64,000 nt of DNA, taken from the NCBI RefSeq assembly GCF_000478275.1, contig NZ_ASJB01000086.1, positions 1 to 64,000 on the forward strand. The letters run 5' to 3'. Below are positions 1 through 64,000 of this stretch, in pieces. This DNA comes from Amycolatopsis orientalis DSM 40040 = KCTC 9412. GTDB lineage: Bacteria; Actinomycetota; Actinomycetes; Mycobacteriales; Pseudonocardiaceae. The position numbers and the translations under genes are program-made. Numbering within the stretch: the stretch's first letter is position 1; each line of letters opens with the position of its first letter. The notes under the pieces are model-generated. The model was given only the letters and a program-made list of their open reading frames with translations. It was not told the DNA's origin and searched no databases.

Positions 1-45
1 ACACGCGGGCCGAATCCACCAACAAGAGGAATGTATTTTTCACGC

Positions 46-1128
46 TTAACTTAGCGGCATTGCGATGTGGTGTGCGGTGCAGCGCGGCACCGGCATGTCA
101 CAGCCCGGGAACGCGCAGCCACCGTCGCGGAGGGTCAACGTATACTTCTGAGCCAGGGACACGGTGCGTTTCGACCGGCCGATGTCCAAGGGTTCGCCCG
201 CGGTGCCGAGGACTCCGGGCCGGACCCGGGCATCGCAGGCGAGGATGCGGGCATCGGTCGCGCTGATCGGCCCGACCAGATCCAGATGCGCTTCACCGAT
301 GTCCCGGATCAAATCCTCATACGACATGGTCACCAGGATGTGAGTGGCTTCCCCGGCTTGCCCGGGGAGATTCCGACTCGTCGTCTTGAGACGCACATAG
401 TCGGTGAAGGCATCGCCGTAGCGTTCGTTCTGGGTCCGCGAGTCCCGGACTCCATCGATGGCTTTGTGGGGTTTGGCCATCGGGTCGAGGTCGGACTTCA
501 GGCGTGCATAGGTTTCCAGGTCCAACGTGGCTTTGAGGCCGAGGGTGCCGTCACGGTGTTTGACGAACCGCAACTCCGGCCGCACATCCTTCGGATCCTC
601 GTTCCGCGGCTCCTTCCCGTCCGGGTCCAGCTCGTCCAGCAGACGACGGCCGGCCCGGGCGAGCTGCCGGGGACCCGCCCGGCGGGCCAGATCGACCAGG
701 ATCTTCTCCCCACCCCGCACCTTCTCCTCGGGGACGGTGGACGGGATCCTGGCGAGGATGCGGATGATCGCGTCGACCTGCGCACCCCCGATCGCGCCTT
801 CGGCGGCGGCGTCGGCGGTCAAGGGCGCCAGAGGCGGTACGACCTCACCACCCACCACCACGTTGGGATACAACGCCAGCACCCGATCGGCACGAGCAGA
901 CGCTTCCTTGTCCGTGACCAGGAAGTCCTCAAAAATCATCGCCGCCAACGTCGAATGACCACTACATCCACGAACACCCCGGTTATTGATTTCCGCCAGA
1001 ATCGCATTCTGCTCCGCATCCAACCGACGCTGCAGAACTTCCAATTCCTGCTTGCGAGCATGCAGCGTCGCCGTATCCACACGCCACCACTCGTAGCGCA
1101 TCGTCTCGGGTCTGTTATCGCTGGCCAC
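46..1128 (-). pseudogene. DUF222/HNH endonuclease-like protein, 3'-truncated
   Basis: The 360-residue product has the long helical DUF222 region (about residues 15-300) typical of the abundant actinobacterial 13E12-type HNH family. It then enters the HNH domain (CAFPGCDMPVPRCTAHHIAM) and stops two residues later. The first zinc-type cysteines and the AHH pair are present, but the Asn and last His of the HNH motif and the usual C-terminal tail of about 40-80 residues are missing. The DNA after the stop (1-45) is AT-richer and does not restore the frame, so I call it a decayed or truncated copy. The GTG start at 1128 follows TTGAGG; the ATG at 1101 has no ribosome site. The family is often multi-copy; its biochemical role is poorly known. 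Confidence 0.75.
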
Positions 1129-1262
1129 GACCTCAACGCTACCCGCGTTCGAACACTTGTGCTAGCCCCATTTGCGTAGCGAACCCGGTCCGGAAATTCA
1201 CCCGATAGGAGAGCGCGACAACCATCACGCGAATACGCAGAGAAACGAAATCCCGCCAACTT

Positions 1263-1286
1263 CCGCATTTAGCCGACTGAATGCGG
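1263..1286. terminator. Hairpin downstream of the DUF4097 gene, TTTAGCCGACT family
   Basis: Arms CCGCATT and AATGCGG flank a core (TAGCCGACTG) closely related to the palindromes arrayed at 2272-2534. It lies about 40 bases past the stop of the DUF4097 gene, so it probably ends that transcript. Confidence 0.5.
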
Positions 1287-1326
1287 TGGCGCCGCATGGA
1301 GGGCGCCACCGCGTGAACAAAGGGGA

Positions 1327-2145
1327 TCAGACGGCCGCAGGCTGGATGACGATGTCGTCGCGCCGTGTGCGGGCGAAAACCCTGGTACCGCCCACGCCAT
1401 CCGTACCGAAGGAGTTCCGCACCGAACCCTTCGTGCTCTCGGCGTCCACCGTCGCGGCATCCCTGCCGATGCCGACCTCGATGCCGCCGGACGCGTTCAC
1501 CAGGTAGGCCTCCTTGCCCGACAGTCGTCCGATCCGGATCGGGCAGTCGGCCGCCTTCGCGACAACGTCGCCGTCGGCGTGGTCGATGTCGAAGGTCCCG
1601 CTCGCGCTGGAGAGGTCGACGGCGGACCGGGCGTGCCCGATCCAGACCTTCCCGGTCGAACCCGCGCACCTGACAGAGCCCTCGGCCTCGCCGATCCGCA
1701 CGACGGCCGCGCCGCTTTCGACGTCCACGGTCCCGGCGACGTGCCCGATCTCGACGTCGCCGGCCGCCACGTTCCCTCGCACCGCCGTGACGCGCTCGAC
1801 CTGGACGCGGCCCGAGGCCACCTCCAGTACGCAGTCACCGAACCGGCCGTCGGCGTTGACGTCCGACCAAGCCGTGTTCAGGACCAGTTCCGAACCGGTG
1901 GGCACCTGGATCGTGATCGCGACCGAGCCGGCCTTGGCACCCGCCTTCTTCGTCTCGATCGTCAGCACGCCGCCGGTGAGGTCGACCTTGGTGTTCTCGG
2001 CGACCTTCACGTCCGACTTGCTCGTGCCGTCGATCGGTTCGACCAGCACCACCGTGTCCGGGCGTTCGCTCGCGGAGACGCGCACCCGCGCTCCCGCGGT
2101 GGTCAGGGTGGCGGTGATCGGCTTCGGCGTGGTGAAGACGGACAT
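1327..2145 (-). CDS. DUF4097-family beta-repeat protein
   Basis: A 272-residue protein of short beta-strand repeats (GDVEIGHVAG, GTFDIDHADGD, VWIGHARSAVDL) typical of the DUF4097/DUF4098 putative adhesin fold, a right-handed beta structure. It has no signal peptide or membrane segment, so it is probably cytoplasmic despite the 'adhesin' family name. The ATG at 2145 is chosen because GAGGGAGA lies 5 bases upstream and the repeats begin directly after it; the longer reading frame to 2322 runs into the palindrome array. Function unknown. The array of palindromes fills the region upstream of it, and a related hairpin follows its stop. Confidence 0.8.
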   Translation of the reverse strand: MSVFTTPKPITATLTTAGARVRVSASERPDTVVLVEPIDGTSKSDVKVAENTKVDLTGGVLTIETKKAGAKAGSVAITIQVPTGSELVLNTAWSDVNADGRFGDCVLEVASGRVQVERVTAVRGNVAAGDVEIGHVAGTVDVESGAAVVRIGEAEGSVRCAGSTGKVWIGHARSAVDLSSASGTFDIDHADGDVVAKAADCPIRIGRLSGKEAYLVNASGGIEVGIGRDAATVDAESTKGSVRNSFGTDGVGGTRVFARTRRDDIVIQPAAV

Positions 2146-2271
2146 TTCGTTCTCCCTCGTGGTGGTGATCTCTCGGTGTTGAGAGCAACGATCGCCGACC
2201 GGACTGACACGGCACCGCCACCGCGCTGACACGCCGGAGACATCCACAAAGGACGGACGCCCGCCGGCCAC

Positions 2272-2534
2272 CGCAGTTAGCCGACTAAACGCGACCTGCG
2301 GGACAGGGCACCCCGCTGACACCGCGTTTAGCCCGCTAAACGCGGTGGAGTGGGACGGGACACCTCGCCGCGTTTAGCCGACTAAACGCGACGTGTGTGA
2401 CGGCACGCGGCCGGCACCGCAGTTAGCCGACTAAACGCGACGGGGTGGGGCGGGGCACCCCGCCGACACCCGCATTTAGCCGACTAAACGCGATGAGGGG
2501 CACCCTTCGGGCAGGCGTTTAGCTGGCTAATGCC
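2272..2534. repeat. Array of six 22-bp palindromes, core GCGTTTAGCCGACTAAACGC
   Basis: Copies lie at 2272-2293, 2323-2344, 2369-2390, 2418-2439, 2471-2492 and, degenerate, 2514-2534. Each is a hairpin with arms close to CGCGTTTAG/CTAAACGCG and a 4-base loop (CCGA, CCCG or CTGG). Unit spacing is 43-53 bases. Spacers are GC-rich and similar to one another (GGGACGGGACACC-like), so the whole unit is tandemly repeated, unlike a CRISPR array. It occupies most of the 403-base gap between the ligase and DUF4097 genes, both on the minus strand. Possible roles are multiple operators, a stacked terminator or a REP-like array; none is shown. Confidence 0.85.
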
Positions 2535-2548
2535 GTGGGTGGGGCGGG

Positions 2549-3514
2549 TTAATTCGGGGACGGGAGTACGACGTCCTCGGGTGCCTTGTCCGCCCGCAAC
2601 CCCCGCCACGTCGTATGCCGCAGCCGCCCGTCCGGGGTCCAGTTCCGGTGCACGACCTCGCCGACCAGCTCCGGCGACACCCAGCGCACGCCCCGGGCCC
2701 GGTCGCGCGGGACCTCCGAGTCGAACGGCGGCTTCTTCCTGGCCAGCGGGGCGAGCCGGGTGTGCAGGTCTTCGAGGACCTTTTCGCTGAACCCGGTCCC
2801 CACGTCGCCGATGTACCGCAGCTCGCCGGATTCGTCGTGCGCCCCCAGCAACAGGGCCCCGAGCGTCCCCGAACGACGTCCTTCGCCGGGCCGCCAGCCG
2901 CCGATCACGACCTCTTGGGTGTGCCACAGCGCCCGTTTGATCCATTGCCGCGTGCGCTTACCGGGGTAATAACGGCTGTCGAGCTTCTTCGCGACCAGCC
3001 CTTCGAGGCCGTGCTGCCGGACGACTTCGAGGAGCTGATCAGGCGAGATGTCGTCGTCGGTGTAGCCCGGTGGGATGACCAGACGGCCACCCGGCGTCAC
3101 GGAGGCGAGCAGTTCCCGCCGGGCACTGTAAGGCTCGTCGAGGAGGACGGTGCCGTCGAGAAGCAGCACGTCGAAAGCGAAGAAATGCACCGGGCTGCGC
3201 TCCAGCAGCGACGCGTCCGGCGTGCGGAGGTGCCGTGTCTGCAGCAACGGGAAACTCGGCCGTCCCTGGTCGTCGAGGACCACTATCTCGCCGTCGAGGA
3301 CGGCTTCGCGGCCGTCGAGGGCGTCGCCGGTGACGTCCGGGTACGTCGCGGTGATGTCGAGGCCGCGACGGCTGGTCAGGCGCGTCTCACCGTCGCGGGC
3401 GACGCGCAGGCAGCAGCGGTAGCCGTCCCATTTGTATTCGTACCCCCACCCGCCGGTGGGCAGGTCACCGTCGGTCGCCAGCATCGGGGCGATCGCGTCC
3501 GGCACGGTACTCAT
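2549..3514 (-). CDS. ATP-dependent DNA ligase (LigD ligase-domain type)
   Basis: Seals DNA nicks and ends using ATP; probably the sealing enzyme of bacterial non-homologous end joining. The 321-residue protein shows the nucleotidyltransferase motifs in order: EYKWDGYR with adenylated Lys28, LDGEI (73-77), FFAFDVLLLDG (111-121), EGLVAKK (171-177) and WIK (191-193). An OB-fold domain follows (about 200-315). It corresponds to the ligase domain of LigD encoded as a separate gene. The divergent neighbour is the matching polymerase domain, and their starts are less than 50 bases apart, which suggests shared control. No Ku gene is in this window. Confidence 0.92.
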   Translation of the reverse strand: MSTVPDAIAPMLATDGDLPTGGWGYEYKWDGYRCCLRVARDGETRLTSRRGLDITATYPDVTGDALDGREAVLDGEIVVLDDQGRPSFPLLQTRHLRTPDASLLERSPVHFFAFDVLLLDGTVLLDEPYSARRELLASVTPGGRLVIPPGYTDDDISPDQLLEVVRQHGLEGLVAKKLDSRYYPGKRTRQWIKRALWHTQEVVIGGWRPGEGRRSGTLGALLLGAHDESGELRYIGDVGTGFSEKVLEDLHTRLAPLARKKPPFDSEVPRDRARGVRWVSPELVGEVVHRNWTPDGRLRHTTWRGLRADKAPEDVVLPSPN

Positions 3515-3560
3515 GCCTCACGGTACCCCGGAAACGCCGCCGGTGATCTATCGTCGAGGG

Positions 3561-4478
3561 GTGCCTGAAGAGCGGATAACGGTCGAGGTCGAGGGACGGC
3601 GGCTGGGGCTGTCCAATCTGGACAAGGTGCTCTACCCGGCGCACGGTTTCACCAAACGCGAGGTCCTCGACTACTACCGTCGCATCGCCCCCGCCATGCT
3701 CCCGCATCTACGCGACCGCGCCGCCACGTTCCGCCGGTTCCCGGACGGCGTCGACGGCGAACCGTTCTACGAGAAGAACGTTTCCCGGCACGCGCCCGAG
3801 TGGGTGCGCACCGCGCGGCTGACCAACCGCGGCCGCCGGGGCGGGGAGGAGACGCTCGACTACCCGGTGGTCGGCGACCTCCCGACACTGATGTGGGCGG
3901 CCAATCTCGCCGCGCTGGAGCTGCATGTTCCACAGTGGACGGTCGGCCCGCGCGGCGCTCGGAAATCACCCGATCTGCTGGTGTTCGATCTCGACCCCGG
4001 TCCGCCCGCGGACGTCGTCGACTGCTGCCGGGTCGCCGAGACGCTCAGCGAACTGCTCACCGACGACGGCTTGACGGTGTACGCGAAGACCAGTGGCAAC
4101 AAGGGAATGCAGCTGTACTGCCCGGTGCGCACCCGGTCCGACGAACGCACTTCCGAGTACGCCAAGGCGGTCGCGGAGGAACTCGCGCGCCGGTCACCGG
4201 AAAGCGTGGTCGCCCGGATGACGAAGGCGATCCGCCCCGGCCGGGTGTTCATCGATTGGAGCCAGAACAACACCGCCAAGACCACCATCGCGCCCTATTC
4301 CCTGCGCGGGCGCGCCATCCCGACCGTGTCCACCCCGGTGACCTGGGAGGAGGTCGAGGCCTGCCGGAAGGCGGCCGATCTGTTGTTCACCGCCGAGCAG
4401 GTGATCGAACGTGTCGAGGAACTGGGTGACCTGTTCGGGGACATGGCCGAGCACCGCGCGCCCGTGCCCGTCCGGTGA
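3561..4478 (+). CDS. LigD-type primase-polymerase (NHEJ polymerase domain)
   Basis: A 305-residue archaeo-eukaryotic-primase-like polymerase that fills gaps and extends ends during NHEJ. It has the metal-binding FDLDPG motif (Asp143, Asp145), the TSGNKGMQLY motif (about 177-186) and a third acidic residue in VFIDWSQN (Asp232). Length fits a stand-alone LigD_N polymerase domain. The GTG at 3561 gives the family-typical N-terminus (PEERITVEVEGRRL), but GAGGG is immediately adjacent. An ATG at 3513 in the same frame, overlapping the divergent ligase start, is the alternative. It forms a functional pair with the ligase. Confidence 0.9.
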   Translation: MPEERITVEVEGRRLGLSNLDKVLYPAHGFTKREVLDYYRRIAPAMLPHLRDRAATFRRFPDGVDGEPFYEKNVSRHAPEWVRTARLTNRGRRGGEETLDYPVVGDLPTLMWAANLAALELHVPQWTVGPRGARKSPDLLVFDLDPGPPADVVDCCRVAETLSELLTDDGLTVYAKTSGNKGMQLYCPVRTRSDERTSEYAKAVAEELARRSPESVVARMTKAIRPGRVFIDWSQNNTAKTTIAPYSLRGRAIPTVSTPVTWEEVEACRKAADLLFTAEQVIERVEELGDLFGDMAEHRAPVPVR

Positions 4479-4602
4479 GCGCCCCGAACGGCCGGTTGAC
4501 GCGGTCGCGGCGCCGCTCCTAAGGTCGCGATCGACACCAGTTCAGTGCGGCTCCGGGTTCCGCCTCCCCGGCCCGTACGCGAGTCAAGGGACAGCACCCA
4601 TC

Positions 4603-6092
4603 ATGAGGCGTCGATCCGGCGGTGCGTTGTGCACCGTCTTTTCACTCGTGGCCGGTCTGGCCGTCGCGCTCCCGGCCGGAACGGCCGCCGCGGCCACTTT
4701 CAACGTCAAGGACTACGGGGCCAAGGGGAACGGCACGACCGTGGACTCCCCGGCCATCGACAAGGCGATCACCGCCGCCAGCGCGGCACGCGGCGGCGTC
4801 GTCGACTTCCGCCGGGGACCTACCTGGCCAGGACCATCCACCTCAAGAGCGACATCACGCTCAACCTGCGCGCCGGGGCGAAGATCATCGCCTCGGGCAG
4901 CGGGATGGACGCTCCCGAACCGAATCCGTACGACGCCTACCAGGACTTCGGCCACAGCCATTTCCGGAACGCGCTGATCGCCGGTGAGAACGTCGAGAAC
5001 GTCGCGTTCACCGGCACGGGGACCATCGACGGCGACGACGAACTCGAGACGGGTGAGAACATCCCCGCCGGTGTCGCCGACAAGCTGATCTCGCTCAAGC
5101 TCTGCAAGAACGTCAGCCTCACCGACGTCACGCTCCGCCGCGGCGGCCACTTCGCGCTGATCGCCAACGGCTGCGACGGGCTGAAACTCAACCGGGTCAA
5201 GGTCTTCAGCACCGATGACCGGGACGGCATCAACTTCATCAACAGCTCGCGGGTCGAACTCGCCAATTCCCGGATCGAGGCCAGTGACGACGCCGTCGCC
5301 TTCAAGAGCGACTACGCGCTCGGCAGGACCTTCGTCAGCGAGAACAACATCGTCCGTGACTCCACGATCCTCTCGACCGAGAACAACGCCGTGCAGTTCG
5401 GTTCCGAGACCTGTGGCGGCTTCCGGAACACGCGGTTCCGGAACCTGACCATCACCGGCGCCGCCAAGGCCGGCCTGGGCATGGTGTCGATGGACGGCGC
5501 GGTCATCGAGGACATCAGTTTCACCGGTATCACGCTGAGGAAGACCGCCTCGCCGATCTTCCTGCACGTCGGCAAGCGATCCCGCTGCCCGGGGAATCCG
5601 CCGGCCGGCCGGATCCGAAACATCACCTACCGCGACATCAGCGGCACGGACCTGGTCGCGCCCCGCGACATCCCCGGTGACCCGGAGTACGCCAGCACCA
5701 TCTCCGGCCGCGCGGACGCGCCGATCGAAAACGTCACCTTCGACAACGTGAAGCTCACCGTCCCCGGCGGGCATCCGGCCGCCGAGGCCGATCTCGTCCC
5801 GCCGGAGGCGTCGACCACCTATCCGCCGCGGATCTTCGGCAAGCGCCCGGCGTACGGCTTCTGGATCCGGCACGCGGCCGGGATCCGGTTCACCGGCGGT
5901 GAGTTCCGGTTCGCCAAGGCCGACGGTCGCCCGGCGTTCCTCACCGACGACGTCCGCGGCGTCGCGCTGGACGGGGTGCGGGTGGACCGCAGCAACGGCG
6001 GCTACGACGTCGTTTGGCGGAACACGAGCGGCCAGAGCATCACCGGCAGTACGACGACCGGAGGCCAGGCGCTGCGCGTCCGGACGCGGTGA
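4603..6092 (+). pseudogene. Secreted GH28 polygalacturonase-like protein, single-base frameshift
   Basis: The gene is split between two frames. From the ATG at 4603 the first frame encodes a signal peptide (cleavage near residue 31, AGTAAAA) and the family start NVKDYGAKGNG, up to GGVVDF. The continuation PPGTYLARTIHLKSDITLNL lies in the next frame and runs to 6092. The break is at about 4809-4811: TTCCGCCGGGG reads correctly if one C is added. The rest looks intact, with right-handed beta-helix repeats and the DGINF and ASDDAVAFKS segments of GH28-like pectin hydrolases. The canonical GHG is not obvious (NAVQFGSET occupies that region). It is either a true pseudogene or a sequencing error; the family acts on extracellular pectin or related polyuronides. 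Confidence 0.8.
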
Positions 6093-6153
6093 CCCCGGCC
6101 ATGTTTCGACCCCCGGAAGACGGGAAATCCTCAGGTCAGAGGAGTGACCCCGA

Positions 6154-6426
6154 ATGACTGAGAACACCAAGGACCCCGAAGGCTTGTCATACCGAGCCCA
6201 GGCGATGCTCAGAGCCGTGGCACAGGGCCGCGCTGAAATCACCGTCAGCCGGGAACCGGATCTCTACGTCGACGGCCTGCCGTGCAGCGACCAGATCACC
6301 GCCCATCTGCTCGCCCACGCCGGCCTGATCCGGCCGGCCAGGGACGGCACCCCCGGCGGCCGCGTCCCCGCGGAGTTGTCCGAAACAGGACAGGATCTGG
6401 TGGAGCCCTTGGTCGCCGCGGCCTGA
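6154..6426 (+). CDS. Small hypothetical protein, 90 residues
   Basis: Begins with ATG 7 bases after AGAGGAG, a good ribosome site. The product is soluble and has no membrane segment, cysteine pair or recognised domain beyond one Cys (GLPCSDQI). The central part (RAVAQGRAEITVSREPDLYVDGL) resembles short conserved actinobacterial proteins of unknown function. It stands alone between the GH28 relic and a MarR gene. Confidence 0.7.
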   Translation: MTENTKDPEGLSYRAQAMLRAVAQGRAEITVSREPDLYVDGLPCSDQITAHLLAHAGLIRPARDGTPGGRVPAELSETGQDLVEPLVAAA

Positions 6427-6551
6427 CGGCCCTCACCCGGCGAAGACCCCGGAAAAGACCACTGTGGACCCCGTCCCGTTCCGCCTACGATCGGCGGAAC
6501 GGGCGCGCGGGGGTGCGCGCCACCGTACGGGTACCTCCGGGGCCGGTGAGG

Positions 6552-7097
6552 ATGTGGCTGTTGACCGGGTATCACACTCTGGCCGAGACCGAAAACGCCG
6601 TGCGGGCCAAGCTGGGCGGGATCCCGTTGCTGTGGGAGCGGATGGAGGCGGTGGCCAACCTCCACCGCGCCGCCACGGCGGTGCGGCTGCACTTCGAGAA
6701 CTCCGTCCTGCGCACCGCGGGCCTGACCTGGACCGCGTTCGTGGTGCTCTGGGTCGTGTGGATCTTCGGGGAGAAGGAGACCCGGCACGTCGCCGCGGAA
6801 TCCGGGATCACCAAGGGGACCTTGACCGGGGTGATGAAGACGCTGGAGGCGCACGGGCTGGTCACCCGGCGCAAACACCCCGTCGACGGACGGCTGGTGC
6901 TGCTCGCGCTGACCCCGGAGGGTGAGCGGCTCATGCGGGAGCTCTTCCCGGAGTTCAACCAGGAGGAGGCCTTCGTCACCGACAGGCTCACGCCCGCGGA
7001 GTGCACCCAGCTGGCCGCTTCGCTGCGGGAGATCGTCAAGCAACTGGAGGAGAAGGGCGAGGAACGGCGCCAGGCGGCGGCGACCCGGGAGGGCTGA
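6552..7097 (+). CDS. MarR-family transcriptional regulator
   Basis: A 181-residue winged-helix DNA-binding protein. The HTH region contains TRHVAAESGITKGTLTGVMK and is followed by the wing RRKHPVDGRLVLLALTPEG (about residues 107-125), the MarR signature with the Asp-Gly-Arg turn. Helices at both ends form the dimer interface. The ATG at 6552 is preceded directly by GGTGAGG. It sits 77 bases upstream of the decarboxylase-permease pair on the same strand, so it may control that pair. The ligand is unknown. Confidence 0.85.
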   Translation: MWLLTGYHTLAETENAVRAKLGGIPLLWERMEAVANLHRAATAVRLHFENSVLRTAGLTWTAFVVLWVVWIFGEKETRHVAAESGITKGTLTGVMKTLEAHGLVTRRKHPVDGRLVLLALTPEGERLMRELFPEFNQEEAFVTDRLTPAECTQLAASLREIVKQLEEKGEERRQAAATREG

Positions 7098-7174
7098 CCC
7101 CTACCGAAGACGGTTGCGCGAGTACTCCGGCGACTCCTACGTTTTTTGGAGCCGAACGATCGAAGGGCGCCCCG

Positions 7175-8539
7175 ATGGACTTCCGGTACTGGCTCGGTCA
7201 GGCGTTGACGTCGAACGAGGCGTGGGCGGAGACGTTCACCCCCGTCCGGCCGCATCCCTCCCTGGACATCCCCGACGGGCGGTTCGAGACCGCGTTCGAG
7301 GAACTCACCGAGCGGCTGAAGGACAACTACCCGTTCTTCCACCCGTCCTACGCCGGCCAGATGCTCAAACCGCCGCATCCGGCCGCGGTGGTCGGCTACC
7401 TCACCGCGATGCTGGTCAATCCCAACAACCACGCGCTCGACGGCGGCCCCGCGACCGCCGAGATGGAACGCGAGGTCGTCCGTCAGCTGGCCACGATGTT
7501 CGGCTACCAGGAGCATCTCGGGCATCTGACCACCAGCGGCACCGTGGCGAACCTCGAAGCGCTGTTCGTGGCGCGGGAGTCCCATCCGGGCAAGGGGATC
7601 GCCTACAGCGCCGAGGCGCACTACACGCACGGCCGGATGTGCGGCGTGCTCGGCGTCGAGGGACATACGGTCCCGGTCGACGGCCGGGGCGCGATGGACC
7701 TCGACGCGCTCGAAGACCTGGTGCGCACCGGGAAGATCGGCACCGTGGTGCTCACCGCGGGCACGACCGCGCTCGGCACGGTGGAACCGGTCCACGAGGC
7801 GCTGGCCCTGCGCGAACGGTACGGCGTCCGCGTGCACGTCGACGCGGCCTACGGCGGGTTCTTCCGTCTCCTGTCCGGTTTGGACGGTCCGGAAGGGCTG
7901 CCCGAGGCCCCGTGGCTCGCCATCGCCGAGGCCGATTCGATCGTCATCGATCCGCACAAGCACGGCCTCCAGCCCTATGGCTGCGGCGCGGTGCTGTTCA
8001 AGGATCCCGACGTGGGCCGGTTCTACCTGCACGATTCGCCGTACACCTACTTCACCTCGGACGATCTGCACCTCGGCGAGATCAGCCTCGAATGCTCCCG
8101 CGCCGGTGCGGCCGCCGCCGCGTTGTGGCTCACCTTCCGGGTGCTGCCGCCCACTCCCGACGGGTTGGGCCGGGTGCTCGCGGCCGGTCGCCGCGCGGCG
8201 TTGCGGTGGGCGAAACTGCTGGAGGACTCCGAGCGCTTTGACCTGTACCAGCGGCCGGAACTCGACATCGTCACCTACTTTCCGCGCACGGAACCGTTTT
8301 CCCTGTCGAAGATCGACGCCGACAGCGCGCGGATCCTGCGCAACGGCATGGCCGCGGCCAAGGATCCGGTGTTCCTCAGCACGCTGCGGGTGAGTGACCG
8401 GCAGTTCGGTCTGCGTCACACCGGCGCCGAGGCGGACGCGGACGGCGCGAGGATCCTGCGTAGCGTGCTGATGAAGCCCGAAAGCGAGGACCACGTCGAC
8501 CGGCTCCACGAGCGGCTGGAAGAGTTGTCCCGCGGTTGA
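7175..8539 (+). CDS. PLP-dependent amino-acid decarboxylase (group II)
   Basis: A 454-residue pyridoxal-phosphate decarboxylase of the aromatic-L-amino-acid/glutamate/tyrosine decarboxylase superfamily. Lys262 in DPHKHG should form the Schiff base with PLP, and Asp223 in HVDAAYGG should pair with the pyridine nitrogen. The NNHALDGGPATAEMER and TTSGTVANLEAL segments are family-typical. Substrate cannot be read from sequence; tyrosine, aspartate or diaminobutyrate are possible. An amino-acid permease starts 34 bases downstream, so substrate uptake or amine exchange is a plausible joint function. The start is the first ATG of the conserved N-terminus; its ribosome site (CGAAGGGC) is modest. Confidence 0.88.
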   Translation: MDFRYWLGQALTSNEAWAETFTPVRPHPSLDIPDGRFETAFEELTERLKDNYPFFHPSYAGQMLKPPHPAAVVGYLTAMLVNPNNHALDGGPATAEMEREVVRQLATMFGYQEHLGHLTTSGTVANLEALFVARESHPGKGIAYSAEAHYTHGRMCGVLGVEGHTVPVDGRGAMDLDALEDLVRTGKIGTVVLTAGTTALGTVEPVHEALALRERYGVRVHVDAAYGGFFRLLSGLDGPEGLPEAPWLAIAEADSIVIDPHKHGLQPYGCGAVLFKDPDVGRFYLHDSPYTYFTSDDLHLGEISLECSRAGAAAAALWLTFRVLPPTPDGLGRVLAAGRRAALRWAKLLEDSERFDLYQRPELDIVTYFPRTEPFSLSKIDADSARILRNGMAAAKDPVFLSTLRVSDRQFGLRHTGAEADADGARILRSVLMKPESEDHVDRLHERLEELSRG

Positions 8540-8573
8540 GCGCCGCGTACCGCCGCAGACGAATGGATCCGCC

Positions 8574-9962
8574 ATGCCCGCACCAGGTCCCGCCACTCCC
8601 GTGACCGCACTGGAGACCCGGTCGCTCGGCACCGGATTCCGGCGGCGGCACGTCACCATGCTGGCCATCAGCGGGGCGATCGGCGCCGGCCTGTTCGTCG
8701 GCACCGGCGCGGGGATCAAGACCGCCGGACCCGGCATCCTGCTGTCCTATGTGGTCGCCGGGCTGCTCATGGTGCTGGTCATGCGCATGCTGGGCGAGAT
8801 GGCGGCCGCCGAGCCGAGCAGCGGCTCGTTCTCGGTGTACGCGGAGAAGGCGCTCGGCCGCTGGGCGGGGTTCACCGTCGGCTGGCTGTACTGGTCGCTG
8901 CTGGTGGTCGTGGTGGCCGCCGAGGCGACCGCGGCGGCGGGGATCGCGAACGGGCTCCTGCCGGTGATTCCACAGTGGACCTGGGTGCTGCTGTTCATGG
9001 CCGTGCTCACCGTGGTGAACCTGTTCGCCGTGCGCTCGTTCGGCGAGTTCGAGTTCTGGTTCGGCGCGATCAAGGTGACCGCGGTGGTCGCCTTCCTGGT
9101 GCTCGGCACGCTGGCGGTGTTCGGGATCCTGCCGGGGACGTCTCCGGTCGGCCTGAGCAACCTCACCGGGCACGGCGGGTTCCTGCCCAACGGCCTGCAA
9201 GGAGTGCTGACCGGGCTGCTCGCGGTCGCGTTCTCCTTCGGTGGCATGGAACTGGTCACCATCGCCGCGGCGGAGTCCGAAGACCCGGCGGATTCGATCC
9301 GCCGCACCACGCGGACGGTGATCGTCCGGCTGCTGCTGTTCTACGTCGGTTCGGTCGCGCTGATGGTGCTGTTGCTGCCGTGGGAATCCGCTTCGGCCAA
9401 CACCAGCCCGTTCGTGACCGTCCTGGAGCAGGTCGGGGTGCCGTCGGCGGCGTTGCTGATGAGCTTCGTCGTGCTGACGTCGCTGCTCTCGGCGCTGAAC
9501 GCGAACCTTTACGGTGCCTCGCGAATGGTGTTCTCCTTGGCCTCGCGGGGTGAGGCGCCGCGCGCGATGCTGCGGCTGTCCGGCGCCGGGGTCCCCCGGA
9601 CGGCGGTGCTGGCGTCGGTCACCTTCGGCTTCGTGGCCGTCCTGCTGAACTTCCTCGCGCCGGACCGGGTCCTGCCGTTCCTGTTGAACGCCATCGGGGC
9701 GAACATCCTGCTGGTCTGGATCTTCGTCGCCGTCTCCCAGTTGCGGCTGCGGAAAGCGGCGGAACGCGACGGCACGGCCGCCGAGCTGCCCGTGCGGATG
9801 TGGGGTTTCCCGTGGCTCAGCTGGGTCGCGCTGCTCGCGATGGCGGGCGTGCTCATTCTCATGTGGACGGACGCCGACGCGCGTACGCAGCTGTTCACCA
9901 GTGGCGCGGTCGCCGTGCTGATCGTGGTGATCAGCCTGCTCAGGCGACGTCCGCGACGCTGA
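8574..9962 (+). CDS. APC-superfamily amino-acid permease
   Basis: A 462-residue integral membrane transporter with about 12 hydrophobic helices. The N-terminal consensus of the AAT/APC family is present: HVTMLAISGAIGAGLFVGTG in helix 1, GEMAAAEPSSGSFSVYAEKA and GRWAGFTVGWLYW after helix 2. Such proteins move amino acids or GABA by proton symport or exchange. It follows the decarboxylase closely and probably shares its transcript. Its last 23 bases overlap the 3' end of the convergent ROK gene. Confidence 0.9.
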   Translation: MPAPGPATPVTALETRSLGTGFRRRHVTMLAISGAIGAGLFVGTGAGIKTAGPGILLSYVVAGLLMVLVMRMLGEMAAAEPSSGSFSVYAEKALGRWAGFTVGWLYWSLLVVVVAAEATAAAGIANGLLPVIPQWTWVLLFMAVLTVVNLFAVRSFGEFEFWFGAIKVTAVVAFLVLGTLAVFGILPGTSPVGLSNLTGHGGFLPNGLQGVLTGLLAVAFSFGGMELVTIAAAESEDPADSIRRTTRTVIVRLLLFYVGSVALMVLLLPWESASANTSPFVTVLEQVGVPSAALLMSFVVLTSLLSALNANLYGASRMVFSLASRGEAPRAMLRLSGAGVPRTAVLASVTFGFVAVLLNFLAPDRVLPFLLNAIGANILLVWIFVAVSQLRLRKAAERDGTAAELPVRMWGFPWLSWVALLAMAGVLILMWTDADARTQLFTSGAVAVLIVVISLLRRRPRR

Positions 9963-10932
9963 ACAACTCGTGCTCGACGCGGCTGAGCGCCAGCCGCACC
10001 GCCCCGAGGGCCACCGAGTCGTCGCCGAGCGCCGAGGTCTCCACCCGCACCGGGAACAGGCAGAGCCTGGCCAGTTCTGCCCGCAGCGGCGTCGTCAGCA
10101 GGTCATCCGCCCCGCCGATCACCACCAGTTGCGGGTCGACGGTGAGCACGGTGGCGGCGACGAGTTCGACGAACCTGTCGGGGAACGCGTACCGGCCTGC
10201 CCGCCGCAGGACCCCGATCTCGCCCGCCGCGTCGTGGTGCCCCGAGTGCAGCTTCCCGCCGAGCAGCAGGCCCAGCGACACGGTCCGGCCGGCCTGCACG
10301 TAGACCATGTCGTCGATGCCGCGCGCGGCCCCGCGCCAGTGCTCGGCCAGCGTCGCGAGCTTGGTGTCGCCGGCCGCCAGCACCGGGCAACCGCCGCCGA
10401 ACTCCGCGGGCAGGTCGAGACCGGTCCAGCCGGGAAGGCGTGCGCCGCGGACGACCTTGCCGCCGGACACCACCCCGATGGTGCCGACACCGAGGACCCG
10501 CAGATTCGTGCGGCCATCGAGGGCGGCACCGAGCACCCGGTGCGCGACGCCGAGCCGATCGGGGGCGGGCATGTCCGGGGTGAGGTCTGCCCCGGCCCGG
10601 CCGACGACGTCGCCGCGCAGGTCGGCGACCAGGCACAACGCCTTGTGCGGGCCGACCTCGAGCCCGGCGACGTGCCCGGCCTCGGGCCGGAACCGGTACC
10701 GCTTGGCCGGCCTGCCCACGGGCCGCGGCGCGCCGGGGGAGAGCGGGACCTCCTCGACCAGCCCCTGCTCGCCGAGGTCGGCGGCGATCTCCTCGACCGT
10801 CGGCCGGGAGACCTCGCTCGCCTTGACCAGTTCGGCGAGCGTGAGTTCTTCGGCCGCGTACAACGCCCGCAGGACCGCTATGGCGTTGAGCCGCCGCAGC
10901 AGTGACGGATCCCCGCCCGACAGCCTGGCCAT
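9940..10932 (-). CDS. ROK-family transcriptional regulator
   Basis: A 330-residue protein with an N-terminal MarR-like HTH (about residues 15-65; LTLAELVKASEVSRPTVEEI) and a ROK sugar-kinase-like domain (about 85-320; LGVGTIGVVSGGKV, GHHDAAGEIG, DPQLVVIGG). NagC/Mlc/XylR-type relatives sense sugars or phosphosugars. The GHHDAAGEIG segment lacks the usual downstream CxCGxxGC zinc motif, so it may be structurally divergent. The HxlR gene ends 8 bases upstream of its ATG, so the two are probably co-transcribed. Its 3' end overlaps the permease by 23 bases. Confidence 0.85.
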   Translation of the reverse strand: MARLSGGDPSLLRRLNAIAVLRALYAAEELTLAELVKASEVSRPTVEEIAADLGEQGLVEEVPLSPGAPRPVGRPAKRYRFRPEAGHVAGLEVGPHKALCLVADLRGDVVGRAGADLTPDMPAPDRLGVAHRVLGAALDGRTNLRVLGVGTIGVVSGGKVVRGARLPGWTGLDLPAEFGGGCPVLAAGDTKLATLAEHWRGAARGIDDMVYVQAGRTVSLGLLLGGKLHSGHHDAAGEIGVLRRAGRYAFPDRFVELVAATVLTVDPQLVVIGGADDLLTTPLRAELARLCLFPVRVETSALGDDSVALGAVRLALSRVEHELFSVADVA

Positions 10933-10940
10933 GCGGCTCC

Positions 10941-11369
10941 TCAGGCGCCGACGCGCCGGTCGTACCGGGCGCGCGCGACGGCGATCTCGTTCTGGTGTTC
11001 CTCGGTCCAGGTGACCAGCGACCGGATCGTCTTGTGCAGCGTCATGCCCAGCGGCGTCAGCGCGTACTCGACCCGGGGCGGCACGACCGGGTAGACGGTC
11101 CGCTCGACGAGCCCGTCGCGTTCGAGGTGCCGCAGCGTGGTGGTGAGCATGCGCTGGCTGATGCCGTCGATCTTGTCCTTCAGCTCGGTGAACCGGAGGG
11201 TGTTCCGGTCGAGCAGCGCGATGACCAGCAGTGACCACTTGTCCGCCACCCGGTCCAGGATCTGGCGGACCTCACAGTCCTCGCGGGTGTCCCACTGGAA
11301 GGCCTCGTAGTCCGCCTCGGTGAGTTCACAACGACTGGGTGAGTTCAAAGTGCCTTCTTCCATGGTCAT
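10941..11369 (-). CDS. HxlR-family transcriptional regulator
   Basis: A 142-residue winged-helix protein with the HxlR core: CEVRQILDRVADKWSLLVI (about 32-50), RFTELKDKIDGISQRMLTTT recognition region, and the wing ERTVYPVVPPRVEYALTPLG (about 89-108). Cys14 and Cys32 could be redox-sensing, as in some family members, but this is inference. It is divergent from the DHA2 efflux pump with a 91-base intergenic gap, the usual arrangement for a local repressor. ATGs at 11369 and 11363 are both possible, and neither has a strong ribosome site. Confidence 0.88.
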   Translation of the reverse strand: MTMEEGTLNSPSRCELTEADYEAFQWDTREDCEVRQILDRVADKWSLLVIALLDRNTLRFTELKDKIDGISQRMLTTTLRHLERDGLVERTVYPVVPPRVEYALTPLGMTLHKTIRSLVTWTEEHQNEIAVARARYDRRVGA

Positions 11370-11460
11370 CGATGGTGACGGAAGATCCCCTTGGTTACAA
11401 GAGGGAACTGACCGGCCGATGAGTAACCGTCGGTCGTGTGTCCACTGAGGGAGATCCGAC

Positions 11461-12903
11461 TTGATCACAACGCGAACACCGCCGCGCGCCGCCGACCGGA
11501 TGAGCGGGCGGGCCTGGGGTGTGCTTCTGGTGCTGTGCGGCGCCATCTTCCTGGAGGGCATCGACGTCGCGATGCTGAACGTGGCGCTGCCGTCCATCCG
11601 GGCCGAACTCGGCCTGTCGACCGCGACACTGAGCGGCGTGGTGAGCGCCTATGTGCTCGGTTACGGCGGGTTCATGCTCCTGGGTGGCCGGGCCGCCGAC
11701 CTGTACGGCCGCCGCCGCATGTTCCTGCTGTGGCTGGTGGTGTTCCTCGTCTTCTCGGGGCTGGGCGGATTCGCGACCGAGGGCTGGATGCTCCTGCTCG
11801 CGCGGTTCGCCACCGGGGTCGCGGCGGCCTTCATGACCCCGGCGGGTCTGTCGATCATCACCACGAGCTTCGAAGAGGGGCCGAAGCGGAACAAGGCGCT
11901 GCTCTTCTACGCCGGTACGGCCGCGGGTGGGTTCTCGCTGGGCCTGGTCATCGGCGGGTTGCTGGCCAGGATCGACTGGCGGTGGGTGTTCTTCACGCCG
12001 GTCATCCTCTCGGCCTTCATCCTGCTCGCCGCGCTCTGGCTCATCAAGGAACCCGCCGGACGGGATCGCGTGCCGCGGCGCCTGGACCTCGCCGGAGCGG
12101 CCACCGTGACCACGGCGATGCTGCTGATCGCCTACGCCGTGGTCCGGCTGGAACATCCCGGACAGGGCTGGGGCTGGACGATCGTGTCCTTCGCCGGGGG
12201 AGTGGCCGCGCTCGCGGCCTTCGTCGCCATCGAACGCCGCTCACCCGCGCCGCTGGTGCGGCTGGGCATCCTGAAGTCGGGACGGCTGGTGCGGGCGAAC
12301 GCCGCGGCGCTGCTCTTCGCGGGCTCGTTCTTCGGGTTCCAGTTCTTGGTCACGCTGTACCTGCAGGAACTGCGGGGCTGGACGACGCTCGAAACGAGCC
12401 TGGCGCTGCTGGTGGTGGGGATCGACGCCGTGCTCGCACCGACGCTGACCCCGCGGCTGGTGGCCAGATTCGGGAACACGCGGGTGATCTTCGGCGGCCT
12501 CGTGCTCGCCACCGTGGCGTACGCGCTCTTCACGCCGTTGGGCCTCGACTGGACGTACGCGGCGATGTTCCCGTCGATGATCATCCTCGGGCTCGGGTTC
12601 GCGCTGGCCTACGGTCCGCTGACGATCGTCGCCACCGACGGGATCGCCGAGGACGAACAGGGACTGGCGGGCGGCCTGCTGTACACGGCCTTCCAGTTCG
12701 GCGCGGCGCTCGGGCTGTCCGCGGTGACCGCGGTGAACGTCGCCGTCCTCGGCGCGGGTGATTCCCCGGAGGCCGCGCTCGGTGGTTTCCGCGCGGCGCT
12801 GACCGTGCCGCTGACGTTGGCCGCCGTCGCCGCGGCGATCATCGCCGCCGGGTGGAGGTCCGGTTCGCCTGGGAGGGAGCGGGACCGTGTGGCGCGGGCG
12901 TGA
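11461..12903 (+). CDS. DHA2-family MFS multidrug efflux transporter
   Basis: A 480-residue major-facilitator protein with about 14 membrane helices (EmrB/QacA type). Helix 1 carries the DHA2-typical MLNVALPSIRAELGLS and the first cytoplasmic loop GGRAADLYGRRRMF (motif A). Motif C-like glycines follow in helix 5. The TTG start at 11461 has GAGGGAGA 6 bases upstream; the next candidate, ATG at 11500, has no such site. It likely exports drugs or metabolites by proton antiport under control of the divergent HxlR regulator. Confidence 0.88.
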   Translation: MITTRTPPRAADRMSGRAWGVLLVLCGAIFLEGIDVAMLNVALPSIRAELGLSTATLSGVVSAYVLGYGGFMLLGGRAADLYGRRRMFLLWLVVFLVFSGLGGFATEGWMLLLARFATGVAAAFMTPAGLSIITTSFEEGPKRNKALLFYAGTAAGGFSLGLVIGGLLARIDWRWVFFTPVILSAFILLAALWLIKEPAGRDRVPRRLDLAGAATVTTAMLLIAYAVVRLEHPGQGWGWTIVSFAGGVAALAAFVAIERRSPAPLVRLGILKSGRLVRANAAALLFAGSFFGFQFLVTLYLQELRGWTTLETSLALLVVGIDAVLAPTLTPRLVARFGNTRVIFGGLVLATVAYALFTPLGLDWTYAAMFPSMIILGLGFALAYGPLTIVATDGIAEDEQGLAGGLLYTAFQFGAALGLSAVTAVNVAVLGAGDSPEAALGGFRAALTVPLTLAAVAAAIIAAGWRSGSPGRERDRVARA

Positions 12904-12996
12904 GAAAAGGGACCATGGTGACGACCGCGCTGTTGATCAGCAGGCAAGTGTCCACTGTGTACTTGTCTCGGTGGAGGTCGTGGGCTGGGCCCCGGC

Positions 12997-13461
12997 TCAC
13001 CTGGCTTCGACGTAGGCGGCCAGGTTGGCCAGCGAGGACGCGATCCCGGCCTCGTGGTCGGCTTGGCCGATGCCCGGCGGGACATCCGTGGCGGTGACGG
13101 TCACCTCGGTGCCGTCACCCGCCGCGGCGAGGTCCCAGACCATCGTCATGGTTCCCGCGAAAGCCGGGTCCTCGGCCTCGAACACCGCCCGCTGCACCAC
13201 GCGCTTGGGCGGCACCAGTTCGGCGAAGGCGACCTCGACGACGTCGGTGGCGTCCGAGGATTTGCCGGGGCTTTCGGAGGCGTCGAGATAGGTGAGGGTC
13301 ATCCGGAAACCGCCGCCAGGACGGGGATCCCACCGGCCGATCCGGCCGCGCATCCCTTGCGGCGGCAACCACGACCGCAGGGCTTCGCGGTCGAGCAGGG
13401 CGTTGTAGACGGTCTCGGGTGCCGCGTCCATCACCCGGCTGCCGCGGTCGATCCTGTCCAT
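12997..13461 (-). CDS. SRPBCC (AHSA1-like) domain protein
   Basis: A 154-residue START/Bet v1-like ligand-binding domain. It shows AAPETVYNALLDREALRSWLPP at the N-terminus, the RPGGGFRMTLTY strand pair, FAELVPPKRVVQRAVFE in the middle and the long C-terminal helix (GIASSLANLAAYVE). Such proteins bind hydrophobic ligands; none is identified here. The ATG at 13461 gives the conserved MDRIDRGSRVMDA start; the longer frame upstream is just the hairpin at 13493-13536 read through. Confidence 0.85.
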   Translation of the reverse strand: MDRIDRGSRVMDAAPETVYNALLDREALRSWLPPQGMRGRIGRWDPRPGGGFRMTLTYLDASESPGKSSDATDVVEVAFAELVPPKRVVQRAVFEAEDPAFAGTMTMVWDLAAAGDGTEVTVTATDVPPGIGQADHEAGIASSLANLAAYVEAR

Positions 13462-13492
13462 GGTCCCGAGTCTAGGCGCGGCCCGCGGTCGG

Positions 13493-13536
13493 TCGTGAGT
13501 GGTAATGACGGTTCTAACCGTCATTACCACTCACGA
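13493..13536. terminator. Family A palindrome (GAGTGGTAATGACGGTT), 21-bp stem
   Basis: Perfect 21-base arms at 13493-13513 and 13516-13536 around a 2-base centre (CT). The same sequence recurs at 25938-25999 and 51865-51908, and a variant at 52068-52115. It lies between the amiE stop and the start of the SRPBCC gene, both on the minus strand, so it can terminate amiE readthrough. No U-tract is seen. Confidence 0.8.
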
Positions 13537-13565
13537 GCCGCTTCACACATCGCGGGGAATACGCC

Positions 13566-14576
13566 TCACCGTGCTGATCCCGGGTGACGAGGACTGATCG
13601 TGTCGCGGGTGATCGACTCGACCTTTTCCTGCGCCTTCTTCGCGTCGGTCACCCAGAGCTTGTAGAAGTCGAACGGGCAGTCCGCGACTCCCTTGTCGCC
13701 CTCGTCCGCGTCCTGAACGCCGGTGTAACCGCGGTGCAGCAGCTTGAAAATGTGGTTCTGCGACTGGTCGTAGGTCCGTGCGTCCCGGATCGCCGAAACG
13801 GACAGCTGCGCGTACTGGATCCCGTATTCCTCCTCGCCGGTCTCGCCGAGTGTGCGGCCGTCGAAGCCGATGATCGCGGAATGGCCGAAGTACGAGTACA
13901 CGCCGTCGAATCCGGCGGCGTTCGCCACGGCGACGTAACAGTTGTTGGCCCACGCCATCGCCTTGGCCATCAGCACCTGCTGCTCCTTGGCCGGGTACAT
14001 GTACCCCTGGCAGCGGACGATCAGCTCGGCGCCCTTCATCGCGCAATCCCGCCAGATCTCCGGATAGTTCCCGTCGTCGCAGATGATCAGCGAGATCTTC
14101 ATGCCCTTGGGCCCGTCGCTGACGTAGGTCTCGTCGCCGGGGTACCAGCCCTCGATCGGGCACCACGGCAGGATCTTGCGGTATTTCTGGACGATCTCGC
14201 CCGCGTCGTTGATGAGCACGAGGGTGTTGTACGGCGGCTTGTGGGGATGATCCTCGTGCCGCTCGCCGGTGATGGAGAAGACGCCCCACGTCCGCGCCTC
14301 CCGGCAGGCGGCGGCGAAGATCTCGGTCTCCTCGCCGGGAATGGTCGCCGCGGTCTCGTACATCTCCTCGGGGTCGTACATGATGCCCTGGGTCGAATAC
14401 TCCGGGAACACCACCAGATCCATCCCGGGAAGACCGGTTTTCATGCCCACCACCATTTCGGCGATCTTGCGGGCGTTGGCGAGGACCTCGGCCTTGGTGT
14501 GCAGCCGCGGCATCTTGTAGTTGACCACCGCGACGCCGACCGTGTCCGGGCTCGCGGAAATATCACCGTGTCGCAT
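13566..14576 (-). CDS. amiE: Aliphatic amidase
   Basis: Hydrolyses short-chain aliphatic amides to the acid and ammonia (nitrilase superfamily). The 336-residue length is close to the usual ~340-346, and the catalytic triad falls at the classical positions: Glu59 (VVFPEY), Lys134 (KYRKILPW) and Cys166 ([11 protein letters not shown]). AAGGAG precedes the ATG by 6 bases. The gene overlaps the 3' end of amiS by 14 bases, implying translational coupling in an amiC-amiS-amiE order. Probable regulation is by the MarR protein encoded at 16450, through the site upstream of amiS. Confidence 0.95.
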
Positions 14577-15201
14577 GAGAACTCCTTATCTCGGTGGGAT
14601 TCGAGGACGGCGGCGGCCGCCGTGAGGTGAGCACCACGCTCGCGGCGACCAGTGCCGCCAGGATCGCGGCCGCCAGCAGCGCGGTGCCGCCGTCGCTGCG
14701 GTAGGCGCCGGTGAGGCCGAGGAAGGCGGGCACCGAACAGGTCGGCTGGCTGAGCAGGAGGACGGTCCAGCCGGTGAACCGCGTCAGCCGTTCCATGCCG
14801 AGGCCGAGCACCAGGAAGAACAACGTCCACAACAGCGCCCAGGACAGCCAGATGACGCCGAACACCGGATCGTGGTCGTGCCAGAACGCGATTCCCGCGT
14901 ACACCATGGCGGCGCCCGCCACGAAGAGCGAAAACCAGCCGATGCCTTCGGGGGAGAGGCCCGCCAGGTTCGCTATGCCGACGTACAGGTAGGTGAAGCC
15001 GAACAGGTACAGGCCGGACGCCGCGAGGATCGCGTCCGGATTCCCGCCTGCCTGGACGATCAGCACGGTCGGGGTGAGGCATTGCAGCGCGCCCACGAAC
15101 AGGTTCAGCACCGCCGCCGACCGCGGCGGTATCCGCCCGAGCAGCATCAGGCCGTTGATCATCAAGGCGGCGCCGACGTAGAGCAGGCCCACATCGCCCA
15201 T
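14563..15201 (-). CDS. amiS: AmiS/UreI-family amide or urea channel
   Basis: A 212-residue membrane protein with 6-7 hydrophobic helices. It has the AmiS/UreI hallmarks: [18 protein letters not shown] at the N-terminus and [13 protein letters not shown] and [15 protein letters not shown] in later helices. It should let short amides or urea enter the cell for the amidase encoded just downstream. GGAGG lies 5 bases before the ATG at 15201, so I prefer it to the GTG at 15207. Confidence 0.92.
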
Positions 15202-15231
15202 GCTCACCTCCGGGTAATCGACGTCACTTGG

Positions 15232-15253
15232 AATAATTTCAAATGAAAGTATG
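15232..15253. promoter_or_regulatory. Candidate MarR operator upstream of amiS
   Basis: A 22-base inverted repeat with core TTTCA-NN-TGAAA; half-sites match at 8 of 10 positions. It is identical at 16 of 22 positions to the element at 16394-16415 between amiC and the marR gene. Its position 31 bases upstream of the amiS start fits a repressor site. Confidence 0.6.
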
Positions 15254-15285
15254 TGGTGTGCCGTGCCGAGTCAAGAGTGCGGATT

Positions 15286-16362
15286 TCAGAGCCGGGTGAG
15301 GACTTCGAAGTCGTAGCCATCGGCGACCGCCAGGTGGACGTGCTGGTCGGCCTGCCGCCCGCGGAATTCGATCGTGCCGCGCGGCCCGTGGTAGGCGACG
15401 CCGTCGATCGCCGCGTTGAGCGCGGGCAACTCCGGTGTACCCGCCCGGCGGACGAGTTCCGCCAGCGTGTGCAGCCCCTCGTAACAGGATTCGGCGGCGT
15501 TGTTCAACGCCGGGGCGCCCGGCCCGTTCCGGTCGACGTACCGGCCGAGCAGGTCCATCGCGTCGGCGGTGACCATGGACCGGAAGTAGGCGGCGGAGAC
15601 GTAGAGGTCGCGGGTGGCGTTCGCGCCGCTCGCGAGGAGCATGTTCTCCTCCATCAGCGGGCTGAACCGGACCAGTCGTTCGCTGAGCCCGCGCGCGGCG
15701 AAGGCGCGGTTGAAGCGCACCGCGTCCTGCCCGACCAGCAACATGAGCACACCGTCGCTTGTGGACTGTTCCACCGCGCGGACCACTGTGGACATATCAC
15801 CCGAGCCGAGCCCGACGAACGCTTCGCCCGTGATGTTCAGGTCGAGTTCCTTGGCGTACTGCCGGATCGCCAGCGCCGACCGGCGCGGCCAGACGTAATC
15901 GTCGCCCACGACGAACCATCTCCGGAGGCCGAGCTGGTCGCGCAGCCAGCGCAACGCCGGTTCGATCTGGCAGCGCGGTGTCTCGCCCGTGCAGAAGATG
16001 CCCGAGCGGCGCTCACCGCCTTCGTAGAGCGAGGTGTACACGTACGGCACCCTGTCGGCCACGACCGGCGCGAGCGCGTGCCGCACCGACGAGATGTGCC
16101 AGCCGCTCACCGCGTCGACCCGGCCGTCCTCGACGAGCCGCCGCAGATCGCCCGCGACTTGGGCCGGCGTGCCGCCGCCGTCGACCACCTCGGCCTCGAC
16201 CTGCCTGCCGAGGATGCCGCCCGCTTCGTTGAGTTCGTGGACGGCCAGCTCGGTGATCGCCTCGCAGGACGGGCCGAACAGCCCGGCGGGCCCCCGCAAC
16301 GGGACCACCATGGCCACCCGCCAGGTGTCGTCGCGGGTCCGCGTGGCGAGGCGTGGGGGCAT
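15286..16362 (-). CDS. amiC: AmiC-like amide-sensing periplasmic-binding-protein-fold protein
   Basis: A 358-residue type I periplasmic-binding-fold protein (Peripla_BP_6, branched-chain amino acid/urea/amide family). The N-terminus (MPPRLATRTRDDTWRVAMVVPLRGPAG) has no signal peptide or lipobox, which argues for a cytoplasmic sensor like Pseudomonas AmiC rather than a transporter component. No ABC permease or ATPase genes are adjacent. It precedes amiS by 84 bases on the same strand and is divergent from a MarR regulator. How AmiC would act with a MarR partner instead of AmiR is unknown. Confidence 0.85.
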   Translation of the reverse strand: MPPRLATRTRDDTWRVAMVVPLRGPAGLFGPSCEAITELAVHELNEAGGILGRQVEAEVVDGGGTPAQVAGDLRRLVEDGRVDAVSGWHISSVRHALAPVVADRVPYVYTSLYEGGERRSGIFCTGETPRCQIEPALRWLRDQLGLRRWFVVGDDYVWPRRSALAIRQYAKELDLNITGEAFVGLGSGDMSTVVRAVEQSTSDGVLMLLVGQDAVRFNRAFAARGLSERLVRFSPLMEENMLLASGANATRDLYVSAAYFRSMVTADAMDLLGRYVDRNGPGAPALNNAAESCYEGLHTLAELVRRAGTPELPALNAAIDGVAYHGPRGTIEFRGRQADQHVHLAVADGYDFEVLTRL

Positions 16363-16393
16363 GGCGCTCCGTGCGGTGGCCCGGTAAGGTCAA

Positions 16394-16415
16394 AATGCTT
16401 TCACCTGGAAGTATT
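16394..16415. promoter_or_regulatory. Candidate MarR operator between amiC and marR
   Basis: A 22-base imperfect palindrome (AATGCTTTCA and TGGAAGTATT halves, 8 of 10 symmetric). It is in the 87-base divergent intergenic region 35 bases upstream of the marR ATG. Similarity to 15232-15253 suggests one regulator binds both. Confidence 0.6.
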
Positions 16416-16449
16416 ACGAGGGTGTCCGGTTTTGGCAAGGGGACGGGAT

Positions 16450-16860
16450 ATGGGGACACGCGGCGTCGCGACCACCGGACTGTCGCTGACCGGCTCGCTC
16501 ACCCGTGCCGCGCGCGCCGTCGCCGCCAGGGTGGAGGAGGTGCTGGCCAAGGAAGGCCTTACCCTCGACCAATGGCTGGTGCTGGACGTGCTGAGCGGGA
16601 AGGGCGGCCTCGCCATGGCTGATCTCGCCGACCGGACGCTGGCCACCGGGCCGACTCTGACCAGGGTGGTCGACAAGCTGGTGACCACCGCGCAGGCCTA
16701 TCGCGAGGTCGACGCCGCCGACAGGCGCCGGGTGCTCGTCCACCTCAGTGCCCGCGGCCGGGCCACGCACCGGCGCGTGGCCGCGAAGGTGTCCGAGGTG
16801 GAAGCCCGGCTCGAGGTCGCTGACGAAGTACTCGTGGCGTTACGGAGCCTCGGCGACTGA
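16450..16860 (+). CDS. MarR-family regulator of the amidase locus
   Basis: A 136-residue winged-helix protein. The HTH (LAMADLADRTLATGPTLTRV) is followed by a wing with REVDAADRRRVLVHLSARG, in which the Asp-Arg-Arg turn is typical of MarR. The ATG at 16450 has GGGGACGGG a few bases upstream. It is divergent from amiC and likely controls amiC and amiS-amiE through the two similar palindromes. It takes the place that AmiR has in Pseudomonas. Its 3' end overlaps the convergent TetR gene by 21 bases. Confidence 0.85.
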   Translation: MGTRGVATTGLSLTGSLTRAARAVAARVEEVLAKEGLTLDQWLVLDVLSGKGGLAMADLADRTLATGPTLTRVVDKLVTTAQAYREVDAADRRRVLVHLSARGRATHRRVAAKVSEVEARLEVADEVLVALRSLGD

Positions 16861-17445
16861 AGCGCGAACGCCGTCGGCCGCCTTGCCCGCCAGTTTCAGA
16901 AGTTCGCCGAACACTTCGTCCGTGAGGTCGGCGAGCGATCTTTCCTCGCTTTCACGAAGCCACAGGCCGAACGAGATCCCGAATACGGTGATGCCCGACT
17001 CCGCCGCCAGCTTCGCCTCGATTTCGCCGGCGCCTCGCGTGCGGAGTGCGTCGGCGACCGTCGTGGCCAGGGTGGTCATCTTGTGCCGCTCCCGTTCTCG
17101 CAGCGCGGGATGCCGGTCGATCACGGACTGGCGGGTGCGGGAGTGCGGGCGGCGCTCGTCCGGGAAGAGGAGCGACGCCGACCGCAGGGCGAAGGCGACC
17201 ACCTCGAGCGGCGACGCCTCCGGTGGAGCGGCGGCCACGCCGTCGACGAACGCCTGGACCAGCAGCTGCTGACCGTGGAAGAGCACCTCGCGCTTGTCGC
17301 TGAAGTGGCGGAAGAAGGTGCGCTCGGTCAGTCCGACCGCCTGCGCGATCTCCGCCGCGGTCGTCTGTTCGAACCCACGGGTCGTGAACAGTTCGAGCGC
17401 GGCCTTCTGCAGCCGCTCCGGGGCTCCCGGTTGCCAGCGCGCCAT
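16840..17445 (-). CDS. TetR-family transcriptional regulator
   Basis: A 201-residue regulator with a clear N-terminal HTH: RLQKAALELFTTRGFEQTT, AEIAQAVGLTERTFFRHF (about residues 11-50). A C-terminal ligand-binding helical domain (TetR_C) completes it. It is divergent from the SDR gene at 17552, with inverted repeats in the gap, and probably represses it and itself. Confidence 0.9.
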   Translation of the reverse strand: MARWQPGAPERLQKAALELFTTRGFEQTTAAEIAQAVGLTERTFFRHFSDKREVLFHGQQLLVQAFVDGVAAAPPEASPLEVVAFALRSASLLFPDERRPHSRTRQSVIDRHPALRERERHKMTTLATTVADALRTRGAGEIEAKLAAESGITVFGISFGLWLRESEERSLADLTDEVFGELLKLAGKAADGVRASVAEAP

Positions 17446-17488
17446 GGGACGAGTCTAGTGATGACAGTGGCTGACATGTAGGCGTACG

Positions 17489-17530
17489 GTGGTGATGTCA
17501 GTGACTGACGTCTGTTGCTGACATCACCAC
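17489..17530. promoter_or_regulatory. Candidate TetR operator
   Basis: Perfect 13-base inverted arms GTGGTGATGTCAG (17489-17501) and CTGACATCACCAC (17518-17530), with a second small palindrome TCAGTGACTGA (17498-17508) overlapping. A further CTGACAT copy lies at about 17471. The element is 22 bases before the SDR start, in the TetR-SDR divergent gap. Confidence 0.65.
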
Positions 17531-17551
17531 TACGCTGAAGGAGAGCGCGTC

Positions 17552-18451
17552 ATGCGTGTATTCGTCACCGGGGCCTCCGGCTGGATCGGCTCCGCCGTCG
17601 TCGACGAACTGCTGACCACCGGGCACGAGGTCAGCGGGCTGGCCAGGTCGGCCGCGTCCGCCGGGAAACTCGAAGCGAAGGGTGTCCGCGTCCGCAGGGG
17701 AGACCTCGACGACCTCGACGGCATCCGCGCCGGTGCGGAGGAGGCCGAGGCCGTCATCCACCTGGCGAACAAGCACGACTTCGCCAACCCGGCCGTGTCG
17801 AACGCGGCCGAGCGGGCCGCTGTCCAGACCATCGGCGACGCGCTCGCGGGCAGCGGCCGACCGTTCCTGCTGGCGTCGGGAATCGCCGGAGTCACGCAGG
17901 GAAGGCCGGTTACCGAAGCCGACCCCTCTCCGGCCCACGGTCCGGACTCACCGCGCGGCGGCAGCGAGAACCTCGCGCTCGAGTTCGCCGCCCGCGGCGT
18001 GCACCCGGTGAGCCTGCGGTTCTCGCCGACCGTGCACGGCACCCACGACCACGGGTTCATCGCGATCCTCGCCGGGATCGCCCGGCAGAAGGGCGTCTCC
18101 GGTTATCCCGGCGACGGAACCAACCGCTGGGCCGCCGTGCACGTCACCGACGCCGCCCGCATGGTCGGGCTCGGCCTCGCGAAAGCACCCGCGGGCGCGC
18201 GTCTGCACGCCGTCGCGGAGGAGGGAGTGCCGACCCGGGAGATCGCGGAGGCGATCGGCCGCGCGTTCGACCTGCCCGTCGCCTCGATCCCGGCGGACGA
18301 CGTCCAGCAGCACTTCGGATGGATCGGCACCTTCTTCGCCCTGGACCTCGCGGCGACCAGCGCCGGCACGCGGGAGCTGCTCGGCTGGACCCCGACCGGA
18401 CCGACCCTCGTCGAGGACCTGGCCGGGGGCGCGTACTCGACGGTTCGGTAG
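17552..18451 (+). CDS. NAD(P)-binding extended SDR / epimerase-like protein
   Basis: A 299-residue Rossmann protein with the nucleotide motif GASGWIG (7-13) and an acidic DLDD segment at the end of strand 3. The usual YxxxK is replaced by a segment around SENLALEF, as in many NAD-dependent epimerase/dehydratase relatives of unknown substrate, so redox activity is uncertain. AAGGAG lies 10 bases upstream of the ATG. It is likely controlled by the divergent TetR protein. Confidence 0.85.
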   Translation: MRVFVTGASGWIGSAVVDELLTTGHEVSGLARSAASAGKLEAKGVRVRRGDLDDLDGIRAGAEEAEAVIHLANKHDFANPAVSNAAERAAVQTIGDALAGSGRPFLLASGIAGVTQGRPVTEADPSPAHGPDSPRGGSENLALEFAARGVHPVSLRFSPTVHGTHDHGFIAILAGIARQKGVSGYPGDGTNRWAAVHVTDAARMVGLGLAKAPAGARLHAVAEEGVPTREIAEAIGRAFDLPVASIPADDVQQHFGWIGTFFALDLAATSAGTRELLGWTPTGPTLVEDLAGGAYSTVR

Positions 18452-18460
18452 CCGACCCGG

Positions 18461-18513
18461 CGTGGAATTCCGCCGCCACAACGGATACCGGGCCACGACG
18501 GCGGAAATCCGCG
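18461..18513 (+). terminator. Possible terminator hairpin after the SDR gene
   Basis: Arms CGTGGAATTCCGCCG and CGGCGGAAATCCGCG pair at 13 of 15 positions around a loop of about 23 bases, starting about 10 bases after the SDR stop. Confidence 0.35.
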
Positions 18514-18724
18514 TGCCGTCCCCAAAGTAAGTACGGTCAATGAGCAACCGAATCCGGCTTTGCTTGAGTACTTGCCCACCGATGCGGTTGTATGCGGGAT
18601 CACACTGAGTGGGGACGCTTCGGTGATGACCGGGGATGGTGGCGTCGCGGCACGTCTCGATGGAAACGTCTTCGCGGGTGGAGGGGCCTGTGCGGCCCCT
18701 CCCATCCCGTTCCCCTCTGCGACG

Positions 18725-18798
18725 TGCCCCCGGCAGGACTTGAACCTGCGACCTAGAGATTAGAAGGCTCTTGCTCTATCCAGCTGAGCTACGAGGGC
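18725..18798 (-). tRNA. tRNA-Arg (anticodon UCU)
   Basis: Read on the minus strand, the acceptor arms GCCCTCG and CGGGGGC pair with one G-U. The D arm AGCTCAGCTGGATAGAGC, the anticodon loop CTTCTAA and the T arm GCAGG-TTCAAGT-CCTGC are present. The anticodon is TCT, decoding AGA/AGG. The innermost anticodon-stem pair is a C-U mismatch. CCA is not encoded. No integrase or attachment repeat is visible nearby. Confidence 0.92.
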
Positions 18799-18910
18799 CG
18801 ACGTCGGCGACGTTGGGTGTCGCCCAGCATCGGCAGCTTAGCCGTCGCCAACCTGTCGATCGTTCGACACCGCCAGATCGTTTCAGGTAGAGCCCACCGT
18901 TTTTTGGAAC

Positions 18911-18952
18911 GCCCGTGAGCGCGTCACGGCGCGGGGTGACGCGCTCACGGGC
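18911..18952. terminator. Perfect 16-bp hairpin downstream of the I36-like gene
   Basis: Arms GCCCGTGAGCGCGTCA (18911-18926) and its exact complement (18937-18952) with a 10-base loop. It lies about 90 bases past the 3' end of the minus-strand secreted-protein gene. A run of six T precedes it on the plus strand. Confidence 0.55.
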
Positions 18953-19040
18953 CGGGGCCGCCTCGGGGGAGCGGCCCCTGGGTTCGCGCAGGTCGCGAGT
19001 CGACTCGTCTGCAAGCGACCGGCGCGAACCGCCGGGGTGG

Positions 19041-19427
19041 TCAGTCCCAGATCTTGAGGGCGCGGATCACGAACGGTCCCTGGGGTACGTAGGTGCCGCC
19101 ACCCGGATAGGTGATGAAATCTCCTTCGGTCGTGCACTCTTCACTCTGGTAAATGGTCACGTCGCGGCTCAGCCGGTTGACGAACGAATGCCCGTCGAAG
19201 CCCGCGGGCAGGGGAATGCATTCCTCGGGATTGGAAGTGCGAAGGTCGAATTTGTGCACGGTGCCGGTGAAGGATTCTTCGCCCCATACGCAGAACTCGC
19301 CCTTCTGGCAGGGGGGTTCGGGCGGCGCGGTGGTGGCGCTCGCGACTCCGGTGCTGGTCAGCAGGCCGAACATGGCCAGCAGGAGCACGTGCGGAAGGCG
19401 TGCGCGCAGGTTCGTCAAACGTCGCAT
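19041..19427 (-). CDS. Secreted peptidase-inhibitor I36-like small protein
   Basis: A 128-residue exported protein. A signal peptide covers about residues 1-31 (LLLAMFGLLTSTGVASA). The mature part begins with the family hallmark CQKGEFCVWGEESFTGTVHKF, and further Cys residues (NPEECIP, SEECTTEG) could form two disulfides. This is the crystallin-like I36 family, first known as a Streptomyces metalloprotease inhibitor, but most members are untested. The ATG at 19427 has GGGGGAGAA upstream. Confidence 0.8.
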   Translation of the reverse strand: MRRLTNLRARLPHVLLLAMFGLLTSTGVASATTAPPEPPCQKGEFCVWGEESFTGTVHKFDLRTSNPEECIPLPAGFDGHSFVNRLSRDVTIYQSEECTTEGDFITYPGGGTYVPQGPFVIRALKIWD

Positions 19428-19530
19428 GGCTGGGTTCTCCCCCGTGAATCGGCGGCTCGATCGCCGCCGGTGGATGTGTGATTCCACGATGACCCGAGGG
19501 GAAGACTTTGTCTGCCCGCATTTCTACTTC

Positions 19531-19577
19531 TGTGGATAAGTAGATGTGCGCCGCTCGATCGGGGTGAGTTGTCCACA
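19531..19577. promoter_or_regulatory. Two DnaA-box-like 9-mers
   Basis: TGTGGATAA (19531-19539, reverse of TTATCCACA) and TTGTCCACA (19569-19577) face each other in the gap between the I36-like gene and the LacI gene. Both match DnaA-box consensus forms. Functional binding is not shown. Confidence 0.45.
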
Positions 19578-19614
19578 GATCGCCGGACGGTCTTGAGTTG
19601 GCCGGAAACCGCCG

Positions 19615-20694
19615 CTACGCGGGCGCGGTGGACTCCCGGACGACCAGTTCGGCGGGTACCTCCGCGGGTGCGGGTGCCTTCTCCCCGCGCAGCAGGCGCA
19701 GCACCAGATCGCCTGCCGCCCGGCCCTTCGCGGCGAGATCCTGCCGGACCGTCGTCAGCGGTGGTTCGGACCACTGGGCAGGCGGGACGTCGTCGAACCC
19801 CACGACGGAAAGATCACCCGGGACCGACAGCCCGAGGTGTCTCGCCGCCGAGATCGCCGCCAGCGCCAGCAGATCCGACATGCACAGCAGCGCTGTCGGC
19901 CGTGGATGCCGGTCGAGCAGGCCGAACGCGCTCGGCAGGGCCCCCTCGACCGAGAGCCCGGACGCCTCCCAGATCGGCACGTCCTCCAGGGCGATACCCG
20001 CCTCGGCCAGCGTCTCCAGGTAACCGGCCATCCGCTCGCGGTTGTCGTGGAACCGGCTCTTCCCGGCCTCCGCCGCGCTCAGTTCGCCCCCGCGCGGCGC
20101 CGAAAGGCACTGCGCCGAGAAGATCCCGATCCGCCGGTGCCCGAGTTCGAGCAGATGCCGGGCCGCCGCGGCCGCCCCCGCCCGGTCCGCCACCCCGATC
20201 CTGGCCGAACCGCGGAGATGCGGCTGGTCGATCACCACCAGCGGCATACCCCGATCGCGGACCGCGTTCAGCGCGGGCGCGCCGTCCGCCAGCGAATACG
20301 CCACCGCGATGTCGGCTTGGGCGGTCAGGATCCGCTCCGCGCGCGGGCCGCCGCTCTCGCCGTCGCCGGGGAGCAGCAGCAGGGCGTGGCCCTCGGGGTC
20401 GACGACGGTCGAAAGCGCGTCGAGGGTGAGCGACAGCGCGGGATCCGAGAACGCCGTCGAAAGATTCGTGTCGAGCAGGACGGCGATCGCGCCGGTGCGG
20501 CTGGTGGCGAGGCTGCGCGCGGTCGGGTTCGGCCCCGCGTACCCGATCTTCTTGGCCGCGCGCAGCACCTCTTCGCGCAGCTGGACGGACAGCTGATCGG
20601 GCCGGTTGTAGGCGTTGGAAACGGTCGCCCGCGACACCCCGACGGCGTCGGCGACATCGTCCAACGTCGGCCTTCGCCGTCGCGTGCTGGTCAC
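19615..20694 (-). CDS. LacI-family transcriptional regulator
   Basis: A 359-residue repressor with the LacI HTH at the N-terminus (TLDDVADAVGVSRATVSNAYN, about residues 10-30) and hinge (NPTARSLATSRTGAIAVLL). A PBP-I-like effector domain follows, ending in DLSVVGFDDVPPAQWSEPPLTTVRQD. Such proteins usually sense a sugar. It starts with GTG and is divergent from the MFS gene at 20786, with a LacI-type operator between them. Confidence 0.9.
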   Translation of the reverse strand: MTSTRRRRPTLDDVADAVGVSRATVSNAYNRPDQLSVQLREEVLRAAKKIGYAGPNPTARSLATSRTGAIAVLLDTNLSTAFSDPALSLTLDALSTVVDPEGHALLLLPGDGESGGPRAERILTAQADIAVAYSLADGAPALNAVRDRGMPLVVIDQPHLRGSARIGVADRAGAAAAARHLLELGHRRIGIFSAQCLSAPRGGELSAAEAGKSRFHDNRERMAGYLETLAEAGIALEDVPIWEASGLSVEGALPSAFGLLDRHPRPTALLCMSDLLALAAISAARHLGLSVPGDLSVVGFDDVPPAQWSEPPLTTVRQDLAAKGRAAGDLVLRLLRGEKAPAPAEVPAELVVRESTAPA

Positions 20695-20734
20695 CGCCGC
20701 AGTCTAGACCGAGCGGCTGCGCCTGGACTTTCTG

Positions 20735-20742
20735 AAGCGCTT
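20735..20742. promoter_or_regulatory. LacI-type operator
   Basis: AAGCGCTT, with the central CG palindrome typical of LacI/GalR operators, lies in the context TGAAGCGCTTAAG in the 91-base divergent gap. Confidence 0.6.
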
Positions 20743-20785
20743 AAGTCATTCTGGGGGAACAGGAATCGGAAGGAGACTGGGGTCT

Positions 20786-21964
20786 ATGCGTGACCGTACG
20801 GCCGTTTTCGTCGTGTTCGCGCTCAACGGGGTCGCGCTCGGCTCTTGGGCGCCGCGGACACCGGCGCTGTCGGAAAGGGTGAACGCCTCACCGGGTGTTC
20901 TCGGCCTCGCCCTGCTGGGGGCCAGTGTCGGCATGCTGCTCGCGGCATCGGTGTCGGGGCGGCTGATCGAGCGGCACGGCGCTCGCGCGGTGGTCGCCGG
21001 CAGCGCCATCATCGCCTGCGCCTCGCTGCCGATGATCGGTTTCTCGACGTCGGTGCCCTTGCTGGCCGGGGCGCTGTTCGTCCTCGGGGTGAGCAACGGC
21101 GCGCTGGACGTCGCGATGAACGTCGCGGGCGTCGAGGTGGAGCGTCGTACCGGGCGCGCCATCATGCCCACCCTGCACGCCGGATTCAGTTTCGGCGCGC
21201 TGGCGGGCTCCGTCGCCGCCGGCCTCGCCGCTTCCCATCAGTGGTCGCCCGGAAGGCATCTGACCGTCGCCGCCCTGGTCGCGCTGGTCGTGCTCGCCTT
21301 CGTCATCGCGGCCGTGCCCGGCGCCCGGCCCGTGCGCGCCGAGATCGTCGAGAAGCCGCGGACAGCGCCGGTCAAACGTCCCGTGCTCTGGCTGCTCGCC
21401 GCCATCGCGCTGTTCTCGGCGATCGCGGAAGGCGCGAGTTCGGACTGGTCCGCGCTGCTGATGACGTCCGTACACGGCGTCGGCGAGGGCGCCGCGGCCT
21501 TCGCGTACGCCGGGTTCGCCCTGTCCATGGCGCTGGCCAGGCTCGCGGGTGCCTGGCTTCAAAACCGGTTCGGCGCGACCCGCGCGCTGGCCGTCGGGGC
21601 CGGGTTCGCCGCGGCCGGGCTCGTGCTCGCCGCGCTGGCCCCGCTGCCGGTGTACGGATTCGTCGGCTTCGCGCTGGCGGGTGCCGGGCTGGCCGCGGCC
21701 TTCCCGATCGCGCTGAGCCTCGCGGGGGCGGCGGGCAAACGCGCGGACGGCACCGGAGGCGAGCGGGAACTGGCGTTCGTCACCGCGATCGCCTACACCG
21801 GTTTCCTCGCCGGACCGCCGCTGGTGGGCGGAATCGCGCAGGTGACGTCGCTTTCGGTGTCGTTCCTGTTCGTCGGCCTGACCGCCGCGCTGATCGTCCC
21901 CTCCGCGCTGGCCGCGGCGCGGGCCCGGAAACGGGAGGAGGTCTCGGAACCCGTCACCCGTTGA
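20786..21964 (+). CDS. MFS transporter, YbjJ/FucP-like
   Basis: A 392-residue 12-helix major-facilitator protein. Its start (ALNGVALGSWAPRTPALSERVN) and LGASVGMLLAASVSGRLIERHG are typical of a group related to YbjJ and sugar symporters. GGAAGGAGA precedes the ATG by about 11 bases. Control by the divergent LacI regulator suggests a carbohydrate or related substrate, which cannot be named from sequence. Confidence 0.85.
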   Translation: MRDRTAVFVVFALNGVALGSWAPRTPALSERVNASPGVLGLALLGASVGMLLAASVSGRLIERHGARAVVAGSAIIACASLPMIGFSTSVPLLAGALFVLGVSNGALDVAMNVAGVEVERRTGRAIMPTLHAGFSFGALAGSVAAGLAASHQWSPGRHLTVAALVALVVLAFVIAAVPGARPVRAEIVEKPRTAPVKRPVLWLLAAIALFSAIAEGASSDWSALLMTSVHGVGEGAAAFAYAGFALSMALARLAGAWLQNRFGATRALAVGAGFAAAGLVLAALAPLPVYGFVGFALAGAGLAAAFPIALSLAGAAGKRADGTGGERELAFVTAIAYTGFLAGPPLVGGIAQVTSLSVSFLFVGLTAALIVPSALAAARARKREEVSEPVTR

Positions 21965-22060
21965 CATCCTCGCCACGCCGCGGGCAAGCTGACTGCTCGT
22001 AAACTGAAATGAATGCGACCTGTTCGCTGTTTCAGGAAGGCTGATCCGGGGAGGAGCGGC

Positions 22061-23248
22061 GTGAGGATTCTGATGCTCGGAGGCGTGGGGCTCCTGACCG
22101 GTCGTCACCAGGTCCCCGGGATCCCGGCCCGGCTGGTTCAGACCACCTTGCCCCGGCTCGTGCTGGTTCCGGTGGTGTTCCGGCTGGCGATGCTGGTGCA
22201 GGCGCTCTGGTCGGCCGGGCTCGGCGAGCCGTCGGTGCTGTGGACGATCGCGGTGCTGCATCTGGTGCCGAACGTCGCCGAAGCCGTCTGGATCTTCCGC
22301 TGGTCCGCCCGCGACGCCGCTGTCACGCGGCTCGTCCCGGTCGCCGACGCCGGATTCGCGGTGCTCCTGACGCTGGTGGCCGCGCTCGTCGTGGCACCGG
22401 CGCAGGACAGCGCGATCACGTCGATCACCTGGACCCATCTGATGGGCACGGTGATGATCTGGACCCTGCTGCGTGGCGCGCTGGCCGGCACGCTGGTCAT
22501 CGGGGGCGCGGTGGTGCTGCACTTCACGCTGGACCCGGTCTCCCCGCTCGGTCTCTTCCTCACGCTCGGAACGGCGCTGGTGGCCTCGCTCGTGGTCGTC
22601 GGCCTGGTCGGCGCTTCGATGCGGTTCGCGCTCGGCTTCGGGGAGCAGCAGGGCAGGGCGGCGGAACGCGAACGGCACCGCCGCGACGTCCACGACACCG
22701 TCCTGCAGGTGATGGAGTCGTTCGCGATCCCCGCGCCCGCCGACGAACTCGATCCGGCGGCCAGCCTCGACCGGGTCCGCCGCACCGCCCGCGCCCAGGC
22801 GATGCGCATCCGGATCAGTCTCGAACACGAACCCTCGGGTCCGGTCGGACTGCACCAGCGGCTCCGGCTGCTCGCCGCCGAGATGGCCGCGGAAGGACTG
22901 CGGGCCGAGGTCGTCATCCAGGACGACTGTGGTCCGGACCTCTCGGAGGAGGCGGCCGTCGCCCTGCACGACGCGACGCGGGAAGCCCTGCGCAACACCC
23001 TGAAACACTCCGGGACGAGGCGGGCCGTCGTCAGCGTCGAGGAGATCGGGGGCGGGATCTCCCTGACCGTGCGGGATCACGGCGCCGGTTTCGACGTCGG
23101 TGACCGGCGTCGTGGCTTCGGCCTCGAGAACTCGATCATCGCGCGGATGGCGGAGGTCGGTGGCTTCGCGCGGATCGAATCCAGCCCCGGGCTGGGGACG
23201 CGAGTGGTGCTCCTCGCGCCTTCAGTCCTGAGTCTCCCCGTCGGGTGA
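22061..23248 (+). CDS. Orphan membrane sensor histidine kinase (NarL-partner type)
   Basis: A 395-residue kinase with about five to six N-terminal membrane helices (to about residue 190). A HisKA_3 dimerisation region has the phospho-acceptor His211 in RRDVHDTVLQVM. The HATPase domain shows the N-box (REALRNTLKHSG) and G-boxes (DHGAGFD, GFGLENSI). This type normally pairs with a NarL/FixJ response regulator, but none is adjacent. The GTG at 22061 has GGGAGGAG 5 bases upstream, better supported than the ATG at 22013. Its 3' end overlaps the phosphatase gene by 27 bases. Confidence 0.88.
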   Translation: MRILMLGGVGLLTGRHQVPGIPARLVQTTLPRLVLVPVVFRLAMLVQALWSAGLGEPSVLWTIAVLHLVPNVAEAVWIFRWSARDAAVTRLVPVADAGFAVLLTLVAALVVAPAQDSAITSITWTHLMGTVMIWTLLRGALAGTLVIGGAVVLHFTLDPVSPLGLFLTLGTALVASLVVVGLVGASMRFALGFGEQQGRAAERERHRRDVHDTVLQVMESFAIPAPADELDPAASLDRVRRTARAQAMRIRISLEHEPSGPVGLHQRLRLLAAEMAAEGLRAEVVIQDDCGPDLSEEAAVALHDATREALRNTLKHSGTRRAVVSVEEIGGGISLTVRDHGAGFDVGDRRRGFGLENSIIARMAEVGGFARIESSPGLGTRVVLLAPSVLSLPVG

Positions 23249-23860
23249 GTCCCGCCACTGGCGGAACGGGCGGTCCAGCGTCCACTTGTCGCCTTCGCGC
23301 TCTACGACGCGGTATTCACAGGTCGTCGGATTGGACAGGGACTCGAACAGCTCGATGCTCCAGCCGAAGAGACGGCGGCACAGCAACCGGATGGTGAGGC
23401 CGTGTGAGACGACCAGGACGGTTTCGGGGTGATCTTCGCCGCACGCCGCCAGCTCACTGAGGAACGCCGCGACCCGGTCGTCGACGTCCGCCCCGGACTC
23501 GCCGAAAGGGAGCCGGTAGAAGAAGTGCCCGAACTCGTGACGGCGCTGCTTCTGGACCTCCTGCTCCAGCGGATCCTGGAGGTTGCCCCAGTCCTGTTCC
23601 CGCAGTCTCGGCTCCGGCACGACCCGCTCGCAGGCGTCCCGGATGTCCAGTAGCCGCAACGTTTCCCGCGTCCGCAGATACGGGCTGACGTAGACCGCCG
23701 CCCGCTGCCCGCCGAGGAGTTCCCGGATACCCGGGCCCGCCAGCTTCGCCTGCTCACGGCCGATATCGGTGAGCGGCAGGGCATGATCGGGGATCCGCGT
23801 GTAGGCGAGTTCGTCGACGTTGCCGAGCGACTCGGCGTGCCTCAGCAGGATGATCCGCAC
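23222..23860 (-). CDS. Histidine-phosphatase (phosphoglycerate mutase-like) protein
   Basis: A 212-residue protein with the phosphohistidine motif LLRHAES (His8), a second catalytic His in VVSHG (about 155) and the active-site REQDWGNLQ segment. The superfamily includes phosphatases acting on sugar phosphates, nucleotides or proteins; the substrate is not evident. Confidence 0.87.
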   Translation of the reverse strand: MRIILLRHAESLGNVDELAYTRIPDHALPLTDIGREQAKLAGPGIRELLGGQRAAVYVSPYLRTRETLRLLDIRDACERVVPEPRLREQDWGNLQDPLEQEVQKQRRHEFGHFFYRLPFGESGADVDDRVAAFLSELAACGEDHPETVLVVSHGLTIRLLCRRLFGWSIELFESLSNPTTCEYRVVEREGDKWTLDRPFRQWRDSPDGETQD

Positions 23861-23902
23861 GCCGCCATCTTGCCCCTTGCGCGCCCGGCATACCCTCGTG
23901 AC

Positions 23903-25930
23903 GTGCCTTCAGACCCCGAGACGAAACCGGCCCCGTCCGCGCGGAAGGCCGGTGTCCTGCCGCTGGTGTCGATCGGTGCGCTGCTGGCCGCGGTGGTGGC
24001 CGTCGGCCTGGTCGCGCTGACCGGTGGCGCCGGTTACGTCATCGCGGGATTGCCGGATCCGGGGCTGGTGACGCGGTACGGCATCACCGTCGTCCGGGTG
24101 CTGGCCGAGGCGGCTTCGGTGCTGTGCGTGGGGTCGCTGCTGCTCGCCGCGTTCCTCGTCCCGCCGCAGAAGTCCGGCACGCTCGCGGCGGACGGCTACG
24201 CGGCCATCCGGGTCGCGGGCGTCGCCGCGTGGGTGTGGTTCTTCGCCGCCGCCGCGTCGATCTTCTTCTCCGCGGCCGACGGCGCGGGGCGCCCGTTCAC
24301 CGAGGTGCTCTCGCCGCAGGTGCTGATCGACCTCGTGGACGCCATCGAGCAGCCCAAGGCATGGCTGTTCACCGCGTTGATCGCGCTGCTGGTCGCGCTC
24401 GGCTGCCGTCTCGCGCTGACCTGGGGCTGGACGACGGTGGTCTTCTTCCTCTCCGTCGGCGGCCTGGTCCCGGTGGCGGTCACCGGGCATTCCGCGAGCG
24501 GCGGCTCGCACGACATGGCGACCAACAGCCTGCTGTTCCACCTGGTCGCCGCCGCGCTGTGGGTCGGCGGACTGGTGGCGCTGCTCGCGCTCGGCTGGCG
24601 CCGCGGCGAGAACCTGACGCTCGCCGCGACCCGGTTCTCCAAGCTGGCGCTGGTCTGCTGGATCGTGATGGCCGTCTCCGGCATCGTCAACGCGCTGGTG
24701 CGGATCAGGATCGCCGACCTGTTCACCACCGACTACGGCCTGCTCGTGCTCGCGAAGATCGTCGCGTTGCTGCTGCTCGGCGTCTTCGGGCACCAGCAAC
24801 GGCAAAGGGGCGTCGCCGGGCTGGTGAACGGCGCGGGCGGCGGGCAGCTGCTGCGGCTCGCCGCGGTCGAGGTGCTGATCATGTTCGTCACGATCGGCAT
24901 CGCCACCGGGCTCGCGAAGACCCCGCCGCCGCAGGAATCGTTCACCCAGCCGTCGACCACGGAACTGCTGATCGGCTACGACCTTTCCGGTCCGCCGACC
25001 GTCTTCCGGCTGCTCACGGACTGGCGGTTCGACCTCGTCTACGGCACCCTCGCGCTCGTGCTCGCCGGGCTGTACCTCGCCGGCGTGCGGCGGCTGCGGC
25101 GTCGCGGCGACACCTGGGCCACCGGCCGGATCGTCGCCTGGCTCGCGGGCTGTTTCGTGCTGCTGATCGCGACGTCGTCCGGCATCGGGCGGTACGCGCC
25201 CGCGATGTTCAGCGTGCACATGGGCAACCACATGCTGCTGTCCATGGTGGCGCCGGTGCTGTTCGTCCTCGGCGGGCCCGTGACGCTCGCCCTGCGCGCG
25301 CTGCCCGCGGCGGGCAAGGACGCCCCGCCCGGACCACGCGAATGGGTCCTCGCCTTCGTGCATTCGCCGCTTTCGCGGTTCCTGACGCATCCGATCGTGG
25401 CGCTGCTGCTGTTCGTCGGTTCCTTCTACGGCCTGTACTTCTCGGGCCTGTTCGACGCCGCGCTGAACTACCACTGGGCGCATCTGGCGATGAACGCGCA
25501 CTTCCTGCTCGCCGGGTACGTCTTCTACTGGCCGGTGATCGGCGTCGACCCGGCGCCGCGCCGGATCCCGCATCTGGGGCGGCTGGGGATGATGTTCGCC
25601 GCCATGCCGTTCCACGCGTTCTTCGGTATCGCGCTGATGAGCATGCAGACCGTGCTCGGCCAGGACTTCTACCGTTCGCTGAAGCTGCCGTGGGTCACCG
25701 ACCTGCTGACCGACCAGCGGCTCGGCGGCGGGATCGCGTGGGCGTCCGGGGAACTGCCGGTCCTGCTGGTGCTCGTCGCGCTGCTGGTGCAGTGGGCGCG
25801 GCAGGACGAGCGGGAGGCCCGCCGCCGGGACCGGCGCGAGGACGCCTCGGGCGACGCGGATCTGAACGCCTACAACGCGATGCTGAAGAAACTCGCCGAT
25901 CAGGGCCGGGGTCCGGGCTCCGGTTCTTGA
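23903..25930 (+). CDS. Fusion of CopD copper-resistance domain and CtaG-like cytochrome oxidase assembly domain
   Basis: A 675-residue membrane protein. The first half (about residues 10-320) is a CopD-type copper import/resistance domain (VAVTGHSASGGSHDMATN, HLVAAALWVGGLVAL). The second half (about 370-650) is a CtaG_Cox11-like caa3 assembly domain with His-rich conserved segments (FSVHMGNHMLLSMVAP, NYHWAHLAMNAHFLLAGY, MPFHAFFGIALMSMQ). The fusion is well known in actinobacteria and points to copper delivery to cytochrome oxidase. The GTG at 23903 is 42 bases from the divergent phosphatase start. Confidence 0.9.
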   Translation: MPSDPETKPAPSARKAGVLPLVSIGALLAAVVAVGLVALTGGAGYVIAGLPDPGLVTRYGITVVRVLAEAASVLCVGSLLLAAFLVPPQKSGTLAADGYAAIRVAGVAAWVWFFAAAASIFFSAADGAGRPFTEVLSPQVLIDLVDAIEQPKAWLFTALIALLVALGCRLALTWGWTTVVFFLSVGGLVPVAVTGHSASGGSHDMATNSLLFHLVAAALWVGGLVALLALGWRRGENLTLAATRFSKLALVCWIVMAVSGIVNALVRIRIADLFTTDYGLLVLAKIVALLLLGVFGHQQRQRGVAGLVNGAGGGQLLRLAAVEVLIMFVTIGIATGLAKTPPPQESFTQPSTTELLIGYDLSGPPTVFRLLTDWRFDLVYGTLALVLAGLYLAGVRRLRRRGDTWATGRIVAWLAGCFVLLIATSSGIGRYAPAMFSVHMGNHMLLSMVAPVLFVLGGPVTLALRALPAAGKDAPPGPREWVLAFVHSPLSRFLTHPIVALLLFVGSFYGLYFSGLFDAALNYHWAHLAMNAHFLLAGYVFYWPVIGVDPAPRRIPHLGRLGMMFAAMPFHAFFGIALMSMQTVLGQDFYRSLKLPWVTDLLTDQRLGGGIAWASGELPVLLVLVALLVQWARQDEREARRRDRREDASGDADLNAYNAMLKKLADQGRGPGSGS

Positions 25931-25937
25931 CCGTCTT

Positions 25938-25999
25938 GGTCGCCTCTCGTGAGTGGTAATGACGGTTCTAACCGTCATTACCACTCACGAGAGGCGACC
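25938..25999. terminator. Family A palindrome, 30-bp perfect stem
   Basis: Arms 25938-25967 and 25970-25999 are fully complementary around a 2-base centre; the inner 21 bases equal those at 13493-13536. It starts 7 bases after the CopD-CtaG stop, so it probably terminates that transcript. Confidence 0.85.
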
Positions 26000-26048
26000 G
26001 TGCTGGCTTTACCACATCCTCGTGTCCGCGCGGCTTTTTCGCGCCGAG

Positions 26049-26087
26049 TTGTCCACAGGTAGCCCCCATCGCCCGGAGTTGTCCACA
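26049..26087 (+). promoter_or_regulatory. Two direct-repeat DnaA boxes upstream of the ssb-like gene
   Basis: TTGTCCACA at 26049-26057 and 26079-26087, both in the longer context GAGTTGTCCACAG and exactly 30 bases apart. TTGTCCACA is the preferred DnaA box in high-GC actinobacteria. They lie about 100 bases before the ssb start, so DnaA could tune its transcription. Confidence 0.55.
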
Positions 26088-26185
26088 GATCCGGTTCTCG
26101 CCCGTTTCCGGCCCTTGCCCCGAGGCAGTCTGGTGATCGAGGGAAACACCGGGAACGGCCCGGACCAAGGAGAAAGGCGAGTGTG

Positions 26186-26641
26186 ATGGCGATGGGCGAG
26201 ACGTGGGTGACCATGATCGGCAACCTGACCAGTGAACCGGTCCACCACCCGGAGCGGGTGCACGGGCACGACGTCGTGTCGTTCGGCTTGCGGAGCGTCG
26301 AACGCCGGTACGACAAGGAACGAGGGGAGTGGGGCGAGGGGCGGCAGCTGGCGGTCAAGGTCACCTGCTGGCGGAAGCTTGCGATGGCCGCCTTTTCCTG
26401 CCTCAGCAAGGGGGATCCGGTGATCGTGGCCGGACGGCTGCGGGGCGCCGAGACCGCGGAGGAGATCCCGGCACCTCTCGGTCTACCTGAGCTTGAGGCC
26501 TTCTCGATCGGGCCCAACCTCGCGCGTTGTTCGGTGGAGATCCGGCGGCTCGGACGTGATCGGCCCAGGGCGATCCCGCTGGCGCCGCCGCCCGCGGGGA
26601 ATCCCATGGTCACCGCGCTGGAGGAGGCATCCGTGGGCTGA
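26186..26641 (+). CDS. Single-stranded DNA-binding protein (secondary SSB)
   Basis: A 151-residue OB-fold protein with SSB features (TWVTMIGNLTSEP at strand 1, SFGLRSVERRYDKERGEW, QLAVKVTCWRKLAMAAF, KGDPVIVAGRL). It lacks the acidic C-terminal DDDIPF tip that recruits replication partners, so it is a paralogue rather than the essential SSB. AAAGGCGA precedes the ATG; an in-frame GTG lies one codon earlier. It corresponds in position to Rv2478c beside the EttA gene. Confidence 0.85.
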   Translation: MAMGETWVTMIGNLTSEPVHHPERVHGHDVVSFGLRSVERRYDKERGEWGEGRQLAVKVTCWRKLAMAAFSCLSKGDPVIVAGRLRGAETAEEIPAPLGLPELEAFSIGPNLARCSVEIRRLGRDRPRAIPLAPPPAGNPMVTALEEASVG

Positions 26642-26737
26642 GGATCCCGATGCTCCTCAGTGATGTGAGGCTGACTGTCGGTAGTTCCGTGGTGACCGCC
26701 GTCAAGGTCTCGATCGGCTCGCTCTACGATCGCTTGT

Positions 26738-28414
26738 ATGGCCGAGTTCATCTACACCATGAAGAAGGTGCGCAAGACCGTCGGGGACAAGGTCATCCTC
26801 GACGACGTCAGCACCGCGTTCTACCCCGGCGCCAAGATCGGCGTGGTGGGGCCGAACGGCGCGGGTAAGTCCACCGTTCTGAAGATCATGGCGGGGATCG
26901 AGCAGGCCAGCAACGGCGAAGCCTTCCTCCAGCCTGGCGCCAGCGTCGGCATCCTCATGCAGGAGCCGGAGCTCAACGAGGAAAAGACCGTCCGCGAGAA
27001 CGTCGAGGAGGGGCTGGGCGACATCAAGGTCAAGCTCAACCGCTTCAACGAGGTCGCCGAACTCATGGCGACCGACTACAGCGACGAGCTGATGGAGGAG
27101 ATGGGCAAGCTCCAGGAGGACCTCGACCACGCCGACGCGTGGGAGATCGACTCCGCGGTGGAGCAGGCGATGGACGCCCTGCGCTGCCCGCCGCCGGACG
27201 AGCCGGTCACCCACCTCTCCGGTGGTGAGCGCCGCCGGGTCGCGTTGTGCAAGCTGCTCCTGTCCGCGCCCGACCTGCTGCTCCTCGACGAGCCCACCAA
27301 CCATCTGGACGCCGAAAGCGTGCTGTGGCTGGAGCAGTTCCTCGCGAACTACGCCGGCGCCGTCCTCGCCGTCACCCACGACCGGTACTTCCTGGACAAC
27401 GTCGCCGAGTGGATCATGGAGCTCGACCGCGGCCGCGTCGTCGGCTACGAGGGCAACTACTCGACGTACCTGGAGAAGAAGCGCGAGCGCCTCGAAGTCC
27501 AGGGCAAGAAGGACGCCAAGCTCGCCAAGCGGCTCAAGTCCGAACTCGAATGGGTCCGGTCCAACGCCAAGGCGCGCCAGACCAAGTCGCGGTCCCGGCT
27601 CGACCGCTACGAGGAGATGGCCGCGGAGGCGGACAAGCACCGCAAGCTCGACTTCGAAGAGATCCAGATCCCGCCGGGGCCCCGGCTGGGCAGCGTGGTC
27701 GTCGAGGTCGAGAAGCTGCGCAAGGGCTTCGACGACCGTGTGCTGATCGACGGGCTGTCGTTCGACCTGCCGCGCAACGGCATCGTCGGCGTGATCGGGC
27801 CGAACGGTGTCGGTAAGACGACCTTGTTCAAGACGATCGTCGGGCTCGAAGAGCCGGACGCGGGCCAGGTCAAGATCGGCGAGACGGTCAAACTGTCCTA
27901 TGTGGACCAGAACCGCGGCGGGATCGACCCGAAGAAGACGGTATGGGAGGTGGTTTCGGACAAGCTGGACTACATCCACGTCGGGCAGACCGAAATGCCC
28001 TCGCGTGCCTACGTCAGCGCGTTCGGTTTCAAGGGCCCGGACCAGCAGAAGCCGGCGGGCGTGCTCTCCGGTGGTGAGCGCAACCGGTTGAACCTGGCGC
28101 TGACCCTCAAACAGGGCGGGAACCTGATCCTGCTCGACGAGCCGACGAACGACCTGGACGTCGAGACCCTGGGCTCGCTGGAGAACGCCCTCGAGCAGTT
28201 CCCCGGCTGCGCCGTGGTCATCTCGCACGACCGGTGGTTCCTCGACCGGGTCGCGACGCACATCCTCGCCTGGGAAGGCACCGACGAGAACCCCTCGCAA
28301 TGGTTCTGGTTCGAAGGTAACTTCGAGGGCTACGAGAAGAACAAGGTCGAGCGCCTCGGTGCCGAGGCGGCTCGTCCGCACCGCGTCACCCATCGCAAGC
28401 TGACCCGCGACTGA
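26738..28414 (+). CDS. ettA: ABC-F translational throttle EttA
   Basis: A 558-residue soluble ABC-F ATPase with two nucleotide-binding domains and no membrane segment. Walker A motifs are GPNGAGKS (38-45) and GPNGVGKT; signature LSGGE occurs in both halves; Walker B is LLLLDEPTNHLD and LILLDEPTNDLD. The linker is rich in Lys/Arg (P-site tRNA-interaction region). EttA binds the ribosomal E site and gates entry into elongation according to ATP/ADP level. The gene is near universal; neighbours ssb and gdh match mycobacterial synteny. Confidence 0.96.
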   Translation: MAEFIYTMKKVRKTVGDKVILDDVSTAFYPGAKIGVVGPNGAGKSTVLKIMAGIEQASNGEAFLQPGASVGILMQEPELNEEKTVRENVEEGLGDIKVKLNRFNEVAELMATDYSDELMEEMGKLQEDLDHADAWEIDSAVEQAMDALRCPPPDEPVTHLSGGERRRVALCKLLLSAPDLLLLDEPTNHLDAESVLWLEQFLANYAGAVLAVTHDRYFLDNVAEWIMELDRGRVVGYEGNYSTYLEKKRERLEVQGKKDAKLAKRLKSELEWVRSNAKARQTKSRSRLDRYEEMAAEADKHRKLDFEEIQIPPGPRLGSVVVEVEKLRKGFDDRVLIDGLSFDLPRNGIVGVIGPNGVGKTTLFKTIVGLEEPDAGQVKIGETVKLSYVDQNRGGIDPKKTVWEVVSDKLDYIHVGQTEMPSRAYVSAFGFKGPDQQKPAGVLSGGERNRLNLALTLKQGGNLILLDEPTNDLDVETLGSLENALEQFPGCAVVISHDRWFLDRVATHILAWEGTDENPSQWFWFEGNFEGYEKNKVERLGAEAARPHRVTHRKLTRD

Positions 28415-28430
28415 GGGCCGGGGGTTCCCC

Positions 28431-30980
28431 GTGGAAGCCAGCAAGCGCCAACGGCCGGGCCCGCCCACCACCATGGTGGGTGGGCGGACGGCTGCCACCG
28501 GGGGAACCTTGTCCGCTGTCGGCAGGCTGATCGAACGAGCGGACGCCCTGCACCTGAGGGCGCCCGAACTCGCGCTGGTCCTCGGGGAGCGCGCGGCCGC
28601 GCTCGCCGAGGCGGCCGGTGCCGACGAGCAGTGGATCCGCGCGGAGAGCCTGGTGGTGACCGCACGGGTCCGGCTCGGTGGCCGTCCCCGGACGGTCGGC
28701 CGGGCGGTGGCCGCCCTGCGTGCCGCCGAACACGCGGGCTACGGCGACATCGCCGCCCGGTTGAGGATCGACCTCGCGGTCTGCGCGCGCAGCGTCGGCA
28801 TCCCGTTGACGGGGCTGGCCGCGCTGCGTCCGCTGCTGGCGGATCCGGCGGTCTCGCCGGTGCACCGGGCCGAGGCGCTGTGCCATCTCGTGGGCTGCCT
28901 GGCGCAGTTCGGCCGGAAGGCGGAACTGGACAGGGTGCTCGCCGAGGCCGACAAACTCGTCGTCGGCGACGGCTCGATGACGGCGGATTCCCAGCTGCTG
29001 GTCCGGGCGTTGCTGCGGGTCGGGGTGTCGGCGCACCGTCGACGGCACGGCGATCTGACGGCGGCGGCCGACGCCGCGCGGACCGGGCTGGGCATGCTCG
29101 AAAAGCTCGGGAACCCCGAAGACGACGGCGGTCTCGTCCGGATCCGGCTGATCCTGCAACTCGTCTGCACGTTGCTCGACCGCGGTGCCACGGAGATGGC
29201 GCTGGAGGTCGCGCAGCCGGTCCTCGACGCGCCCGTCCGGGCCGCCGGGATCTCGCCCGCCGCGTGGCTGCGGCTGGCGGTGGCCACCCGTGTCCTGCTG
29301 CCCGCGGGATCCGGCGAAGCCGCGGGCATGCTCGTGCGCGAAGCGGTCGCCGGGACCGAAGACCACGGCCTGCACGCCGTCACGGCCCGGTTGTGGCTGG
29401 AACTCGCGCAGATCGAGGAACGGCTCGGCCGTCCCGAGGAGGCCATCGGCTGCCTGCACCGTTCGCGGGCCGCAGAGCACCTGCACGCCCGTGCGCGACG
29501 GCAGGCGTGCAATGTCCTGCTCGGCGAGTTCGGCGCGGCCGAGAACACCGCGGTCGACCTCGACGACGTCCTGCGGGCCGTCGCCACGCGATCGTCCGCC
29601 ACCACCGCACCCGCGCCGGCGCCGGCCGAGGTGACCGCGTTGATGGCGCCGATCGACGTGACGCCGCCGAAGCGGGCGGCCGCCGAGCCGCCGGTCCGGC
29701 GGGAACCGCCGCGGCCCGCACGGCAGAGCAGGCAGGCGGAGCCCGCGCCGGTGCGGAACACACCCGCCGAGCCGCCGCGTCCTGCCGAGCCGCCGCGTCC
29801 CGTCGTGCCCGAGCCGCCGGCGGAGCCTCCCGTCGTGGAGAAGAAGACCGAAGCGCCGGTGCTGAAGCCGCCGTCCCGTCCGGACCCCGCTCGGGAAGCC
29901 GCGGCGTCCGACAGCGACTGGCGCCGCCGGGTACCGAAGAAATCCCCGGAACCCAAGCCGTCGATCAGGTTCGAACCCAAGGCCGAACCCGCCGCGCCGA
30001 AGCTGATGCCGCCGCCGAAACCCGCACCGCGACCGGAGCCGGAGCCCTCTCGGCGCGCTCGTCCGGAGGCGCCCGCGGCACGCGAGCGTGCCGTCCCGTC
30101 CACTTCCGACTCGACTTCCGACGCTATGGCCGGGCGGCACGAAACCCCGGCCCCGGCCGCACGGCGCCGTGTCGAGGAACCCGTGCGGTACGAGGAACCG
30201 ATGCCGCCGCCCGTCCCGGAACCTTTGGTCCCGGAACTGCTTCTGGCCCCCGAGCCCGCCGCCGAACCCCGGCCGCGGATCGCGGAGACGGAAACGCCGC
30301 GTCCGCCGGGGACCGCCGCCCCGTTGTGGGAGAGCGACGAATGGGCGGCCGAGGAACGCGCCCGCCGGTCCACCGCCCCCGTTTCCCGCACCACCAGGCA
30401 CGACGCCGAACACGGTTCCGTGGCGGCGAAATCGGTGCTGGACCGGCTCGGGATCTCGAGCACCGGCGGACACGGCGGTGGCCGCCGTCGCGCGGACTCC
30501 GCCACGGATACCGGACATCCCGACCCTTCCGCCGAGCACCACGCCGAAGCCGGGTACTCCCGCCGGGAGCAGGCGCCGGTGGAGTACTCCGAGCCCGCCG
30601 TCCCGCTGGCGCCACCGCCCCGGGAAGACCCGGCGCCGTCGTACGGCGCCGATTTCCAGGACAAACCCCAGCAGAGTGCCACGGACGAGGTCGTGGATCC
30701 GTGGCTGCCGCGGTTGCGGATGCCGCCCGCGCTCGACCCGCTGACCGACACCGGTTCCTGGCGGCCGATCACGCCGTTCCCGGAGAGCTACGCCCGCGCG
30801 ATCGCGGAGGACGAGCCGCCGCCGGACGCCGGTCTCGCCGACCTGCTCGCCCGCGCCCTCGCCGAGCACCAGGCGGGCACCGCGAGCGCCGCCGCGCTCG
30901 TGAAACAACTCGGTTCCCAGGACTCGGGAAAGCGTCCGGTCAACGGCCGCGACCGCCACCGCGCCAACGGGAGCGACTGA
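28431..30980 (+). CDS. Large helical-repeat protein with proline-rich C-terminal half
   Basis: An 849-residue protein without a recognised enzyme domain. Residues about 25-385 are alpha-helical, TPR-like repeats (RIDLAVCARSVGIPLTGLAA; LWLELAQIEERLGRPEEAI). Residues about 390-760 are disordered and rich in Pro, Glu and Arg. A conserved-looking tail (DPWLPRLRMPPALDPLTDTG, then ADLLARALAEHQAGTASAAA) ends it. It starts with GTG 16 bases after ettA, so it is probably co-transcribed, and precedes gdh. It has no counterpart in the mycobacterial block. A scaffold or regulatory role is possible but unproven. Confidence 0.8.
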   Translation: MEASKRQRPGPPTTMVGGRTAATGGTLSAVGRLIERADALHLRAPELALVLGERAAALAEAAGADEQWIRAESLVVTARVRLGGRPRTVGRAVAALRAAEHAGYGDIAARLRIDLAVCARSVGIPLTGLAALRPLLADPAVSPVHRAEALCHLVGCLAQFGRKAELDRVLAEADKLVVGDGSMTADSQLLVRALLRVGVSAHRRRHGDLTAAADAARTGLGMLEKLGNPEDDGGLVRIRLILQLVCTLLDRGATEMALEVAQPVLDAPVRAAGISPAAWLRLAVATRVLLPAGSGEAAGMLVREAVAGTEDHGLHAVTARLWLELAQIEERLGRPEEAIGCLHRSRAAEHLHARARRQACNVLLGEFGAAENTAVDLDDVLRAVATRSSATTAPAPAPAEVTALMAPIDVTPPKRAAAEPPVRREPPRPARQSRQAEPAPVRNTPAEPPRPAEPPRPVVPEPPAEPPVVEKKTEAPVLKPPSRPDPAREAAASDSDWRRRVPKKSPEPKPSIRFEPKAEPAAPKLMPPPKPAPRPEPEPSRRARPEAPAARERAVPSTSDSTSDAMAGRHETPAPAARRRVEEPVRYEEPMPPPVPEPLVPELLLAPEPAAEPRPRIAETETPRPPGTAAPLWESDEWAAEERARRSTAPVSRTTRHDAEHGSVAAKSVLDRLGISSTGGHGGGRRRADSATDTGHPDPSAEHHAEAGYSRREQAPVEYSEPAVPLAPPPREDPAPSYGADFQDKPQQSATDEVVDPWLPRLRMPPALDPLTDTGSWRPITPFPESYARAIAEDEPPPDAGLADLLARALAEHQAGTASAAALVKQLGSQDSGKRPVNGRDRHRANGSD

Positions 30981-31324
30981 CCCGGCGATAGCAAAGGTCC
31001 CTTGCTCCACCTCGGTCGGAGCAGCGCAGGACTGGAACGATTCAGTCGACCGGGTGAGGCTCGCCGTCCTCCCCCTGAACGGGAATGGGCGCTGGTCACC
31101 CCCGGTGCGGCGGGGTGCGCGAAGGTCCGGACAGACCGCCTATGTGACCGGCCGGTAGCTGAACCGATCACGGCGATTCCGCTATCTGAGCAGGGAAATC
31201 TTCGACGGACGGGAATGACCCGGCCTTGTGGAGGCGTCAGTCCGGAGCTGTAGGTTGGGGTCTGGGCCGGGACAATGTCGTGCCGGTCGCGGTGTCAATC
31301 TCGCACAGTGGAGAGTTGCCTCAA
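30981..31324 (+). other. 344-base intergenic region upstream of gdh
   Basis: Contains no convincing ORF. It must hold the gdh promoter and leader. A short inverted repeat AGCAA/TTGCT sits just after the upstream gene (about 30989-31005). I see no clear riboswitch, GlnR box or long hairpin. Confidence 0.5.
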
Positions 31325-34300
31325 ATGAGCTCGACGGGAGTCTCGTCCCCGCCCGGAAAAGATGTCGGCACCGAAGACGGCGCCCGGCGCCGGTCGGTGA
31401 ACCCGGAGCAGATCCGGGACGACCTGATCGACGCCGCCGCGGCGTACGCCCCGGAGATCGGCGACCTGATCCGCCTGTACTACCGGCACATCCCGGCCGA
31501 AGAGATTCTCGGTGACGATCCGGTCGACCTCGTCGGCGCCGTCCGCTCGCATCTCCAGCTGGCGAAGGACCGGATGCCCGGCCGTCCCGCGGTGCGCCTG
31601 CTGAACCCCACCGGTCCCGAAGACGGCTGGACGCGGGAAGCCACCGTCGTGCAGGTCGTCACGGACGACATGCCCTATCTCGTGGATTCCGTCGCGGCCG
31701 AGTTCGCCCGTGACGGCGTGCAGGTACAGCGCATCGTGCACCCGATCGTGGTGGTCAGCCGGGATCTGACCGGCGAGCTGCTGGCGGTCCACCCGGACGC
31801 CGACCCGGCCGAGCCGCCGTCGAATTCGGCCGCCGAGTCGTGGATGTACATCGAAATCGACCTGGTGACGGATCCGAACCGCGCCCGTGAGCTGGACAAC
31901 CGGCTCTCGTCGGTGCTGGGCGATGTGCGCGAGGTCGTCGAGGACACCGACAAGATGGCGGAGACCGCGCGCCGTCTCGCTGACGAGCTGGACGAGAACC
32001 CGCCGCGGCTTTCCACGCACGAGGTCGCCGAGGGCGCCCGCCTGTTGCGCTGGCTCGCCGACGGCCACTTCACCTTCCTCGGTTACCGCCGCTACGAGCT
32101 GATCGACAATCCGCACCCCGAGAGCGACGAGCCCGCCTTGCGCGCGGTGCTCGCGACCGGGCTGGGTGTGCTGCGCCAGGACAGCCTCGCCGCGCGCAGC
32201 CTCACCGCCGGGCCCGACACGGCGGTGTCCGCGCTCGCGCCGACGCTGCTGGTGCTGACCCAGGCGAGCGCGCCGTCCACGGTGCACCGCCCGGTCTATC
32301 CGTACTACGTCGGCGTGAAAACCTTCGACGACAACGGAAAAGTCACCGGCGAACACCGCTTCCTCGGCATGTTCACCACCACGGCGCTGCATGAGAACGT
32401 GCTGGACATTCCCGTGGTGTGCAACAGGGTTCGCGAGGTCATCCACCGCGCGGGCTTCCCGATGGAGTCCTTCTCCGGCCAGCGGATGCTCGAAGTTCTG
32501 CAGAACTGGCCGCGCGCGGACCTGTTCTCGGCCGACACCGATTCGCTGTACTCCACGACGACCGGCGCGATCACGTTGTCGGATCGCCGCCGGCTGCGCC
32601 TGTTCCTGCGCCGCGACCCGTACGGCCGCTTCTACTCCTGCCTCGTGTACCTCCCGCGCGACCGCTACACGACCCGTTCGCGGCTCGCGATGCAGGAGGT
32701 CCTGCTCGAAGAACTCGAAGGCACGCAACTGGAATACAGTGCGCGCATCGGGGAGACCGTGCTCGCGCAGGTGCACTTCATCGTGCACACCGATCCGTCG
32801 CAGCGGTCCGAGCCGGACACCCTGCGCATCCAGGAACGGCTCAACGAAGCCGTCCGCAGCTGGGACGACCGGATGGTCGAGGCGATCCTCGCCGAGCGCC
32901 GCGAGCGTGCCGGGGACAGCGGCGTCGCGATCGGCCTGCTGGGCGAGGAGTCCGCGGGCGAGCAGGGGCAGCGGTTCGCCGCGGTGTTCCCCGAGGGCTA
33001 CAAGGAGGACTTCAGCGCGCTCGAAGCGCTCGCGGACCTCCGCGCCCTGGAGTCGCTGACCGACGAGGGCGACCTGTCGATGTCGTTCTACCTGCCCGCC
33101 GACGCCGAGGCGGGGGAGCGGCGCTTCAAGCTGTACCTGCGCGGCGAGGGCGTCACCCTTTCGCAGGTGCTGCCGGTCCTGCAGCGGATGGGCGTGGAGG
33201 TCGTCGACGAACGGCCCTACGAACTGCGCCGTGAGGACGGCGGCCGGTCGTGGATCTACGACTTCGGACTGCGGATCGACCCGCAGGTCCTCGACCACGC
33301 CGACACCGACCTGCGCGTCCGCTTCCAGGACGCCTTCCACGCCGCCTGGCGCGGCGACTGCGAGGTCGACGGCTTCAACGGACTCGTCCTGCGTGCCGGA
33401 CTCACCTGGCGCCAGGCGGCCATCCTGCGGGCCTATTCGCGGTATCTGCGCCAGACGAAGATCCCGTTCTCGCAGGAGTACATCGAGAACACCGTCCTCG
33501 CGCACACCGACATCGCCACCGCGCTGGTGCGGTTGTTCGAGACCCGGTTCGACCTCTCGATCGGCGACGAGGCCCGCGTTTCGCAGGCCGAACAGCTCAC
33601 CGCCGAGATCGGCAAGCTGGTCGACGAGGTGACCAGCCTCGACGAGGACCGGATCCTGCGGCGGCTGATGGCGGTCATCCTCGCCACGCTGCGCACGAAC
33701 TACCACGTCACCGACGAGGACGGGAAGCCCCGGCAGTACCTGGCGCTCAAGCTCGACCCGAGCGCGGTGCCGGAACTGCCCGAGCCGCGGCCGAAGTACG
33801 AGATCTTCGTGTACTCGCCGCGGGTCGAGGGTGTGCACCTGCGCTTCGGCGACGTCGCCCGCGGTGGCCTGCGGTGGTCCGACCGCCGGGAGGACTTCCG
33901 CACCGAGATCCTCGGCCTGGTCAAGGCACAGGCCGTCAAGAACGCGGTCATCGTGCCTGTCGGCGCGAAGGGCGGCTTCGTCGTGAAGCGCCCGCCGTCG
34001 CCGACCGGCGACCCCGGCCTGGACCGCGACGCCCAGACCAATGAGGGCATCGCCTGCTACCGGATGTTCATCTCCGGCCTGCTGGACATCACCGACAACC
34101 GTGTCGAGGGCAAGACCGTCCCGGCGCCGAACGTCGTCCGCCACGACGGCGACGACAGCTACCTCGTGGTCGCGGCGGACAAGGGCACCGCGAAGTTCTC
34201 CGACATCGCGAACGAGGTCTCGGCGAACTACGGGTTCTGGCTGGGCGACGCGTTCGCCTCCGGCGGCTCGGTCGGCTACGACCACAAGGCCATGGGCATC

Positions 34301-36298
34301 ACCGCGAAGGGTGCCTGGGAGAGCGTCAAGCGCCACTTCCGCGAGCTGGGCAAGGACACCCAGACCGAGGACTTCACCGTCGTCGGCATCGGCGACATGA
34401 TGGGCGACGTCTTCGGCAACGGGATGCTGCTCTCGGAGCACATCCGGCTGGTGGCCGCCTTCAACCACCTGCACATCTTCCTCGACCCGAACCCCGACTC
34501 GGCGACCTCGTTCGCCGAGCGCCGCAGGCTGTTCGACCTGCCGCGTTCGTCGTGGGAGGACTACGACCGCTCGCTGATCAGCGAGGGCGGCGGCATCTAT
34601 TCGCGGTCGGCGAAGACGATCCCGATCAGCCCGCAGGTCCGCGAGGCGCTCGGGCTCGGCGAGGACGTCACGAAGCTGGCGCCGAACGACCTCATGCAGG
34701 CGATCCTGCTCGCGCCGGTCGAGTTGCTGTGGAACGGCGGCATCGGCACCTACGTCAAGGCCGAGAACGAGACCCACGCCGACGCGGGCGACAAGGCCAA
34801 CGACGCCTTGCGCGTCAACGGGAACCAGCTGCGCGTAAAGGTCGTCGGCGAGGGCGGGAACCTGGGCCTGACCCAGCTGGGCCGGATCGAGTTCTCCCGT
34901 GCGGGCGGCAAGATCAACACCGACGCGCTCGACAACTCCGCGGGCGTCGACTGCTCCGACCACGAGGTCAACATCAAGATCCTGCTGGACCACCTGGTCT
35001 CGACCGGATCGCTGGGCGCGGAGCAGCGCAACGAACTGCTGGAGCAGATGACCGACGAGGTCGGCGAGCTGGTGCTGGCCGACAACTACCGGCAGAACGC
35101 CGTGCTCGGCGTCAGCCGGGCCCACGCCGGGCCGATGGTCTCGGTGCACCAGCGGCTCGTCGCGGCGCTGGTCGCGAAGGGCGCCTTCGACCGCAAGCTC
35201 GAAGCCCTGCCGAGTTCGGCGGAGTTCCGCGCGCTGGAGAAGGCGGGCGAAGGCCTGACGTCGCCGGAGCTGGCGACGCTGCTCGCGCACGTCAAGCTCG
35301 ACCTCAAGGACGAGTTGCTGGCGAGCGAGCTGCCGGACTCCGAGGTGTTCTCGCGCCGTCTGCCCGAGTACTTCCCGAAGCCGCTTCGCGAGCAGTTCGG
35401 CGAAGCGATCTTCCAGCACCCGCTGAAGCGCGAGATCATCACCACGATGGTGGCCAACGAGGTCGTCGACGGTGCCGGGATCTCCTACGTCTTCCGGCTG
35501 ATGGAGGAGATGAACGCGACCGCGACCGACGCCGTCCGCGCGTACGCCGTGGTCACCCACGTGTACGACCTGCCCTCGCTGTGGGCGCAGATCGACGCGC
35601 TGGACAACGTCGTGCCCACCGAGGTCGCGGACGAGATGATGCTGGAGACCCGCAGGCTGCTCGACCGGGCCGCCCGCTGGTTCCTCACCAACCGGCCGCA
35701 GCCGCTGGCCCCGCTCGCCGAGATCAACCGGTTCGGCCGGGTCGTCGGCGAACTGGCCCCGCGGGCGCATGAACTGCTCCGTGGTGTCGAGTGCGCGTCG
35801 GTCGACGCGAACACCGAGCGGCTGATCGACAAGGGCGTCCCGGCGGAGCTGGCCCAGCGGGTGGCGCTCCTGCTGCACACCTTCGGCCTCCTGGACATCA
35901 CCGACGTGGCGGAGATGGCCGAACAGCAGGCGGGCATCGACGCGGTGCACACCCCGGCGGAGACCGCGGGCCTCTACTACGCGCTCTCCGATCACCTCGG
36001 CATCGACAAGATGCTGACGTCGATCAGCGGTCTCGAACGCGGCAACCGCTGGCACGCGCTCGCGCGGCTTGCCCTGCGGGACGACGTGTACGGTTCGCTG
36101 CGGACGATCACGCTGGACGCCTTGCGGCACAGCGATTCCGGTACCGATCCGGATGAGAAGATCGCCCACTGGGAGAAGACGAACGCCTCGCGGCTGCAGC
36201 GGGCCCGCGTCGCGCTGGACGAGATCAGCCAGTTCGGCAAGCTCGATCTGGCGACGCTGTCGGTCGCGGCGAGGCAGATCCGGAGCACGGTGAGGTAG
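31325..36298 (+). CDS. gdh: NAD-specific glutamate dehydrogenase, large (GDH-180) class
   Basis: Interconverts glutamate and 2-oxoglutarate plus ammonium with NAD; in actinobacteria it mainly serves glutamate catabolism and nitrogen balance. The 1657-residue length fits the ~1650-residue Streptomyces/Mycobacterium enzymes. It has N-terminal ACT-like regulatory segments (to about residue 700), then the catalytic core with RGGLRWSDRREDFRTE and VPVGAKGG (Lys882), followed by the Rossmann part (VVGIGDMMGDVFGNGML). The start is the ATG after GTGGAGAG; the frame extends upstream without a ribosome site. Mycobacterial homologues are regulated by GarA, which is not in this window. The next gene overlaps its stop by one base. 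Confidence 0.95.
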   Translation: MSSTGVSSPPGKDVGTEDGARRRSVNPEQIRDDLIDAAAAYAPEIGDLIRLYYRHIPAEEILGDDPVDLVGAVRSHLQLAKDRMPGRPAVRLLNPTGPEDGWTREATVVQVVTDDMPYLVDSVAAEFARDGVQVQRIVHPIVVVSRDLTGELLAVHPDADPAEPPSNSAAESWMYIEIDLVTDPNRARELDNRLSSVLGDVREVVEDTDKMAETARRLADELDENPPRLSTHEVAEGARLLRWLADGHFTFLGYRRYELIDNPHPESDEPALRAVLATGLGVLRQDSLAARSLTAGPDTAVSALAPTLLVLTQASAPSTVHRPVYPYYVGVKTFDDNGKVTGEHRFLGMFTTTALHENVLDIPVVCNRVREVIHRAGFPMESFSGQRMLEVLQNWPRADLFSADTDSLYSTTTGAITLSDRRRLRLFLRRDPYGRFYSCLVYLPRDRYTTRSRLAMQEVLLEELEGTQLEYSARIGETVLAQVHFIVHTDPSQRSEPDTLRIQERLNEAVRSWDDRMVEAILAERRERAGDSGVAIGLLGEESAGEQGQRFAAVFPEGYKEDFSALEALADLRALESLTDEGDLSMSFYLPADAEAGERRFKLYLRGEGVTLSQVLPVLQRMGVEVVDERPYELRREDGGRSWIYDFGLRIDPQVLDHADTDLRVRFQDAFHAAWRGDCEVDGFNGLVLRAGLTWRQAAILRAYSRYLRQTKIPFSQEYIENTVLAHTDIATALVRLFETRFDLSIGDEARVSQAEQLTAEIGKLVDEVTSLDEDRILRRLMAVILATLRTNYHVTDEDGKPRQYLALKLDPSAVPELPEPRPKYEIFVYSPRVEGVHLRFGDVARGGLRWSDRREDFRTEILGLVKAQAVKNAVIVPVGAKGGFVVKRPPSPTGDPGLDRDAQTNEGIACYRMFISGLLDITDNRVEGKTVPAPNVVRHDGDDSYLVVAADKGTAKFSDIANEVSANYGFWLGDAFASGGSVGYDHKAMGITAKGAWESVKRHFRELGKDTQTEDFTVVGIGDMMGDVFGNGMLLSEHIRLVAAFNHLHIFLDPNPDSATSFAERRRLFDLPRSSWEDYDRSLISEGGGIYSRSAKTIPISPQVREALGLGEDVTKLAPNDLMQAILLAPVELLWNGGIGTYVKAENETHADAGDKANDALRVNGNQLRVKVVGEGGNLGLTQLGRIEFSRAGGKINTDALDNSAGVDCSDHEVNIKILLDHLVSTGSLGAEQRNELLEQMTDEVGELVLADNYRQNAVLGVSRAHAGPMVSVHQRLVAALVAKGAFDRKLEALPSSAEFRALEKAGEGLTSPELATLLAHVKLDLKDELLASELPDSEVFSRRLPEYFPKPLREQFGEAIFQHPLKREIITTMVANEVVDGAGISYVFRLMEEMNATATDAVRAYAVVTHVYDLPSLWAQIDALDNVVPTEVADEMMLETRRLLDRAARWFLTNRPQPLAPLAEINRFGRVVGELAPRAHELLRGVECASVDANTERLIDKGVPAELAQRVALLLHTFGLLDITDVAEMAEQQAGIDAVHTPAETAGLYYALSDHLGIDKMLTSISGLERGNRWHALARLALRDDVYGSLRTITLDALRHSDSGTDPDEKIAHWEKTNASRLQRARVALDEISQFGKLDLATLSVAARQIRSTVR

Positions 36299-36717
36299 TG
36301 AGCTACATTTCCCTGATCCGGCCGCGCTGGTCGGATATGGATGTCTACGGGCATGTCAACCACGCGAACATGGTGACCCTGCTCGAAGAAGCCCGGATCC
36401 CGCTGCTGTTCGGGGACGCGGTCCGGGCGGGGCTCACCGAACTGCCCAAGGGCATCGTGGTGGTGAAGCTGGCCGTCCATTACCGTTCGCCGATCGTGGT
36501 GTCCGACCAGGACATCCGGGTGGAGATCTCGTTGAAGGACCTGAAGAACGCCAGCTTCACCCTCGGCTACAAGGTGCACAACGGGCCCGCCGAGGCCGAC
36601 AAGGTCGCGGTCACCGCGGAGACGGTGCTCGCGCCGTTCGACACGGCGTCGGAGCGGCCGCGGCGGCTGACCGAGGACGAACGCGCCTTCCTGGAGAAGG
36701 GGTTCGCGGATGCCTGA
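36298..36717 (+). CDS. Hotdog-fold acyl-CoA thioesterase
   Basis: A 139-residue 4HBT/YbgC-type hotdog protein with the active-site strand-helix RWSDMDVYGHVNHANMVTLL, in which Asp15 is the likely catalytic acid, and HYRSPIVVSDQDIRVEI in the sheet. It should hydrolyse an acyl-CoA thioester; chain preference is unknown. The start GTG shares one base with the gdh stop (TAGTG), so translation is coupled. The position matches Rv2475c next to the mycobacterial gdh. Confidence 0.88.
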   Translation: MSYISLIRPRWSDMDVYGHVNHANMVTLLEEARIPLLFGDAVRAGLTELPKGIVVVKLAVHYRSPIVVSDQDIRVEISLKDLKNASFTLGYKVHNGPAEADKVAVTAETVLAPFDTASERPRRLTEDERAFLEKGFADA

Positions 36718-37345
36718 GCTCTTCATCCCGGACGCGGGCGACCGCGAAACGCTCGGCGCGTTCGTGGCCAGGGCGGTCCGGCTCGACCAGAACACGCTGG
36801 TGCGGCTGCGTCAGCGTGGTGACGGCGTCGTGGAGGCGTGGAGCGCGACCCCGTTCGAAGTCCTCGCCACCAGGGCCGTCGCGGGCGACATCACGCCTTC
36901 CGACATCACGGTGTCCGGGAACGAGCTGCTCGCCGCGCTGACCGTGGCCGGTGGCGAGCGCATGGACCCGGGCCCGGCCCGGGATCTGATGTGGCATTCG
37001 GAGCTGCCCGCCCCGGGGCGCTGGCAGCTGGTGGACGAACTCCCGGCGACGGTGATCTCGGAGCTGGCCGATCGCGGGGTGGCGCTCGCCCGCGACAACG
37101 TCGGTCCGCACGGCAACCCGCCCGCGTCGTTGATGGACCAGGCGGTGCTCACCGTCACCGGCGGTGAGCTGGAGATCAAGGTCCAGATGCGGTGCCTGTT
37201 CGCGTTGTCCGGGATGGGGTTCCTCGACTCGTCGATCAGCGACGACGTCGTCCGCGTGACCGCGACGGACTCGTGGATGCGCATCGACGCCCGCTACGGC
37301 GCCGTCCTCAAGCGCCGTCACGCGCTCCTGCCCCTGCTGTTCTGA
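36710..37345 (+). CDS. Conserved hypothetical protein of the gdh operon
   Basis: A 211-residue soluble protein without a named domain. It overlaps the thioesterase stop by 8 bases, so it belongs to the gdh-thioesterase operon. It begins MPELFIPDAGDRETLGAFVA and has SLMDQAVLTVTGG and LFALSGMGFLDSS segments; no catalytic motif is evident. Its position corresponds to Rv2474c. Conserved co-location with gdh suggests a linked but unknown role. Confidence 0.82.
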   Translation: MPELFIPDAGDRETLGAFVARAVRLDQNTLVRLRQRGDGVVEAWSATPFEVLATRAVAGDITPSDITVSGNELLAALTVAGGERMDPGPARDLMWHSELPAPGRWQLVDELPATVISELADRGVALARDNVGPHGNPPASLMDQAVLTVTGGELEIKVQMRCLFALSGMGFLDSSISDDVVRVTATDSWMRIDARYGAVLKRRHALLPLLF

Positions 37346-37408
37346 CGGGTTTCTTACCGCCGCGCGCCGCGGGTGGCTTCCGGCCGCCCGCGGTGTCAGG
37401 CTGTCCCC

Positions 37409-37711
37409 ATGAGCGACAGGGACCCTGGTGACACCGGCAAGGACGGGGAGGACCCGACCGCGGATTTCCTCGCCGAGGTCCGGCCGGAGGAGACCCCCTG
37501 GCGGACCGAGCGGCCGCCGGGTGAGGAGGCGCCGGAACGCGCCGAACGCCCGGAGAAGTGGGGCCGGGCCAAGGCCGCCGGCCGGGCCGCCGCGCAGGCC
37601 GCGCCCTATGTCCAGGCCGCCGCACTGGCCACCTGGATCGTCTCGGGCACCCTCGACGACTCCGGCTCTGACTCCGGCTTCGGCGACATGGGCTCTTCCG
37701 GCGACGCCTGA
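37409..37711 (+). CDS. Small acidic/proline-rich hypothetical protein
   Basis: A 100-residue product starting MSDRDPGDTGKDGEDPTADF, with a charged, disordered first half, a short Ala-rich helix (AKAAGRAAAQAAPYVQAAALA, about 55-75) and a Ser/Gly/Asp tail (DSGSDSGFGDMGSSG). It has no signal peptide and no recognised domain. It follows the gdh operon by 63 bases and ends just before a long hairpin. Confidence 0.6.
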   Translation: MSDRDPGDTGKDGEDPTADFLAEVRPEETPWRTERPPGEEAPERAERPEKWGRAKAAGRAAAQAAPYVQAAALATWIVSGTLDDSGSDSGFGDMGSSGDA

Positions 37712-37714
37712 CCC

Positions 37715-37787
37715 CCCTCGCATTTCGTCCTCTGGATGCGGTAGTTGGCGATACGAACTACCGCATCCAGAGGACGAAATGCGAGGG
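37715..37787. terminator. Family B palindrome (CATTTCGTCCTCTGGATGCGG), 32-bp stem
   Basis: Arms 37715-37746 and 37756-37787 are perfectly complementary around a 9-base loop. It sits between convergent genes (stops at 37711 and 37799) and can terminate both. The outer 22 bases recur at 59246-59298. Confidence 0.85.
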
Positions 37788-37798
37788 AAAAAGGGGGA

Positions 37799-38440
37799 TC
37801 AGAGTTTTGAGCGCATGGTCTTCATGCGTTCGATCTCGGCGGACTGGCCGGTGATGACCTCCTGCGCCATCTCCTGCGCCTTGATCTCCACGCCCTTGCC
37901 GAGCTGGGCTTCGGCCATGGTCAGCGCGCCCTGGTGATGCGCGATCATCAGGTCGAGGAACAGCTTCTCGAACGCCGTGCCGGAAGCCGCGCGCAGATCG
38001 GCCAGCTGGGCCTCCGTCGCCATCCCCGGCATGAGGGCGTGGTCGTGGTGACCCCCGTGCCCGTCGTGCCCCTGGCCCGGCACCGGCTTGCCCCGGTCGG
38101 AGAGCCACGTCTTCATCATCTTGATCTCGCCGTCCTGGGCGACCGAGATCCGGCCGGCGATCGCCCGGATCTGCTCGTTCGCGGTCTTGCCCGGCACCAG
38201 GTCGGTCATCACCTTCGCCTGCTCGTGATGGGGGATCATCATGGTGATGTACTCGACGTCCGCCTCGTTGGGCTGATCGCGGTTCACCGGACCGGGGGCG
38301 CTCGTGCCCGCCTGCTCACCCGGCTTCCCGGGGACGATCAGCGGAGCGCTGGACGCGGGCGCGGCGGGGGTTTCCTCGCCGGTGCAGCCCGAGACGAGGA
38401 ACGCGGCGACGAAGAGTGCCGCTGTCAAACTCTTTTTCAT
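37799..38440 (-). CDS. DUF305 lipoprotein
   Basis: A 213-residue secreted lipoprotein: signal peptide with lipobox LVSGC (Cys19), a disordered linker, then the duplicated ferritin-like DUF305 repeat. Each half carries a His/Met-rich core (EYITMMIPHHEQAKVM; LFLDLMIAHHQGALTMAEAQ), with a His-rich stretch (GHDGHGGHHDHALMPG) between. The motifs suggest metal binding, copper being plausible. It is divergent from the LVIVD protein, a frequent actinobacterial pairing, and the two probably act together at the cell surface. Confidence 0.9.
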   Translation of the reverse strand: MKKSLTAALFVAAFLVSGCTGEETPAAPASSAPLIVPGKPGEQAGTSAPGPVNRDQPNEADVEYITMMIPHHEQAKVMTDLVPGKTANEQIRAIAGRISVAQDGEIKMMKTWLSDRGKPVPGQGHDGHGGHHDHALMPGMATEAQLADLRAASGTAFEKLFLDLMIAHHQGALTMAEAQLGKGVEIKAQEMAQEVITGQSAEIERMKTMRSKL

Positions 38441-38527
38441 CCCGGGAGATCCTCCATTGGTCGGTATCTGCTGAGCCTAAATAAGGAATAAGGTGCGCGT
38501 AAAGCTGGGTGGAAGGAGAGTCATATC

Positions 38528-39979
<1,452 letters not shown>

Positions 39980-40010
39980 TCTCCCAGCGCGCCCTTGGGG
40001 TTCAGAGGTG

Positions 40011-40095
40011 GGGGCTGAAGGGGCCCTTCGCCTCATCTCACGCGGCGAAGGGCGCTTTCCCCGCATGTGATGCGGGGAAAGCGCCCTTCAGCCCC
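40011..40095. terminator. Family C three-arm palindrome
   Basis: A 19-bp perfect hairpin (40047-40065 with 40071-40089, loop TGTGA) lies inside a longer element beginning GGGGCTGAAGGGG and ending CCCTTCAGCCCC. The first arm can also pair with the middle arm (GCCCTTCGCC with GGCGAAGGGC). A close copy is at 51929-52013. It separates convergent genes ending at 39979 and 40105. Confidence 0.8.
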
Positions 40096-40104
40096 GAGTC
40101 ACGC

Positions 40105-41655
40105 TCAGACGAGCCAAGCGGCCGCGTCCGGCGGCAGTTTCCCGTTCACCAGCGGAACGCTGGAGAGCAGCACCTCACCCGGCGGCAGCGCGATCGGGCT
40201 CGCCGACGTGTTCAGCGCGCAGATCAGCCCGCCTCGCCGCCGGAACGCGAAACAGCCGGCCGGTGCGCCGTACCATTCGAGGTCGTCACCGCGGAAGGCC
40301 TGGTGCGACTTCCGGAGCTCGATCGCCTGCCGGTACAGCGAAAGCGTCGACGCGGGATCCTCCAGCTGGGCTTCCACGGTCACCGACGCCCACGAGGCGG
40401 GCATGGGCAGCCAGGTGCGCGGATTGCGCGAGAAACCGAACGGCGGCAGGTCGCCTTCCCACGGCAGCGGCACCCGCGCCGCGTCCCGGCCGAATTCGGC
40501 GCCGGAGGTCTTGGCGCGCGGGTCGGCGAGCGCCTCGGGCGGGAGGTCGACGTTGCCGAGCCCCAGTTCTTCGCCGTTGTACAGATAGATCGTCCCGGGC
40601 AGCGCGAGTTCGACGAGCGCCATCGCCCGCGCCCGCCGCACGCCCCGCTCACCCCCGCCGTACCGGCTGACCTGCCGCCAGACGTCGTGGTTGCTCAACG
40701 TCCAGGTGGCGGACGCCCCGGCGGACTTCGGCACCGCCAGGGACCGCTCGATGGCCGTCCGCAGCGCGTCCGCGTCGAAATGCGTGAGGACGAGCCGGAA
40801 GTTGAACGCCAGATGCAGTTCGTCCGGCCGCAGATACCGCGCGAGGCGTTCCTCGTCGGTCACCCAGATCTCGCCGACGGCCATGGTGCCCGGGTACTCG
40901 TCGAGGACCTTGCGGATCATCTGGTGGATCTCGTGGACCCGGTCGTGGTCGAACCGAGGGTCGTAGAAGTCGCTTGGGCCGATCGGGTTCACCCGGGGGT
41001 CCATGTCCGGCAGGCCCGGCGGTTTCGCCATGCCGTGCGCGACGTCGATGCGGAAACCGTCCACGCCGTGGTCCAGCCAGAAACGCAGGGTCCGCTCCAG
41101 ATCGGCGGCGACCTCGTGGTTGGTCCAGTTCAGGTCGGGCTGCTGCGGCGAGAACAGGTGCAGGTACCACTGGCCGTCCGGCACCCGGGTCCACGCCGGG
41201 CCGCCGAACGCGCTGAGCCAGTTGTTCGGCGGCTGGTCGCCGCGCGGGCCGAGCCCGTCACGGAAGATGTAGCGATCCCGCTCCGGGCTGCCCGGCGGCG
41301 CCGCCATCGCCGATTTGAACCAGGCGTGGGTGTTGCTGGTGTGGTTGGGGACGACGTCGACGGTGACCTTGATGCCGCGTTTGTGCGCCTCGGTCAGCAG
41401 GACGTCGAAATCCCCGAGGGTCCCGAACATCGGGTCGACGTCGCGCGGGTCGGCGATGTCGTACCCGTGGTCGGCCATGGGGGAGCGGTAGAACGGCGTC
41501 AGCCACAGCGCGTCGACCCCGAGCAGCTCCAGGTACCCGAGCTTGCCGCGGATGCCTTCGAGGTCACCGACGCCGTCCCCGTCGGAATCGGCGAACGAGC
41601 GCACGTAGACCTGGTAGAAGACCGCCTGCTCCCACCAGGCCGCGCCCCCTGCCAT
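40105..41655 (-). CDS. GH13 alpha-glucosidase
   Basis: A 516-residue cytoplasmic (beta/alpha)8-barrel glycosidase. Conserved regions are DVVPNHTS (100-107), GFRIDVAHG with nucleophile Asp204, AVGEIWV with acid/base Glu262, and TLSNHDVWR with Asp324. The start region VFYQVYVRSFADSDGDGVGD is typical of oligo-1,6-/alpha-glucosidases. It corresponds to mycobacterial AglA (Rv2471), beside glbO there as here. Its ATG shares one base with the glbO stop (TGATG), so the two are translationally coupled. Confidence 0.93.
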   Translation of the reverse strand: MAGGAAWWEQAVFYQVYVRSFADSDGDGVGDLEGIRGKLGYLELLGVDALWLTPFYRSPMADHGYDIADPRDVDPMFGTLGDFDVLLTEAHKRGIKVTVDVVPNHTSNTHAWFKSAMAAPPGSPERDRYIFRDGLGPRGDQPPNNWLSAFGGPAWTRVPDGQWYLHLFSPQQPDLNWTNHEVAADLERTLRFWLDHGVDGFRIDVAHGMAKPPGLPDMDPRVNPIGPSDFYDPRFDHDRVHEIHQMIRKVLDEYPGTMAVGEIWVTDEERLARYLRPDELHLAFNFRLVLTHFDADALRTAIERSLAVPKSAGASATWTLSNHDVWRQVSRYGGGERGVRRARAMALVELALPGTIYLYNGEELGLGNVDLPPEALADPRAKTSGAEFGRDAARVPLPWEGDLPPFGFSRNPRTWLPMPASWASVTVEAQLEDPASTLSLYRQAIELRKSHQAFRGDDLEWYGAPAGCFAFRRRGGLICALNTSASPIALPPGEVLLSSVPLVNGKLPPDAAAWLV

Positions 41656-42044
41656 CACACGAAGCTGTTCATCATGCTGTGGGCGGCCATTTCGAGATAC
41701 GCCCACAGCTGCGAGCGGTAGGGCTCCTCGATGTTCTCCTCGTCGACGGCGATCTTGATGCAGCGCAGCCAGGCGTCGCGTTCGATCGGGCCGATCTTGA
41801 ACGGCGCGTGCCGCATCCGCAGCCGCGGGTGGCCGCGCTGGTCCGAGTAGGTGTGCGGGCCGCCCCAGTACTGCATGAGGAACAGCCGGAAACGCTCCTC
41901 GGCCGGGCCGAGGTCCTCCTCGGGATACAGCGGCCGAAGCACCTCGTCGACCGCCACTTCGGCGTAGAACCGCGCGACGATCCGGGTGAACACCGGTTCA
42001 CCGCCGATCGCCTCGTACAAGGTCGTGGGGTCTGGTTCGCTCAC
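41655..42044 (-). CDS. glbO: Group II truncated hemoglobin
   Basis: A 129-residue heme protein of the 2-on-2 globin fold. Diagnostic residues are Tyr27 (B10), Tyr40 (CD1, in [10 protein letters not shown]), proximal His79 (LRMRHAPF) and Trp92 (G8, in RDAWLRC); [20 protein letters not shown] is the GlbO signature. Roles proposed for GlbO include oxygen handling and redox/NO reactions near the membrane. GGAG lies 8 bases upstream of the GTG at 42044; a GTG at 42050 is too close to it. Confidence 0.95.
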
Positions 42045-42070
42045 GGACACAGCTCCATTCTGCCCTTGCC

Positions 42071-43048
42071 CTACTGGCTCGCGGGGCCGGAGGACATAAA
42101 GCGACCCAGAGGTGGCTCGAAGCCTGCCTCGTCGAGCGCGGCGAGCAGGTGCGCCCGCAGCGCGCGCTGCACCGACCACTGCTTGCCGGGGCGGACCTTC
42201 ACCGTCAGGCGGAGCTTGATGCCCTCGGGCGTGACGGTCTCCACACCGAGCATCTCGGGCGGCTCCAGGACGTTGGGCGCCAGTGCTTCGCTCTCCAGGA
42301 GCGTCTTCGACCTCTCGGCCATCAGTTCGGTGGCCTTCTCGACGTCGGCGGAGTAGCTGAGCGGGACGTCGACGACGGCCACCGCGAAGCCCTGGCTCGA
42401 GTTGCCGACCCGCAGCACCTCGCCGTTCCGGACGTACCAGACGGTGCCGTTGATGTCACGCAGGGTGGTGATCCGGAGGCCGACGGCCTCGACGGTGCCG
42501 GAGGCCTCACCGACGTCGACGACGTCACCCACGCCGTACTGGTCCTCGATCATCATGAAGATGCCGGAGAGGAAGTCCTTGACCAGGTTCTGCGCACCGA
42601 AACCGAGCGCGACACCGACGATGCCCGCGGAGGCGATGATCGGCGCCAGGTCGATGCCCAGTTCGCCCAGCACGAGGATGAACGCGAGGCCGTAGATCAG
42701 GAACGTCGCCATCGACTTGAGCACCGAGCCGATCGTGGCGGCGCGCTGGCGGCGCCGTTCCATCACGGCCGAGCCGAGCACTTCGGGGGCCCGCTCCCGC
42801 AGCGGTCTCAACAGCGACGGCAGTTTCGAGGAGCCGCCGGGCATCCGCGTCACACGGTTGATCACGCGCCGGACCAGGTACCGCAGCAGGAACGCCACGG
42901 CCACGATCATCAGGATCTTGATCGGCTTCGTGACCAGCCAGCCGGCCGACGCGGAGAGCCACTCGTTGTTTGTGACCTGGAACACCTGGCCGCACAGCGT
43001 GCTGGCGTCCTTCGTGCATGCCGGGGGTTCGGTGGGCAGCAGGTTCAC
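42071..43048 (-). CDS. MscS-family mechanosensitive ion channel
   Basis: A 325-residue small-conductance channel. It has about three membrane helices (residues 40-60, 105-125, 130-155). The pore-lining TM3 segment [23 protein letters not shown] leads into the beta domain ([20 protein letters not shown]). The C-terminal alpha/beta domain is complete. It opens under membrane tension to release solutes at osmotic downshock. Its stop lies 26 bases upstream of the glbO start on the same strand, so co-transcription is possible. Confidence 0.92.
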
Positions 43049-43238
43049 GGAGAAGAAATGTCCTTTCCAGCTCGGCGGGGACCGTTCGCGCTGCTGAGCG
43101 CGTCAGGACTCCCCGCGGATTCGAAACACCCAACTTCATGTGGACGCGGGGTCGCGCGCATGTGACACGTCTTGTAACACACGTGCACTTTGGGGCTGAT
43201 CTGTGGTCGACTATGCCTGCACCGGTGGAGGTGGTCGA

Positions 43239-43964
43239 GTGCCAGACCGACAACCCATCCCCCTCGGCGTCCCGAGCCAAGCCTTGGCCGGACAGGCGCC
43301 GGAGGTCGTGTTGCGCGCTCATCCGGGAGGTGCCCCCTCGCACGGGGCTCCACTCGGCGGGCCGGGAACGCGGCCAGGGGGTGTTGCCCGCCCGCCCGGA
43401 CAGCGTAGAGGGCGGGACCCGTCGACTTCGGCGGTACCCACGGCGACTTCGTGGGGCCGCAGACGGGTATTGCTGTTGAACGCCACGTTCGAGCCGCTCA
43501 CGGCGCTGCCGTTGCGGCGCGCGGTGGTCCTGGTGATGTGCGGCAAGGCCGAGGTGGTGCACGGCGACCCCGGAGGGCTCGAACTGCACGCCGCCACGGT
43601 CTCGCTGCCCGTGCCCTCGGTGATCCGGCTGAGCACCTACGTGCGCGTGCCCTACCGCGCGCAGGTGCCGCTGACCCGGGCCGGGCTGATGCACCGCGAC
43701 CGGTACCGCTGCGCCTACTGCGGGGGGCGGGCCGAGACGATCGACCACGTCGTCCCGCGCAGCCGTGGTGGTCCCCACAGCTGGACGAACTGCGTGGCCT
43801 GCTGCGCCAAGTGCAACCACCGTAAGGCGGACAAGCTGCTGTCCGAGATCGGCTGGCGCCTGCGCGTCGTGCCGAGGGCCCCGCACGGCCCGCACTGGCG
43901 GCTGCTCGCCCATTCCAAGGAGGCCGACCCGTTGTGGCGGCCGTACCTGGGAACCGCGGCCTGA
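43239..43964 (+). CDS. HNH endonuclease
   Basis: A 241-residue protein. About the first 75 residues are Gly/Pro/Arg-rich and probably disordered; the rest is the conserved core (RRVLLLNATFEPLTALPLRR). The HNH motif is intact: CAYCGGRAETIDHVVPRSRGG, then WTNCVACCAKCNHRKADK, with two CxxC pairs for structural zinc. GGAGG ends 7 bases before the GTG at 43239, which decides the start; a GTG at 43203 lacks a site. It matches Rv2469c in position and is widely conserved in actinobacteria, with biological role unsettled. Confidence 0.87.
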   Translation: MPDRQPIPLGVPSQALAGQAPEVVLRAHPGGAPSHGAPLGGPGTRPGGVARPPGQRRGRDPSTSAVPTATSWGRRRVLLLNATFEPLTALPLRRAVVLVMCGKAEVVHGDPGGLELHAATVSLPVPSVIRLSTYVRVPYRAQVPLTRAGLMHRDRYRCAYCGGRAETIDHVVPRSRGGPHSWTNCVACCAKCNHRKADKLLSEIGWRLRVVPRAPHGPHWRLLAHSKEADPLWRPYLGTAA

Positions 43965-44124
43965 CCGGGGTTCTGAACGCAGGTTTTCCGCGAACACGTC
44001 GGCGCCCCGGCTGCCTTTCGGCGGCCGGGGCGAGCCGATGATGCCGTGATACTGCTCGGTACCGCTACAAGTACGCAATCCCCTACTGCCGCGTCACTCG
44101 CCGTCCAGCCGGTAATACCCGGGC

Positions 44125-44478
44125 TCAGGCGGCCAGCGAGAAGTCGTTCTGGCAGGTGACGCGGGTGCCCCGGGTGACACGCGTGCCGCGGGTGACACGA
44201 GTGCCGCAGGTGACGCGGGTTCCGGCCGTCACGCGGGTGCCGCGAGTGACGCGCGTGCCACGGGTGACACGAGTGCCGGCGGTGACGCGGGTGCCCCGGG
44301 TCACCCGGGTGCCGCGCGTGACGCGGGTACCGGCGGTGACGCGGGTACCGCGAGTGACACGAGTACCGCGAGTAACCCGTGTGCCCGCCGTCACACGCGT
44401 ACCGGGGATGAATTCAGTTTCGAAGAGTGACGAAATGTCGTCGATGATCGCCTGGCCGGGTGTCTGGGTGCTCTGCAT
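44125..44478 (-). CDS. Fourteen-fold GTRVTx hexapeptide-repeat protein, uncharacterised
   Basis: A 117-residue protein: a 25-residue leader-like N-terminus (QAIIDDISSLFETEF), fourteen perfect GTRVT[A/R/C] hexapeptides (26-109), and the tail QNDFSLAA. The variable sixth residue follows A-R-R repeated (ARR ARR ARR ACR RC), an 18-residue super-period. GGAGG lies 7 bases before the ATG, so it looks translated. Synonymous codons vary freely between repeats while the protein is invariant, which argues for selection on the peptide. Spacing of V and the small T four residues later fits the left-handed beta-helix hexad, three hexads per coil. A multi-core modified-peptide precursor is the other idea, but no maturase is adjacent. 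Located between HNH and ctaJ. I do not recognise the family. Confidence 0.75.
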   Translation of the reverse strand: MQSTQTPGQAIIDDISSLFETEFIPGTRVTAGTRVTRGTRVTRGTRVTAGTRVTRGTRVTRGTRVTAGTRVTRGTRVTRGTRVTAGTRVTCGTRVTRGTRVTRGTRVTCQNDFSLAA

Positions 44479-44778
44479 GACATATCCTCCTGCGACCGGT
44501 GCGTTACCTGCTGGGGTGGGGGAGCTGGGCGCAAGGCCCGTACAGGTGAAAAAGCTACGAGGATTTCAAGGCGGCGACAAGACGACAGCGCCGGGTGCGG
44601 CCGCCCGTACGTTGAGTTGCAACCTTTCGGCCTTGCGGGCTTCGGCTCAACGTGGGAGCGCTTTCGCGGCAAGCGGCGGACGGCCCCCCTCGGACGGCGA
44701 GCGGTCGGTGGCGCGGACCACGTCACGCGACCGGGTGCGGCACGGCGTTCCGGACCCGGGTCGGATACGCTCACGCGC
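44479..44778. other. 300-base divergent intergenic region
   Basis: Separates the repeat-protein gene (minus) from ctaJ (plus) and should contain both promoters. I see no long hairpin, RNA gene or further ORF with a ribosome site. Confidence 0.45.
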
Positions 44779-45042
44779 GTGAACCTTGTCGAGACGATCC
44801 TGGTCTTCGCGGTGATCCCCTTGGTCATCTACGCGCTTTGCGGGGTGGCCACGCTGCGGTCGAAGGGCGCGGGCGTCGCCCGGTACCGGCCGGGGCAGCC
44901 GTGGGAGTACCCGGCCATGTGGTGGAGCGCCAACCCCGACGGTGTCGGCGCCAGGCATTCGCACGCGAACGTGGGCGGCGCGACCGCCGTCGGTGCGACG
45001 GATGGAGCTTCGGTGACGGGAGGCGCTCGTGGCAACTGGTGA
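44779..45042 (+). CDS. ctaJ: Small single-span membrane protein, CtaJ-like aa3 oxidase subunit
   Basis: An 87-residue protein with one N-terminal membrane helix (VETILVFAVIPLVIYALCGVA), then RYRPGQPWEYPAMWWSANP, the segment conserved in actinobacterial CtaJ, and a flexible Gly/Ala tail. CtaJ is an accessory subunit of the cytochrome aa3 oxidase in the III2-IV2 respiratory supercomplex of mycobacteria. The downstream DUF5130 gene overlaps by 14 bases; its mycobacterial homologue was named PRSAF1 in the same supercomplex. The GTG start is inferred from the family N-terminus. Confidence 0.72.
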   Translation: MNLVETILVFAVIPLVIYALCGVATLRSKGAGVARYRPGQPWEYPAMWWSANPDGVGARHSHANVGGATAVGATDGASVTGGARGNW

Positions 45043-45511
45043 ACTGACCCACGCGTCCGCAACTGTTGACGAAGAGCCCGGTTACGGCGCCGTCGTTACC
45101 TCCAGCGGCCGGATTTCCGCCGCCAAGATGTACGAACCGGCTGGGCCGATCAGCCCATTCTCGACCCAGCAGCTTGCTCGGCTGGACGAGGCACTGACGC
45201 TGGCCAGCCGCGAGACGGGCCTCGACTTCAGTGTGTATCTCGGTGAGCTCGGCGACGACAGCCGCGCGGCCGCCGAGGGCCTGCTGAACTCGACCGACAA
45301 CCCGGCCGACTCCGTGGTCGTCGCCGTGTCGCCCGGCCAGCGCGTCATCGAGATCGTGACGGGCTCGCAGGCCCGGTACCGCCTGCCCGACCGCGGCGCG
45401 AAGCTCGCCGTGGCCAGCATGGTGGCCTCCTTCAAGGAAGGCGACCTCATCGGCGGTCTCGTGAACGCCCTGCGGATGCTCAGCGACCAGGCGGGCTCGC
45501 CCCAACACTGA
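45029..45511 (+). CDS. DUF5130 protein, respiratory-supercomplex-associated (PRSAF1-like)
   Basis: A 160-residue soluble protein with a TPM-like alpha/beta domain (FSTQQLARLDEALTLASRET; FSVYLGELGDDSRAAAEGLL; DSVVVAVSPGQRVIEIVTG). GGGAGG precedes the GTG by 6 bases and the gene overlaps ctaJ, implying coupled translation. The M. smegmatis homologue (Rv2468c type) co-purifies with the cytochrome bcc-aa3 supercomplex; exact function is unknown. Assignment rests on sequence and gene order. Confidence 0.82.
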   Translation: MATGELTHASATVDEEPGYGAVVTSSGRISAAKMYEPAGPISPFSTQQLARLDEALTLASRETGLDFSVYLGELGDDSRAAAEGLLNSTDNPADSVVVAVSPGQRVIEIVTGSQARYRLPDRGAKLAVASMVASFKEGDLIGGLVNALRMLSDQAGSPQH

Positions 45512-45535
45512 CGCTCGCTTCAAGCACTTCCGAGT

Positions 45536-45588
45536 GTTATGAACGGGACTTTCACTGCAAAATTTGCAATGAAAGTCCCGTTCATAAC
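45536..45588. terminator. Family D palindrome (core GCAAAATTTGC), 26-base arms
   Basis: Arms 45536-45561 and 45563-45588 pair with a single mismatch around one central base. It lies between convergent stops (45511 and 45598) and probably terminates both. A relative with the same core and layout is at 52153-52207. Confidence 0.8.
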
Positions 45589-45597
45589 GTTTATGGC

Positions 45598-48171
45598 CTA
45601 GACCCCGGCCTGCGAGTCGAACTCACGGGCGGCCAGCGCCCGCACGATCCCGGCCCGGCCTTCGGAAACGAGACGGCGCAGCGCCGCCGGGTGCTCCCCG
45701 GCCAGCCACGCGTCCGACGCCTCCACGGTCGACGGCTCGACCGCCCACGACGGGTACAGCCCGACCACCGTCGGCTGCGCCCGCTCGCTGGAGCGCCGCT
45801 GCCACACCTCGTCGATGACGTCGAAGTAGCGCGTCACGTAGTCGCCGAGCAGGTGCTTCTGGCCGGGGTGGGAGAACCCGGTGATCAGCGAGTCGCTGAC
45901 CGCGTTGGGCAGCTCGTCGTCGTACACCGCGCGCTGCCACGCGTCGGCCTTCGCCTCGCCGGTCGGCCGCAGCGCCCGCGAGCGCTCCGCCTGGCGTCGT
46001 CCGGCGGCGGTGTCGTCCTTGGCGAGTTCCGCGTCGATCTCGGGGTTCTCCGCCTTGCCGTGCGCGACCAGCGCCTGCAGCAGCCGCCAGCGCAGGTCGG
46101 TGTCGACGGTCAGGCCCTCCAGCGGCGCCGTCCCGTCGAGCCAGCCCGCGATGATCCGCAGCGTCTTGTCGTCGAGCACCGAGTGCGACAGCGAGTTCAC
46201 GAAGGCGAGCTGGTGGTCCGAACCGGCCTCCGCGCTCTGCGCCAGCTCCAGCAGCCGTCCGGAGAACTCCGGCCAGCCCTTGTCCGCCGCCCACGCCTTG
46301 TTCGCGTACGAGTTCAGCGCCGTCTGCGCCTGCAGCAGCAGCCGCTGCACAACGCCGACCTCGGTCTCGGTGTGCACGCCGCGCTGGACCAGCGTGACGA
46401 AGTCGCGCGCCTTGAGTTCGGCTTCACGCGTCATCTCCCACGCCGCCGACCAGCACAGCGTGCGGGGCAGCGGGTCGGTGATGTCGGCGATGCGGTCGAT
46501 CAGCGTCGTCAGCGACGTCGGGTCGAGCCGCATCGTGCAGTAGGTCAGGTCGTCGTCGTTGACCAGCACGAGCTTGCCGGCCGGGAGCCCGATCAGATCC
46601 GGCACCTCGGTGCGCTCGCCGTCGACGTCGAGTTCGACGCGGTGCTTGCGGACGATCTTGCCGTCGCCGTCCTCGTCGTAGACACCGACCGCGACACGGT
46701 GTGTCCGCAGCTCACCGGCACCCGGCTTGGCGCCGGTCTGCGTGACGGCGAACGCCGTGTACGTGCCGTCGGCGCCGACCTCGTAGCGCGGGCTCAGCGA
46801 GTTGAGACCGGTGGTCTCCAGCCACTGCGCGCTCCACCACGACAGATCCCGGCCGGAGGCCTTTTCCAGCGCGCCCAGCAGGTCCGCCAGGGTCGCGTTG
46901 CCCCAGGCGTGCTTGCCGAAGTAGACCTTCAGGCCTTCGAGGAAGTGGTCGAGCCCGACGTAGGCGACGAGCTGCTTGAGCACGCTCGCGCCCTTGGCGT
47001 AGGTGATGCCGTCGAAGTTCACCTCGACCGCGTGCAGATCGACGATGTCCGCGGCGATCGGATGCGTCGAGGGCAGCTGGTCCTGCCGGTACGCCCACGA
47101 CTTCTCGATGTTCGCGAAGCTGGTCCACGCGTTCTTGTACTCGGTCGCCTCGGCCTGCGCGAGCACACTGGCGAAGGTCGCGAACGACTCGTTCAGCCAC
47201 AGGTCGTCCCACCAGCGCATGGTGACCAGGTCGCCGAACCACATGTGCGCCATCTCGTGCAGCAGCGTCTCGGCGCGGCGCTCGTAGGCGTAGCGCGTGA
47301 CACGGCTGCGGAAGACGTAGTCCTCCAGGAAGGTGACCGCGCCGGCGTTCTCCATCGCGCCCGCGTTGAACTCCGGCACGAACAGCTGGTCGTACTTGGA
47401 GAACGGGTACGGGGTGGCGAACTTCTCGTGGTAGAAGGCGAAACCCTGCTTGGTCTCGGTGAAGAGCCGGTCCGCGTCCATATGCTCGGCGAGCGACGCG
47501 CGGCAGTAGATGCCGAGCGGGATCGTGCGGTGGGAGTCGGAGTACTCGTCGCGCCACTCGCTGTACGGGCCCGCGATCAGCGCGACCAGATAGGTCGAAA
47601 TCCGCTCGGACACGGCGAAGACGGTGCGGACGGCGCCTTCCGGGGTCTCTTCGGCCGACTCGACCAGCGCGTTCGAAATGACCTTCCAGTCCTTCGGCGC
47701 GAGCACGGTGAGCCGGTAGACCGACTTGAGGTCGGGCTGGTCGAAGCAGGCGAACATGCGCTTCGCGTCGGCGGTCTCGAACTGCGTGTAGAGGTAGACG
47801 CCGTCGTCGACCGGGTCGACGAACCGGTGCAGGCCTTCGCCGGTGTTCATGTACCGGCAGACCGCGTCCACGACGAGTTCGTTCGACCCCGCGAGGCCGG
47901 GCAGCTCGATGCCCTTGTCCTCGACGTACCCGCTGACGTCGAGTTCCGTCCCGTTGAGGACGGCCGACTCGATCCCCTCGGCGACGATGTCGACCCACGA
48001 CGCCTCGCCGCTTCTGGCGCTCGCGAACTTGATCGTCGTCTTCGACGTGAAGGTCTTCTCACCGGGACCGCCGCGGCCGTCGGTCAGGTCCAGCTCGATG
48101 TCGTAGGACTCGACGTCGAGCAGATCCGCGCGCAGCTTGGCTTGGTCTCGGGTCAGGTTGGGGGCGGGCAC
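45598..48171 (-). CDS. pepN: Aminopeptidase N (M1 zinc metallopeptidase)
   Basis: An 857-residue cytoplasmic aminopeptidase. It carries the GAMEN substrate-anchor (NAGAMENAG), the zinc site HEMAHMWFGD with the distal Glu in WLNESFATF, and the ERAP1-like C-terminal helical domain. It removes N-terminal residues from peptides. GTG at 48171 gives a start (MPAPNLTRDQA) aligned with mycobacterial PepN and has GAGGTG upstream; GTG at 48177 is the alternative. It matches Rv2467, and a divergent DsbA-like gene follows as in mycobacteria. Confidence 0.95.
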   Translation of the reverse strand: MPAPNLTRDQAKLRADLLDVESYDIELDLTDGRGGPGEKTFTSKTTIKFASARSGEASWVDIVAEGIESAVLNGTELDVSGYVEDKGIELPGLAGSNELVVDAVCRYMNTGEGLHRFVDPVDDGVYLYTQFETADAKRMFACFDQPDLKSVYRLTVLAPKDWKVISNALVESAEETPEGAVRTVFAVSERISTYLVALIAGPYSEWRDEYSDSHRTIPLGIYCRASLAEHMDADRLFTETKQGFAFYHEKFATPYPFSKYDQLFVPEFNAGAMENAGAVTFLEDYVFRSRVTRYAYERRAETLLHEMAHMWFGDLVTMRWWDDLWLNESFATFASVLAQAEATEYKNAWTSFANIEKSWAYRQDQLPSTHPIAADIVDLHAVEVNFDGITYAKGASVLKQLVAYVGLDHFLEGLKVYFGKHAWGNATLADLLGALEKASGRDLSWWSAQWLETTGLNSLSPRYEVGADGTYTAFAVTQTGAKPGAGELRTHRVAVGVYDEDGDGKIVRKHRVELDVDGERTEVPDLIGLPAGKLVLVNDDDLTYCTMRLDPTSLTTLIDRIADITDPLPRTLCWSAAWEMTREAELKARDFVTLVQRGVHTETEVGVVQRLLLQAQTALNSYANKAWAADKGWPEFSGRLLELAQSAEAGSDHQLAFVNSLSHSVLDDKTLRIIAGWLDGTAPLEGLTVDTDLRWRLLQALVAHGKAENPEIDAELAKDDTAAGRRQAERSRALRPTGEAKADAWQRAVYDDELPNAVSDSLITGFSHPGQKHLLGDYVTRYFDVIDEVWQRRSSERAQPTVVGLYPSWAVEPSTVEASDAWLAGEHPAALRRLVSEGRAGIVRALAAREFDSQAGV

Positions 48172-48338
48172 TGGCACCTCTGGTCATCGGTATCGGTTTT
48201 GGTTTCCAACTACAGGCATCCAATCATGTCGAGCCCGGTGCTGACGACGGGAACAACACCGACGGCCGCGATGTTGGCTCGCTGTGTAGCACTCCGTAGG
48301 CACCCGCTCCACCAGACGATGGCATTGGGAGAAACTTG

Positions 48339-48959
48339 ATGACCGCCCCGTCCGAGACGACCAAGGTCGACTTCTACTTCGATCCGATCTGTCCCTTCGC
48401 CTGGATCAGCTCGCGCTGGATCCTCGAAGTGGAGAAGCAGCGTTCGCTCGACCTGAACTTCAGGATCATGAGCCTGTCCGAACTCAACAGCGGCCGCGAG
48501 GACCTGCCTGAGCAGTACAAGGAGCTGTTGGACCGCGGCTGGGGCCCGGTCCGCGTCGCGACCGCGCTGGCGCAGAAGAACGGCGAGGAGGCCCTGCGCG
48601 ACTTCTACACGGAGTTCGGCACGCGCCACCACAACCAGGGCAACAAGGACATCCCGCAGGTCATCAAGGAGGCCCTCGAGGCCATCGGTGCCCCGGCCGA
48701 ACTGGCGGAGGCCGCGGAGTCGACCGAGTACGACGAGGCACTCAAGAAGAGTCACTACGAAGGTATGAATCCGGTCGGAATGGACGTCGGCACCCCGACC
48801 ATCCACATCGACGGGGTCGCCTTCTTCGGCCCGGTGCTCAGCTCGATCCCGCGCGGCGAGGACGCCGTCAAGATCTTCGACGGCGCCCGCGCGCTGGCGA
48901 GCTACCCGGACTTCTTCGAGCTGAAGCGCACCCGGACCGGGGACCTGAACTTCGATTAA
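48339..48959 (+). CDS. DsbA-family mycothiol-dependent reductase-like protein, one-Cys active site
   Basis: A 206-residue thioredoxin-fold/DsbA protein closely similar along its length to mycobacterial Rv2466c, a mycothiol-dependent reductase that activates nitro prodrugs. Shared blocks include [45 protein letters not shown] and [15 protein letters not shown]. The active-site CPWC is CPFA here (Cys18, Ala21), so only the nucleophilic cysteine remains. ATG 48339 follows GGGAGAA. Located between pepN and the rpiB region, as in mycobacteria. Confidence 0.88.
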
Positions 48960-49759
48960 GGGGTCTCCAGCGCGGCCCTGGTGACATCGTCGGGGTAGGG
49001 GGACTTCGCGACGGCTTCGTCCGTCGTGAGCTCCCCTGCCTTGATCCGTGTTTTGAGCGCGACGAGTTCGCGCAACCCATCGCGGTGCTTCGCGATGAAC
49101 GCGGTGTCGACCGGGTCTCCGTGCCCGGCGACGATGATCTTCGGTTCCAGCGTGAGGATCGCGTCCATCACGCCTGTCCACCCGGGCAGCGAGCTGCCGT
49201 CGTTGAAGGAGAACGCGCTGAAGCCTGCTTCGGCGTTCTCGACGGCGTCGCCCGCGTAGAGGACCCCGGCGTCGGGCACGTGCACGAAGAGGTCGTGATC
49301 GGTGTGAGCGTGGCCGAGGAACCGCAGCACGACCACGCGACCGCCGAGGTCGATCTCGGCCGTGTCGGTGACCAGGCGGTCCGGCATGGTGAGCACCGTG
49401 CGTTCCAGCGCCTTCGCCATTTCGGGCCGGTTCTCTTTGAGGTAGTGCTCGATCCACTTTTTACGGGCACCCTCGCCGTACGTGGTCAGCTCGGGCAGGC
49501 ACGCTTCGTGCGCCCAGACGTCGCAGGGCAGGAACGCCGTGGTGCCGTAGGCGTGGTCGAAATGCGCGTGGGTGTAGACGACCGACCACGGCAGCGGGGT
49601 GATCTCCCGTACCGCCGCGGCGAGTTCGGCGCCCTGCTCGACGTCGCCGCGGACGTCGACGACCAGGCAGCGTTCACCGCCGACGACCAGGCCGACGGTC
49701 AGGTCCAGCTCCTCGTAGCGGCGGGCGTACACGCCGTCCGCGAGTTCGAGCCAAGTCAC
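48956..49759 (-). CDS. Metallo-beta-lactamase-fold hydrolase
   Basis: A 267-residue MBL-fold protein with the metal motif THAHFDH (His64, His66, Asp68, His69), then His150 (LGHAHTDHD), Asp171 (YAGDAVE) and His213 (AGHGDP). It could be a glyoxalase-II-like, lactonase or other hydrolase; the substrate is not evident. GGAGG lies 4 bases before the GTG. It overlaps comB by 4 bases (GTGA), so they form an operon, and its stop overlaps the DsbA-like gene tail-to-tail by 4 bases. Confidence 0.88.
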
Positions 49760-50499
49760 GAGTCCTCCAGAATTCCTTTGCGCAGCACCGGAACCGTGCT
49801 GCTCGTGTCGAGCCGTGCGGCGAGCGTCACGTCGTTCGCGTGCCCGGCCGCGGCCAGCTCCCGCCCTGAGGAACACTCTGCCAGCGCTTCGGGGATGTCG
49901 GTCGCCTCGGCCGCGATGGCCGCGAGGCGGGCTTCGGCGGACATACGGCCGTAATGGCTTAGCGCGGCGACGATCGCGCCGGCGCCGAGATGGTCTTCCA
50001 CGCAGGGCCGCAGCGGCCCGAACGTGCCTTCGTCGCCGAGTACGTCGATACCCCAGCGTTCCCCGGCCGGGACGACGCCGATCGGACGGCCGTCCGCGAG
50101 TCCGGCCGCGCGTGCGGCGACGGCGGAGGCGTTGCGCAGGCAGCCCGCCAAAACGTGGGCCCCCGTCGTGGCCGCGGCGTCGCAGAGCGTGGCCCCATTG
50201 GGGGAGGGGAGGGCGAGGAGCGTGCCGGAAGGGATTTCCGTCACAGAACAAGGCCGCAGGGTCCATTCGCCTTCACCCGCCAGGATGGCTCCGGCGGCCT
50301 TCGCTTCTTCCCCGGCGCGACGATCGCGCCAGCGGACGGGCAGCACACGGCCGCCGTTGCCGAGGACGAGATCCGTTGTGGTGCAGAAGGAAAGCACGTC
50401 GACGATGATCAGAACGGCGCAGCCGTCCTTCAGTGCATCGATGCCCTCGGGTCCCCATTCGAGTCTGATGTCGGATTCCCGCTGTCCCCAGATGTCCAC
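49756..50499 (-). CDS. comB: 2-phosphosulfolactate phosphatase-family (ComB) protein
   Basis: A 247-residue ComB-fold protein with family blocks VLIIVDVLSFCTTTDLVLGNG, ALPSPNGATLC, HVLAGCLRNASAVA and ERWGIDVLGDEGTFGPLRPCVEDHLGAGAIV. In coenzyme M synthesis ComB dephosphorylates phosphosulfolactate; actinobacterial homologues lack that pathway and probably have another phosphatase role. It is divergent from rpiB with 45 bases between starts. GTG 50499 is preceded by GGGGGT; the frame remains open further upstream. Confidence 0.8.
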   Translation of the reverse strand: MDIWGQRESDIRLEWGPEGIDALKDGCAVLIIVDVLSFCTTTDLVLGNGGRVLPVRWRDRRAGEEAKAAGAILAGEGEWTLRPCSVTEIPSGTLLALPSPNGATLCDAAATTGAHVLAGCLRNASAVAARAAGLADGRPIGVVPAGERWGIDVLGDEGTFGPLRPCVEDHLGAGAIVAALSHYGRMSAEARLAAIAAEATDIPEALAECSSGRELAAAGHANDVTLAARLDTSSTVPVLRKGILEDS

Positions 50500-50544
50500 C
50501 CCCAGAGCATGCCCGAGGCGCGCGGTGATGGCAGACTCCGCGCT

Positions 50545-51018
50545 GTGCGTGTTTACCTTGGCTCTGACCATGCCGGTTTCGAACTGAAGAACCACCTCGT
50601 GGCCCACCTCAAGGAGCAGGGTCACGACGTCGAGGACGTCGGTCCCTTCGTCTACGACGCGGCCGACGACTACCCGGCCTTCTGCATCGAGGCGGCCCGC
50701 CGGGTCGTCGCCGACGAGGGCAGCCTCGGCATCGTCGTCGGCGGATCCGGCAACGGCGAGCAGATCGCGGCCAACAAGGTGAAGGGTGCCCGCGCCGGCC
50801 TCGCGTGGAGCGTCGAGACCGCGAAGCTCACCCGTGAGCACAACCACGCCCAGCTGATCGGCGTCGGCGCGCGGATGCACACGGCCGAGGAAGCGACCGA
50901 GATCGTCGACGCGTTCCTCGCGACCCCGCCGAGCCCGGACGAGCGGCACGGACGCCGGGTCCAGCAGATCCTCGACTACGAGAACACCGGCTGGCCGCCG
51001 CCGCTGCCCGAGCACTGA
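50545..51018 (+). CDS. rpiB: Ribose-5-phosphate isomerase B
   Basis: A 157-residue RpiB/LacAB sugar-phosphate isomerase of the pentose phosphate pathway (ribose-5-P to ribulose-5-P). It shows the family start RVYLGSDHAGFELKNHL, the active-site loop VVGGSGNGEQIAANKVKG, and AWSVETAKLTREHNHAQLIG. It aligns closely with Rv2465c. The GTG at 50545 gives the family N-terminus; its ribosome site is weak. nei2 starts 1 base after its stop. Confidence 0.93.
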   Translation: MRVYLGSDHAGFELKNHLVAHLKEQGHDVEDVGPFVYDAADDYPAFCIEAARRVVADEGSLGIVVGGSGNGEQIAANKVKGARAGLAWSVETAKLTREHNHAQLIGVGARMHTAEEATEIVDAFLATPPSPDERHGRRVQQILDYENTGWPPPLPEH

Positions 51019-51019
51019 C

Positions 51020-51829
51020 ATGCCCGAGGGGCACACGCTCCATCGCCTGGCACGTCTGCACAAACGCCGTTTCGCCGGTCACCCGGTCGAAGTGAGCAGC
51101 CCGCAGGGACGGTTCGCCACCGAAGCGTCCCGTTTGGACGGCCGGGTGCTGGTGAAGGCCGAGGCGTACGGGAAGCACCTGTTCCACGACTACGGTCCAC
51201 ACGGGACGGTGCACATCCACCTCGGCCTCTACGGCACGTTCTCCGACGACGCCCTGCCGGTTTCGGAACCGGTGGGACAGGTGCGGATGCGGCTGATCGG
51301 TCCGACGCATTCGGCCGACCTGCGCGGCCCGAACCGGTGCGAACTCCTGGACGCGCCGCAGGTCGACGCGATCAAGGCCCGGCTGGGCCCGGATCCGCTG
51401 CGCCGAGACGCGAAACCGGACAAGGCGTGGGAGCGGATCTCGCGGTCGAAGACGTCGATCGCGGCACTGCTGATGGATCAGTCGGTGCTGGCGGGTGTCG
51501 GCAACGTGTATCGCGCCGAGGTGCTGTTCCGGCACGGTGTCGCCCCGCTCGTCCCGGGTCGCGCGCTCGATCGCGGGCTGTGGGACGACCTGTGGGCGGA
51601 TCTCGTGACGCTCATGCGGCACGGTGTCCGGGTGGGACGGATCGACACGGTCGCGCCGGAGCATCTGCCCGAGGTCACCGGCCGCGCGCCGCGGCAGGAC
51701 CGGCACGGGGGCGAGGTCTACGTCTACCGCCGCGAAGGGCTGCCGTGTCTCGTCTGCGGGACGGCGGTGCTGCGCAGCGACCTGGCCGCGCGGAACCTCT
51801 TCTGGTGCCCCACCTGCCAGCCGGGCTGA
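51020..51829 (+). CDS. nei2: Endonuclease VIII-type DNA glycosylase (Fpg/Nei family)
   Basis: A 269-residue base-excision repair enzyme for oxidised pyrimidines. The catalytic N-terminal Pro (mature MPEGHTLHR, Pro2-Glu3) and the helix-two-turn-helix (DQSVLAGVGNVYRAEVLF) are present. A C-terminal zinc finger has Cys243, Cys246, Cys263 and Cys266 with the RN segment before it (AARNLFWC). It corresponds to Rv2464c, Nei2 in mycobacteria, and is translationally linked to rpiB. Confidence 0.92.
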   Translation: MPEGHTLHRLARLHKRRFAGHPVEVSSPQGRFATEASRLDGRVLVKAEAYGKHLFHDYGPHGTVHIHLGLYGTFSDDALPVSEPVGQVRMRLIGPTHSADLRGPNRCELLDAPQVDAIKARLGPDPLRRDAKPDKAWERISRSKTSIAALLMDQSVLAGVGNVYRAEVLFRHGVAPLVPGRALDRGLWDDLWADLVTLMRHGVRVGRIDTVAPEHLPEVTGRAPRQDRHGGEVYVYRREGLPCLVCGTAVLRSDLAARNLFWCPTCQPG

Positions 51830-51864
51830 CGGCCGCGGACCTCGGTCCCGGATGCCACGTGGTC

Positions 51865-51908
51865 TCGTGAGTGGTAATGACGGTTAGAACCGTCATTACC
51901 ACTCACGA
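51865..51908. terminator. Family A palindrome, 21-bp stem
   Basis: Arms 51865-51885 and 51888-51908 with centre AG; sequence equals the 13493 copy except the centre is reversed. It lies 36 bases after the nei2 stop. Confidence 0.8.
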
Positions 51909-51928
51909 CCGGGATTCGGCAGGTATGC

Positions 51929-52013
51929 GGGGCTGAAGGGCGCCTTCCCCGCATCTCACGCGGCGAAGGGCGCTTTCCCTGCATGCGACGCGGGGAAGGC
52001 GCCCTTCAGCCCC
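51929..52013. terminator. Family C three-arm palindrome, 24-bp outer stem
   Basis: Outer arms 51929-51952 and 51990-52013 are perfectly complementary (GGGGCTGAAGGGCGCC...). The middle arm GGCGAAGGGCGCTTTCCC can compete for the same right arm. The middle segment CATCTCACGCGGCGAAGGG is identical to that in the 40011-40095 copy. Confidence 0.8.
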
Positions 52014-52067
52014 AAACCGCAGCCGAGCCCGACATCGCAGTAGTCGACTACTTGCGAGGTATGGCCT

Positions 52068-52115
52068 GGTCGTGAGTGGTAAGTGTCGTTAGAACGACAC
52101 TCACCACTCACGACC
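52068..52115. terminator. Family A variant palindrome, 23-base arms
   Basis: Arms 52068-52090 and 52093-52115 (GGTCGTGAGTGGTAAGTGTC...) pair with one mismatch around AG. The outer GTGAGTGGTAA is shared with family A; the inner part differs. Confidence 0.75.
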
Positions 52116-52152
52116 ACCTGCACCGACGAATCACCGCGGCCTGGGTCCCGAA

Positions 52153-52207
52153 CGCTATGAAAGGTCCTTTCCTCGCAAATTTTGCAAGGAAAGGACCTTT
52201 CATAGCG
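52153..52207. terminator. Family D palindrome (core GCAAATTTTGC), 27-base arms
   Basis: Arms 52153-52179 and 52181-52207 pair with one mismatch around one base. It ends 21 bases before the stop of the minus-strand gene at 52228. Confidence 0.8.
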
Positions 52208-52227
52208 CTTGAAAAGAGCGAAGCGGG

Positions 52228-53013
52228 CTAGAAGTCGAACCCGCCGCCGTCGAAGCCACCGCCGTCAAAACCGCCACCGTCGAAGCCGCCGCCATCGAAG
52301 CCACCGGCGTCCCCGCCCATGTCACCACCGGCGTCGCCGCCCGCGTCCGCGGCCGCGTCCTCCTGCCCGGCGTCGTACCCCGACTCCCAGGCCGAAGCGC
52401 TCGCGACGCCCGCCATGCCGGAGAACATCGCGCTGAACAGCAGCATCGAACCGAGACCCCAGGCACCGGCGACGAGCGCGGGCTTCCACCACGGCTCGCT
52501 GTACCAGCCCTGCGGCACCGGACGGCCCGCCACGCGCCCACCGGGGTAGTAGTGCGGCGTTCGCTGGCTCGGGTCCGGCGAAGCCTCGTAGTGCTCGCCT
52601 TCGACGTCGACCGAGCGGTACTCGGTGACCTTGCCGGCCCGGTCGCGCTCTTCGCTGCCGGGCAATTCCGGACCGGGGTCCATGCCCATCGCGACGCGGG
52701 CCGCGCGGACGTAGTAAAGACCCTCGATGGCGGTCTCACGCACCAGACGAGCCTGTTCGACGGTCTGCGCCTGCTCCATCTGGGAGCCCGCCGCGGTGAA
52801 GCGTTCGGACGCGTCCGCCATGGCCTGCTGGGAGGCGGTGTCCGTGCCGGTGATGTTCATGACCTGACCGCCGAGCCGCTCGACGAGGCGCCGTGCGTCC
52901 GCCTTCGCGTCGTCCAGCTGGCGCTTCTTGGCCGCCGCCTGGGATTTCGCGAAGTAGATGCCGCCGCCGACCACGACGGCGAGGAGCACGATCAGGAAGA
53001 TCGCGGTGCCCAT
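52228..53013 (-). CDS. Membrane-anchored DUF1542-like protein with GGFDG-repeat tail
   Basis: A 261-residue protein with an N-terminal membrane helix (TAIFLIVLLAVVVGGGIYFA), a helical region (about 22-110), a second hydrophobic segment (LVAGAWGLGSMLLFSAMFSG, about 185-205), an Asp/Gly/Ala linker, and a C-terminal run of GGFDG repeats ending GFDF. Similar Gly-Phe-Asp tails occur in actinobacterial TPM and DUF1542 proteins. Function unknown. GGAG lies 7 bases before the ATG. Confidence 0.78.
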   Translation of the reverse strand: MGTAIFLIVLLAVVVGGGIYFAKSQAAAKKRQLDDAKADARRLVERLGGQVMNITGTDTASQQAMADASERFTAAGSQMEQAQTVEQARLVRETAIEGLYYVRAARVAMGMDPGPELPGSEERDRAGKVTEYRSVDVEGEHYEASPDPSQRTPHYYPGGRVAGRPVPQGWYSEPWWKPALVAGAWGLGSMLLFSAMFSGMAGVASASAWESGYDAGQEDAAADAGGDAGGDMGGDAGGFDGGGFDGGGFDGGGFDGGGFDF

Positions 53014-53118
53014 GGGTTCACTCCAGGAATCGTTCGGCCTTTGCCCGGACAACGCGGGGTGGGTGCCGGGGGTTCCCGGCGAGTGCTCCCGGTCACCGCG
53101 GGCACTGGCGGGAGAAAC

Positions 53119-53132
53119 TAGAACACGTTATA
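53119..53132. promoter_or_regulatory. KstR-like operator
   Basis: TAGAACACGTTATA fits TnnAACnnGTTnnA, the consensus of the TetR-type sterol-catabolism regulator KstR, at every fixed position. It ends 10 bases before the F420 oxidoreductase ATG. Confidence 0.55.
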
Positions 53133-53142
53133 GTTCGGCTCC

Positions 53143-54018
53143 ATGAAGTTCACCCTGTCGATCGCGATGAATCCGCTCGATCAGCTGGGCGAGCTCGCCC
53201 GCGCCGCCGAAGAGGCGGGGTTCTCCTCGATCGCGCTCCCGGATTCCCTGTTCTATTCCGAAACCGTCTCGGCCGACTATCCGTACACGCCCGACGGCAG
53301 TCGTTTCTGGACCGAGGAGACGCCCTGGGCCGATCCGCTGATCGCGGCCGCCTCGATGGGCGCGGTCACCGAACGGCTCACCTTCTACACCTCCGTGCTC
53401 AAACTCGGCTCCCGCAACCCGGTCCTGCTGGCGCGTCAGGTCAACTCGGTCGCGGCGCTGACCGGCGGCCGGTTCGGGCTCGGGCTCGGCGTCGGCTGGT
53501 CGCCGGAGGAGTTCCGCTGGTGCGGAGCGCCGTACGAGAAGCGCGGCAAACGCGTGGACGAGGCGATCGACGTCCTGCGGCTGATCCTCGACGGCGGGAT
53601 GGTCGAGTTCCACGGCGAGTTCTTCGACTTCGACAAGCTCCGGATGAGCCCGACGCCGCCGTCACGGGTGCCGTTCTACATCGGCGGCCACACCGAGGTC
53701 GCGCTGCGCCGGGCCGCCCGCGTCGGGGACGGCTGGTCCTCGGCGATGATGAAGTTCGACGACCTGCGCGACACCATCACCCGGCTGCGCGCCCTGCTGG
53801 CCGAACAGGGCCGCGCCGACGTCCCCTTCGAGTATCAGGCCGTCTGCATCGACAAGTTCGGCCTCGACGGCTACCGCGAGCAGGGCGACATCGGCGTCAC
53901 CGACATCATCACCATGCCGTGGGTCTTCGACGGTCTCGGCTTCGACGCCGAAGTCGGCCCGAAACTCGATTCCATCAAGAAGTTCGGCGACGAGATCATC
54001 GCGAAGATCGGAGACTGA
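53143..54018 (+). CDS. LLM-class F420-dependent oxidoreductase
   Basis: A 291-residue luciferase-like (beta/alpha)8 barrel. It has LDQLGELARAAEEAGFSSIALPD at the start, GGRFGLGLGVGWSPEEF and FYIGGHTEVALRRAARVGDGW, typical of the F420-dependent TIGR03619-like group. It likely reduces or oxidises a lipid or steroid-type intermediate with coenzyme F420. The KstR-like box directly upstream supports that, but the substrate is not known. A SnoaL-like gene follows 2 bases after its stop. Confidence 0.88.
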   Translation: MKFTLSIAMNPLDQLGELARAAEEAGFSSIALPDSLFYSETVSADYPYTPDGSRFWTEETPWADPLIAAASMGAVTERLTFYTSVLKLGSRNPVLLARQVNSVAALTGGRFGLGLGVGWSPEEFRWCGAPYEKRGKRVDEAIDVLRLILDGGMVEFHGEFFDFDKLRMSPTPPSRVPFYIGGHTEVALRRAARVGDGWSSAMMKFDDLRDTITRLRALLAEQGRADVPFEYQAVCIDKFGLDGYREQGDIGVTDIITMPWVFDGLGFDAEVGPKLDSIKKFGDEIIAKIGD

Positions 54019-54020
54019 GC

Positions 54021-54467
54021 ATGGGTGTCGACGTCTGCTGGGATCCGGCCACAACTCAGCCGCCCGCGCGCCAGGCCGCGTACCGCTCGATGACCGCCGT
54101 GACCGCCGGGGACAAGGCCGCCTGGCTCGCGCTCTTCGCCGGGGACGCCGTCGTCGAGGACCCCGTCGGCCGGTCGATGTTCGACGAAGAGGGCAAGGGG
54201 CACCACGGTCACGACGGGATCAGCGCCTTCTGGGACAAGACGATCGGATGCGTCGAGCGGTTCCAGTTCACCGTCCGCGACTCCCACGCGGCCGGTGACG
54301 AGGTCGCGAACGTCGGCACGATCACCACGTACCTCCCCGGCGGCTATCGCGTCGACACCGACGGCGTGTTCGTCTACCGGGTGCGCGAGGACGGGCTGAT
54401 CGTGTCGATGCGCGCGTTCTGGGAAACCGAACGCGCCATGGCCACCGCTCGCAAGGCCGAGGAGTGA
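54021..54467 (+). CDS. SnoaL/NTF2-like (ketosteroid isomerase-fold) protein
   Basis: A 148-residue cone-fold protein of the NTF2/SnoaL superfamily, with AYRSMTAVTAGDKAAWLALF, VVEDPVGRSMFDEEG and DTDGVFVYRVREDGLIVSMR. Members include ketosteroid isomerases, polyketide cyclases and epoxide hydrolases. It is in a two-gene operon with the F420 oxidoreductase, spacing 2 bases, so it likely acts on the same substrate. Confidence 0.85.
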   Translation: MGVDVCWDPATTQPPARQAAYRSMTAVTAGDKAAWLALFAGDAVVEDPVGRSMFDEEGKGHHGHDGISAFWDKTIGCVERFQFTVRDSHAAGDEVANVGTITTYLPGGYRVDTDGVFVYRVREDGLIVSMRAFWETERAMATARKAEE

Positions 54468-54527
54468 CCGCCGTCCGTTTCCGGAGAACGTGGTGCACGG
54501 TGGCCGGGAAACCGCGCACACCCGGGC

Positions 54528-54578
54528 TTGACCCCGCTTCGTAAGCACTCTTTACTCAAGATTCGTTCTACGAGTGCT
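54528..54578 (+). promoter_or_regulatory. Candidate promoter and inverted repeat upstream of the GH27 gene
   Basis: TTGACC (54528-54533), a 17-base spacer and TTTACT (54551-54556) resemble a primary-sigma promoter. Inverted arms AGCACTC (54544-54550) and GAGTGCT (54572-54578) bracket the -10, as an operator would. Confidence 0.4.
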
Positions 54579-54631
54579 CCTCCGCCGCGTACTCGTCGGA
54601 TGCCTTCCCCGAGCGCGTCCAAGGAGAGAGC

Positions 54632-56227
54632 ATGTCGGCATCCACTTTCGCGCGGCGGTGCGCCGCCCTCGCCGTCGCGGCCTTCGCACTGACCCCGGTC
54701 CTGTCGGTCCCCGAACCCGCGCTGGCGCTGGAAAACGGCCTCGCCAGAACCCCGCCGATGGGGTTCAACAACTGGAACACCACACAGTGCCGCGCGGAGT
54801 TCGACGAGGCGATGATCAAGGGCATCGCGGACATCTTCGTCTCGCAGGGCTTGAAGGACGCCGGTTACCGGTACGTCAACATCGACGACTGCTGGGCGCT
54901 GCCCACCCGGAACGCGCGAGGGGACCTGCAACCGGATCCGAAGCGCTTTCCCGGCGGCATCAAGGCACTCGCCGACTATGTGCACTCGAAGGGCCTCAAG
55001 TTCGGCATCTACACCAGTGCCGGAACCAAGACCTGCAACACCGCGGGTTTTCCGGGCGGGCTCGGGCACGAGCAGCAGGACGCGAACCTGTTCGCCTCGT
55101 GGGGCGTCGACTACCTGAAATACGACAACTGCAACAACCAGGGCGTCGACGCGCGGAAGCGGTACACGGCGATGCGTGACGCGCTCGCGAAGACCGGCCG
55201 CCCGATCGTCTACTCGATCTGCGAATGGGGGCGGACCGACCCCAAGGTGTGGACCTGGGGTGAGCCGGTCGGGAACCTGTGGCGCACCACCGGCGACATC
55301 TCCGACAACTGGACGAGCATGATCGGCAAGGCCAAGGCCAACCGGGTGCTCGCGCGCTACGCCGGCCCCGGTCACTGGAACGACCCGGACATGCTCGAAG
55401 TCGGCAACGGCGGCATGACCGCCACCGAGTACCGCACCCATTTCAGCCTGTGGGCGATGATGGCCGCGCCGCTCCTCATCGGCGCGGATCTGCGCAAGGC
55501 CGGGGCGGAGACGCTCGCCATCCTCAAGAACACCGACGTCATCGCCCTGGACCAGGACCCGCTGGGCAAGCAGGCGACCGTCGTGAGTTCCGACGGCGGT
55601 CTGGTCGTCTACAACAAGGTGCTGGCCAATGGCGACCGCGCGGTCGCACTGTCCAATGAGAACACTTCCGCCGTGACGATCGCCACCACCGCGTCGGCGC
55701 TCGGCATCGGCGGCGCGCCCTCGTACGAGCTGAAGGACCTTTGGTCGAAGGCGACGCGGACGACCACCGGGACGATCAGCGCATCCGTTCCGGCGCACGG
55801 GACCGTGGTCTACCGCGTCTCCAAGGGAGCAGGCGGGCCGGCGGCGAGGTTCGAGGCCGAGGCGGGCACGATGTCCAGCGGCGGGACGATCGACACGAAC
55901 CACGCGGGCTACTCCGGGACCGGATTCGTCAACGGTGCCAACGCCGTCGGCAGCCATGTCGAGTGGAAGGTCGACGCCGCGGGTGGTCCGGTGCGGCTGA
56001 GCTTCGGCTATGCCAACGGTTCCACCGCGAGCCGTCCCGTCGACCTCTCGGTGAACGGCACGGTCGTGGCCACCGGCGTCCTGTTCCCCGGAACGGGGGC
56101 GTGGACGAACTGGAGCACGGTCACCCGGGCGCTGACCCTGGCGGCGGGCACGAACACGATCCGGCTGACCGCGACGTCGGCCGGCGGTCCGGCCAATCTG
56201 GACTACCTGGACGTCGTAACCGGGTAG
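54632..56227 (+). CDS. Secreted GH27 alpha-galactosidase with CBM35 module
   Basis: A 531-residue exported glycosidase: signal peptide to about residue 32, a GH27 (beta/alpha)8 domain (about 35-400) and a C-terminal CBM35-like beta-sandwich (about 405-531, ARFEAEAGTMSSGGTID...YLDVV). The catalytic nucleophile is Asp165 in YLKYDNCN; the acid/base is Asp222 in RTTGDISDNW. The GFNNWNT and NIDDCWAL motifs are typical. It removes terminal alpha-galactose from polysaccharides; the module probably binds the galactan or galactomannan. Confidence 0.93.
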   Translation: MSASTFARRCAALAVAAFALTPVLSVPEPALALENGLARTPPMGFNNWNTTQCRAEFDEAMIKGIADIFVSQGLKDAGYRYVNIDDCWALPTRNARGDLQPDPKRFPGGIKALADYVHSKGLKFGIYTSAGTKTCNTAGFPGGLGHEQQDANLFASWGVDYLKYDNCNNQGVDARKRYTAMRDALAKTGRPIVYSICEWGRTDPKVWTWGEPVGNLWRTTGDISDNWTSMIGKAKANRVLARYAGPGHWNDPDMLEVGNGGMTATEYRTHFSLWAMMAAPLLIGADLRKAGAETLAILKNTDVIALDQDPLGKQATVVSSDGGLVVYNKVLANGDRAVALSNENTSAVTIATTASALGIGGAPSYELKDLWSKATRTTTGTISASVPAHGTVVYRVSKGAGGPAARFEAEAGTMSSGGTIDTNHAGYSGTGFVNGANAVGSHVEWKVDAAGGPVRLSFGYANGSTASRPVDLSVNGTVVATGVLFPGTGAWTNWSTVTRALTLAAGTNTIRLTATSAGGPANLDYLDVVTG

Positions 56228-56237
56228 GTTCACCGCC

Positions 56238-58005
56238 ATGCGAGGGTGGCTTCGCGCGGCCAAGGTCGTGCTCCTGGTAGCGGGGTTCTACGTCCTGGCC
56301 GCGCTGGTCTTCGTCCTGCTGGCCTTCGGTGGCGGACTCCTGCTGGGCACGATCGACAACGGCCTGGTGTTCCTCGTCGCCGCGCTCGGACTGGGCCTGC
56401 TGCTCGGCGCCGGAGTCGCGGCCCTGCTCCCGTTCCGGGAGAAACCCTTCGTGCCGAACGGAATTCCGCTCTACCGCGACGACGCCCCGGAGCTGTGGGC
56501 CACCCTCACCGAACTGGCGGAGACGATCGGGACCAGGCCGCCGGACCAGGTGTGGCTCGCGGCGGCACCGGGGGCGTCGGTCGTCGAGCAGGCGGGCCTG
56601 TTCGGCCTGAAGCCCGGCCGCCGATTCCTCATGATCGGCTATCCGGTGCTCCAGGCGTTCACCCGCGCGCAGGTGCGCGCGGTGCTGGCGCACGAATTCG
56701 GCCACTACGGGCAACTGGACGGGGAGACCAGCGTGCCGGGCTACCGCGCCCACGTCGCCGTGGCACGGATGCTCGAACGCTTCCCCCGCCGCACGATCAA
56801 CCCGCTGTCCTGGCTGTTCCGCGGCTACGCGCGGCTGTTCATCCTGACCCAGCGGGTCGCGAGCCGACGGCGTGAATACGGCGCCGACCAGGTCATGGGC
56901 CGGATCGCCGGGCGGGTTCCGGCGCAGTCGGCGTTGCGGCTGCTTCCGCTGATCGGCGGCGAATGGGTCCGTTACCTGCATCTCCGCGTCGGGGTGGGCG
57001 CGAAGGTCGGACTGGCCCCCGCCGACGTCTACGGCGGCTTCGCGCGGATGCTCGAAGCGCGCCGCGATCGGCTGTCCGTCGCCGACGCGCCCCTCCGTGC
57101 CCCGTCGCGCTGGGACACCCACCCGCCGACCGTGGAACGCCTGTGGGCGTTGGAATACGCGCCGGACAGGTCCGATGTGGACGAACGCCCGGCGCTGGGC
57201 CTGCTCGCCGATTCCGCGCATACCGCGGCCCGGCTCGAAGAGTCCGTCTTCGATTTCAGCGGCCGACGCCGCCTTCCTTGGGACGAATACCCGCGTGAGT
57301 CGGCGCTGACACGGCTGAAGGAGGAGGCCGAGGCCGCGTACCGCGCGATCGCACGGGCTTCAGGACAGCCGGTGGGAACCCTCGAAGCGCTTCTCGCGCT
57401 TCCCCAAGCGGACATTCCCAAGGAGGGGCTGGAAGCCGCTCTCCTGCTGGCCGCCTGCGACGCGGGCTCGGTCCGGTTCGCGCACCGATGGGATGACGAA
57501 CCGGATTTCACCCACCCCGACGGATCCGCCGTGGATCTTTCCGAACTCGTCGAAGATCTGCTGATCGGCGGACCGGAAGAGGTCGCGCGGGCCCGTGCGA
57601 CCTTGGCGGGACTGGGTATCGACCCCGCGGCCACGGGCGGCGGCGCGGAGCGGGTCACCCCGCGCGGCTCGGCGGTGATCGGCGGGCTGGCGAACGTGCG
57701 CTTCGACGATCGGCCGGGACATCTGCTGATCACCGAACGCGGCCTGATCTTCGCGCCTGTCGCGGGAAAGGTGTCCGACAACGGGAAACAGGGACTGCTC
57801 GACCTGATGGCCGAAGAGCCGTTCGCGGTCGCCGCCAGGGCGGGGTCGGTCTGGCTGCCGTACGAGGAGTTGTCGCGGGTGGAAAGGCGGCGCGACATCC
57901 CGATCAAGGCGACCGTGACCCGGTACGACGGCACGGAGCACCGGATCCACGCCGTCTACACGGGCTACGTCCACGGCGAATCACACGACACGATCCTTCG
58001 TGTGC

Positions 58006-58013
<8 letters not shown>
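56238..58013 (+). CDS. M48-family zinc metallopeptidase, membrane-bound
   Basis: A 591-residue protein with two N-terminal membrane helices (about 9-35 and 42-65). A gluzincin active site follows, HEFGH (His152, Glu153, His156) in RAVLAHEFGHYG. The long C-terminal half has no named domain. Family members (HtpX/Ste24-like) degrade membrane proteins or act in stress response. It starts 10 bases after the GH27 stop and may share its transcript by chance. Its end overlaps the convergent sigma-factor gene by 8 bases. Confidence 0.85.
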
Positions 58014-59232
<1,219 letters not shown>

Positions 59233-59245
59233 GACGCCAGTCTTA

Positions 59246-59298
59246 CCGCATTTCGTCCTCTGGATGCGGTGAGTAGGCATCCAGAGGACGAAATGCGG
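59246..59298. terminator. Family B palindrome, 22-bp stem
   Basis: Arms 59246-59267 and 59277-59298 are perfect, with loop GGTGAGTAG. The stem shares the outer 22 bases of the 37715 copy. It starts 5 bases after the TauD-like stop and ends 14 bases before the sigma-factor start on the minus strand, so it lies in the leader of the sigma gene. Confidence 0.8.
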
Positions 59299-59302
59299 GG
59301 TG

Positions 59303-60205
59303 TCAGGCGACGGGGGAGTAGTGCGAAGCGTCGCCTTCGAGGGATTCGCTCGGCACGCCGTCGATCCCCACCGGGACGTCGCCCGCCACGGTCACCCGGT
59401 TCAGGCGCCGGGGCAGGTCGTCGTAGTTGTCGACGGCGTAGTGCTGGGTGATGCGGTTGTCGAACAGCACCAGCTGGTTCGGGGCCCAGGTCACCCGGAC
59501 GACGTTCTCCGGCCGCGTCACATACGACTGCAGCAGCCGGAGGATGTCCCGCGACTCGCCCTTGGACAGCCCGATGATCCGTTGCGCGAAGCCGCCGATG
59601 TACAGCCCGCGCTCGCCGGTCACCGGATGGACCCGCACCACGGGGTGCACCGTGCGGTACTTGCGCGAGATGAACACCTGACGGCGTTCCTGCTCCGCCT
59701 CGTCGATCGTCTCCGGCGCCTTCGCGTAGTCGTAGTCGTTGGTGTGCTCGGCGCGCAGCGTGTCCGCGAACGCCCGGAGCGGCTCCGGCAGGTCACGGTA
59801 GGCGGCGGCCGAGTTGGCGATCAGCGTTTCGCCCCCGTACGGCGGCACGACCAGGCTGCGCAGCGTGCTGGCCTTCGGCGGGTTGTGCACGAAGGTGACG
59901 TCGGTGTGCCACTGGTTCGCGCGGCCCCGTTCGCTGTCGACCGGCAGGATCGCGGGCTCGCCGTCAACCGACGGGACGGTCGGGTGCGCCTTCGTCAACT
60001 CCCCGAAGTACGCGGCGAAGCGCTGCTGGCCGGCGTCGTCGAGGTCGACGTCCCGGAAGACGAGCGCCTTGTGCTCGTGCAGGGCGTCGGTGAGGAACGC
60101 CACGGTCGCGGCGTCCAGCTCGGCGGCGGGATCGACACCGAGCACCTCGGCGCCGATGCGGCCGGTGATCTTGCGGACCTCGACCTGGGTGTTGAGGGCG
60201 GTCAT
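59303..60205 (-). CDS. TauD/TfdA-family Fe(II)/2-oxoglutarate dioxygenase
   Basis: A 300-residue non-heme iron dioxygenase. The facial triad is visible as WHTDVTF (His, Asp) and the distal His in NRITQHYAVDNY; the Arg of RRLNRVTVAGD binds 2-oxoglutarate. Relatives release sulfite from taurine or alkyl sulfonates/sulfates. It is the last gene of the five-gene organosulfur operon and overlaps the flavin monooxygenase gene by 4 bases (ATGA). Confidence 0.92.
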   Translation of the reverse strand: MTALNTQVEVRKITGRIGAEVLGVDPAAELDAATVAFLTDALHEHKALVFRDVDLDDAGQQRFAAYFGELTKAHPTVPSVDGEPAILPVDSERGRANQWHTDVTFVHNPPKASTLRSLVVPPYGGETLIANSAAAYRDLPEPLRAFADTLRAEHTNDYDYAKAPETIDEAEQERRQVFISRKYRTVHPVVRVHPVTGERGLYIGGFAQRIIGLSKGESRDILRLLQSYVTRPENVVRVTWAPNQLVLFDNRITQHYAVDNYDDLPRRLNRVTVAGDVPVGIDGVPSESLEGDASHYSPVA

Positions 60206-61548
60206 GCGGCGTGCTCCTTCACTGTGGTGGTGACGGTGGTGCGGTCGGCGGGCCGGGCGAGGCCGTAGTGGCCGCGCAGGGTCGTGGCGGTGTACTCGGT
60301 GCGGAACAGGCCGCGCCTGCGCAGTTCCGGCACCACGAGGTCGACGAAGTCCTCGAGGCCGCTGGGCAGGGTGGGCGGCATGATGTTGAAACCGTCGGCG
60401 GCGCCTTCGGTGAACCAGTGCTCCAGCTGGTCGGCCACCTGTGCCGCGGTGCCGGCGAAGACGCGATGGCCGCGGCCGCCCGCGAGCCGTTCGATGAGCT
60501 GGCGGATGGTCAGGTTTTCGCGCCTCGCCAGGCCGGTGACCAGCTCGAACCGGCTCTGCGCGCCCTCGGTGAACGTGCCGACGTCGGGCAGCGGCCCGTC
60601 GAGCGGGTACGGCGTGAGGTCGTGGTCGAGCATCGTCGACAGTTGCCGCACGCCGTACGCGGGCGTGATGAGGGCGTTGAGTTCGGCCTCGCGTTCCTTC
60701 GCCTCGGCCTCGGTGCGGCCGAGGACCGGGCTGATCCCGGGCAGGATCTTGATCTCCTCCCGCGACCGCCCGTAGTTCGCGAGCCTGCCCTTGACGTCGT
60801 CGTAGAACGCCTTGCCCTCGGCGAAAGTCTGCTGCGCGGTGAACACCGCTTCGGCGAACCGGGCCGCGTACTCCTTGCCCGTCTCCGACGAACCGGCTTG
60901 GACCAGCAAGGGGTGTCCCTGCACCGGGCGCGGGATGTTCAGCGGCCCGCGTACCTGGAAATGCGGGCCGTCGTGGTCGATCGGGTGGATGAGGTCGGTG
61001 TCGGCGTAGACGCCGCTCGCCTTGTCGATCACGGCCGCGTCGTCGGCCCAGCTGTCCCAGAGTTTCTTGGCCACCTCGACGAATTCGGTGGCGCGTTCGT
61101 AGCGCAGCGCGTGCGACGGCCGGGCGTCGCGGTTGAAGTTGCGGGCTTCGTCCTCACCCGCCGACGTCACGATGTTCCAGCCCGCGCGGCCGCCGCTGAG
61201 ATGGTCGAGCGACGCGAACTTGCGGGCCAGGTGGTACGGCTCGTTGTAGGTCGTCGACGCGGTGGCGATCAGGCCGATGTGCTCCGTGGCCCCGGCCAGC
61301 GCCGAAAGCAGCGTCAGCGGCTCGAACAGGGTGTGCGAGTTGTAGCGGACGTTGCCCCACAACGCGACGCCGTCGGCGAGAAAGAGCGAATCCAGCTTGC
61401 CGCGCTCCGCCGTGCGTGCGATGTCGACATAGTGCTTCAGGGTCGCGGCGCGGTGCGGATCCGTGCTCGGATGCCGCCAGGCCGCCTCGTGATGTCCGTT
61501 CGGCATCACGAACGCGTTGAGGTGCAACTGTTTCCTGTTCGACGTCAT
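60202..61548 (-). CDS. FMN-dependent monooxygenase, NtaA/SnaA/DszA-like LLM family
   Basis: A 448-residue two-component flavin monooxygenase of the NtaA/DszA group. Features are the start KQLHLNAFVMPNGHHEAAWR, the LSGGRAGWNIVTSAGEDEARNF segment, HFQVRGPLNIPRPVQGHPLLVQAGSS and the C-terminal NIMPPTLPSGLEDFVD. It uses reduced FMN and oxygen to attack C-S or C-N bonds; the ABC/TauD context favours an organosulfur substrate. It needs a flavin reductase, not seen in this window. Overlaps by 4 bases with genes on both sides. Confidence 0.9.
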   Translation of the reverse strand: MTSNRKQLHLNAFVMPNGHHEAAWRHPSTDPHRAATLKHYVDIARTAERGKLDSLFLADGVALWGNVRYNSHTLFEPLTLLSALAGATEHIGLIATASTTYNEPYHLARKFASLDHLSGGRAGWNIVTSAGEDEARNFNRDARPSHALRYERATEFVEVAKKLWDSWADDAAVIDKASGVYADTDLIHPIDHDGPHFQVRGPLNIPRPVQGHPLLVQAGSSETGKEYAARFAEAVFTAQQTFAEGKAFYDDVKGRLANYGRSREEIKILPGISPVLGRTEAEAKEREAELNALITPAYGVRQLSTMLDHDLTPYPLDGPLPDVGTFTEGAQSRFELVTGLARRENLTIRQLIERLAGGRGHRVFAGTAAQVADQLEHWFTEGAADGFNIMPPTLPSGLEDFVDLVVPELRRRGLFRTEYTATTLRGHYGLARPADRTTVTTTVKEHAA

Positions 61549-62384
61549 GCCTTCTCCTTGACACGCCAGGTGGAGAACCGCCGCTCCAGTGCGACGAAGC
61601 CCGCGTTGATGGCCAGTCCGAGCACCGACACCGTGATGATCGCGGCGTACATCTGCTGGATCTGGAAGTTGACCTGGGAGTTGTTGATCAGATAGCCGAG
61701 CCCGGCCTTGGCGCCGACCATCTCGGCGGCGATCAGGATGAGGATCGAGTACGCCGCCGCCATCCGGATGCCGGTGAAGATGGTCGGCACCGCCGACGGC
61801 AGGATCACCTTCCGGAACAGACTCGGACTGGACAGCCCGAGTGACCGCGCGGCCTTGACCAGCAAGGGATCCACGGTGTTCACCCCGGCGATCGTGTTGA
61901 GCAGCACCGGCCAGACGCAGGCGTAGACGATCAGCGCGATCTTGGACACCTCGCCGATGCCGAGCAGCAGCGTGAACACCGGCAGCAGGGCCAGCGCGGC
62001 GGTGTTGCGGGCCAGTTCCAGCAAGGGGTTCAGGAACTCCGCGAGCGGCCGGTACCAGGCGATCAGCAGGCCGAGCGGCACCGAGACGGCCACGGCGAGC
62101 ACGAAGCCGGCGGCGGACCGGCCGAGACTCGCCAGCAGATGGTCGGCCAGCTGCCCGTTGAGGATCAGCTCCCCGAGTGCGGCGAGATCTTCCGACAGCG
62201 GCGGAAGGAAGGTCCGCGTGCCTTCGTCGAGGACGAAGCGGGGCGCGAGTTCCCAGACGGCGAGGAAGAGCAGGATCGCGGCCGAACTCCGGAAACCCTT
62301 GACCAGCCAGGTGTTCTTCCGCCGCGGCTTCCCGGCCGGTTTCGCTCCGGTGTGGACGGTGGGTGCTTCGAGTGTGGCGGTCAT
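61545..62384 (-). CDS. ABC transporter permease, SsuC/TauC-like
   Basis: A 279-residue inner-membrane permease with about six helices and the EAA loop (VKAARSLGLSSPSLFRKVILPSAVP). Similar to sulfonate/nitrate/taurine permeases. It shares one base with the ATPase stop (TGATGA) and 4 bases with the monooxygenase start. Start at ATG 62384 (MTATLEAPTVH); the longer frame upstream lies inside the ATPase gene. Confidence 0.92.
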   Translation of the reverse strand: MTATLEAPTVHTGAKPAGKPRRKNTWLVKGFRSSAAILLFLAVWELAPRFVLDEGTRTFLPPLSEDLAALGELILNGQLADHLLASLGRSAAGFVLAVAVSVPLGLLIAWYRPLAEFLNPLLELARNTAALALLPVFTLLLGIGEVSKIALIVYACVWPVLLNTIAGVNTVDPLLVKAARSLGLSSPSLFRKVILPSAVPTIFTGIRMAAAYSILILIAAEMVGAKAGLGYLINNSQVNFQIQQMYAAIITVSVLGLAINAGFVALERRFSTWRVKEKA

Positions 62385-63145
62385 CAGGCTGCCCTCCGGA
62401 TCTCGTCGTGCAGGAGTTCCCACAGCCGGTGCCGGTGCGCCACGAACGCGGGCGCCGAACGCAGATCGTCGTTCGCGCGGTCACCGAGATCGATGTCGAC
62501 GACGTCCTTGAGCCTGCCCGGCCGCGAGGTCAGCACCGCGACCTTCTGCCCCAGGTAGACGGCTTCTTCGATGCTGTGGGTGATGAACACGATGGTCTTG
62601 CCGGTGCGTCCCCAGATCCGCCGCAGTTCCTCTTGCAGCAGTTCGCGGGTCTGCGAGTCCAATGCGGCGAACGGCTCGTCCATCAGCAGCACGTCCGGGT
62701 CGTAGGCGAGGCTCCTGGCGATCGCGACGCGCTGCTTCATACCGCCGGAAAGCTGATGGGGGAGGTGGTCCCCGAACCCGGAAAGCCCCACCAGGTCGAG
62801 AAACTCCCGCGCCCGCTCCGCGCGCTGCCGCTTGCCGAGTGTGCCGCCTTCGAGGCCGAATTCGACGTTGGCGCGGGCGGTGCGCCAGGGGAACAGCGCG
62901 TACTGCTGGAACACGACCCCGCGATCCAGGCCCGGTCCGGTGACGGGCCTCCCGTCGATCAGGACCTCGCCGGACGTCGGTGACGCGAGGCCGCCGAGCA
63001 GGTCGAGCAAGGTCGACTTTCCGGATCCGCTCGGTCCGACGAGGGAGAGGAACGTGCCGTCCTCGATGTCCAGTGAGACGTCGTCCAGCGCGGTCAGGTC
63101 GCCGAAGGTCTTGGTGACCGAGCGCAGGCTGATCTTGGCGGTCAT
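62384..63145 (-). CDS. ABC transporter ATP-binding protein, SsuB/TauB-like
   Basis: A 253-residue ATPase with Walker A GPSGSGKS (37-44), Q-loop VFQQYALFPW, signature LSGGMKQR, Walker B VLLMDEPFAALD and the H-loop ITHSIEEAV. It energises uptake through the adjacent permease. ATGA overlap with the binding-protein gene upstream. Confidence 0.93.
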   Translation of the reverse strand: MTAKISLRSVTKTFGDLTALDDVSLDIEDGTFLSLVGPSGSGKSTLLDLLGGLASPTSGEVLIDGRPVTGPGLDRGVVFQQYALFPWRTARANVEFGLEGGTLGKRQRAERAREFLDLVGLSGFGDHLPHQLSGGMKQRVAIARSLAYDPDVLLMDEPFAALDSQTRELLQEELRRIWGRTGKTIVFITHSIEEAVYLGQKVAVLTSRPGRLKDVVDIDLGDRANDDLRSAPAFVAHRHRLWELLHDEIRRAA

Positions 63146-64000
63146 GCGCCACCGCCTTCGCGGTAGGGGTTGAACTCGTTGGTGTAGAGCTTCTTGAGGT
63201 CGACCTGGTCGTTCTTGATGAATCCGGACTGTTTGAGCCAGCCCGCCCAGAGCGTGTAGTCGTTGTCCGAGATCAGGCCGCCCTTGGTGATGCCGACGCT
63301 CTTCCAGTACTTGAGCGTTTCGGTGTTCTCGTTGCGGCCGCGGTTCTGGATGATCTTGGTGAACCTCGCGATGACCTCTTCGCGGGGCGTCGTGCGTTCC
63401 CATTCGATCGCCCTGGCCACCCCGCTGACGAAGACCTTCGTGGTTCCCGGGTACTTCTTGATGAAGTCGGTCCTCAGCACGTACGGACCGCCGTTGTACG
63501 GCCCGAACGCCTCGACGTCCTTGACGATGGGCCGTACTCCGCCGGCGGCGACGGCGCGGTCCTGCAGGACGCCGTTGAGCGCGGCGACGTCGATCTGCCC
63601 GTTGCGCAGGGCCTGTTCGGTGTTGATCGGCGGGAGGACGACCAGCTGCACCTGGTCGATCTCCGCGTCGGAGAGGCCGCTTCGCTTGAGCCAGGTGTCG
63701 AGCGCGGCTTCGAGGTTCGCGCCGACGGTGTTGACGCCGACCTTCTTGCCGATCAGGTCCCGCGGCGTCCGGATCGGGCTGTCGTCCTTGACGTAGAAGC
63801 CGAGGAAGGTCTTCTCGTCGGAGCCGTAGTAGTTGACGACCGCCTTGATCGGCGCGCCCGCCTCGACGAGTTTCACCACCGCGCCGGTGAAGGCGCCGCC
63901 GAAGTCGGTCTGGTCGGTCGCGGCGGACTGGATGTCCTGCGGGCCGCTGATCGTGTTGCCGACCCATTTCAGTTTCACGGGGCCGAAGTAGCCGAGATCC
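63142..64000 (-). CDS. ABC transporter substrate-binding protein, sulfonate/taurine-like (partial)
   Basis: The gene continues past the right edge, so the N-terminus and signal peptide are missing. About 286 residues are visible, reading DLGYFGPVKLKWVGN, then TDFGGAFTGAVVKLVEAGAP, DLIGKKVGVNTVGANLEAAL and INTEQALRNGQIDVAALNG. This is the NMT1/SsuA-like fold used for sulfonates, taurine or related ligands. First visible gene of an operon with tight overlaps. Confidence 0.9.
   Translation of the reverse strand, partial: DLGYFGPVKLKWVGNTISGPQDIQSAATDQTDFGGAFTGAVVKLVEAGAPIKAVVNYYGSDEKTFLGFYVKDDSPIRTPRDLIGKKVGVNTVGANLEAALDTWLKRSGLSDAEIDQVQLVVLPPINTEQALRNGQIDVAALNGVLQDRAVAAGGVRPIVKDVEAFGPYNGGPYVLRTDFIKKYPGTTKVFVSGVARAIEWERTTPREEVIARFTKIIQNRGRNENTETLKYWKSVGITKGGLISDNDYTLWAGWLKQSGFIKNDQVDLKKLYTNEFNPYREGGGA

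Follow-up and report, generated by a model that had tools for sequence, protein, structure and literature searches.

The open reading frame at positions 44125-44478 of the window, the 64,000-nucleotide stretch of DNA analysed here, is a real, conserved gene, and its product consists largely of one short peptide repeated many times. Common to the bacterial family of the window, which includes many antibiotic producers, is a slot beside an HNH gene that carries such an array, with a peptide that differs by lineage. In most sampled genera of this one family the array gene has stayed at its position, and the searches made here turned up neither a family model nor a solved structure or paper that covers the array protein as a whole. 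The evolution of these arrays is unusual in that all copies of an array share the same five residues, the synonymous sites of GTRVT arrays are near saturation, and the peptide changes lineage by lineage.

The array gene and its parts

The gene lies on the reverse strand and encodes 117 amino acids from ATG to stop. A search of the genus gave matches in 80/80 genomes, the weakest best match having an E value of 7.2e-19. The N-terminal leader (residues 1-25, 44404-44478) holds no strongly hydrophobic stretch according to a crude hydropathy scan, and it is marked by a loose TPxQA motif, the pattern of which matches 63 of 116 array proteins in a count made without a control run. The leader is followed by the array itself (residues 26-109, 44152-44403), where translation bears out the fourteen GTRVTx hexapeptides that an earlier, sequence-only reading of this DNA had described. 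The A-R-R cycle proposed there for the sixth residue is present as well, although it is interrupted by C at units 11 and 14 (x = A R R A R R A R R A C R R C). The C-terminal tail CQNDFSLAA (residues 109-117, 44128-44154) resembles the tmRNA tag of the same genome. As had been claimed, a strong ribosome site precedes the start codon, namely AGGAGG at 44486-44491 with 7 nt between it and the ATG; by a loose pattern, a Shine-Dalgarno-like site is found in 114/116 arrays. The codons vary between the repeats, with a mean codon mismatch of 0.598 between two cores of the window array.

Genomic slot and distribution

The array gene is convergent with the HNH gene (43203-43964, forward strand), which scores below the NCBIfam cut-offs, and divergent from ctaJ (44779-45042, forward strand; NCBIfam CtaJ, 96.2 bits against a cut-off of 43). 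Its placement between these two genes, in a block that is otherwise kept, was confirmed. The five neighbour proteins scanned were MscS-like, HNH-like, CtaJ, one without a match and PepN; a secretion family was matched by none of the five, and no modification enzyme is among the named neighbours, while an unlinked enzyme could be encoded elsewhere. Two other repeats were observed in the window. An inverted repeat at 45536-45588, between a 160-aa gene and pepN, equals its own reverse complement at 50/53 bases and looks like a terminator, and a tandem repeat with a period of about 50 or 95 bases lies at 2251-2493.

The slot was surveyed by collecting HNH-adjacent DNA from genomes with a weak match or none, in 59 retrievals with one genome taken twice, and an HNH match was obtained in 57 of the 59. 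With at least one genome read per genus, the HNH-side slot carries an array in 39/46 genera of the family sample, three of which (g35, g19, g40) have a remnant of two to four cores. In five genera (g3, g4, g28, g36, g37) the distance from the HNH match to the following conserved gene, presumably the one labelled DUF5130, is just 280-375 nt or so, which is too little for ctaJ plus an array; the remaining two (g5, g42) were counted neither with nor without an array. At three loci from other families of the same order (L125, L227, L231) the gap measures about 250-390 nt and an array is absent, and four more (L129, L229, L230, L235) were not classed, as the next conserved gene was not found. With GTRVT and the other pentapeptides alike, the HNH gene and the array are on opposite strands, as seen in 115/116 arrays; in the last (L078) the contig ends first.

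A scan of named genomes found 95 relatives, of which the best 80 are mostly Amycolatopsis and include Prauserella, Saccharomonospora, Kibdelosporangium, Actinokineospora, Actinophytocola and others; Amycolatopsis thailandensis is the closest among these 80, with records very near the window possibly omitted. A family-wide search with the GTRVT protein matched 181/297 genomes at E 0.001, the weakest of which may be chance. At E 1e-12, 32/298 genomes of an order sample and 3/296 of a class sample matched, all within the family of the window bar one false hit; arrays with other core types in more distant families would escape a search made with the GTRVT protein. The class-level match G699 was dropped, being a GTRVPT repeat at another locus without an HNH neighbour, and L096 was removed from the array set on the same grounds. 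Outside the slot, a metagenome-assembled genome of Aeromicrobium sp. HQM.2 (L205) encodes two adjacent proteins (JALRCA010000207.1, 1971-2753 and 2961-3608) in which arrays of 12 and 5 GTRVT cores come right after a signal-like N-terminus. A crystallin match below threshold lies in the C-terminal part of the first, and the second has no Pfam match; among 197 genomes sampled around it, only L205 itself matches at E 1e-8. GTRVT arrays are thus not tied to the HNH/ctaJ locus, since the core also occurs in an exported-looking protein.

The main statistics below refer to 116 arrays. Loci that repeated counted ones were dropped (L002, a second window locus, L054, L089, L091-L093, L095 and L097), and these counts leave out the 80 named loci of the named-genome scan, 12 further genus loci fetched for a frame check, and a GVRIE array (L218) that was found later.

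Selection on the encoded protein

The 116 arrays contain 1943 cores. On the coding strand, every one of the 1943 occurrences of their codon pattern falls in the frame of the array ORF, with 0 in any other frame or in the flanking 600 nt. In the 12 further genus genomes, which include previously unread ones whose genus-search match at the locus had a stop inside, all cores lie in one open frame and none beyond its stop codon. Homologues with a conserved frame exist, and no frame-broken core was seen in the 116 arrays or the 12 further genomes.

The cores are spelled in many ways. All six Arg codons are used, with AGG and AGA in 135 of 1450 GTRVT cores, and Ser is encoded from both codon blocks, mostly by TCN in SVRIT cores (93, against 18 AGY) and mostly by AGY in GVRIS cores (196, against 43 TCN). 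Two cores of one GTRVT array differ in their codons about as much as random GTRVT cores do (0.551 vs 0.559), and among 1366 adjacent GTRVT cores 22 share the same DNA sequence. Compared with the expectation from host codon usage, the observed codon mismatch is 0.582 against 0.574 in 38 arrays of the genus, 0.551 against 0.589 in all 84 GTRVT arrays, 0.442 against 0.497 in SVRIT arrays and 0.389 against 0.553 in GVRIS arrays. From the codon diversity and the rarity of DNA-identical neighbours it follows that the GTRVT arrays are old, with each copy held separately, whereas the lower mismatch of the GVRIS arrays indicates that these are younger or less free. Judging from these codon patterns, it is the encoded protein on which selection acts, and it does so copy by copy. 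The earlier view that the peptide and not a satellite is under selection is upheld, with all cores in frame and a codon variety near host expectation in the genus arrays.

Within a core, third-base coupling lies above 200 shuffles for all ten pairs of positions and is nevertheless weak (mutual information 0.015 to 0.068 bits), and third-base complementarity exceeds expectation by at most 0.037. A function of the cores at the DNA level was rejected; the coupling is one that we ascribe, without proof, to kinship of the arrays. It was also observed that Val in the GTRVT cores of the 84 arrays is encoded by GTC at a frequency of 0.75, against 0.35 in neighbour genes, an instance of the codon choice in cores departing from that of the host.

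Core types, linkers and composition

Ten core types were found, namely GTRVT, GVRIS, SVRIT, GVRIH, GTRIT, GVRVT, GVRVN, GVRIN, GIRVT and GVRIE (L218). All have Arg at position 3, T, V or I at position 2 and V or I at position 4, where it should be kept in mind that the core-count script required Arg, while separate scans took any repeated 4-mer or 5-mer. Position 5 can be Ser, His, Asn or Glu besides Thr. Arrays are pure, with 1450 GTRVT cores against 25 one-substitution neighbours, and they range from 2 to 60 cores, the small ones holding 2 (L228), 3 (L101) or 4 (L123). A fixed hexad, as found in the window, does not extend to the family as a general rule: gaps between exact cores measure 1 to 35 residues, some of them containing a decayed core, and in other genera the cores are mostly spaced by 8-9 residues.

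The 18-residue super-period that had been proposed is real in GTRVT arrays. Linker residues three units apart agree in 468/692 cases (0.676), against a maximum of 0.527 in 300 shuffles, for 84 arrays that are related and hence not independent. In these arrays Arg linkers nearly always stand singly or in pairs; longer runs, of at least three, were observed 12 times where shuffles predict 84.8. This arrangement supports a predicted beta-solenoid with two or three strands per turn.

Lys makes up 0.21% of array proteins as opposed to 2.39% of two neighbour proteins, and 95/116 array proteins contain no Lys at all, where about 30 would be expected. Pupylation needs Lys, and the avoidance of this residue may matter for turnover.

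On a tree of 58 HNH proteins, in which the GVRIE array is labelled 'none', the core labels require 14 parsimony changes (minimum 9, shuffled mean 33.2); as traced on this tree, whole arrays change their peptide between lineages. One GVRVT array (L100) is nested in a supported GTRVT clade (98/80), where it joins a congeneric GTRVT member in an unresolved fork. With a codon mismatch of just 0.267 and units that recur as larger blocks, it fits an array that may have shrunk and then regrown.

Expression signals

Upstream of the window gene, a conserved TTTCACCTGTACGG block (44538-44551) directly follows, on its 3' side, a predicted -10 element (TAGCTT, 44552-44557), which is separated by a 17-nt spacer from a predicted -35 element (TTGTCG, 44575-44580); both elements were read from the sequence on the reverse strand, and a promoter-like pair is found in relatives. 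The block CACCTGTA or a variant of it occurs within 160 nt upstream of 106/116 array starts and lies 67-72 nt before the ATG in 103 arrays, against 16/2320 in a shuffled control. A TTGnnn-N16..18-TAnnnT pair, counted without a shuffle control, stands just before the block in 105 of the 106. The ten arrays that have no block comprise 3/3 GVRIH, 3/3 GTRIT, the only GIRVT, 2/14 GVRIS and 1/84 GTRVT arrays.

Within the genome the exact sequence of the TTTCACCTGTACGG block is unique, and a copy with one mismatch sits inside a coding gene, which we take to be purK; the block was for this reason not read as the mark of a regulon, and no co-regulated gene was found. An RNA element was likewise rejected. 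Rfam gave no match over its gathering score in 43900-44900, and the 5' leaders of 41 of the 106 arrays with a block do not fold more strongly than their mononucleotide shuffles (mean z 0.12), so that the block resembles promoter DNA more than a riboswitch.

The C-terminal tail

The tail of the window protein is identical at 5/9 positions to the tag of its own tmRNA (CQNDFSLAA vs SQREFALAA; tag AEPKSQREFALAA). AA ends 66/116 array proteins and LAA 48/116, the latter including many close relatives and so not representing 48 events. The LAA ending was found with GTRVT, GVRVT, SVRIT, GVRIH, GTRIT and GVRIS cores, and many other members stop one or two residues past the last core. For comparison, 312 six-frame ORFs of at least 100 aa in the window, mostly not genes, include seven that end in AA and one in LAA, which is the array itself. 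An ssrA-like tail in the stricter sense, LAA with upstream similarity to the tmRNA tag, is a feature of the window protein and not of the whole family. Elsewhere in the data, the tmRNA (L245) of genome G028 has an unusually long predicted tag of 21 residues.

A C-terminal Ala-Ala was shown to make the Streptomyces sigma factor AntA a ClpXP substrate (PMC7142297). The array ends that are similar to tmRNA tags suggest turnover by ClpXP.

Sequence and structure searches

The window protein rose above no cut-off in NCBIfam or Pfam scans, its best NCBIfam score being 24 bits against a cut-off of 207, and none of eight relatives scanned passed an NCBIfam cut-off. The LpxD and CcmN profiles match array proteins below their cut-offs (CcmN 40.5 vs 100 for L108). 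In Pfam, an SVRIT array (L106) passes the cut-offs of DUF2345, DUF3540 and ChapFlgA, a GTRIT array (L108) that of DUF6799, and one GVRIS array reaches 28.1 for DUF2345, below the cut-off of 30.7. Because the passing models disagree, they are read as beta-repeat similarity.

Sequence searches of the PDB gave best E values of 0.011 and 0.022, the best matches (E 0.011 and up) being hexapeptide beta-helix proteins, and Foldseek found nothing at E 0.001 or better. AF2 models, which are solenoids, superpose at 2-3 A on some beta-helices, which we take to be right-handed, whereas the fit to left-handed ones is no better than about 12 A. The models count little, since AF2 is known to invent solenoids for repeats (PMC11795689). 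Of the left-handed beta-helix put forward by the sequence-only reading, the beta-solenoid stays plausible, given the 18-residue linker period of GTRVT arrays, and on its handedness the AF2 superpositions likewise count little.

Searches for a link to defence, phages or plasmids gave no confirmed match, and such a link was rejected, BLAST being a weak test here owing to low-complexity masking. The PADLOC anti-phage models returned 0 families at E 0.01 for three proteins scanned, while the PHROGs matches were weak, with E 7.7e-4 for the window protein and 0.0042 for L106. Full-text searches of the literature, in a scope that excludes most subscription journals, gave no description of such an array protein among the papers listed.

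Possible roles of the array

The reading that we favour, while giving it somewhat less than an even chance, is that of a short-lived, multivalent array of beta-strands, [GS][TVI]R[VI]x, with a putative target. Sequence comparison establishes its starting points, which are the retention of copies in frame, the place in the family, the grouping of GTRVT units by two or three rungs and the many ssrA-like tails; to these we add, by inference, a fold, an action of the tail and a role as multivalent scaffold. The product would be a cytosolic protein with many copies of one beta-strand motif and polar turns or loops between them. The strands might stack into a beta-solenoid or between molecules, with positions 2 and 4 packed inside and the invariant Arg forming a ladder outside. 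A target that repeats or is present in many copies could be gathered on the resulting regular surface as on a multivalent scaffold or sponge, and the level of the protein would be kept low by ClpXP via the C-terminal tail.

Alternatively, the chain could be unfolded, each core being a linear motif that binds one partner, and the array would follow when the partner changes. We regard this as rather unlikely, though it would fit the strictly identical cores between free, highly variable linkers and the wholesale switching of cores between lineages, and all GTRVT arrays (84/84) fall on the disordered side; the two-or-three-rung grouping and the beta-branched pattern nevertheless suggest packing, and no named neighbour suggests a partner.

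Only slightly less weight, and still a low one, is given to a self-matching code, in which the pairing of identical strands of the same or other chains would hold 2 to 60 copies to one peptide, the code would change only when an array shrinks to a few copies and regrows, and ClpXP would set the level. The GVRVT array inside the GTRVT clade seems to be an example of such shrinkage and regrowth. If this were true, neighbouring lineages would carry strand polymers that should not mix. The arrays in any case offer a natural test of what keeps repeats identical, be it a fold, a partner or self-pairing.

A multi-copy precursor, from which ClpXP or another protease would cut the cores as lineage-specific peptides, signals or modified peptides, seems doubtful. 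It would suit a protein in which a single peptide recurs 2 to 60 times between spacers of varying length, with a loosely conserved N-terminus and a tmRNA-like tail, and also the GTRVT core in the two exported-looking Aeromicrobium proteins, but no constant residue flanks the cores throughout the arrays, the N-terminus is not strongly hydrophobic (highest 12-mer 1.78 in the crude scan, compared with 2.6 in L205), and the named neighbours include no modification enzyme.

Binding of a polyanion, nucleic acid or ice by ladders of Arg and Thr is improbable. It would draw on the invariant Arg and on the median net charge of GTRVT arrays (+0.254 per residue), yet SVRIT arrays are near neutral (median -0.030), which makes charge-driven polyanion binding unlikely as a shared role and leaves net charge unsupported as a general basis of the binding once proposed; moreover, position 5 is not confined to Thr, and Lys is avoided.

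That the arrays are a satellite or a coincidence of frame without protein function, as a tandem repeat of changing copy number might suggest, is scarcely credible in view of 1943/1943 in-frame matches, the use of Arg codons of all six kinds and of Ser codons from both blocks, and the near-saturated synonymous sites of GTRVT arrays.

Comparison with known systems

A close parallel to the favoured strand array is the left-handed beta-helix of hexapeptide transferases and CcmM/CcmN, with which it shares six-residue rungs and, as a linker period of GTRVT arrays, three of these per 18 residues, as well as the sub-threshold profiles and the best PDB sequence matches (E 0.011 and up). The helix proteins differ in that the array has no catalytic domain, its cores are nearly identical, and its scores lie below curated cut-offs. 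DUF2345, presumably the beta-needle of VgrG, is matched over its cut-off by one SVRIT array (61.2 vs 30.7), but no VgrG domains were found in array proteins and the match covers short strand repeats. Pentapeptide-repeat proteins such as MfpA and Qnr and the right-handed beta-helices are set apart, as Pfam scans of the arrays found no pentapeptide-repeat family and the consensus A[DN]LxX of these repeats is not found in the cores. Multi-core peptide precursors, which include fungal Kex2-type repeats and some RiPPs, likewise repeat one peptide with variable spacers, whereas no constant cleavage site and no clear signal peptide were seen in the arrays and the named neighbours include no modification enzyme. 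Sigma AntA of Streptomyces is a sigma factor and not a repeat protein, but it shares with many arrays a C-terminal Ala-Ala on a natural actinobacterial protein, which in that case was shown to be a ClpXP degron (PMC7142297).
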